This document shows positions 1 through 36,689 of a stretch of DNA of 36,689 bases, piece by piece. The notes beneath the pieces were generated by a model. The model had not been told where the DNA came from and made no database searches. It saw only the letters and a program-made list of their open reading frames with translations. A program made the translations under genes and the position numbers. Source of the DNA: Candidatus Olsenella pullicola (GTDB taxonomy: Bacteria; Actinomycetota; Coriobacteriia; Coriobacteriales; Atopobiaceae); contig DXAB01000075.1 in assembly GCA_019117265.1 (NCBI GenBank), forward strand, positions 1-36,689, in the 5' to 3' direction. Within the stretch, counting starts at the first letter, position 1; each line of letters opens with the position of its first letter.

Positions 1-76
1 GGAAGAACGAAGAATATTTCGACAAAAGAACAGAAACAGGAATATGTCACGGGCAAATTCGATGTTGGGCTTAAGA

Positions 77-102
77 TTTACCCTGTCACCTTTGTCATCA
101 CC
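77..102 (-). repeat. Dispersed 3'-end repeat, copy 1 (GGTGATGACAAAGGTGACAGGGTAAA on minus strand)
   Basis: Exact 26-nt match, in reverse complement, to 28917-28942; lies downstream of the minus-strand YibE/F gene. Confidence 0.85.
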
Positions 103-202
103 TCCGTCGGCCCCTGTCATCGCCCCTGCCGTCGCGGTTGGCCCCGCCGCCTCCATCGACCTTGTCGCATCTCGGGGGAGACCCGAGAATCCGATGATTG
201 CT

Positions 203-1342
203 TCACCGACGCCCGAGTGCCCAGGCGGAAAAACCGGAGGCCAGCGGCACGGAGAGAATGACCGCCAGGCTGCCCACCAGGCTCTGGAAGACCTCGAGCG
301 TGAGGTAGTCAGAGTTGAGCAGCTGAAACGGCGCCGTCCCGTACGTAAGCAGCGAGAGCAGCGTGGTAATGGCGCCGCCGGCAAACGCCAGGATGAGCGT
401 CGTGCACATGGTGCCCGTCATGTCCTGGCCCATCTCCATCCCCGCATGGAAGAGCTCGCGCTGCGTGATGGTCGGGTGCACCTGCCGCATCTCAAAGAGG
501 GCTGAGGTGATGCCCATGGTCATGTCAAGCACCGCTCCCAAAGAGGCAATGAGCACGCAGGTAAAGAGCACGTCGCTCACCTCAAATCCCGCCCGCTGGC
601 GCAGGAAGATGAGCTCCTCGGCGGCGTCCATGTTGTATCCGCCCGCATGCAGGACGGTCGAGAAGATCGCGTAGAACACAGCCGCAACCACAACGCCGCA
701 CATGCTCGAGAGAATTGAGACGCGCGTCTTGGCGCTCCAGCCGTTGAGCAGCGTCATGGAGCTCACCGTGATGGCCAGCACCACGCCCACCGTCACCGGA
801 ATGACCGGGTAGCCGTGATAGAAGGCGGGCAGCAGGAAGCATGCGATGAGAAAGATCGCAAACGCGAGGCCAATCAGGCTCCGCAGCCCCTTCATGCGAC
901 CGACGCCAATCATGAGCAGGGCAAATACCGCGAGAAGCCCCAGGAGCCCCGTGCTCCTGTCGTAGTTGTAGATGCTGTAGTACGGCTCGAGGCCCTCCTG
1001 CATCTCAAGGCGAATGATGACGCCCGTGCCCGCCTCGCAGATGATGTTGTGCGTGTCGCTGACCTCGTTGTGAACCTGAAGCTCCTGCCCGGCAAGCTCC
1101 CCGTCGTTGACGCGCACGCGCAGCTCCTGGGAGCCCCAGTACCTGCTCTCGTCGTACGGCGTGGGCTCAAGGTCCTCCGAGATCACCTCGAGCACGGTGC
1201 CGCTGGGGTACGTGATGCCCGACGTGTCCAGCGAGGCGTAGTCGATGGGGTTTGACCGCCCCCACACGAGTACCCCGACAACGGTCGCAACGATGGCGAG
1301 AAGGACCACAAGGTCCGACCTCTCAAACGGGAGCTTCTTCAT
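203..1342 (-). CDS. YibE/F family multi-pass membrane protein
   Basis: ORF 203..1435 trimmed to the internal ATG MKKLPFERSDLVV; N-terminal TM, extracytoplasmic domain, then several TM helices with YibE/F-like sequence (GAVLDMTMGITSALFEM, HAGMEMGQDMTGTM). Confidence 0.85.
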   Translation of the reverse strand: MKKLPFERSDLVVLLAIVATVVGVLVWGRSNPIDYASLDTSGITYPSGTVLEVISEDLEPTPYDESRYWGSQELRVRVNDGELAGQELQVHNEVSDTHNIICEAGTGVIIRLEMQEGLEPYYSIYNYDRSTGLLGLLAVFALLMIGVGRMKGLRSLIGLAFAIFLIACFLLPAFYHGYPVIPVTVGVVLAITVSSMTLLNGWSAKTRVSILSSMCGVVVAAVFYAIFSTVLHAGGYNMDAAEELIFLRQRAGFEVSDVLFTCVLIASLGAVLDMTMGITSALFEMRQVHPTITQRELFHAGMEMGQDMTGTMCTTLILAFAGGAITTLLSLLTYGTAPFQLLNSDYLTLEVFQSLVGSLAVILSVPLASGFSAWALGRR

Positions 1343-1383
1343 GGGTCTTGTCGCTCTTTCTCCTGGGTTCTCATGCAGCGTTC

Positions 1384-1411
1384 GGCCCCGCAGCGCAGAG
1401 GCTGCGGGGCC
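1384..1411. terminator. GC-rich hairpin between metallophosphoesterase and YibE/F genes (terminator-like, no clear T-tract)
   Basis: GGCCCCGCAGC - gcagag - GCTGCGGGGCC perfect 11-bp stem. Confidence 0.4.
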
Positions 1412-1449
1412 GGGCGGGACCGGACGAGCCGGCAAGGGAGGAATCTGGC

Positions 1450-3216
1450 TTACTTGACGTTCAGGCCGTACCAGGCAATGCCTTCCTTCTGCCAGCCGAG
1501 CTCCTCAAGCGCGTCGTACTCAAGGGTGTCGGCGGTGTAGAGGTGCGTCGCGGTGTCCTCGTACGGGTTGAAGAGGCGGTAGAGCGGGGTTGCGTTCTCG
1601 TCGTTCTTGTCGGCGGAGTGCCAGGCCACGCCCTCCTTCTGCCAGCCGAGGGCCTCGAGCTTGTCGCTCTCCTCAACGCTCATGGTGTAGTGGTGGTCGT
1701 CGGCGTAGGGATTGAAGAGACGGTAGACCTCGGCGCCCTCGGTCGGGGCAACCCAGGCCTCGCCCTCGACGGTCCAGCCGATCTCGGCAAGGCTGTCCTT
1801 CTCGTCAACGCTGGCCGTGTAGAGGTGCTCGGCGGTGTACTGGTTGTAGAGACGGTACATGACCTCGCTCTCGGCGGGCTCCTCGGCGCGCTCGATGGTC
1901 ACCTGGTCGAGGATGTCGTCCTCGGTCACCTGCGCGTCATCGGTGTAGTAAGTGGTGAAGGTGATGGAGTCCTCGGTCACCGTGGCGATGGACATGTTCT
2001 GGCGCTGGGACTGGTCCTGAACCGCGGAGAAGGTGTTCTGCGCGAGGTTCTGAATCTCGTAGTACTTGGAGCCGGAGGCCGAGTTGGCGGTGATGTAGAG
2101 GACCTCGCCGCTCTCGGGGTTGGTCAGCGTGTCCTGGACCTCGTCGGTGATGTTGGGCGTGGTGCCGTCCATCAGATACGTGCGGGTGTACACGTGGTCG
2201 TGACCCATGAGCACGGCGTCAATGCCAAGCTGCGAGAAGACCACGGGCAGCTCGGAGCGGCGCTGGAGGATGTCGCTATCAGCGGTGTGGTCGGCCACGG
2301 AGTAGACCGAGTGGTGGAAGGTGACGATCTTCCAGTTGGCATCCGGGTTCTGCGCGATGGCGTCCATCATGAAGGCGCGGTGCTCGGAGGTGCTCATGTT
2401 GTTGGAGTTGAGCGACATGAACAGCACTCCGTTGTAGGTGTACCAGTAGTCGCCGGAGGCGTCGCCCGCGTTCTCGGTGGCGCCGAGCTCGGAGACGTTG
2501 GGCATGTTGTAGTTATAGGTGTAGTGCTGGTTGTCGTTGTAGGTGTCGTGGTTGCCCATGTTGGTGGCAAGCGTGATGCTGTGGAGCACCTCGGGGGCAA
2601 AGAAGCCCTCGTACTCCTCCTCGATGGTCTCGACGTCACGCGTGTTGACCTGGTCGCCCAGGCTGATCATGAAGTCGGTCTCGGGGAAGGCCTTGGTCAT
2701 GGTGTCAAGGGTGTTGGTCCAGCCCTTGGTGTCGGAGGCAACGTCGCCGCTGGCGCCAATCTGAGGGTCGCCGGCAAACATGAACGAGAAGGACTCGCCG
2801 TCGCCGAGGTTGCCCGTGGAGAACTCGTAGGTCTCGGACCAGCAGTCATCGTTGCCCACGCGGTAGATGTAGTCGGTGTTGGCCTGAAGCTTGTCGACGG
2901 TGGCCTTGAAGGAGTTCAGGCCGTCAAGCTCGGAGCCGTCGACCTCGGCGGTCGCGGACGTGACGCCCTCGGTGGGGAAGGCAGACTCGGCGGTCCAGTT
3001 GGCGGGCTTCACGGCAACCTGAACCACGGCGTCCTCGGCGGTGGTGCCCAGCCAGTTGAAGTTACGTTGAGTCTCGGTGGCGCCGATCTCAAGAGAGACG
3101 CGCTCGACCGAGTCGGCCTCGGCGGCGCTTGCCTTCACGGCGGGGGCCGCCACGGCAACGCCCGCTGCGAGCATGATCGCGCATGCCGCGCTCAGCCATC
3201 GTTTGCTGTTCTTCAT
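1450..3216 (-). CDS. Secreted purple-acid-phosphatase-like metallophosphoesterase with three C-terminal DUF5648-like repeats
   Basis: Signal peptide MKNSKRWLSAACAIMLAAGVAVAAPAVKASA; metallophosphatase motifs GDPQ, GDQVN, GNHD, HHSVYS, GHDHVYTR; three C-terminal YRL(Y/F)N.Y...HLYT....E...L...GW..EG.AW units. Confidence 0.9.
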   Translation of the reverse strand: MKNSKRWLSAACAIMLAAGVAVAAPAVKASAAEADSVERVSLEIGATETQRNFNWLGTTAEDAVVQVAVKPANWTAESAFPTEGVTSATAEVDGSELDGLNSFKATVDKLQANTDYIYRVGNDDCWSETYEFSTGNLGDGESFSFMFAGDPQIGASGDVASDTKGWTNTLDTMTKAFPETDFMISLGDQVNTRDVETIEEEYEGFFAPEVLHSITLATNMGNHDTYNDNQHYTYNYNMPNVSELGATENAGDASGDYWYTYNGVLFMSLNSNNMSTSEHRAFMMDAIAQNPDANWKIVTFHHSVYSVADHTADSDILQRRSELPVVFSQLGIDAVLMGHDHVYTRTYLMDGTTPNITDEVQDTLTNPESGEVLYITANSASGSKYYEIQNLAQNTFSAVQDQSQRQNMSIATVTEDSITFTTYYTDDAQVTEDDILDQVTIERAEEPAESEVMYRLYNQYTAEHLYTASVDEKDSLAEIGWTVEGEAWVAPTEGAEVYRLFNPYADDHHYTMSVEESDKLEALGWQKEGVAWHSADKNDENATPLYRLFNPYEDTATHLYTADTLEYDALEELGWQKEGIAWYGLNVK

Positions 3217-3371
3217 CTTGCTCCCCTCTTATGGGTACCGGTTGTGACCCCGCACGATTCTCACGGAGCCGTTCTTGGTAGTTATAGGAGGGGAGTTGAC
3301 GCGCTTGCGTAAGCCGTTGCGACACGCTGCGGTAAGCAATCGTAAGCTGGCGGTAAGCAAGCTGAACGCGC

Positions 3372-3438
3372 GATGATGACAGAGGTGCCTGTCACCATTG
3401 TCATCATGACAATGGTGACAGGCACCTCTGTCATCATC
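3372..3438. repeat. Perfect 32-bp inverted repeat (3-nt loop), related to the dispersed 3'-end repeat
   Basis: GATGATGACAGAGGTGCCTGTCACCATTGTCA - tca - TGACAATGGTGACAGGCACCTCTGTCATCATC; each arm carries GGTGACAGG and TGTCATCAT blocks. Confidence 0.9.
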
Positions 3439-3462
3439 AGGCACCCTTGTCAGGTTCCGGCG

Positions 3463-5613
3463 CTACCTGTGCGTGGCGATTCTCATGGCAACGTCGTGTG
3501 CGATGCGCTCGAGGTCGTCGTTGAGGGCGGGCAGCTCGGCCGTAACCCCACGGCGGCGCAGTGCGCGGGCGAGCAGCCAGTCGGTGACGCCGGGGTTCTT
3601 GGGCAGAATCGGCCCGTGCAGGTACGTGCCCACCACGCCTTCGTGCAGCACGCCCTCGCCGCCGTCCTCGCCGTTGTTGCCAGTGCCGTGAACGAGCGCG
3701 CGCCCCAGGGGCTTCTCGCCAGCGCCAAGGAGCGTCCTTCCCGCGTGGTTCTCAAAGCCCACGATTGGTGCGTCGCACACGGGAGACTCTATCGCCACGT
3801 TGCCAATGAGGCGGGTGGCGCCCGCGGTGGTCTCTATGTCAAGGACGTGCAGGCCCTCCACGCGCTCGTCGCCCATCATGTAGTAGTGGCCGAGCAGCTG
3901 GTAGCCGCCGCAGATGGCGAGAAGGACGCCGCCGGCCTCCACGTATGCGGCGAGCTTCTCGCGCTGGCCCTGGAGCTCGTGGCACACGGCCAGCTGGTCG
4001 CGGTCCGCGCCGCCGCCCAGAAGCACCACGTCCGCGTCGGAGAGGTCGAGCTCCTGGCCCATGAGGACCTGGTCAACACGGCAGGGGATGCCGCGCCACT
4101 CGCAGCGCTTGGAGAGTGAGGCGATGTTGCCGCCGTCTCCGTAGAGGTTGAGCGCGTCCGGGTAGAGGTGCACGATGCGCAGAGGGCGGTCCAGCGCCAC
4201 GGGCGTAGGTGCCGCGTGCTCAACCATTGATACGGCCTCAGACGTGACGGTTAGTGCCGGCGCGTGCCAGGATTGCTCGAGCCGGCCGAGCTCCGCCACC
4301 ACGGGCGGAAAGGCGGTGTAGTTGGCGATCACGTGGAGCCTCTCGCCCGCGCCAACAAAGCGCAGGGCGTCTTCCACGCCGTCGATGAGCTCGATGGGGG
4401 CGCCAAGCTCCGCGTACTTCACGCGCACCGCCATGTCCTCGCGGCGCGTGCCCCCCACAAAGACGCAGCGCAGGTCGGAGAGATCGTGCAGGCGCTCGAG
4501 GTCGATGTCCCAGATCCAGGAGACGTCGTGGCCGTCCGCGTCGTTGTCATTGAGGAAGAGGGCAACATAGTGGCCGTCCTCGGCGCGCACCTGGGCGATC
4601 ATGCGGTTGAAGCCGGTGGGGTTCTTCGCGAGGTTGCTCACGACGGAGTAGCCACCATCGAGCTGGTAGGTCTTCCCGCGGCCGCTCGCGGGCTCGTAGG
4701 CGTCGAGCACCTCCTGGAAGCGCGAGACGCTCCCGCCGCCAAGCACGCAGGCAACAAGCGCCGCCATGACGTTATAGACCATGTAGAGGCCGTTGTAGCG
4801 CGTGGTCACGTGGTGGCGCACGGGCTTCTCGCCGCGACGGTCCTCGACGTCAAACTCGTACCCGCCGCAGGTCAGGCTCACGTTCACGGCGGCAAACGCC
4901 AGCTCGGGGCGCCGCCACCCGCACTTCGGGCAGCGGTACTTGCCCAGCTGCCCGTAGTGGACGTACTCGTAGTCGAGCGGGGCGTTGCACTTGGCGCAGA
5001 AGCGGCTGTCGGAGATGCGATCTGCCTCAAGGCCCGTGGGCTCGTCGATGCCAAACGGAACGCCCGCGTTGTCCACGCGCGCCGCAATGGAGGCGCAGAG
5101 CGGGTCGTCCGCGTTGTAGGCAATCGCCGTCTGGGGGGAGCGACGCAGTGCCTCGGCGATCACGTCCTGCGTGTGGTCGATCTCTCCGTAGCGGTCCAGC
5201 TGGTCGCGGAACAGGTTGAGAAGGACGAGCGCCCGCGGCCGCAGACGGGGCAGCACGCGCACGGTGTAGAGCTCGTCGCACTCAAAGCAGCCCACGCGCG
5301 GCCGCTCGGAGCGAGCCCCCACGAGCGCCGCCGCAATACCGGACTCCATGTTGTTCCCGGCGCGGTTGCACACGACCCTCTCGCCGCGCGAGCCCAGGGC
5401 GTCCGCGGCAAGGCCGGTCGTGGTGGTCTTGCCGTTGGTGCCCGTCACCACCACGGAGCGCTCCAGCGCGTCGCCTAGCGCGCCGATGATGCCGGGGTCG
5501 AGCCGCAGCGCAACGGCTCCGGGGGCGTTGCCGCCGCCTCGATGGAGCAGGCGGGTGGTGCCCCACCGAGCGGCGTCGGCGGCCAGGCATGCGATTCTCG
5601 CACGGGGATTCAT
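3463..5613 (-). CDS. Fused lipid II isoglutaminyl synthase: MurT-like ligase domain + GatD-like glutamine amidotransferase domain
   Basis: N-terminal Mur ligase P-loop VVTGTNGKTTTT, Cys4 zinc-ribbon FCAKC...YRCPKC, MurT/DUF1727-like KNPTGFN and LNDNDADGHDVSWIWD; C-terminal CobB/CobQ-type amidotransferase with LLAICGGYQLLGHYY (Cys) and GTYLHGPILPKNP (His). AGAAGGAG ribosome binding site precedes the ATG of MNPRAR. Confidence 0.9.
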   Translation of the reverse strand: MNPRARIACLAADAARWGTTRLLHRGGGNAPGAVALRLDPGIIGALGDALERSVVVTGTNGKTTTTGLAADALGSRGERVVCNRAGNNMESGIAAALVGARSERPRVGCFECDELYTVRVLPRLRPRALVLLNLFRDQLDRYGEIDHTQDVIAEALRRSPQTAIAYNADDPLCASIAARVDNAGVPFGIDEPTGLEADRISDSRFCAKCNAPLDYEYVHYGQLGKYRCPKCGWRRPELAFAAVNVSLTCGGYEFDVEDRRGEKPVRHHVTTRYNGLYMVYNVMAALVACVLGGGSVSRFQEVLDAYEPASGRGKTYQLDGGYSVVSNLAKNPTGFNRMIAQVRAEDGHYVALFLNDNDADGHDVSWIWDIDLERLHDLSDLRCVFVGGTRREDMAVRVKYAELGAPIELIDGVEDALRFVGAGERLHVIANYTAFPPVVAELGRLEQSWHAPALTVTSEAVSMVEHAAPTPVALDRPLRIVHLYPDALNLYGDGGNIASLSKRCEWRGIPCRVDQVLMGQELDLSDADVVLLGGGADRDQLAVCHELQGQREKLAAYVEAGGVLLAICGGYQLLGHYYMMGDERVEGLHVLDIETTAGATRLIGNVAIESPVCDAPIVGFENHAGRTLLGAGEKPLGRALVHGTGNNGEDGGEGVLHEGVVGTYLHGPILPKNPGVTDWLLARALRRRGVTAELPALNDDLERIAHDVAMRIATHR

Positions 5614-5859
5614 GTGGAGCTCCTTCTGCGCGTGATCTCTCACGCAATACTAGCATTCCGGGATGGGGCGGCCCGCGCACCGCCGGAGCGCGCCCATGCC
5701 GCCGCGGCCCCCTCTCCATAACTCTGCTAGTATCTTTTCTGTCGTGCTCGCGGGGATGCTTCTTTTGGAGTGCTTTCCACCGGGATCCCGCAGGTCGCGG
5801 GCGCGTCATGCCCCCGCCCGGGCATTCAGAAAAGCCCTCCAAGGAGAAAAGAGAACCGC

Positions 5860-6486
5860 ATGTCAAGGCAGTCAGGAACCACCCAGATCTCTCCCGCCGC
5901 AAGCGAGGAGCACGCCCGTAGGATCGCCCGCACCGGCATGGTCGCAGCCGCCTACGCCGCCCTCACCCTCGTTGCCCTTCTCTTCCTGGGAAGCCTTGCC
6001 TGGGGCCCCGTGCAGTTCCGCGTCTCCGAGGCTCTCTGCGTCCTCGCGCTCTTTACCGCAGACGCCGTCCCCGGCCTCGCCCTTGGCTGCGCCATCGCCA
6101 ACATCGCCAACATCGTGCTCTCCGGCACCGGCATGCTCGGCATGCTCGACGTCGTGTTTGGCACGCTTGCCACCGCGCTCGGAGCGTGGTTCACCTGGAG
6201 GAACCGCCGTCGCCCCGCCCTGGCGCTGCTTGGCCCCGTGATCGCAAACGCGCTCATCGTGCCCGCCTACCTGCCCCTCCTTCTTCAGGGCATCGGCTTC
6301 TACACCATCCCGTTCACCAACATCGCTCTCGATGGAGCGTATCCCGCCATGTACGTCTTTGGCCTGCTCGCAACCGGAATCGGCGAGGCCGCGGTGATGT
6401 ACGCGCTCGGGCTTCCTCTTGCCCGCGCGCTCTCCCGCACGTCTCTCCCCAAGAGCCTCGGCGCCAAAGAGGGCCCGGAGAGGTAG
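5860..6486 (+). CDS. queT: QueT-family (DUF988) transporter, putative queuosine-precursor S component
   Basis: Six-TM small membrane protein with WGPVQFRVSEALCVLALFT and GCAIANI motifs; RBS AAGGAG upstream of ATG 5860. Confidence 0.8.
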   Translation: MSRQSGTTQISPAASEEHARRIARTGMVAAAYAALTLVALLFLGSLAWGPVQFRVSEALCVLALFTADAVPGLALGCAIANIANIVLSGTGMLGMLDVVFGTLATALGAWFTWRNRRRPALALLGPVIANALIVPAYLPLLLQGIGFYTIPFTNIALDGAYPAMYVFGLLATGIGEAAVMYALGLPLARALSRTSLPKSLGAKEGPER

Positions 6487-6494
6487 GCACCCGC

Positions 6495-7811
6495 GTGAAC
6501 CCCGTAGTCGTCATCCCCTCATACTGGGCGCAGGGCGAGAAGCCCGGCGCGCTCGGCGAGCGTGGTGTGTACGACTACACCACCCGCATCGACCGGCCCC
6601 TGCCCGAGCTTGAGAGCTGCCTCTCCTCGCTCGAGCAGGTGGGCGGCGTGCTGCGCGTCATCGTGCTCGTGGTGGCACCAAAGTCCTGCGCGGATTCCGC
6701 GCGCGCCCGCGTGAACAGCATCTGCCGCGCGCACGCGGACCTCAACCCCCTCGTCATCGGCGCTCAGGAGGCGGCCCACGTGGAGCGCGCGGTGGCCAGG
6801 ATGGCGCACCACGTTGCCGGGGAGACCGTCTCCCTGCGCGGGTACGGGGCCATCCGCAACATGGGCCTGGCCGTCGCCTCCATCCTGGGCCACGACGTCG
6901 TGGTGTTTCTCGATGACGACGAGGTGGTCCTGGACAAGGACTTCCTCATCAAGGCCGTGTGGGGACTGGGGTCGCTCACCCGCCAGAACCTACAGATACT
7001 CGTCAAGAGCGGCTTCTTTGTGGACGCGCTCGACTCCCCCTACGCGGAGCCCAGCGACCAGTGGAGCGAGAAGTACTGGACCAAGGCCGCCGAGTTCAAC
7101 AAGGTCATGGAGCGTGCCCAGACCTCGGCCAACAGGATCACCCGCAGCAACCACCTCTGCGGGGGGTGCTGCGCCCTGCACGCCGCCGCCTACACGCGCG
7201 TGCCCTTTGACCCCTACATCACGCGTGGCGAGGACCTCGACTACGTGCTCAACCTGCGCGCCAGCGGCATGGACGCCTGGTTTGACAACGAGTGGTTCGT
7301 GCGCGCGCAGCCGCCCGAGGAGCCCGCGCCCGTGCCCTCCACCTTCATGCAGGACGTCTACCGCTGGCTCTACGAGTACCGCAAGCTCGACGCCATGAAC
7401 GCGCGGCGAGACCTGCGCACCATCACTCCGGAGTCCCTCATGCCCTACCCGGCCCCCTGGCTCACGCCGGGCGTCCGCAAGCGCGTCTTCCGCACCGCCC
7501 TCAGGCGCTTCCTCGCCGGGCCAGACCGCCTTGCCTATCTTGGCGTCCTCACGAAGGGTCGCTACGAGGCGGACAAGTTTGCCAAGCTCGCGAGCACGCG
7601 GTACCTCTCGTTTGCCATGGTGTGGCCCACCATTGCCTCGGCACTCTGGGACGACCGCTTTCTCCAGGGCTCCATCCTCTCGACGGGCGAGGTGAGCGCA
7701 CCGATCTCAGGCGCCGTGCGAGCCGCGCGGCCATCGCAGGACCAGCTCGGGGACACCGGAGCCCTCCCCATGGACACCGGGGCCCTCCCCGTGGTAGGTG
7801 ATGACCAGTGA
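6495..7811 (+). CDS. Glycosyltransferase-like protein (GT-A/GT2 type) with C-terminal DTGALP repeats
   Basis: GTG start 9 nt after queT (VNPVVVIPSYW...); GT-A-like VVVFLDDDEVV; RGEDLDYVLNLRASG; same frame as ORF 6186..7811. Confidence 0.75.
   Translation: MNPVVVIPSYWAQGEKPGALGERGVYDYTTRIDRPLPELESCLSSLEQVGGVLRVIVLVVAPKSCADSARARVNSICRAHADLNPLVIGAQEAAHVERAVARMAHHVAGETVSLRGYGAIRNMGLAVASILGHDVVVFLDDDEVVLDKDFLIKAVWGLGSLTRQNLQILVKSGFFVDALDSPYAEPSDQWSEKYWTKAAEFNKVMERAQTSANRITRSNHLCGGCCALHAAAYTRVPFDPYITRGEDLDYVLNLRASGMDAWFDNEWFVRAQPPEEPAPVPSTFMQDVYRWLYEYRKLDAMNARRDLRTITPESLMPYPAPWLTPGVRKRVFRTALRRFLAGPDRLAYLGVLTKGRYEADKFAKLASTRYLSFAMVWPTIASALWDDRFLQGSILSTGEVSAPISGAVRAARPSQDQLGDTGALPMDTGALPVVGDDQ
7751..7792 (+). 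repeat. 21-bp in-frame tandem repeat x2 (DTGALPM / DTGALPV)
   Basis: ggacaccggagccctccccat followed directly by ggacaccggggccctccccgt. Confidence 0.85.
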
Positions 7812-9163
7812 TCAAGCCCACAAAGAGCCTCGCCGCGGACCTGACCACCCTTTTGCTCCTGCTCTGCGCCCTGACGCTTGCCGGGGCGCTCGCGTGGAGC
7901 GTGAGCGACGGCCTGGTGGTGACCGCCATCCTCGTGGGGTGCGGACTCGCCGCCGTCATCGTGATGAGCGGCGCGATCAGCATCACGCCCGAGGACACGC
8001 GCGCCGAGTCAACCGAGCGCACCCTGCGCGTTGCCACCAACACGCTGAGCCACCTTCGCGGCGGCCTCACCGTGGAGAACGCCCGCGCCATCTGCGCGCT
8101 GCTCCTCCCCGAGACGAGCGCCGAGGGCATTGCCATCACGGACACGCAGACGGTCCTCGCCTACGAGGGCACGCTCGAGACCCCCTTCATGCCCGGCACG
8201 CCCAACGCCAAGCCCACGCGAGAGGTGCTCGAGAGCAAGCGCATGGAGACCTTCGTCTCCGTGGACCAGGAGAGCCAGGACGTGCGGCGCTTCTCGATTG
8301 GCAACCGTCGCCCCGGCCACGCCTTTGGCATCATCGTGCCGCTGCTCGTGCAGGACCGCGCCGTGGGCGCCATCAAGCTCTACTACCGCCGCGACCTTGA
8401 CATAGATCGCACCCAGCTCGCCATTGCCGAGGGCCTGGGGACGCTGCTCTCCACGCAGCTCTCCTCCCTGGAGCTCGATCGCCAGGCGGAGCTCGCGGCG
8501 CGCGCGGAGATCAAGGCGCTCCAGGCGCAGATCAACCCGCACTTCCTCTTCAACACGCTCAACACCATCGCCTCCTTCACGCGCACCAACCCCACCAGGG
8601 CGCGCGACCTCCTCCGTGAGTTCTCCGCCTTCTACCGCAGCACGCTGGAGAGCTCGGAGAAGACGCTCATCTCGCTGTCGCAGGAGCTCGAGCAGACGAG
8701 GCGCTACCTCAAGATCGAGAAGGCCCGCTTTGGCGAGAACCGCATCGTGGAAAGCGAGCACATGGAGCCCGGGTGCGAGGACCTCCCCGTGCCGAGCTTC
8801 CTGGTTCAGCCAATCGTTGAGAACGCGGTGCGCCACGCGATGCGCGATGAGGGCGCACTTCACGTTGACGTGCAGGTTGCAACCGACGGTGATGATATTC
8901 TTATTGCTGTTGCCGACGACGGCCTTGGCATGGACAAGGACGTTGCCGATCGCCTTCTGGCCGAGGCGACCGAGCAGCGCGGGCGAAGCGGCAGCGGCTC
9001 GCGCGGCACGGGCATGGCGCTGCGCAACGTTGCCGACCGCATCGAGCGCTTCTACGGCCATGGCTCCGGCGTGGAGATCGTCTCCAAGCCGGGCGAGGGA
9101 ACGTGCGTTACGCTCAGGCTTGCCAACGCTCGCGAGAGGCTCGCGAGCGCGCCGCGGATCTAG
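7808..9163 (+). CDS. LytS-type sensor histidine kinase (2 TM, GAF-like, His_kinase, HATPase)
   Basis: GTG start overlaps the upstream stop (GTGA); LKALQAQINPHFLFNTLNTI H-box, VPSFLVQPIVENAVRHAM N-box, VADDGLGMD and GTGMALRNVADRI. Confidence 0.9.
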   Translation: MIKPTKSLAADLTTLLLLLCALTLAGALAWSVSDGLVVTAILVGCGLAAVIVMSGAISITPEDTRAESTERTLRVATNTLSHLRGGLTVENARAICALLLPETSAEGIAITDTQTVLAYEGTLETPFMPGTPNAKPTREVLESKRMETFVSVDQESQDVRRFSIGNRRPGHAFGIIVPLLVQDRAVGAIKLYYRRDLDIDRTQLAIAEGLGTLLSTQLSSLELDRQAELAARAEIKALQAQINPHFLFNTLNTIASFTRTNPTRARDLLREFSAFYRSTLESSEKTLISLSQELEQTRRYLKIEKARFGENRIVESEHMEPGCEDLPVPSFLVQPIVENAVRHAMRDEGALHVDVQVATDGDDILIAVADDGLGMDKDVADRLLAEATEQRGRSGSGSRGTGMALRNVADRIERFYGHGSGVEIVSKPGEGTCVTLRLANARERLASAPRI

Positions 9164-9210
9164 GGGAGAATGGAACGGGGTTCAGGCCCCGGAGGAACAA
9201 AGGGGTACAC

Positions 9211-9927
9211 ATGCGAGCGATGATCGTAGACGACGAGGCGCCGGCCCGCTCCGAGCTGAGGTTCCTGCTCGAGGAGACGGGCAGGATCGACGACATCATG
9301 GAGGCGTCGAGCGCGCGCGAGGCCGTCGAGAAGCTCATGGAGGGCAAGGCGGACGTCATGTTCCTCGACATCCAGATGCCCAAGACCTCCGGCATGCAGC
9401 TCGCCGAGGCGCTCCACAAGCTCAAGAACCCGCCTGCGGTGGTTTTTGTGACCGCCTACAGCGAGTACGCCCTTGAGGCCTTTGAGGTGGACGCCATCGA
9501 CTACCTCATGAAGCCCGTGGACCCCGACCGCCTGAACCAGGCCCTCGACAAGGTCCAGACCCGCATCAAGCCGCAGCCGCAGAGCCACTCCTCCGTGGAG
9601 CGCATCCCCGTGGTCAAGAGCGGCCGTAAGGTGCTTGTCCCCATCGATCAGATCCGCTACATCGAGGCCAAGGACGACTACTCCTGCATCTACACGGACA
9701 ACGACCGCTTCCTCTCCACCATCTCGCTCGCCAAGCTCGAGCAGAAGCTCGCCCCGCACGGCTTCTTCCGCGTGCACCGCGGCTACATCGTCAATCTCGA
9801 GTACGTCGAGGACGTCGAAGTCATCTCCTCCGGCATCCTGCAGCTGGGCGTCAACGGCATCGAGGGCAAGAAGATCTCCGTCTCGCGGCGCCGCGTGGTT
9901 GCCCTCAAGCGCGCCCTCGGCCTCTAG
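9211..9927 (+). CDS. LytR/AlgR (LytTR) family response regulator
   Basis: Receiver domain MRAMIVDDEAPARSEL, VMFLDIQMPKTSG; C-terminal LytTR DNA-binding domain (IRYIEAKDDYSCIYT, HRGYIVNLEYV). Confidence 0.93.
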   Translation: MRAMIVDDEAPARSELRFLLEETGRIDDIMEASSAREAVEKLMEGKADVMFLDIQMPKTSGMQLAEALHKLKNPPAVVFVTAYSEYALEAFEVDAIDYLMKPVDPDRLNQALDKVQTRIKPQPQSHSSVERIPVVKSGRKVLVPIDQIRYIEAKDDYSCIYTDNDRFLSTISLAKLEQKLAPHGFFRVHRGYIVNLEYVEDVEVISSGILQLGVNGIEGKKISVSRRRVVALKRALGL

Positions 9928-9935
9928 GAGCGCGC

Positions 9936-10394
9936 GTGACCACACGCTACGACATCATCTCAGACACGCATGGCTACCTCTCGCCCGAGCTTCTCGCCGA
10001 GCTTGCCGGGGCAGACGTCATCGTGCACGCCGGGGACATCTGCTCCCCGCGAGACTACCTCACGCTACAGGACATCGCGCGCGTACAGATGTGCCTGGGA
10101 AACAACGACTGGTCGTACGACTACGGCCCCATGGTCAAGGACCGCAAGGTCTTCATGGGCAGCGGGCTCAAGTGGCAGGTGACGCACTACCGCAGGCGCC
10201 TCAACCTTGCCATGTGCGACGTTGCCATCTTTGGGCACACCCACACGCCGGTGCTCGAGCGTGACGAGTGGACGGGCGTGCTCGTGATGAACCCGGGCAG
10301 CCCCACCTACCCGCGGCGCTCGCGGCCGTCCATGGGCCGCATCATCGTGGAGGACGAGAAGATCGTCGAGGCGAAGATCATCACGCTGGCGTAG
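9936..10394 (+). CDS. YfcE/MJ0936-type metallophosphoesterase
   Basis: ISDTHGYLSPE, HAGDI, LGNND, FGHTHTPV, NPGSPTYPR motifs; GTG start. Confidence 0.88.
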   Translation: MTTRYDIISDTHGYLSPELLAELAGADVIVHAGDICSPRDYLTLQDIARVQMCLGNNDWSYDYGPMVKDRKVFMGSGLKWQVTHYRRRLNLAMCDVAIFGHTHTPVLERDEWTGVLVMNPGSPTYPRRSRPSMGRIIVEDEKIVEAKIITLA

Positions 10395-11088
10395 CGGGCG
10401 GACGCGGGGCGTCAACGGCAACAAAGAGCGGCGCCACGACACGGGTGTAGAAGATCAGCCACACGAGCGAGACGCAAAAGCCCGCCAGCACGTCCGAGGC
10501 GTAGTGGACGCCCAGGTAGATGCGGCTGATTCCCACCATGGCAATGACGAGCCCAAACACGACGCACCACACCACGCGCATGGCGTCCCTGCGGTGGTAG
10601 CGCCAGACCATCCAGATGAGCAGGCCAAAGAAGGCCATCGCCACCATCGAGTGGCCGGAGGGAAAGCTGTAGCCCGTCTCCGAGATAAGGCGGAACCCGT
10701 CCGGGCGCGGGCGCTGGACGATGGCCTTGAGCACGGTGTTGAGCAGCACCACGCAGACGAGGTTGACGGCGACGCACCAGCCCGGCGCCTTGCCCGGGGC
10801 CAGGGCGGCGATGACCGCGGCGAGCACTGCCAGCACCACCACCGAGGCGAGCGAGGTGAACGCCTCCATGATCGGGGTCACCGCGTCAGAGCGCAGCCGC
10901 TCGACAAAGAACTCGTAGGCCAGGGTGTCCAGGCGCATGATCTCGCCGGACGCCACCTCTCCGAGCAGCCACACAAAGACGAGCGCCGCGGCAAGAAGCA
11001 CGAGCGTCCTGATGTTCTCGCGAGCAAGGACCAGGGCGCCGCGAGAAATCTCACGGGCGCCCCGGGCAAACTCCCCTGTCTTGGACAT
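10381..11088 (-). CDS. PAP2 family phosphatase
   Basis: KAIVQRPRPDG, SFPSGHSMVAMAFFG, GISRIYLGVHYASDVLAG signature motifs; 3' end overlaps the convergent yfcE-like gene by 14 bp. Confidence 0.9.
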   Translation of the reverse strand: MSKTGEFARGAREISRGALVLARENIRTLVLLAAALVFVWLLGEVASGEIMRLDTLAYEFFVERLRSDAVTPIMEAFTSLASVVVLAVLAAVIAALAPGKAPGWCVAVNLVCVVLLNTVLKAIVQRPRPDGFRLISETGYSFPSGHSMVAMAFFGLLIWMVWRYHRRDAMRVVWCVVFGLVIAMVGISRIYLGVHYASDVLAGFCVSLVWLIFYTRVVAPLFVAVDAPRPPATPA

Positions 11089-11090
11089 GA

Positions 11091-11408
11091 TTAGAGGTTG
11101 GCCTCGAGCTCGGCAACGAGGGCGGGCTTGGGCATGTTGCCCACGACGGTGTGGACGGGCTGACCTCCCTTGAAGAGGATGAGCGTGGGGATGGAGACGA
11201 TGCGGAACTGCGTGGCGAGGTCGGGCTCCTCGTCAACGTTGCACTTGTAGACGGTGAGCTTGTCTTCCATCTCCTGAGAGATCTGGTCGATGACGGGCGC
11301 GAGTGCGCGGCACGGGCCGCACCACGACGCCCAGAAGTCAACGAGAACGGGCTTCTCGGAGCTGGAGATGACGGACTCAAAGTCCGCGGTGGTTATTGCC
11401 TTGGCCAT
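11091..11408 (-). CDS. trxA: Thioredoxin
   Basis: FWASWCGPCRALAPVID active site, IPTLILFKGG; 105 aa. Confidence 0.95.
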   Translation of the reverse strand: MAKAITTADFESVISSSEKPVLVDFWASWCGPCRALAPVIDQISQEMEDKLTVYKCNVDEEPDLATQFRIVSIPTLILFKGGQPVHTVVGNMPKPALVAELEANL

Positions 11409-11485
11409 GGGAACCTCCCCGGTCGAATTGTGTACCTGTTTGCCTTATGCCCGATTTACACTGGTTCAAACGGACATCGGTTGGC

Positions 11486-11536
11486 GTGGCGGGGCAGGTT
11501 GCTGTCATCACCCCTGCCAGCAACCTGCCCCGCCAC
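11486..11536. repeat. Perfect 19-bp inverted repeat (13-nt loop) in a divergent intergenic region
   Basis: GTGGCGGGGCAGGTTGCTG - tcatcacccctgc - CAGCAACCTGCCCCGCCAC. Confidence 0.85.
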
Positions 11537-11562
11537 CCCCGCCGTGAAGAACGGAGAATCTC

Positions 11563-12123
11563 ATGACATCTGAGCGAGACGCGCGACGGCGCGCGTATCT
11601 GGACAAGTCCGCGGCGGAGCTCGACGCGCTCGCCGGCCGCGGCGTCGTGATGGGTGGAAACGCCCTCTCCTCGGTCCTTCTCGTCAAGGGCGAGCTCTCG
11701 GACGCCGAGAAGAACGGAGACGCCCCCTTCTCCGGCGCCGACGGGACGGCGCTCAGGGCCTCCCTCGACCGGCTGGGCTACGCGCCCGAGGACTGGGAGT
11801 GGGCGCTCGGCGTGACCGCCGACGGGGCGCCCCTCGAGGCGGACCTCTTCCGCCTTGCCGTCTGCACGCTCGATCCCGCAACGCTCGTGTGCTGCGACGA
11901 CGCCGCGGCCAACCTCGTGCGCGAGGCCTACGCGGACGAGCTCTCGAGCCTCGAGCGGCTCGAGGAGGCCATGCTGGCCCCCGGGGAGGTTGCCCACGTC
12001 CTTGGGGTGCGCGTGCTCAACCTCGGCGGCTTTGCGGCGGCCCTTGCGTCCGGGGACGCGCACGAGAAGCAGGTCATGTGGGCTCGCCTCAAGCGGATAC
12101 CGCCGCTCGGTGAGCCCTTCTAG
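11563..12123 (+). CDS. Hypothetical protein (186 aa)
   Basis: ORF with RBS-like GGAGAA; no confident family; GC3-like coding pattern consistent with neighbours. Confidence 0.65.
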   Translation: MTSERDARRRAYLDKSAAELDALAGRGVVMGGNALSSVLLVKGELSDAEKNGDAPFSGADGTALRASLDRLGYAPEDWEWALGVTADGAPLEADLFRLAVCTLDPATLVCCDDAAANLVREAYADELSSLERLEEAMLAPGEVAHVLGVRVLNLGGFAAALASGDAHEKQVMWARLKRIPPLGEPF

Positions 12124-12134
12124 CAATCCCGGCG

Positions 12135-12159
12135 GGAGCCGCCCTCCGAGAGCGGCTCC
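12135..12159 (+). terminator. Hairpin downstream of the 186-aa hypothetical gene
   Basis: GGAGCCGC - cctccgaga - GCGGCTCC; no strong T-tract. Confidence 0.45.
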
Positions 12160-12275
12160 TCCCCGCGGGCGCCCTACCCGCGGGTTCGTTCAGCCGTTTT
12201 CCAAATCCCGGTGAAATAGCGGGCATGGAACCCTCTTCTCTGCGTTGGTAGGGTGAGAACGTGAGGGGAGGGGAT

Positions 12276-14210
12276 ATGGACGTTGAGACAGCGCGGCTCG
12301 TCATGTACATCGCAGACCACTCCGGCGCGCGCCCTGACGAGCTGGCAGAGCGCTACGGCGTGAGCTCGCGAACGGTGCGCAACCACGTGCACGCCGCAAA
12401 CCGCGAGCTTGCACCCATTGCTCGCCTTGAGCTGCCACGCGGCGGAGGCTATCAACTCGTAGTCGATGACGAAGCGGCCTTTGGGCGCTGGGTGGAGAGG
12501 CAGCGCGGCCGCGATCGCCAAGCCCTGCCCCAGACGCCCGAGGCTCGCGTGAGCTATCTCCTGAATGACCTTCTCTCGCGCAATGACTACATCACGCTCG
12601 ACGCGCTTGCGGGCATCCTCTTTGTCTCGCGCGCAAGCATCTCTAACGACCTCAAGCAGGTCGAGGCGCGACTGCTGCACTTTGGCCTCACGCTAGAGAA
12701 GCGGCCCCATCACGGGATCCGCGTCATTGGCTCCGAGATGGCACGCCGGCTGTGTCTGGCGAGCCTTGCCATGGACGTGGCAGACGGACCGCTCGCCGCA
12801 GGCACGAGTGGCGTGGATGTTGACGAGCGCCGCGAGCTTCTCGACGTGGTCTCCTCTTGCGTGGAGCGCGTGACCGCCGAGGAGCGCTTCTCGGTGAACT
12901 CGATGGCCTATCGCAACCTCGTCACTCACATCGCCATTGCCATTCTCCGCATGCGGGCGGGTTGCTACGTCCCCATGGAGACCGAGCAGCTCGCCACGAT
13001 CAAGCGCTCGGCGGCATTTCCCATCGCAGGGCGGATAGCGCATGCGATAGGCGCCGCCACGGGCATGAGCCTGCCCGAGGAGGAGGTCGCCTACATCGCC
13101 ATCCACCTCTCAGGTCGTCAGACGCTCGTTGACACCTCCGCCGAGGAGTCGGGCCTCGTGATCAGCGACGAGGCATGGGAGGTTGTCCAAGAGATGGTGG
13201 AGGTCGTTCGCCGGGTCTTCCGCTTCGACTTTCGCGGCGACCTCGAGCTGCTCATGAACCTTGCTCGCCATGTGGTCCCGCTAGCGGTGCGCCTTCGCTA
13301 TCACCTCAAGCTGGAGAACCCCATCCTCGCCGAGGTCAAGAGTCGCTTCTCGCTCGCCTTCTCGATGGCCCTGGAGGCCTCTTCGGTCCTTGCCGAGAAG
13401 TACGGCGCGGTTCCATCTGAAGATGAGGTCGGCTATCTGGCACTTGCCTTCGCACTCGCGCTGGAGCGCCAGAAGACGGAGCTGCCCAAGAAGAACATCC
13501 TCGTTGTCTGCGCGACGGGCGCGGGCAGTGCTCGCCTGCTCGAGTACCGCTACCGCCAGGAGTTTGGCGCCTACGTTGACAAGATCGTGACCTGCGACGC
13601 TGCGCATGTTCGCCATGTTGACTTCACCAACATCGACTACGTTTTCACCACCGTCCCGCTAGCAGAGAAGCTCCCCGTTCCCGTTCGCGAGGTGGGGTAC
13701 TTCCTTGAGCCGGATGAGGTCGAGAGTGTCCGAGCCCTGCTGACCTCGCGCTCCCGCGTTAACGCGCGCTCGCTTTTCAGGCGAGAGCTCTACTTCGACC
13801 ATCTTGCATGCACGACTCGCGAGGAGGCGCTCGAGCGGCTCTGCGCGCGCGTGACCTCTGTCGAGGACGTTGGCCCGGACTTCTACGAGCTCGTTGCGCG
13901 CCGTGAGAGGGTGGCCTCAACGGCATTCGGCAACCGCGTTGCCGTGCCCCACCCCCTCGAGCCCGCGAGCCAGCGCAGTTTCGTTGCCGTTGCCCTGCTC
14001 GACCAACCAGTTCGTTGGGGGCGACAGGACGTTGAGGTGGTGCTGCTCCTCTCGCTCTCTGAGGATGCCGGTGACGTGCCGGAGGGCTTCCAGGAAGCCC
14101 TGGCCGAGCTCGTGCTTTCGGCCGAGGCAGTGGACAGGCTCCTTGCAGACCGCGACTGGGGAACCCTCATGGAGCTGCTCGACTCGCTCCGGGCGGGCAC
14201 GAATCGCTGA
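12276..14210 (+). CDS. PRD-containing PTS-regulated transcriptional regulator (BglG/LicR/MtlR-like: HTH, PRDs, EIIB-like, EIIA-like)
   Basis: N-terminal HTH (ELAERYGVSSRTVRNHV), PRD histidine contexts (YRNLVTHIAIAILRM, VAYIAIHLSGR, LLMNLARHVVPLAVRLRY), EIIB-like NILVVCATGAGSARLL, EIIA-like VAVPHPLEP; RBS GGGGAGGGG before ATG 12276. Confidence 0.88.
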   Translation: MDVETARLVMYIADHSGARPDELAERYGVSSRTVRNHVHAANRELAPIARLELPRGGGYQLVVDDEAAFGRWVERQRGRDRQALPQTPEARVSYLLNDLLSRNDYITLDALAGILFVSRASISNDLKQVEARLLHFGLTLEKRPHHGIRVIGSEMARRLCLASLAMDVADGPLAAGTSGVDVDERRELLDVVSSCVERVTAEERFSVNSMAYRNLVTHIAIAILRMRAGCYVPMETEQLATIKRSAAFPIAGRIAHAIGAATGMSLPEEEVAYIAIHLSGRQTLVDTSAEESGLVISDEAWEVVQEMVEVVRRVFRFDFRGDLELLMNLARHVVPLAVRLRYHLKLENPILAEVKSRFSLAFSMALEASSVLAEKYGAVPSEDEVGYLALAFALALERQKTELPKKNILVVCATGAGSARLLEYRYRQEFGAYVDKIVTCDAAHVRHVDFTNIDYVFTTVPLAEKLPVPVREVGYFLEPDEVESVRALLTSRSRVNARSLFRRELYFDHLACTTREEALERLCARVTSVEDVGPDFYELVARRERVASTAFGNRVAVPHPLEPASQRSFVAVALLDQPVRWGRQDVEVVLLLSLSEDAGDVPEGFQEALAELVLSAEAVDRLLADRDWGTLMELLDSLRAGTNR

Positions 14211-14281
14211 CCCCACGCGCCGCGCTTTTGCGGCACGACTCCAGGACCCCGTACGAACCGCACGTGAAGGGAGGTGCAATC

Positions 14282-14611
14282 ATGGCAGAGAGCACGTTCA
14301 ACGAGGAGAACGAGGAGATTTCGTTCCAGATCATCGCTGCCGCCGGTCAGGCCAGGAGCCTTGCTTACGAGGCGCTGAACCGGGCCAAGGAGGGTGACTT
14401 CGACGCTGCTGACGACCTCATGGAGCAGAGCCGAGCCGCTGCACTCGAGGCGCACCACGTTCAGACCGACCTGCTCACCAAGGAGGCGTCTGGCGACCAC
14501 ACGACCGTGGACGTCCTGCTCGTCCACGCGCAGGACCACCTGATGACCTCGATGCTCGCCCAGGAGCTTATCGGCGAGCTCATCGAGCTTCATCGAAAGG
14601 TCCAGCACTAG
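14282..14611 (+). CDS. PTS lactose/cellobiose-type EIIA
   Basis: IIAAAGQARSLAYEALNRAKEGDFDAADDLMEQ...AHHVQTDLL; VHAQDHLMTS. Confidence 0.92.
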   Translation: MAESTFNEENEEISFQIIAAAGQARSLAYEALNRAKEGDFDAADDLMEQSRAAALEAHHVQTDLLTKEASGDHTTVDVLLVHAQDHLMTSMLAQELIGELIELHRKVQH

Positions 14612-14673
14612 CCGTCGGAAGGGCGGACCCGACCGCCCGACCAGACGGAGAGACAAGCAAAGAGGAGGGAAAC

Positions 14674-14970
14674 ATGAAGGTCCTATTGGTATGCGCGATG
14701 GGGATGTCAACGAGCATCCTCATGAAGAAACTCGAGAAGTACGCTGCCGAGCAGGGCATCGACTTCCAGATCGCCGCGCAGAGCGCCAACAGCTACAAGA
14801 CCGTCTGCCACGAGTACGACTGCATCCTCATGGGCCCGCAGATCTCGTACCAGAAGGATCGTATCGCCCAGGAGTCCGGCATGCCCGTTGCTGTGATTCC
14901 TGCGGCCGACTACGGCGTGGGCAACTGCGCCAACATCTTCAAGCTCATCAACTCGATCGTCGAGGGCTAA
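14674..14970 (+). CDS. PTS lactose/cellobiose-type EIIB
   Basis: MKVLLVCAMGMSTSILMKKL phosphocysteine loop; MGPQISYQ. Confidence 0.92.
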   Translation: MKVLLVCAMGMSTSILMKKLEKYAAEQGIDFQIAAQSANSYKTVCHEYDCILMGPQISYQKDRIAQESGMPVAVIPAADYGVGNCANIFKLINSIVEG

Positions 14971-14978
14971 CCGCCCTT

Positions 14979-15001
14979 CCCGGCGGGAGCCGCCCGCCGG
15001 G
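14979..15001 (+). other. Intercistronic hairpin between EIIB and EIIC genes
   Basis: CCCGGCGGG - agccg - CCCGCCGGG perfect 9-bp stem. Confidence 0.6.
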
Positions 15002-15028
15002 CCTTCGACCCCTCGCTAGGAGAAAACC

Positions 15029-16348
15029 ATGTCCAAGCTCGACAACCTCTACCAGTCGCCGGTGATGGTGAAGCTGCAGGAGTGGGGCGGCAAGCTCCAG
15101 TCCAACCGTGCGCTCGCCGCCATCAGCGGCGGGATGATGGCCGCCATGGCGGTCATCCTCGCCGGCGCGATCTTCACTATCGTCGCCACGCTGCTCAACC
15201 TCGCTGGGGTGCTGCAGACGACCGACGCCGCCTATGTCTGGCTCACCACCCCCTACAACATGACCATGGGCATCCTCGGCGTGGTCGTGGCCTTTGCGGT
15301 GGGCTACATCTACTCCAAGAACCTCGAGATGGAGGGTGCGCTCGCCAACGGCATCGTCACGATGATCCTGTTCCTCATCGTGTGCGCCCCCGTCCAGAGC
15401 GTGACGCTTGAGGACGGCTCCACCATGAGCGTTCTCGCCACGACCTACCTCGGTGGTACCGGTCTGTTCACGGCCCTCATCATCCCGCTCGTCTCAGTAA
15501 AGATCATTGACTTCTGCCAGAAGCATCACGTGAGCCTGCGCATGCCCGACGCCGTGCCACAGTTCCTCGCGGACGCCTTTGCCACCCTCGTGCCGCTCGT
15601 GATCTGCATCCTGCTGTGGCACGGGCTCAACACCCTCGCCCAGATGACCATCGGCGTGGTCCTGCCCGGCGCCATCGCGGGCCTGCTATCCATCCCGCTC
15701 ACGCCCCTCATGTCGCTGCCCGGCATGTTCGTTCTCGCGTTCGTGTGCCAGCTCCTGTGGAGCTTTGGCATCCATGGCACCATGGTTCTCTCGCCCGTCA
15801 TCATGGCCCCGATGATTCAGTTCTATTCCACCAACGCCGAGCTCGTAGCCTCCGGTCAGCCCGCCGTCTTCGCGCCCATCGCCCTCTATGGCGTCATGAG
15901 CTGCTGCGGCGGCTCCGGCAACGTGCTCCCGCTCGCCATCCACTGCATGCGCGCCAAGTCCGAGCAGCTTAAGGCCGTCGGCAAGGCCGGCATCGTGCCC
16001 GCAATCTTCAACATCTCCGAGCCCATGGCCTTTGGCACGCCGATTATCTACAACCCGATCATGGCCATCCCGTTCATCCTGAACCCCATGATCATCATGC
16101 TCTTCGCTTACATCCTCTATGCCGTTGACTTCTTCCAGCCCGGCTACATCCTGATCATGACCCAGCTTCCCGTGATCATGCAGAGCTTCATGCCGTCCCT
16201 TGCGTGGCAGAACCTCTTCGTGGCGCCGCTGGCGTTCGTGATTGCCTACCTGGTGTACCTGCCGTTCGTCAAGGTTTACGATCACCAGCTCTGCGAGAAG
16301 GAGGCCGCCGAGAAGGCCGTCGAGACAGACGCAGCCATCGAGGTCTAG
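15029..16348 (+). CDS. PTS lactose/cellobiose-type EIIC
   Basis: Polytopic membrane protein; LLWSFGIHG, CCGGSGNVLPLAI, FNISEPMAFGTPIIYNP EIIC signature. Confidence 0.93.
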   Translation: MSKLDNLYQSPVMVKLQEWGGKLQSNRALAAISGGMMAAMAVILAGAIFTIVATLLNLAGVLQTTDAAYVWLTTPYNMTMGILGVVVAFAVGYIYSKNLEMEGALANGIVTMILFLIVCAPVQSVTLEDGSTMSVLATTYLGGTGLFTALIIPLVSVKIIDFCQKHHVSLRMPDAVPQFLADAFATLVPLVICILLWHGLNTLAQMTIGVVLPGAIAGLLSIPLTPLMSLPGMFVLAFVCQLLWSFGIHGTMVLSPVIMAPMIQFYSTNAELVASGQPAVFAPIALYGVMSCCGGSGNVLPLAIHCMRAKSEQLKAVGKAGIVPAIFNISEPMAFGTPIIYNPIMAIPFILNPMIIMLFAYILYAVDFFQPGYILIMTQLPVIMQSFMPSLAWQNLFVAPLAFVIAYLVYLPFVKVYDHQLCEKEAAEKAVETDAAIEV

Positions 16349-16361
16349 CTGCAGCTCCCTC

Positions 16362-16392
16362 GGTGCCGTCGGGGCACGCTCCCGACGGCACC
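16362..16392 (+). other. Intercistronic hairpin between EIIC and GH1 genes
   Basis: GGTGCCGTCGGG - gcacgct - CCCGACGGCACC perfect 12-bp stem. Confidence 0.65.
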
Positions 16393-16438
16393 GTCGTTGA
16401 GGTGCGCCCCCCTTCGCCACCACACGCCGCACGTATGA

Positions 16439-17890
<1,452 letters not shown>

Positions 17891-17899
17891 GAGGACCAC

Positions 17900-19006
17900 A
17901 TGCGCGAGACGCGGCTAGGCATCTCAATCTATCCTGAGCGCGCAACGGAAGAGCAATGCGACGGGTACCTGAGGCTCGCGGCGGGGCTCGGCTACCGCGT
18001 GCTGTTCGTGGCGCTGCTCGGCGTGCGCGACGCGCGCGAGGAGGTGGTCGCGCGCTACGCGCGCCTCACGACGCTCGCCCACGAACTGGGCTTTGAGGTG
18101 TGCTGCGACGTCAACCCTGGGGTGCTCGCGCGCTTCGGCGTGAACTGCAGCGTGCTGCGAGGTAAGCTCGACCTGAGGTTTCTACGCGAGATCGGCGCGG
18201 ACGCGATGCGGCTCGACACGGGCCTCTCCGAGCTTGAAGAGGCGTTTCTCACCCGCAACGCCGAGGGGGTCTCGGTGTGCCTCAACGCCGCCACCACTGC
18301 GCATGACCACGTGGGGGCCATGCTCGCCTCCGGAGGCGACCCTGCACACGTGGTGGGCTGCCACAACTACTACCCGCACCGCTACACGGGCCTCTCGCTT
18401 GACTACTTCCTTCGCTGCTCGCGCATCTGGAACGATCACGGGCTTCGGCTTCAGGCCTTTGTGAGCTCGCGGGAGCCAGGCGCGCGTGGCCCATGGCCGG
18501 TAGATGACGGCCTGCCCACGCTCGAGATGCACCGTGACCTGCCCGCTCGCGTGCAGGCGGCTCACCTTGCCCTACTCGGCTGCGTGGATGACGTCATCTT
18601 TGGCAACTGCTTTGCGAGCGAGGAAGAGCTCGCTGCCGTGGCGCGTGCTGTCGCGCACCCCGCTGAGCTCACGGTGCATGTGGAGCCAGGCCTGCCCGAG
18701 TCTGAGCGCGGGCGGCTTCGCATGCGCCTCTCGAGACGACCAGAGGTCTGCGACCACATGATCCGTACCGTGGAGAGCCGCATGGTGCCCGGTGAGGTGG
18801 CGCCATTCAACTGTGTGGACATCAAGCGTGGGGACGTGCTGGTCGACAACGTGGGCTACGGCCACTATTCCGGCGAGGTGCAGATCGCGCTCATGCCGAT
18901 GGAGAACTCAGGACGCACCAACGTGGTGGGATACGTAGACCCCGCCGAGCTCTGCCTGCTCGAGTGCTTGACTCCCGGCCAGCTCTTCTCGCTTCGCCTG
19001 GAGTAG
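17900..19006 (+). CDS. DUF871 / MupG-like protein (putative 6-phospho-N-acetylmuramidase family)
   Basis: LGISIYPERATEEQCDGYL start, CCDVNPGVLARFG, LRLDTGLS, HNYYPHRYTGLS, C-terminal VDIKRGDVLVDNVGYGHYSGEVQI. Confidence 0.82.
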   Translation: MRETRLGISIYPERATEEQCDGYLRLAAGLGYRVLFVALLGVRDAREEVVARYARLTTLAHELGFEVCCDVNPGVLARFGVNCSVLRGKLDLRFLREIGADAMRLDTGLSELEEAFLTRNAEGVSVCLNAATTAHDHVGAMLASGGDPAHVVGCHNYYPHRYTGLSLDYFLRCSRIWNDHGLRLQAFVSSREPGARGPWPVDDGLPTLEMHRDLPARVQAAHLALLGCVDDVIFGNCFASEEELAAVARAVAHPAELTVHVEPGLPESERGRLRMRLSRRPEVCDHMIRTVESRMVPGEVAPFNCVDIKRGDVLVDNVGYGHYSGEVQIALMPMENSGRTNVVGYVDPAELCLLECLTPGQLFSLRLE

Positions 19007-19130
19007 GAGAGCGGTGCGCTCAGCGCGGCGACGGTGGCAGCCCAGCCGCTCGCGGCCCTTGCGGGCACGCGGGCGGCTGGTGGCGCTATCCTAAGAGCAT
19101 CTATCGCTGCTCGGGGAAGGAGCATCTCCC

Positions 19131-20825
19131 ATGTCCACCATGCCTGCACCCATCGACGCCACCACCACCCCTGAGTGGGCCGCCCTCAAGGCCCACCACG
19201 ACGAGCTCGTCCAGAGCGGCTTCCACCTCAAGGACGCCTTCGTGGCCGATCCCGAGCGCGTGGCCAAGCTCTCCTTTGACATGGACGACCTGCACTTTGA
19301 CCTCTCCAAGAACCTCGTGGACGACAAGACCGTGGGCCTTCTCTGCGACCTTGCCCGCATCGTGGGCCTCGAGGAGCGCCGCGACGCCATGTACGCCGGC
19401 GAGCACCTCAACACCACCGAGAACCGCGCCGTCCTGCACACCGCGCTGCGCCGCCCGGCCTCCGATGTCGGCACCGTCTTTGACGGAGAGCAGGACTGCG
19501 TGGCAGACGTCCGCGCCGAGCTCGACCGCATGTACGCCTTTGCCGAGCGCGTGCGCTCCGGCGAGTGGAAGGGCGTCACGGGCAAGCGCATCGAGCACGT
19601 GATGTCCATCGGCATCGGCGGCTCCGACCTCGGCCCCGTCATGGTCTACGAGGCCCTGAAGCCCATGGCCGACGCCGGCATCGACTGCCGCTTCGTCTCC
19701 AACATCGACCCCAACGACATGGCCGAGAAGGTCAAGGGCCTCGACCCCGAGACCACGCTCGTGATCGTGGTCTCCAAGACCTTCACCACGCTCGAGACCC
19801 TCACCAACGCCCGCGAGGCCAAGACCTGGCTGCTCGAGACCCTGCGCGCCCAGGGCGCCATCGACGGCTCGGCCGAGAAGGACGCCGAGGCCATCGAGAA
19901 GCACTTCGTGGCCGTCTCCACCGCGCTCGACCTCGTGGCCGACTTTGGCATTGACCCCGAGAACGCCTTCGGCTTCTGGAACTGGGTCGGCGGCCGCTAC
20001 TCCGTGGACTCCGCCGTGGGCCTCTCGCTGATCATCGCCTTTGGCCCCGAGCGCTTCGAGCAGTTCCTCGCCGGCTTCCACGACCTCGACGAGTACTTCC
20101 AGAAGACCCCGCTCGAGAAGAACGTGGTGGCGCTTCTCGGCCTGCTCAACGTCTGGTACGTCAACTTCTGGGGCGCCGAGAGCCACGCCGTGCTGCCCTA
20201 CAACCAGTACCTGCACCGCTTTGCCGCCTACCTCCAGCAGCTCACGATGGAGTCCAACGGCAAGAGCGTGCGCTGGGACGGCACGCCCGTGACCTCCGCC
20301 ACCGGCGAGATCTTCTGGGGCGAGCCGGGCACCAACGGACAGCACGCCTTCTACCAGCTCATTCACCAGGGCACCCGCATGATCCCCGCGGACTTCATCG
20401 CCTTTGTGAACACGCCCAACCCCACCAAGGACGGCAGCCAGGACGTCCACGAGCTCTTCCTGGGCAACTACCTCGCCCAGACCAAGGCCCTCGCCTTTGG
20501 CAAGACGGCCGACGAGGTCCGCGCCGAGGGCACGGCCGAGTGGATGGTCCCGGCTCGCGTCTTCGAGGGCAACCGTCCCACCACGTCCATCTTTGGCATC
20601 GAGCTCACGCCGCACGCGCTCGGCGAGCTCATCGCGCTCTACGAGCACATCACCTTCGTTGAGGGCACGGTCTGGGGGCTCGACAGCTACGACCAGTGGG
20701 GCGTTGAGCTGGGCAAGCAGCTCGCCAAGCAGATTACGCCCGCCTTCCACGACGACGAGGCCCTGGCCGCCCAGGACGCCTCCACGCAGGCCCTCATCAA
20801 CTACTACCGCGCCCACCGCAAGTAA
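19131..20825 (+). CDS. pgi: Glucose-6-phosphate isomerase
   Basis: [57 protein letters not shown]. Confidence 0.97.
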
Positions 20826-20827
20826 CC

Positions 20828-20872
20828 TGACAAAGGTGACAGGGTAGATTGTCATCATTTTGGCCGCCGGGC
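20828..20872 (+). repeat. Dispersed 3'-end repeat, copy at pgi
   Basis: TGACAAAGGTGACAGGGTAGATTGTCATCATTTTGGCCGCCGGGC, near-identical to 28922-28966; begins 3 nt after the pgi stop. Confidence 0.9.
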
Positions 20873-20898
20873 TCTTCTCGCCCGGCGGCCGTTTTGTT
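20862..20898 (+). terminator. Rho-independent terminator of pgi
   Basis: GGCCGCCGGGC - tcttctc - GCCCGGCGGCC followed by gttttgtt. Confidence 0.9.
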
Positions 20899-20942
20899 GG
20901 GTACCAAGAAGTGCCGGGCCCGTGCCAGCCCTGGCGCCTGCG

Positions 20943-21575
20943 TCAGGAAAGCGCGAGAGCGAGGACGTCGGTCAAGCCAGAGAGGTGGACGTCCGCGAGG
21001 GACTGGTCCAGGTGCACGCCCTCGGGCAGCGGCATGGCGCAGACGCGCGCACCGGACCTGTGCGCGGCAAGAATCCCGATGGGCGAGTCCTCAACGACGA
21101 GCGTCTGCCCCGCCTCAACGCCGAGAAGCTCCATCGTGCGCAGGTAGACGTCGGGCGCAGGCTTTGACGCCGCGCACTCCTCCCCGCTCACGGTGACGTC
21201 CAGAAGCCCGCCGATGCCGAGCGCCTCCACAAAGCCGTCTATCACCCAGCGCGGCGAGGCAGACGCCAGGCCGGTCCTCACGCCGGCCTGGCGCAGCCCC
21301 GAGAGAGTCTCCCGTACGCCGGGGGCGGCAAGCTCGGCGTAGGGCATGGGATTGTTGGCAAAGCGCGTCCGGAACTTCTTGTACAGCCGCTCTCGGCGCT
21401 CAACGTCGTGCGGCTCCACGCAACCCCATACGACCTTGTTGTTTGACCCGTAGAAGTCCGGAAAGCCCGAGTCGTCTATGCCCTCCTCGGCAAAGAACGC
21501 GCGGCGACGGCGGTCGAGCTCAGGCTCGGAGTTGACGAGCACGCCGTCCTTGTCGAAGATCACCGCCTCGTACAC
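20943..21575 (-). CDS. HAD-superfamily hydrolase, beta-phosphoglucomutase-like
   Basis: AVIFDKDGVLVNSEPE, GLASASPRWVID, KPAPDVYLRTMELLGVEAGQTLVVEDSPIGILAA. Confidence 0.9.
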   Translation of the reverse strand: MYEAVIFDKDGVLVNSEPELDRRRRAFFAEEGIDDSGFPDFYGSNNKVVWGCVEPHDVERRERLYKKFRTRFANNPMPYAELAAPGVRETLSGLRQAGVRTGLASASPRWVIDGFVEALGIGGLLDVTVSGEECAASKPAPDVYLRTMELLGVEAGQTLVVEDSPIGILAAHRSGARVCAMPLPEGVHLDQSLADVHLSGLTDVLALALS

Positions 21576-21583
21576 GCCCCCAC

Positions 21584-22867
21584 CTACTTTGACTCGAGCT
21601 GCTTGGCGAGCATGATCGAGAGGATGGCCTCGTCGGTCTGGGCAAAGCCCTCGCGCATCAGCTTGCCGGTGTTCTTGATGGTCTCCTCGGCATCGTCAAA
21701 GATGATGCCGTCCTTACCCGTGGGAGAGATGTCCGCGAGCGCGAGCGTGGAGCACTGGATGGCCGAGTTGGTGCCCGCTGCAATCTTGAGCGCGCAGGTG
21801 GCCTTGGCGCCGTCGCAGATCATGCCCTGCAGCGTGGCGAGCATGTTGTTGATCGCGTACTTGATCTCGCGCAGGCCTCCGCCCTGCAGGAAGGTGATGC
21901 CGCAGCACGAGCCCGTTCCCCCGGCGATGCCGGAGCCGCACAGCGGGGACAGGCGGCCCATGTACTCCTTGATGTGCAGGACCACAAGGTCGGAGAGCAC
22001 CAGGGCACGGGCGAGGTCCTCGTCGCCGGAGCCGAGGATGCGCGCGAGCTCGATGATGGGGAGCGAGCTCGCAATACCCTGGTTGCCGCTGCCGCCGCAG
22101 GTCATGACTGAGAGGGGGCAGCCTCCCATGCGCGCGTCGCTCGCGGCGGCGGTGACCGACATCAGGCGCAGCGTGGCGTTGTTGAGAAGCGCCCCGCGGC
22201 GGTCGGCGCCGGCGCCGATGCGCTTACCCACCTCAAGGCCGTACTCGCCGGAGAGACCCTCCTCGCTCACGCGGGTGTTGAGCGGCACGCAATCCAGGAT
22301 GAACTTGATGTCCTCGAAAGGAACAGTCGTAGCAAACTCGTAGATGGCGTCCACGGTGAGGCCCTCGTGGGCGTCGTCCGCGCCGCTCCCAACAGAGACG
22401 GGCTCGTCAACGAGGACCTCTCCGTTCTTCTCCACGCGCACCACGTTGGTGTGGTCGCGCATGATGACGACGCGCGAGCTGTCCGCCCCGTCGGTCAGGA
22501 GCGCCTCGATGTAGAGCGCCTCCGAGGTGGCCTTCTGCTCAACGCGGATCGCATGGGCGTCAACGAGGGCCTTTGCCGCCTCCAGGTGTTCGGGCATAAA
22601 GCCAGAGAGAACCTCGAGCTTCTTATTGGACTGGCGCACCACCGCGCCCAGGGCGGCGGCAATCTCGATGCCCACCATGCCCGTTCCCGGGATGCCCACG
22701 CCGAGCGCGTTCTTGATGATGTTGGCGCTCAGCTTGAGACGGATGTCCGTGGGCGTGCCGTCAAGCTGCTCGGCGGCGATAGAGACGGCGTAGGCAACCG
22801 CGATGGGCTCGGTGCAGCCCTCGGCGGGAACGACCTCCTTCTTGAGGAGCTCGATGAAGTCAACCAT
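21584..22867 (-). CDS. UPF0597 YhaM/CyuA-like protein (L-cysteine desulfidase / serine dehydratase-alpha-like)
   Basis: VPAEGCTEPIAVAYAVS, GVGIPGTGMVGIEIAAALGA, MTCGGSGNQGIASSLPI, LCGSGIAGGTGSCCGITFLQGG, MICDGAK..CALK. ORF trimmed to MVDFIELLKKEV. Confidence 0.88.
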   Translation of the reverse strand: MVDFIELLKKEVVPAEGCTEPIAVAYAVSIAAEQLDGTPTDIRLKLSANIIKNALGVGIPGTGMVGIEIAAALGAVVRQSNKKLEVLSGFMPEHLEAAKALVDAHAIRVEQKATSEALYIEALLTDGADSSRVVIMRDHTNVVRVEKNGEVLVDEPVSVGSGADDAHEGLTVDAIYEFATTVPFEDIKFILDCVPLNTRVSEEGLSGEYGLEVGKRIGAGADRRGALLNNATLRLMSVTAAASDARMGGCPLSVMTCGGSGNQGIASSLPIIELARILGSGDEDLARALVLSDLVVLHIKEYMGRLSPLCGSGIAGGTGSCCGITFLQGGGLREIKYAINNMLATLQGMICDGAKATCALKIAAGTNSAIQCSTLALADISPTGKDGIIFDDAEETIKNTGKLMREGFAQTDEAILSIMLAKQLESK

Positions 22868-22868
22868 G

Positions 22869-24167
22869 CTAGTCCTCCAATGACGCGGCAAGCCCGACGA
22901 TGCCTCGAACCGCCTCGCTGTAGATGTCTGCGGCGCGAGAGACGTCCGTGAGCCGCACGTGCTCGTCGACGCCGTGCGCGCCGCTGTGTGTTCCGGGAAG
23001 CTTGGGGCCAAACGCCACGAGCGCGGGCATGAGGCTCGCATAGGTGCCGCCGGCCATGACCGAACAGCCGCCCCGCTCGCCGCACACGCGCTCATAGGCG
23101 CCGAGAAGAACCTGGACGCAGGGGTCGTCCTCAGCAACGAGGTGGATGGGCTTCTCCTGCGCCACCTCGACCTGCCAGGCCTCGCCAAGCGCCGCGCGAA
23201 CGCGGGAGACCGCCTCGATCGTGCCAAGCGCGGTGCCGCAGCGCACGTCAACCTCTGCCGCAAGGACACCGTCCCGGACGTTCAGGACGCCGAGGTTCAT
23301 GGAGGTATGGCCAAAGACCTCGTCGGGAACGTCGATGCCAAGGGCCGCGCCGGTGAGGTCCGCGCACAGCAGGCGGCAGACCTCGTCCAGGCAGCCTGCC
23401 TCAGGACCCAGCTCCTCTACGAGGCGCGCCACGAGGGCATTGATGGCATTCTCGCCGCGCTCCGGAGTGCTCCCGTGCGCGGAGCGGCCCGTGGCGGAGA
23501 TCTCCCTGCCATCGGGGAGCGTCGCGTGAGCCTCTGAGGGAACCACGTTTGCCGCGGTCCCGCCGCTCAGCGTGAGCCCCGGCAGGTCCGACGTTCGGGA
23601 CAGTCTCAGGTGAAGGCGGGCCTTCTCCCCCCTGACCACGGGAAACGCCGCGTCCGGCACAAACCCCATGCTCGGGAGCTCCTCCCCCGCCTCCACGTAC
23701 TCGCGGAGGTCGGACATGCCGGTCTCCTCGTCCGTGCCAAAGATGATGCGCAGGCGGCACGGCAGGTCCTCGCCCACGTACCCGGCAAGGAGGACCATGA
23801 GAATCGCGGCACCGATCTTGTTGTCCATGCAGCCGCGACCGTAGAGCACGCCGTCCTCAACCTCGGCGGCATATGGGTCGCGAGTCCAGCCGTCTCCCGC
23901 GGGCACAACGTCCAGGTGCACGGGAAACGCGGCGAGCGGTCCGCGTGCGCCAGTCTCGGCCCAGCCGACCTTCTCGCCGAGGCGGCGCGTCTCAAACCCC
24001 AGGCGCTCGCACTCGGCAAGGGCAAAGTCGAGCGCACGGGCGCACCCCTCGCCGTAAGGCGCGCCAGGCGAGGGAGCGGCATGCTCGGTGTTGATGCGCA
24101 CGAGCGCGCGCAGCAGCGAGACGATCCTCTCGTCGCGCTCGGCAACCTCACGGCAAGGGGCGCTCAC
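22869..24167 (-). CDS. M20-family metallopeptidase (PepV-like dipeptidase/deacylase)
   Basis: FPVHLDVVPAGDGWTRDPY, YGRGCMDNKIGAA, FGTDEETGMSD, SAHGSTPERGENA; likely GTG start 2 nt past the upstream stop. Confidence 0.88.
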   Translation of the reverse strand: MSAPCREVAERDERIVSLLRALVRINTEHAAPSPGAPYGEGCARALDFALAECERLGFETRRLGEKVGWAETGARGPLAAFPVHLDVVPAGDGWTRDPYAAEVEDGVLYGRGCMDNKIGAAILMVLLAGYVGEDLPCRLRIIFGTDEETGMSDLREYVEAGEELPSMGFVPDAAFPVVRGEKARLHLRLSRTSDLPGLTLSGGTAANVVPSEAHATLPDGREISATGRSAHGSTPERGENAINALVARLVEELGPEAGCLDEVCRLLCADLTGAALGIDVPDEVFGHTSMNLGVLNVRDGVLAAEVDVRCGTALGTIEAVSRVRAALGEAWQVEVAQEKPIHLVAEDDPCVQVLLGAYERVCGERGGCSVMAGGTYASLMPALVAFGPKLPGTHSGAHGVDEHVRLTDVSRAADIYSEAVRGIVGLAASLED

Positions 24168-24169
24168 GA

Positions 24170-24670
24170 CTACTCGCCGTCCTTCTCGGTCTTGGGGGTA
24201 AAGACGAGGTCGCACGTCTCGTCGCCGGCACCGATCTGGGCGTCAAACTCCAGGTTCACGCCGGCGCTGTCCGCGCGGGCAAAGTCGCTGTAGCAGGCAA
24301 GGCGGCAGAGCTCGGCAACCTGCTCGGCGGGCAGGCCCATGCCCTTCCAGGTGGCGGCAAGCGGGCAGTGGTGGAAGCGGAGCAGGCCGCGCTCGTCGGT
24401 CTTCTCCACGAGCTCCATCTCAAAGACGTCCTGGCCGTTGGAGTTGTAGAGCATCTCGGCCATCTTGCCCGGGTTGCCCTCGCAGACGCCGTACTTGCGG
24501 CCGCGCTCCACGCCAAAGGCGTAGATGGTGGCCTTGCAGAACTCGTCGGGATCGATGCCGTGCTTCTTGGCCTCCTCGAGCATGAGGTGGAACCACTGCG
24601 CGCGGGTCCCGTTGGCGCCACGGACGCCCTCGAGGTACTCCTCGCGCGTGAAGGTCTGCTTGTCGGACAT
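24170..24670 (-). CDS. L-2-amino-thiazoline-4-carboxylic acid (ATC) hydrolase family protein
   Basis: Family-like C-terminal pattern RFHHCPLAATWKGMGLPAEQVAELCRLACYSDF; assignment from pattern recall, not a search. Confidence 0.7.
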   Translation of the reverse strand: MSDKQTFTREEYLEGVRGANGTRAQWFHLMLEEAKKHGIDPDEFCKATIYAFGVERGRKYGVCEGNPGKMAEMLYNSNGQDVFEMELVEKTDERGLLRFHHCPLAATWKGMGLPAEQVAELCRLACYSDFARADSAGVNLEFDAQIGAGDETCDLVFTPKTEKDGE

Positions 24671-24740
24671 GTCTCTCTCCTTTTTCTTGGGGGGCGCGGC
24701 GGCAATCCCCTCGCCGCCGCGCCCCGGCTTACTGTGTTGG

Positions 24741-26339
24741 CTACGCGCTGAGGATGCCGAGGAAGGCGCCCACGAGCGAGACCACGATGAGGATCACCAG
24801 GAGCTTGGTGATGGTCCACTTCTTGTACTTGATGCCCCAGAAGACGAACATCACGGCCGCGAGGGCGAGGATGCCGGGGGCGATGGAGTTCAGGGTGTCC
24901 TGAAGGACGATGGTCTTCTCGCCAAAGGTCCAGGCAAGCGGGGTGGAAACCTTGACCGTGCTGGCGGAGAGGGCGCCCATGACGAACATGCCCACGATGG
25001 AGGCGCAGTCGATGAGCTTGTTGACAATGCCGCCGGCGAGAATCTTCTGGACGGACTCACGACCGAGCTTGTAGCCCAGGCCAAAGAGGGCGCGGGCCTC
25101 GGCAAAGGTGAGGAGGCCGAAGAGGATCACAAAGAAGACGCCGAAGGCGTTGCCCTGGGTGGCGAAGGAGGCGCCAAGGGCAAAGAGGATGACCTGGACG
25201 GTGCCAAAGTCAACCGTGTCGCCAACGCCGGCGAGCGGGCCCATGAGGCCGTTCTTGACACCGGTGATGATCTCCTCGGGGATGTCGGCGCCCATGGCAC
25301 GCTGCTCCTCCATGGCGAGGACGGTGCCGTGGATCAGGCAGCCCCAGTTGGCGTTGGTGTTGAAGAAGCCGAGGTGACGCTTGAGGGCGGCCTCAAGGTC
25401 GGCCTGCTCCGGATAGAGCTTCTTGAGGACGGGCGCAAAGGAGGCGCAGACGGCCACGGACTGCATGCGCTCGAAGGAGTTGGAGATCTCGGCGGTGAAC
25501 TGCCAGCGCAGGAAGACGCCGTTCACGTCCTTCTTGCTGAGCGTGCGCTGCTCGCCGGCGGCCGCGGCCTTCTCGGAGAGCTCGCGCAGGGTGGCAAAGG
25601 AGTCGTCCTCGCCCATGAAGGTGACGAGAAGGGCAAGGCAGATGCCAAAGATGGCGGCGGCCATCGTGGGGATCTGGAGGTACTGGACCAGGAAGAAGCC
25701 GATGATGAACAGCGGCAGGAACTTCATCTTGCCAATCATAAACACGACGGTGGCGAAGCCGAGGGCCGGCAGGAGGCCGCCCATGACGTTGAACGCCGTG
25801 AGGATCCACTGCGGGCAGACGTTGAGCAGCGAGGTCACCAGGTCGGCACCGAAGTAGTTGATGACGAACATCAGCGGGAAGCGCAGGATGAAGCCAAAGA
25901 TGAGCGGGTAGACCGTGGCGCAGCGCCAGACGGCGTTGACGTCGCCCTTGTCGGCGTACTTATCGGCCCAGTGCACAAAGACGGCGTTGCCGGTGCGGCG
26001 GACGTTGTTGACGAGGACGCCAAGAACGCCGAGGGGCACGGCGATGGAGACGGCGGTCTCCGGTGTGCAGCCCGTCTGGATGGCGATGGGAACGGCGATG
26101 AGGGCCGCGAAGACGCGGTCGGACGGAATGTTGCCACCGGCGGCGACCATGCCGAGATACACCATCTCGATGCTGCCGCCCGTGACGACGCCCGTCTCGA
26201 GGTTGCCGGTGAGCGCGCCAAGGACGGTGCCCACGAGCAGCGGCGACTTCATGGTCTGGATGAACGAGTAGCCCGCGAGGCCGGCCGCCCACCAGAACCA
26301 CAGGCCGCCAACTATGGCAAAGAACAGGTTGAGACCCAT
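24741..26339 (-). CDS. Mannose/fructose/sorbose-family PTS, fused EIIC-EIID
   Basis: N-terminal EIIC-like (GALTGNLETGVVTGGSIEMVYLGMVAAGGNIPSD) followed by EIID-like (FLRWQFTAEISNSFERMQSVAVCASFAPVLKKLY, HLGFFNTNANWGCLIHGTVLAMEEQRA, KNGLMGPLAGVGDTVDFGT) in one 532-aa ORF. Confidence 0.92.
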   Translation of the reverse strand: MGLNLFFAIVGGLWFWWAAGLAGYSFIQTMKSPLLVGTVLGALTGNLETGVVTGGSIEMVYLGMVAAGGNIPSDRVFAALIAVPIAIQTGCTPETAVSIAVPLGVLGVLVNNVRRTGNAVFVHWADKYADKGDVNAVWRCATVYPLIFGFILRFPLMFVINYFGADLVTSLLNVCPQWILTAFNVMGGLLPALGFATVVFMIGKMKFLPLFIIGFFLVQYLQIPTMAAAIFGICLALLVTFMGEDDSFATLRELSEKAAAAGEQRTLSKKDVNGVFLRWQFTAEISNSFERMQSVAVCASFAPVLKKLYPEQADLEAALKRHLGFFNTNANWGCLIHGTVLAMEEQRAMGADIPEEIITGVKNGLMGPLAGVGDTVDFGTVQVILFALGASFATQGNAFGVFFVILFGLLTFAEARALFGLGYKLGRESVQKILAGGIVNKLIDCASIVGMFVMGALSASTVKVSTPLAWTFGEKTIVLQDTLNSIAPGILALAAVMFVFWGIKYKKWTITKLLVILIVVSLVGAFLGILSA

Positions 26340-26351
26340 GACGTTTCTCCT

Positions 26352-26843
26352 TTACGACTCGTACTTCCTCATGGCCTCCTCGTAGGAGATGCCTGCCTCC
26401 TCGGGGACGACCTGAATCTCGATGTTCACGCCTGCGTCATGAAGGGCGCGAACGTCCTCAGCCTCAGACGGACCGAAGGCGACCGCAGGGAAGACAACCT
26501 TGCGACCGGCCTCGGCGGGGATACCGCCGAGCTGAAGCGTCTCGAACGCGAGGCCCGCCTCGTGCGAGGCGCGCGCCGTGTGAACATCCTTGAACAGCAG
26601 GAAGATGTTGCCCGTGCCGAGCGTGCCGGCCTGATATGCGGCAGCGGCGTCGGCGGCGGTCTTGATGTCGACGTTCACGCCGGAGGGCGCGGCCATCTTG
26701 TAGATGCTCGCCATGAACTCGTCCTGACCGAGCATGTCGTCAACGATGATGATCTCGTTGGCGGAGGCGATCTTGGACCACTTGGTGATCACCTGGCCGT
26801 GGATAAGCCTGTAGTCAACGCGGGCCCACGTAATCTTTGCCAT
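26352..26843 (-). CDS. Mannose/fructose/sorbose-family PTS EIIB
   Basis: MAKITWARVDYRLIHGQVITKWSK (phospho-His), IIIVDDML; ORF trimmed to ATG preceded by GGAGAGG. Confidence 0.93.
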   Translation of the reverse strand: MAKITWARVDYRLIHGQVITKWSKIASANEIIIVDDMLGQDEFMASIYKMAAPSGVNVDIKTAADAAAAYQAGTLGTGNIFLLFKDVHTARASHEAGLAFETLQLGGIPAEAGRKVVFPAVAFGPSEAEDVRALHDAGVNIEIQVVPEEAGISYEEAMRKYES

Positions 26844-26909
26844 TTCCTCTCCTTTTCCTGTCGTGCCTTGTCTGATACCCAACAGACCGGGCGCACCCGG
26901 TCGCAACCC

Positions 26910-27317
26910 CTATGCCTGGGCGAGAAGCTCGTTGATGTGGCGAATGCCCTCGTGCGAGGTCTCGATGCAGCGCTTTGCGAGCGCCTCGGGGTCAAGCCCC
27001 TCGTCGCGGCTGTTGATCGCCTCGATGAGCATGGGAAGGTTCGCGCCCGAAACGAGGTGGTAGTTGCGTGCGGTGCGCAGGCCCATGCTCGCGACGTTGC
27101 AGGGCGACCCACCAAAGAGGTCGCAGAGCACGAGCACGCCGTCGCCGGTGTCAACCTCCTCGAGCGCCGCGGCAAACTCGGAGCTGAGCTCGTCGACGTT
27201 TCCCTCGCGCCTGAGCGCGAGCGTCTTCACCTGCTGAGCGGGCCCCATGATGACCTCGCTGGCGCTCACGAGCCCCTCCGCAAGGCCGCCATGAGTCATG
27301 ACGACGATTCCGACCAT
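26910..27317 (-). CDS. Mannose-family PTS EIIA
   Basis: MVGIVVMTHGGLAEGLVSASEVIMG (phospho-His), VLVLCDLFGGSPCNVAS. Confidence 0.93.
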   Translation of the reverse strand: MVGIVVMTHGGLAEGLVSASEVIMGPAQQVKTLALRREGNVDELSSEFAAALEEVDTGDGVLVLCDLFGGSPCNVASMGLRTARNYHLVSGANLPMLIEAINSRDEGLDPEALAKRCIETSHEGIRHINELLAQA

Positions 27318-27620
27318 TCATCCTCCTTACTTTTGATTACTTTTGAACGTCACAATTTCTTCAAAACTGCGCCTAGTGCGCGCTTTGGGTTGCATGGCAC
27401 TCTACCTAAGCCTCGACAGGCCATCTTTTGGCAGGGGTGAGCGGCATTTTTTCGCTTGTTGTCGAATTTCTCGCTGATTTGTCGTCAGATAGGGTGATAA
27501 TTAGATATTAAAGAAGGCAATTTTGCTCTATTTCACGTGTTTTTCGCTCTCTGTTTTGCAAAATGAATTTGCTCTATTTTGGTCAGTTATTTTTGTTAAT
27601 CAGAATAGAGGTACTTTATT

Positions 27621-28904
27621 ATGAAAATGGACAAGCAGGACCAGGGATATCTGCGCCCTCACGGCTACCGAATGAGGCTCGTTGACGGAAAGCTCCGCCA
27701 TCTCCTCAAAAGCCACACAATCGTGCGCCTTGTTGGCCCCCACGGTGCGGGAAAGAGCTGGACCGCGCTCGCCCAGGCCCGAAGCGTTATTGCCGCAGAC
27801 GACGAGGGCATCCGCCCCATCATCGAGACCAACCCGGATCGCGCGCTGCAGGGCGGTCTGTCTCCGCACGTTATCGACGAGTGGCAGCTCATCCCCTCCC
27901 TCGCCAAGTCGGCGGCGCAGTCTCGCGACGGGTCGTTCCTTCTCGTGAGCTCAGTTGATGGCCGGCCCGAGGAGGAGCGCCATGTTGCGAGCACCCCGAT
28001 CGTCCGGCTCTGGCCCCTCTCGCTTGCCGAGGCCGGCCTTTCCAACGTGAGCGTCTCCCTTATGGGGCTCTTCACCCACAACTTCTATCCGATGTCGTGT
28101 CCAATGGGCCTCCCCGAGGTTGCCGAGGCAATCTGTCAGGGCGGGTGGCCCCGCCTTCAGGGTCTGGGGGCGGATGCCTCCGCGCGACTCATCCGAGTTC
28201 TGCTGCAGACCGTCATGGAGAACGAGCTGCCAAAGCGGGGCAAGCGGATCCCCATGGCGGTAAAGGTCGCCTGCGCGCACGCCGCCTGCGATTGGCAGGC
28301 AACCTACGAGGACTATGCGGCATATGCCCGCGACCGCGGCGAGAAGCCCTTCTCGAGAAACACCGCGCGTGATTACCGGCAGCTCTTCCTTGATACGTAT
28401 CTTGCCTATGCCGTTGAGGGATGGCGGGCGCCCATTCGCTCCACCTCACGCGTGAGGTTCAAGCCGCGAATGCAGTTCGTAGACCCATCCATCCCCGCCA
28501 TGTGGCTCACGCACACGCCGGACACGCTGCTCCAAGACGCTCCCGCGCTCCTCTCGCTTCTGCGCTGCCTCGTTCTGCGCGACCTCAACGTCTACGCGTC
28601 CGTGCTCGAGATGGAGGCCGCGCCCACGGTGAGATACTACGCGGACTCCGACGGGGCTCGCGCCGATGCCGTGATCACCCTGTCGGACGGCAGGTGGGGA
28701 GCAATCAACGTTGCGATTGGCGAGACTCAGTTTGATGAGGCGGCCCGCGGGCTCACGCGCCTGAGAAGCAAGCTCCGCAAGAACCCTGCCGCCGACTGCC
28801 CCGACCCCACGTTCCTCGCCGTCATCATGGGCAGTTGTGCGCGACCTCGGCTCGACAAGAAGACGGGCGTGTACGCCTTCCCCGTCGGCGCGCTCACGAT
28901 GTGA
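27621..28904 (+). CDS. DUF4143/AAA_14-type ATP-binding protein
   Basis: Walker A VRLVGPHGAGKSWTA; HVIDEWQLIPSLAK; C-terminal DUF4143-like layout (FLDTYLAYAVEGW, FVDPSIPAMWL, LLRCLVLRDLNVYA). Confidence 0.8.
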   Translation: MKMDKQDQGYLRPHGYRMRLVDGKLRHLLKSHTIVRLVGPHGAGKSWTALAQARSVIAADDEGIRPIIETNPDRALQGGLSPHVIDEWQLIPSLAKSAAQSRDGSFLLVSSVDGRPEEERHVASTPIVRLWPLSLAEAGLSNVSVSLMGLFTHNFYPMSCPMGLPEVAEAICQGGWPRLQGLGADASARLIRVLLQTVMENELPKRGKRIPMAVKVACAHAACDWQATYEDYAAYARDRGEKPFSRNTARDYRQLFLDTYLAYAVEGWRAPIRSTSRVRFKPRMQFVDPSIPAMWLTHTPDTLLQDAPALLSLLRCLVLRDLNVYASVLEMEAAPTVRYYADSDGARADAVITLSDGRWGAINVAIGETQFDEAARGLTRLRSKLRKNPAADCPDPTFLAVIMGSCARPRLDKKTGVYAFPVGALTM

Positions 28905-28916
28905 CGGCCCGACAAA

Positions 28917-28966
28917 GGTGATGACAAAGGTGACAGGGTAAAGTGTCATCATTTTGGCCGCCGGGC
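28917..28966 (+). repeat. Dispersed 3'-end repeat, copy downstream of the DUF4143 ATPase
   Basis: GGTGATGACAAAGGTGACAGGGTAAAGTGTCATCATTTTGGCCGCCGGGC; shares 26 nt with 77-102 (minus) and about 45 nt with 20828-20872. Confidence 0.9.
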
Positions 28967-29041
28967 CTTCTCGGGGCGCACACCGCGCCGAGAAGGTATA
29001 GAGCGGCGCCCCGGGCGGCGTTGGGGCCGTCCGGGGCGCAC

Positions 29042-29070
29042 ATGACAAACTACCCTGTCACTTTTGTCAG
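29042..29070 (-). repeat. Dispersed 3'-end repeat, inverted copy downstream of purH
   Basis: Minus-strand CTGACAAAAGTGACAGGGTAGTTTGTCAT. Confidence 0.85.
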
Positions 29071-29084
29071 GTTTCTTTGTCAGG

Positions 29085-30716
29085 TTAGTGGCGGAAGTGG
29101 CGGTTGCCGGTGAAGACCATCGCAATGCCGTGCTCGTTGCAGGCCTCGATGGACTCGTCGTCGCGCTTGGAGCCGCCGGGCTGGATGATGCAGGTCACGC
29201 CATGCTCCGCGAGCACGTCAACGTTGTCGCGGAACGGGAAGAACGCGTCGGACGCGCAGGCGTAGCCGCCCTTCTCCACACCCATGCGCTCGCAGGCCTC
29301 ATCCGCACGCTGGCAGGCCAGAAGCGCGGAGTCAACGCGGTTGGGCTGGCCCGGGCCCATGCCAATACCGGCCTTGCCCTTGGAGACGAGGATGGCGTTG
29401 GACTTCACGCCCTTGCAGACGCGCCAGGCAAACATGAGCTCGTCCATCTCCTCCGGCGTGGGCTTGCGCTCGGTGGGACAGGTGAAGGTCTCGGGGTCCT
29501 CGGACACGGTGTCGACGTTCTGGACGAGGATGCCGCCGTCGATGGAGCGCAGCTCAAACTCGGCGTGGCCCTCGGCGCCACCCGTGGCAAGCACGCGCAG
29601 GTTGGGGCGCTTGGCCATGCGCTCGATCGCCTCGGGGGTGTAGCTCGGGGCGATGATGACCTCGACGAACTGGCCGTTCTCGTCAAAGGCGTGCTCAACC
29701 AGCTCAAAGGGCACCTCTCGGTTGCAGGCGATGATGCCGCCAAAGGCGCTCTTGGGGTCGCACGCGAAGGCGCGGTCGTAAGCCGTGGTGACGTCGTCGG
29801 CCACGGCGGAGCCGCACGGGTTCTGATGCTTCAAGATCACGCAGGCCGGGCCGTCGAACTCGCGCACGAGGTTCCAGGCGGCATCAGCGTCGAGGTAGTT
29901 GTTGTAGGAGAGCGGCTTGCCCTGAATCTGATCGGCGCCCACGAGGGGGTTGGCGGAGGAGCAGGCGTCGGCCATCTCGTCGGCAAAGCGGTAGACCGCG
30001 GCCGTCTGCTGGGGGTTCTCTCCGTAGCGCAGGTCGTCGACCTTCTCGAGGTAGAAGCCCAGCTCCTCGGGCATTGCAGGCTCGTCGTCGCACTCGTCGT
30101 CAGCAAAGTCCTCGTCGTAGCGGTCAGCAAGCCACATGGCAATGGCGGCATCGTAGTTTGCCGTGGTCTCGTAGACCTTGAGCTGCAGGTAGCGACGCAG
30201 CTCCAGAGACGTGCAGCCATTGTTGGCGCGCATCTCCTCGAGAATCTCGTCGTAGTCCGCCGGATCGGAGACCACGGTCACGGACGCGGCGTTCTTGGCG
30301 GCGGAGCGCAGCATTGAGGGGCCGCCGATGTCAATGTGCTCGATGGCGTCGTCAAAGGTGACGTCCGGCTTGGCCACGGTCTTCTCAAACTCGTAGAGGT
30401 TCACGCACACAAGGTCGATCATGCCGATGCCGTGCTCTGCGGCCTCGGCCATGTGCGCAGGGTTGTCGCGGCGGGCGAGAAGGCCTCCGTGCACCTTGGG
30501 GTGGAGGGTCTTCACACGGCCGTCCATCATCTCCGGGAAGCCCGTGTACTGCTCGATGGGCACCACGTGGACACCGGCCTCCTCGAGCACGCGAGCGGTG
30601 CCCCCGGTTGAGATCACCTCGACCCCAAACTCATCCTCGAGCGCCTTGACGAAGTCAACGACGCCGGTTTTGTCGGTTACCGAGACGAGCGCGCGCTTGA
30701 TGGGAGTGTCTGCCAT
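29085..30716 (-). CDS. purH: Bifunctional AICAR formyltransferase / IMP cyclohydrolase
   Basis: [81 protein letters not shown]. Confidence 0.96.
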
Positions 30717-30785
30717 AAGCCCTCCTTGGAAATGTGGACCGCTTGCGGTACCGTCTCTCTTACGATACCTCAGCTAGGAGACAAC

Positions 30786-31436
30786 ATGTCAGAGAACGTC
30801 GGAGAACTCGCGCTGCGCCCCTTTGAAAAGCGGGACTTCCACCCCCTTGTCACCCTCATCGCCAAGACGTGGCTCGCGGACTTTCCCGGCCAGCCCGGCG
30901 AGCTCGCCTCAACGGTGGAGCTCTGCGACTACCTGGGTCACACCACGTGGTCGCTCGTTGCCGAGCGGCAAGGCACGCTTCTTGGTGCCGTGCTTCTTGC
31001 CGAGAAGGACGGCGAGGTGGCGGACGCCGACGAGTGGCATGACCGCGGGGCCGCCGCCGAGCGCGAGGCGGCGCAGAGCCCTGACGCCACGCGCGCAATG
31101 GACCTCGAGATGGCAGGCGTCGTGGAGGGGGCAGGGCTGGCTCTTGACTACGAGAAGACCGGTGCACCCGAGACCGCCGCGACGCTCAAGCTGCTCATCG
31201 TCTCCCCGGAGGCGCGCGGCCTTGGCATTGGGCGCAAGCTCATAGACGCCGTCCGCGCGCACCTGCGCAAGCGCGGGGTCGCCGGCTACTACCTGCTCAC
31301 GGACGACAACTGCGACGTCTCGTTCTACGACCACATGGGGCTCAGCCGGGAGGTCCGCCGCCGCTCCGAGGTAACGTGGCCGGGCGAGGAGCCGGATGCC
31401 GACTTTGGGATCTACGTCTACTCCGAGCGCCTGTAG
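30786..31436 (+). CDS. GNAT-family N-acetyltransferase
   Basis: LRPFEKRDFHPLVTLIAKTW; LLIVSPEARGLGIGRKLIDAVRAHLRKRG; SFYDHMGL. Confidence 0.88.
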   Translation: MSENVGELALRPFEKRDFHPLVTLIAKTWLADFPGQPGELASTVELCDYLGHTTWSLVAERQGTLLGAVLLAEKDGEVADADEWHDRGAAAEREAAQSPDATRAMDLEMAGVVEGAGLALDYEKTGAPETAATLKLLIVSPEARGLGIGRKLIDAVRAHLRKRGVAGYYLLTDDNCDVSFYDHMGLSREVRRRSEVTWPGEEPDADFGIYVYSERL

Positions 31437-31670
31437 CGCCCGGCACGTGACAGGATGTTCGGATTTCCGGTTTTCACTGCTAAACCGAGGTATTTTCAGC
31501 ATGATGAAGCAAAGTGCGCATCGTCCCAGCATCATGGGCCATCAAATTCAGCGCCACCTCGAGCCCTTTGGCGCCATCGAGGCGTCTTCTTGCGGCGATC
31601 CTGGGCGTGCGAGAGGCGGCATGTCATCGACCGGACGGCGTGTATGTGATCTCATCCGGAGCCTAGGGGC

Positions 31671-32642
31671 ATGAGGGGAGATGCGACACCTCACGTGCGC
31701 GGCAGGTTTGCGCCAACGCCCTCGGGTCGCATGCACCTGGGAAACGCGTTCTCCGCGCTCATGGCATGGCTCTCCTCGCGCTCGGCGGGCGGGGAGATGG
31801 TGATGCGGGTCGAGGACCTTGACCCGCGAGCCCAGAGCCGCGAGCGCGCCGAGCTGCTTATGCACGACCTTGAGTGGCTGGGACTCACCTGGGACGAGGG
31901 GCCGTACTACCAGAGCGAGCGCGCCGAGCTCTACGGCGCAGCGCTCGAGGAGCTCTCCGCGCGCGGGCTCACCTACCCCTGCTTCTGCTCGCGCGCCGAG
32001 CTCCATGCGGCAACCGCGCCGCACGCCTCCGACGGCGCGCCCATCTACCCCGGCACATGCCGGAAGCTCTCCGCGGATGAGGTTGCCCGCCGCAGTGCGA
32101 CGCGCCCGCCGGCCGTGCGCCTGCGGGTTCCGGACGAGGGCGACCCCGCAGGCACCATCGAGTTCTCCGACCTGGCCTTTGGCGCTCGGCGCGAGGTGCT
32201 CGCGCGCGAGTGCGGGGACTTTCTCGTGCGGCGCAGCGACGGCGTTGTGGCCTACCAGCTTGCCGTGGTGGTAGACGATGCCCTCATGGGCATAAACCAG
32301 GTGGTGCGCGGGTGCGACCTTCTCGGCTCGTGCGCGCGGCAGATCTACCTGGGGCGCCTTCTTGGGTACGAGACGCCCGCCTACGGACACGTTCCCCTGC
32401 TCGTGGCCCCGGACGGCAGGCGTCTCTCAAAGCGCGAGAAGGACCTCGACCTCGGAGCGCTTCGCGAGCGCGGCGCGCGCCCCGAGCGCATTGTGGGAGC
32501 ACTCGCGGCGGCGGCCGGTCTGTGCGACCCAGGAACGGACATAACGCCCAACGAGCTGGTGGCGCTCTTCGCCTGGGATAAGATCGCCGCGCATCGGGAC
32601 AGCATCGTCGTTGACGATGCGTTTCTTGCTCGGCTCGTCTGA
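31671..32642 (+). CDS. gluQ: Glutamyl-Q tRNA(Asp) synthetase (GluQRS)
   Basis: RFAPTPSGRMHLGNAFSALMAWLSSR, VMRVEDLDPRAQ, zinc-binding CFCSRAELHA...YPGTCR, RLSKREKD; about 320 aa, without the GluRS anticodon-binding half. Confidence 0.88.
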   Translation: MRGDATPHVRGRFAPTPSGRMHLGNAFSALMAWLSSRSAGGEMVMRVEDLDPRAQSRERAELLMHDLEWLGLTWDEGPYYQSERAELYGAALEELSARGLTYPCFCSRAELHAATAPHASDGAPIYPGTCRKLSADEVARRSATRPPAVRLRVPDEGDPAGTIEFSDLAFGARREVLARECGDFLVRRSDGVVAYQLAVVVDDALMGINQVVRGCDLLGSCARQIYLGRLLGYETPAYGHVPLLVAPDGRRLSKREKDLDLGALRERGARPERIVGALAAAAGLCDPGTDITPNELVALFAWDKIAAHRDSIVVDDAFLARLV

Positions 32643-32694
32643 GACGCAGGCGTGGCGGTCTCAAGGTATTTCTCGCCAACGAGAAATACGAGCG

Positions 32695-32723
32695 TTGTGA
32701 GTTGGGCCGTTGTGGGGTATCAT
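32695..32723 (+). promoter_or_regulatory. Putative sigma70-type promoter of tRNA-Ser
   Basis: TTGTGA - 17 bp - TATCAT, about 15 nt upstream of the tRNA 5' end. Confidence 0.6.
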
Positions 32724-32738
32724 GCTCTAGCACCTATT

Positions 32739-32830
32739 GGAGAGCTGACCGAGAGGCCGAAGGTGCTCGCCTGCTAAGCGAGTATAGGATGCAAATCCTA
32801 TCTGGGGTTCGAATCCCCAGCTCTCCGCCA
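32739..32830 (+). tRNA. tRNA-Ser (anticodon GCU), CCA encoded
   Basis: Acceptor GGAGAGC/GCTCTCC pairing, anticodon loop CTGCTAA, long class II variable arm, GGTTCGAATCC T-loop, 3' GCCA. Confidence 0.95.
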
Positions 32831-32839
32831 GACTGTTCG

Positions 32840-32875
32840 GGCCCGTTCCGCCACGTGCGGAGCGGGCCTCTTTTG
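32840..32875 (+). terminator. Rho-independent terminator after tRNA-Ser
   Basis: GGCCCGTTCCGC - cacgt - GCGGAGCGGGCC then tcttttg. Confidence 0.85.
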
Positions 32876-32955
32876 TGCCCGTCACCACATCTTTGACATT
32901 TTTCCAACTCACGCTTGACGGACGGCAAAGCGCGTGGCAATATACTCAACTGCAC

Positions 32956-33032
32956 GCGGCGTTACCTCAGCTGGATAGAGGACCTGACTACGAATCAGGG
33001 CGTCATAGGTTCGAATCCTATACGCCGCACCA
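32956..33032 (+). tRNA. tRNA-Arg (anticodon ACG), CCA encoded
   Basis: Acceptor GCGGCGT/ACGCCGC, anticodon loop CTACGAA, GGTTCGAATCC T-loop, 3' ACCA. Confidence 0.95.
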
Positions 33033-33040
33033 CGCAAGTT

Positions 33041-33072
33041 ACGGGAGGCTCCTTCGGGAGCCTCCCGTTTTG
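33041..33072 (+). terminator. Rho-independent terminator after tRNA-Arg
   Basis: ACGGGAGGCTCC - ttcg - GGAGCCTCCCGT then ttttg. Confidence 0.88.
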
Positions 33073-33126
33073 CGTATCGTCGGCATGCTCGCGTAAATCG
33101 GGTGCGAAGCTGCCGCCCCGTCACCG

Positions 33127-33996
33127 TCACGCACCAAGGCCAAAGTCGCGCAGGCAGAGGTCGAGGTCCTCCTCAAAGGTGCCCAGACTGATTCCCGCCG
33201 CGCGAATCTTGTCTGACGCAAGGCGGAAGTCGCGCGGGCGCTCGGCATAGGTGCTCTCGTCCGGAAGGATGAGCCGGTCGACCTCGGCGGCGGGGCACCC
33301 CAGGCGCTCCGCGACCAGGCGTGCGGTCTCATACGTGGTGCGACCATTTTGACTGGCAACGTGATACGCCCCGCTCGAAAGCTCAAGAATCGCGGGAAGC
33401 TGGCCCGCAAAGCGCTGGGCGTAGGTCATGTTGCGGCGCTCATGCACCCTAAACGCCGTGGGCTTGCCGGAGCGCAGGACGCCCATCACGTTGGTGAGAA
33501 TGTTGGGAGAGGGCCGCACGCCGGGCATGGCCAGGCCAAACATCCACGAGAGGCGCAGGATGAGATAGTCATCGACGTTTTCCCTGATCCAGGCATCGGC
33601 CTCCATCTTCTGCTGGCCGTAGCGCGTCGTTGAGGCCTGCTCGTCCTCCTCCGAGAAGGGCGCCGTACCGGGAGAGGCGTTGAAGCACTGCTCCGTAGAG
33701 ATGAACACGACCCTCCTTCCGAGCTCGTGGCAGGCGCGCGCGATGGCGATGGCGGACTCGGTGTTCACGCGATGCGTGCCCTCGGGGTCCTGCTCGCAAT
33801 GGGCGGTCGTGGCGTCCGCCGCCATGTGAAGGCACACGTCAAAGTCCGCGGAGCGGACGAAGGCCTCCACGCCAGAGGGGTCTCGAAAGTCAACGTCGGA
33901 ATGGGAGACGCGGAGGAACTCGTAGCGCCCCGCGTTGTAGAGCTGGGCCAGGCTCGCCAGATAGCCATTTGCCCCCGTGATGAGAATGCACCGCAT
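33127..33996 (-). CDS. RmlD-like NAD(P)-dependent SDR (sugar nucleotide reductase/epimerase family)
   Basis: MRCILITGANGYLAS nucleotide-binding motif; DVCLHMAADATTAHCEQDP; VNTESAIAIARAC; FISTEQCFN; RYGQQKMEADAW. Confidence 0.82.
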   Translation of the reverse strand: MRCILITGANGYLASLAQLYNAGRYEFLRVSHSDVDFRDPSGVEAFVRSADFDVCLHMAADATTAHCEQDPEGTHRVNTESAIAIARACHELGRRVVFISTEQCFNASPGTAPFSEEDEQASTTRYGQQKMEADAWIRENVDDYLILRLSWMFGLAMPGVRPSPNILTNVMGVLRSGKPTAFRVHERRNMTYAQRFAGQLPAILELSSGAYHVASQNGRTTYETARLVAERLGCPAAEVDRLILPDESTYAERPRDFRLASDKIRAAGISLGTFEEDLDLCLRDFGLGA

Positions 33997-34266
33997 CTGC
34001 TGACCCCTTTCTAGTCAATCTCGTCGGCACCGTGGCGGGCGCGCAGCGTCTCAAGACGGCACCCATTCACTCCCCTCGAAATTGATATGTTATTAACATA
34101 ACAACTATCATTTTTCAATATGTCATATGCATGTCAGTACATACTATTGACGCTGAAGACTCGATGGCGCCCTATGACAAGGCTCGTGAAGACCCCTCCC
34201 CTCCAAGATCGAGAACGCAACCTATCCCGAAGGCCGGGCCTGAGCGCAGGACAGGATGCCCAAGCC

Positions 34267-34623
34267 TTAGCCTCGCTGCTGCGCCGGCCTGAACTGCACC
34301 CCGCTTTTGGCGCCCATTCCGGTAAAGGCATACGCGACCCCGCGCGCGTCGCAGAGGTCCATCAGGTCAACGATGTCATTCTCCTCACGAGAAAGGTACG
34401 CGCGAAGAGACCGCTCGCCGACAGACCCCACCGCGTAGAGCAGCTCCCGCACGGCCTCCGGCGCAAACATCACGCGCATGCTCCTCTCCTCGTCGCCATA
34501 GGCGATGAGCGCAGAGGGGCCCGCGAGGTTCTCCTGCACCACAACGCAGCCGTCCTCCTCCCCGATGAGCATCGAGCGGACGTCCCCGGCACCCTCAAAC
34601 CGCGCAACCTCTTCTACCTGCAT
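34267..34623 (-). CDS. Small hypothetical protein (118 aa)
   Basis: ORF 34267..34911 trimmed to the ATG MQVEEVARFEGAGDV, with GAGGGAGAAG RBS and promoter at 34654-34683; upstream part of the ORF is arginine/proline-rich and unlikely to be coding. Confidence 0.7.
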   Translation of the reverse strand: MQVEEVARFEGAGDVRSMLIGEEDGCVVVQENLAGPSALIAYGDEERSMRVMFAPEAVRELLYAVGSVGERSLRAYLSREENDIVDLMDLCDARGVAYAFTGMGAKSGVQFRPAQQRG

Positions 34624-34653
34624 ATCTTCTCCCTCCTCGCATCCTGTGACCTC

Positions 34654-34689
34654 AGTATACCAGAACTGTTGTTCTGGGAACAAGAGTTC
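34654..34689 (-). promoter_or_regulatory. Promoter (TTGTTC - 18 bp - TATACT) overlapped by two GAAC-N4-GTTC boxes
   Basis: Boxes GAACTGTTGTTC at 34663-34674 and GAACAAGAGTTC at 34678-34689; minus-strand -35 at 34678-34683 and -10 at 34654-34659. Confidence 0.75.
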
Positions 34690-34786
34690 TATGGCTTTTT
34701 GAGAGGGGTGCTCCGGCAGCGCGCGCCAAAAAAGGAGGCCGCCCGCCAAAGCGAACGACCCCCTGACACGCCCATCTGCGCAGACG

Positions 34787-36082
34787 CTAGGCCTCGGGCT
34801 TAATGACCTCCACACCGCCCATGTACGGGCGCAGGGCCTCGGGCACCGTGATGGAGCCGTCGGCGTTCTGGTAGTTCTCCATGATGGCGGCCATCGTACG
34901 ACCCACGGCAAGACCGGAGCCGTTCAGGGTGTGCACAAAGCGCGTACCCTTGAACTCCGCCGGGTCCTTGTAGCGGATGTTGGCGCGGCGAGCCTGGAAG
35001 TCCCAGCAGTTGGAGCAGGAGGAGATCTCCTTGTAGGCGTTGTAGCTGGGAAGCCACACCTCGAGGTCGTAGCACTTGCACGCGGAGAAGCCAATGTCGC
35101 CGGTGCAGAGCGTGACCACGTGATAGGGCAGCCCCAGCGCCTGGAGGACGGCCTCGGCCTCGGCGACCATGCTCTCGAGCTGGTTCATCGAGTCCTCGGG
35201 CTTGGCAAACTTGACCATCTCGACCTTGTCGAACTGGTGCACGCGGATGATGCCGCGCGTGTCGCGCCCGGCCGAGCCTGCCTCCTCACGGAAGCACGGC
35301 GTGAAGGCGGTGTACCAGAGCGGCAGCTGGGAGGCATCGAGCACCTCGCCGCGATGCAGGTTGGTGAGCATGACCTCGGCCGTGGGGATGAGGTAGAGGT
35401 CGGGGTTCACATGGTAGAGGTCGTCCTCGAACTTGGGAAGCTGGCCCGTGCCAAAGAGGGTCTCGCGATTGGTGATAACGGGCATCCACCACTCCTTGAA
35501 ACCGGCCTTGACATGCATGTCCACCATGAAGCTGATGAGCGCGCGCTCCATGCGGGCACCCATGCCGCCGAGCACGTAGAAGCGGGTGCCGGCAACCTTG
35601 ACGCCGCGGTCGAAGTCGATCATGCCGGTGGCCGGGCCGAGGTCCCAGTGCGCCTTGGGCTCAAAGCCGTCCGCGGAGAAGTCGCGCGGGGTGCCCCAGC
35701 GGCGCACCTCGGGGTTGTCGGAGTCGTCCTTACCGTAGGGGACGCTCTCATGCGGAATGTTGGGGATGCGGGAGACCAGGTCAAAGAGGGCGTCCTCGAC
35801 CTCGGTGCGACGGGTGTCGAGCTCGGCGATGCGGTCCTTGTTGGCAGCCACGCGCTGCTTGGCGGCCTCGGCCTCGTCGCGCTTGCCCTCGCGCATGAGC
35901 AGGCCGATCTCCTTGGAGACAGAGTTGCGCTCGGCCTGGAGCTTCTCGACCTCAGCAATGACGGAGCGGCGCTCCTCGTCGAGCTCAAAGAACTTCTCGC
36001 GGTCCCAATGGGCGTTCTGCCGGGACTCGCAAGCCTTGTCGACGATGTCGGGGTTCTCGCGGACGAACTTGATGTCGAGCAT
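34787..36082 (-). CDS. serS: Seryl-tRNA synthetase
   Basis: MLDIKFVRENPDIVDKACESR coiled-coil N-terminus; class II motifs (TAEVMLTNLHRGEVLD, CFREEAGSAGRDTRGIIRVHQFDKVEM, NGSGLAVGRTMAAIMENYQ). Confidence 0.96.
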   Translation of the reverse strand: MLDIKFVRENPDIVDKACESRQNAHWDREKFFELDEERRSVIAEVEKLQAERNSVSKEIGLLMREGKRDEAEAAKQRVAANKDRIAELDTRRTEVEDALFDLVSRIPNIPHESVPYGKDDSDNPEVRRWGTPRDFSADGFEPKAHWDLGPATGMIDFDRGVKVAGTRFYVLGGMGARMERALISFMVDMHVKAGFKEWWMPVITNRETLFGTGQLPKFEDDLYHVNPDLYLIPTAEVMLTNLHRGEVLDASQLPLWYTAFTPCFREEAGSAGRDTRGIIRVHQFDKVEMVKFAKPEDSMNQLESMVAEAEAVLQALGLPYHVVTLCTGDIGFSACKCYDLEVWLPSYNAYKEISSCSNCWDFQARRANIRYKDPAEFKGTRFVHTLNGSGLAVGRTMAAIMENYQNADGSITVPEALRPYMGGVEVIKPEA

Positions 36083-36136
36083 GTTGGCTCCCTGCTTTCT
36101 GACGTGTCGTTGTCGTCGTTCGGGACGACGGCCCTC

Positions 36137-36150
36137 CAAGTATATACTTG
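36137..36150. promoter_or_regulatory. Perfect 14-bp palindrome CAAGTATATACTTG with -10-like TATACT on both strands, between divergent serS and small membrane-protein genes
   Basis: Read directly; TATACT at 36143-36148 (+) and complement of 36139-36144 (-). Confidence 0.55.
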
Positions 36151-36185
36151 TGCGCGTGAATCTAAGGACGTGCTTGGGAGGCGGC

Positions 36186-36377
36186 ATGCAGGCAATCAGC
36201 GACTTCTTTACGTGGCTCTTCAGCGACAAGGTGGGCGTCATCTGCCTGATCCTTGGCGGAATCGTGCTGTGCCTGATCATTGCCCTGCTCATGGAGCGCA
36301 AGACCAAGAAGCGCTACTTCAATCACGAGAAGGGCGAGAACGACTGGAGCTTCTTCGACGAGGAGGACGACGAGTAG
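36186..36377 (+). CDS. Small single-TM membrane protein (63 aa)
   Basis: ATG 36186 within ORF 35757..36377: MQAISDFFTWLFSDKVGVICLILGGIVLCLIIALLMERKTKKRYF... with acidic C-terminus FFDEEDDE. Confidence 0.7.
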   Translation: MQAISDFFTWLFSDKVGVICLILGGIVLCLIIALLMERKTKKRYFNHEKGENDWSFFDEEDDE

Positions 36378-36511
36378 GCGCTCGTCGGCGCGGCGGCCAG
36401 GGGTACCGCCGGTCAGGGACGCAGCCGGCGGGAGGCGCACGCGTTTTGGCGGCCTCGGCACAAGGCGAGAAGTGCGACCTGCGGTTTTTCTCGACAATGC
36501 ACACGTTTTCT

Positions 36512-36550
36512 GGGCCTCGGCACGCCATTTGTGCCGAGGCCCCGATTTTT
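36512..36550 (+). terminator. Rho-independent terminator
   Basis: GGGCCTCGGCAC - gccattt - GTGCCGAGGCCC then gatttttt. Confidence 0.85.
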
Positions 36551-36632
36551 TGTGCGCCCACCCGCGCACCCGTGCCGACGCTGGGAAATCGTGTGCGGCC
36601 GCACGGAGCCGCCCCACGCACACACCCGGCAT

Positions 36633-36660
36633 AAAAAGGGCCCCGGCAAAGCCGGGGCCC
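36633..36660 (-). terminator. Rho-independent terminator for a minus-strand gene beyond the window
   Basis: GGGCCCCGGC - aaa - GCCGGGGCCC with aaaaa on the 5' plus-strand side (T-tract on minus). Confidence 0.75.
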
Positions 36661-36689
36661 CGTGCGTTCATGGTGCGGGCGAAAGGACT

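Follow-up and report, generated by a model that had tools for sequence, protein, structure and literature searches.

In the window, that is, the whole 36,689-nt stretch of DNA analysed here from Candidatus Olsenella pullicola (Atopobiaceae; contig DXAB01000075.1, assembly GCA_019117265.1, positions 1-36,689), the genes of a mannose-family PTS and those of cysteine-metabolism enzymes appear, from sequence comparisons, to constitute one conserved unit that was transferred together, and their joining, as claimed in the original prediction, is supported in both Atopobiaceae and clostridia. This operon may be a mobile catabolic module of gut anaerobes, with which a sugar-cysteine or sugar-Cys-peptide adduct is taken up and split and its cysteine fermented, a function and a substrate that we put forward tentatively as the reading that fits best. 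No published function for the operon was found in the open-access literature. The proposal provides a concrete catabolic hypothesis for the orphan, SigL-controlled PTS CD0284-CD0289 of Clostridioides, would tie the uptake of a sugar by gut Actinomycetota and clostridia to the fermentation of cysteine with release of H2S, and names as a candidate substrate class the sugar-cysteine adducts, which were recently found in mammalian cells. Since cysteine controls toxin synthesis in C. difficile (PMC5767170), a cysteine-releasing sugar operon in this species would be of interest.

Gene layout and protein families

Seven minus-strand genes had been predicted at 20943-27317, and an ORF check bore out their order and coordinates; the recomputed ORFs also matched the predicted gaps of 66, 12, 70, 2, 1, and 8 nt. 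All of the predicted family assignments passed the profile test, the clearest being PF14196 and the CyuA-type desulfidase, in which the published catalytic residues are kept.

The PTS comprises EIIA (26910..27317, 135 aa; PF03610, 92.6 bits) with the phospho-acceptor His9 and orthologues in all operon loci, EIIB of the sorbose/mannose family (26352..26843, 163 aa, start refined to the ATG at 26843; PTSIIB_sorb PF03830, 148.7 bits) with His15 in an RLIHGQV motif, and a fused EIIC-EIID membrane permease encoded by a single ORF (24741..26339, 532 aa; EII-Sor PF03609, 226.9 bits, and EIID-AGA PF03613, 301.7 bits), to which the E. coli ManZ/ManY structures are related. All four models score above their cut-offs and both histidines are present, as in a mannose-family PTS, and HPr is encoded in the same genome.

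The ATC-hydrolase-like protein (24170..24670, minus strand, 166 aa) scored 49.9 bits against PF14196 (cut-off 28.1), upholding its predicted membership. This model was matched by all 24 aligned members, in which Cys102, Cys122, and Cys153 are invariant, as are R23, W26, F83-E84-M85, W108, and D129. A sequence search for related solved structures found none, and a fold search was therefore performed on an AlphaFold2 model (pLDDT 93.4); Foldseek matched this predicted V4R/Bet3-type fold to TRAPPC3/Bet3 and to the V4R sensor (phenol-sensor) domains of PoxR/MopR/DmpR. The relation between V4R, HNOB, and ATC hydrolase was noted earlier together with the three cysteines, and ATC hydrolase was reported to cut the C-S bond of a thiazoline ring (PMC5847659). 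The similarity to PF14196 is distant, other members in the same order do not have this PTS alongside, and substrates are likely to be diverse within the family. PF14196 is a broad family, members of which also occur outside PTS operons. On plasmids, no operon-type copy was found, only distant PF14196 relatives with 25-32% identity among the matches listed.

Regarding the M20 metallopeptidase (22869..24167, minus strand, 432 aa, GTG start; Peptidase_M20, 85.6 bits), which had been placed in a family that cleaves dipeptides or N-acyl amino acids, the profile and ligand motifs point to a dipeptidase of the PepV/Sapep subfamily. It scored 276 bits against TIGR01887 (Sapep dipeptidase, cut-off 208), a cut-off also exceeded at the related locus L031, and the orthologue in C. 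paraputrificum scored 337 bits. Its structural relatives are 3khx and 1lfw, its metal-ligand motifs align with those of S. aureus Sapep, and the metal ligands and catalytic Glu are in place (H84, D115, E147/E148, D172, and H398). An identity as an AtcC-like N-carbamoyl-cysteine amidohydrolase was not supported, with no carbamoylase model in the best 25 of 41 NCBIfam matches.

The predicted cysteine desulfidase (21584..22867, minus strand, 427 aa; SDH_alpha PF03313, 202 bits) is strongly supported as a CyuA-type [4Fe-4S] L-cysteine desulfidase. With an E-value limit of 0.001, a PDB search matched it to the structures of M. maripaludis CyuA only (E 3e-31). In MmCyuA, Cys23 and Glu25 function in catalysis, Cys287, Cys329, and Cys336 hold the cluster, and Arg223 and Asn239 are needed for the substrate (PMC12647591; the PDB chain numbering is +2 relative to that paper); C18, E20, C310, C351, C358, R246, and N262 of the operon protein align with these key residues. 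The assignment is well supported because the Cys23/Glu25 pair is kept here, whereas it is missing from the serine dehydratases SdaA/B (PMC12647591).

Conservation and transfer of the operon

Among 301 genomes of the order, a PF14196 relative of the ATC-hydrolase-like protein was present in 25, and the operon type, with 80-100% identity, in six, all from the same family and all with EIICD, M20, and CyuA adjoining. In a comparison of 27 genomes, operon CyuA, this EIICD, and this ATC-hydrolase occurred together in six and were all missing from 21. A genome-collection scan, which was keyed on two exact 7-residue patterns and may have missed rarer variants, added C. paraputrificum and three Clostridioides records, and a class-wide search added a further genome, G604. 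The original prediction had proposed a genome-neighbourhood check, naming the absence of conserved linkage as a result that would speak against it; linkage was found in all sampled family genomes carrying this ATC-hydrolase type and in clostridia. Conservation across two phyla rules out a chance neighbourhood.

The clostridial gene order is LevR-type activator, EIIA, EIIB, EIIA', EIIB', EIIC, EIID, ATC-hydrolase, M20, CyuA, RidA, with a divergent gene for a PHP-domain protein upstream. EIIC and EIID are two separate genes in this version, with 66-69% identity to the fused EIICD. The order PTS, ATC-hydrolase, M20, CyuA is common to Atopobiaceae and C. paraputrificum, between which the ATC-hydrolase and CyuA each show 60% identity and EIIC/EIID 67-69%, and in C. 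paraputrificum the RidA gene comes after CyuA. Between C. paraputrificum and Clostridioides, a 9.2-9.8 kb block reaching from the PHP gene into cyuA is 93.7-95.6% identical at the nucleotide level, whereas the rpoB region is only 75-80% identical; the block has therefore moved recently as a unit.

The HAD-superfamily phosphatase gene (20943..21575, minus strand, 210 aa, GTG start; HAD_2, 85 bits, DxD motif present) appears to be accessory. Its predicted place in the operon is borne out in Atopobiaceae, in which wider flanks contained all seven genes in each of the six family genomes; however, it lies outside the conserved core, as the clostridial versions are devoid of HAD. It is also the loosest of the seven genes, at about 90 nt (L030) and about 390 nt (L031) from CyuA. 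The protein is closest to HxpB/beta-phosphoglucomutase-like models, with 94.5 bits against HxpB, under the cut-off of 191. HAD in Atopobiaceae and PHP in clostridia, which are unrelated, might conceivably be candidate phosphatases that joined one shared core, possibly to deal with an overflow of sugar phosphate.

Every genome searched in the Atopobiaceae genus has a CyuA distinct from the operon copy, with which it shares about 35-42% identity, and operon-type CyuA was found only in those genomes with the operon. In a tree, the operon CyuAs of Atopobiaceae and C. paraputrificum cluster with moderate support (85/86). Judged from these sequence relationships, the operon CyuA is a separate, dedicated paralogue of the other CyuA of the organism, to which it is about 40% identical. 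In C. paraputrificum, the operon copy is the sole CyuA. In Clostridioides, operon cyuA has been reduced to fragments and a full CyuA is located elsewhere in all four genomes searched; the operon copy is thus dispensable there. The ATC-hydrolase and M20 genes in Clostridioides are intact, with dN/dS mostly below 0.27. The decay of operon cyuA in Clostridioides, with a full CyuA elsewhere, and the operon-only copy in C. paraputrificum fit L-cysteine as the end product and are most simply read as the module supplying L-cysteine in free form, usable by any CyuA.

In C. difficile, CD0284-CD0289 is a SigL-dependent PTS operon with a LevR-type activator, CD0283 (PMC7438776; subunit order, PMC6311696). 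The loci L037, L039, L040, and L053 share with CD0283-CD0289 the A-B-A-B-C-D order and a LevR-type activator, and in all four the ATC-hydrolase and M20 genes lie directly behind EIID. In these loci and in the C. paraputrificum locus L038, the first EIIA gene is closely preceded by a site that differs by 1-3 bases from the published CD0284-CD0289 promoter, TTGGCACGGCAATTGCTTA (-24/-12). The Clostridioides loci thus look like CD0284-CD0289 in published order, activator, and promoter. In the literature, this is a mannose/fructose/sorbose PTS without an assigned substrate, and the enzyme genes and the cyuA remnant were not discussed in the texts searched.

A candidate pathway and its alternatives

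In the proposed pathway, the PTS would import and phosphorylate a sugar moiety bearing cysteine or a cysteine dipeptide, the most plausible substrate being a 2-(polyhydroxyalkyl)-thiazolidine-4-carboxylate that arises when an aldose reacts with Cys or Cys-Gly. Opening of the sulfur ring or C-S bond by the ATC-hydrolase-like enzyme with its V4R fold would give a sugar phosphate and Cys-X, from which the Sapep-type dipeptidase would release L-cysteine, and the dedicated CyuA would convert this to pyruvate, ammonia, and H2S. In C. paraputrificum, RidA would clear the enamine/imine intermediate, and its presence fits an aminoacrylate-producing step. We infer the order of these steps and the phosphatase role of HAD and PHP.

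We know of no PTS for thiazolidines, which speaks against this pathway, as do the distant similarity to PF14196 and the relatives in the order that have no such PTS alongside, the genes next to the nearest sister PTS (see below), the lack of a riboswitch or T-box linked to cysteine, and the loss of operon cyuA from Clostridioides. Whether a PTS specialised in adducts of sugar and cysteine (thiazolidines or thioethers) is seen here for the first time, by which gut anaerobes including Clostridioides harvest Maillard- or glutathione-derived sugar-Cys(-Gly) using a V4R-fold C-S hydrolase for splitting, is a possibility that we regard as rather doubtful. In mammalian cells, sugar phosphates become linked to cysteine as thioether conjugates, and carbonyl compounds combine with it reversibly to give hemithioacetals or thiazolidines, the partners not being intact hexoses (PMC13121033); sugar-cysteine substrates are therefore chemically real.

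The mannose-family PTS operons gfr (fructoselysine/glucoselysine) and dga (D-glucosaminate) reportedly include enzymes for nitrogen-containing sugar derivatives, and the present operon would resemble them in coupling such a PTS to enzymes acting on a sugar derivative. Unlike gfr, no SIS domain occurs among the operon proteins and, thus, no GfrE/GfrF deglycase, which places the operon outside gfr; unlike dga, it has sulfur-amino-acid enzymes in place of DgaE/DgaF, which are absent. The clostridial activator scored 548 bits against the NCBIfam model DagR, far under the cut-off of 1400. The operon shares with E. coli cyuPA a CyuA-type desulfidase for anaerobic cysteine fermentation, whereas cyuPA has the free-cysteine importer CyuP and is devoid of a PTS, ATC-hydrolase, and dipeptidase (PMC9040844).

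The PTS may instead carry a common sugar, an amino sugar, or an alditol, with the ATC-hydrolase-like, M20, and CyuA genes as a separate cysteine-peptide scavenging cassette that has a promoter in common with it. The nearest sister PTS (L070/L071, 45-46% identity), which adjoins a class II aldolase and two dehydrogenases, favours this explanation, as do the retention of the PTS in Clostridioides after the loss of operon cyuA and the strong hairpin between the PTS and enzyme genes. However, two phyla have the halves linked in an unchanged order, transfer was joint, and, HAD/PHP aside, the unit has no sugar-phosphate enzyme, which a new ordinary sugar usually requires if it does not yield glucose-6-P or fructose-6-P; on balance, we consider a plain sugar to be somewhat unlikely.

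The fold matches to TRAPPC3/Bet3 and the phenol-sensor domains of PoxR/MopR/DmpR raise the question of whether the ATC-hydrolase-like protein has no enzymatic role and instead senses or carries the product of the PTS as a V4R-type ligand-binding protein, and the Atopobiaceae operon indeed has no obvious separate regulator gene. This role is improbable: a characterised family member cuts the C-S bond of thiazoline (PMC5847659), neither a DNA-binding nor a signalling domain is present in the protein, and the clostridial operon already has a LevR-type activator.

That operon CyuA and housekeeping CyuA fall into distinct groups and that sugar-cysteine thioethers exist (PMC13121033) would agree with a shifted substrate, in which CyuA performs direct beta-elimination on an S-linked sugar-cysteine thioether and the ATC-hydrolase-like protein is an accessory. 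Every MmCyuA catalytic residue is nevertheless conserved, E. coli CyuA was reported to be L-cysteine-specific (PMC9040844) and its cluster is modelled as binding the free thiol, and Clostridioides copes without the operon copy, which makes this shift quite unlikely.

In Pseudomonas, L-ATC is converted via N-carbamoyl-cysteine to cysteine (PMC10821248). The operon resembles this pathway in its succession of a PF14196 enzyme, an M20-type amidohydrolase, and cysteine breakdown, and differs from it in the PepV/Sapep-type M20, the PTS in the operon, and the iron-sulfur desulfidase. L-ATC has no hydroxyl group for PTS phosphorylation. A route of this type, leading from L-ATC through N-carbamoyl-cysteine and cysteine to pyruvate with an unrelated PTS, is very improbable in spite of the matching logic of ATC hydrolase, M20-type amidohydrolase, and cysteine-degrading enzyme, as L-ATC offers the PTS nothing to phosphorylate and the M20 protein scores as PepV/Sapep (276-279 bits) with no carbamoylase model in its best 25 matches.

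Hairpin, control region, and selection

A 15-bp, GC-rich intercistronic hairpin (24677..24734, minus strand; -39 kcal/mol, z -5.3) occupies the 70-nt gap at which the PTS genes give way to the enzyme genes, and a strong hairpin between EIICD and ATC-hydrolase was found in all six loci folded (the window, L028, L029, L030, L031, and L032). There is no T run behind the stem, and the hairpin probably affects mRNA stability or transporter/enzyme stoichiometry; it may set different levels of transporter and enzymes. Matches to gyrA-RNA and mir-1538 were rejected, as they coincide with this hairpin and score under the gathering threshold.

No riboswitch or T-box that would tie expression to cysteine was found in the operon leader; unlike in clostridia, no Sigma-54 promoter was found near the operon start in the window. 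The intergenic control region upstream of EIIA (27318..27620) contains the boxes CTCTATT and AAATAGAG, which are conserved in six genomes, and is adjoined by a divergent gene for a DUF4143 ATPase.

In a comparison among four related loci, EIICD, ATC-hydrolase, M20, CyuA, and HAD were under purifying selection (dN/dS 0.04-0.22). Synonymous divergence in the same comparison was lower in EIICD than in M20, CyuA, and HAD, a pattern of strongly expressed genes.

Transfer of the clostridial operon

Regarding the clostridial version of the operon, the 9-10 kb block in C. paraputrificum (L038, 1774-11200) was 94-96% identical to its counterparts at the Clostridioides loci L037, L039, L040, and L053. 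Because the identity of rpoB between C. paraputrificum and Clostridioides is 75-80%, sequence comparison indicates that this block was recently acquired by horizontal transfer. The clostridial operon is accompanied by a gene for a putative PHP-domain phosphoesterase (L038, 1774-2604, minus strand), whereas the Atopobiaceae operon has a HAD gene instead.

Control region, hairpin, and predicted fold

The intergenic region upstream of EIIA (window 27318-27620, minus strand), flanked on its other side by a divergent DUF4143 ATPase gene (27621-28904), carries conserved CTCTATT and repeated AAATAGAG boxes, which were kept in six genomes and are likely operator sites for some regulator. An intercistronic hairpin with a GC-rich stem was located at 24677-24734, and five relatives showed comparable hairpins of differing sequence at the equivalent position. 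The ATC-hydrolase family protein (24170-24670, minus strand) was predicted to adopt a V4R/Bet3 fold, which would group a family of hydrolases with domains that serve in ligand sensing and trafficking.

Other genes in the window

A second carbohydrate cluster on the plus strand (12261-19006), separate from the PTS-cysteine operon and followed by pgi (19131-20825), encodes a PRD/EIIA2 regulator, a cellobiose/lactose-type EIIC, GH1, and a MupG-like 6-phospho-N-acetylmuramidase, and possibly imports a phosphorylated muropeptide or beta-glucoside sugar. The window also contains genes for a QueT-type transporter (5770-6486) and a GluQ-RS-like truncated glutamyl-tRNA synthetase (31671-32642), the latter adjoining a GNAT acetyltransferase gene.
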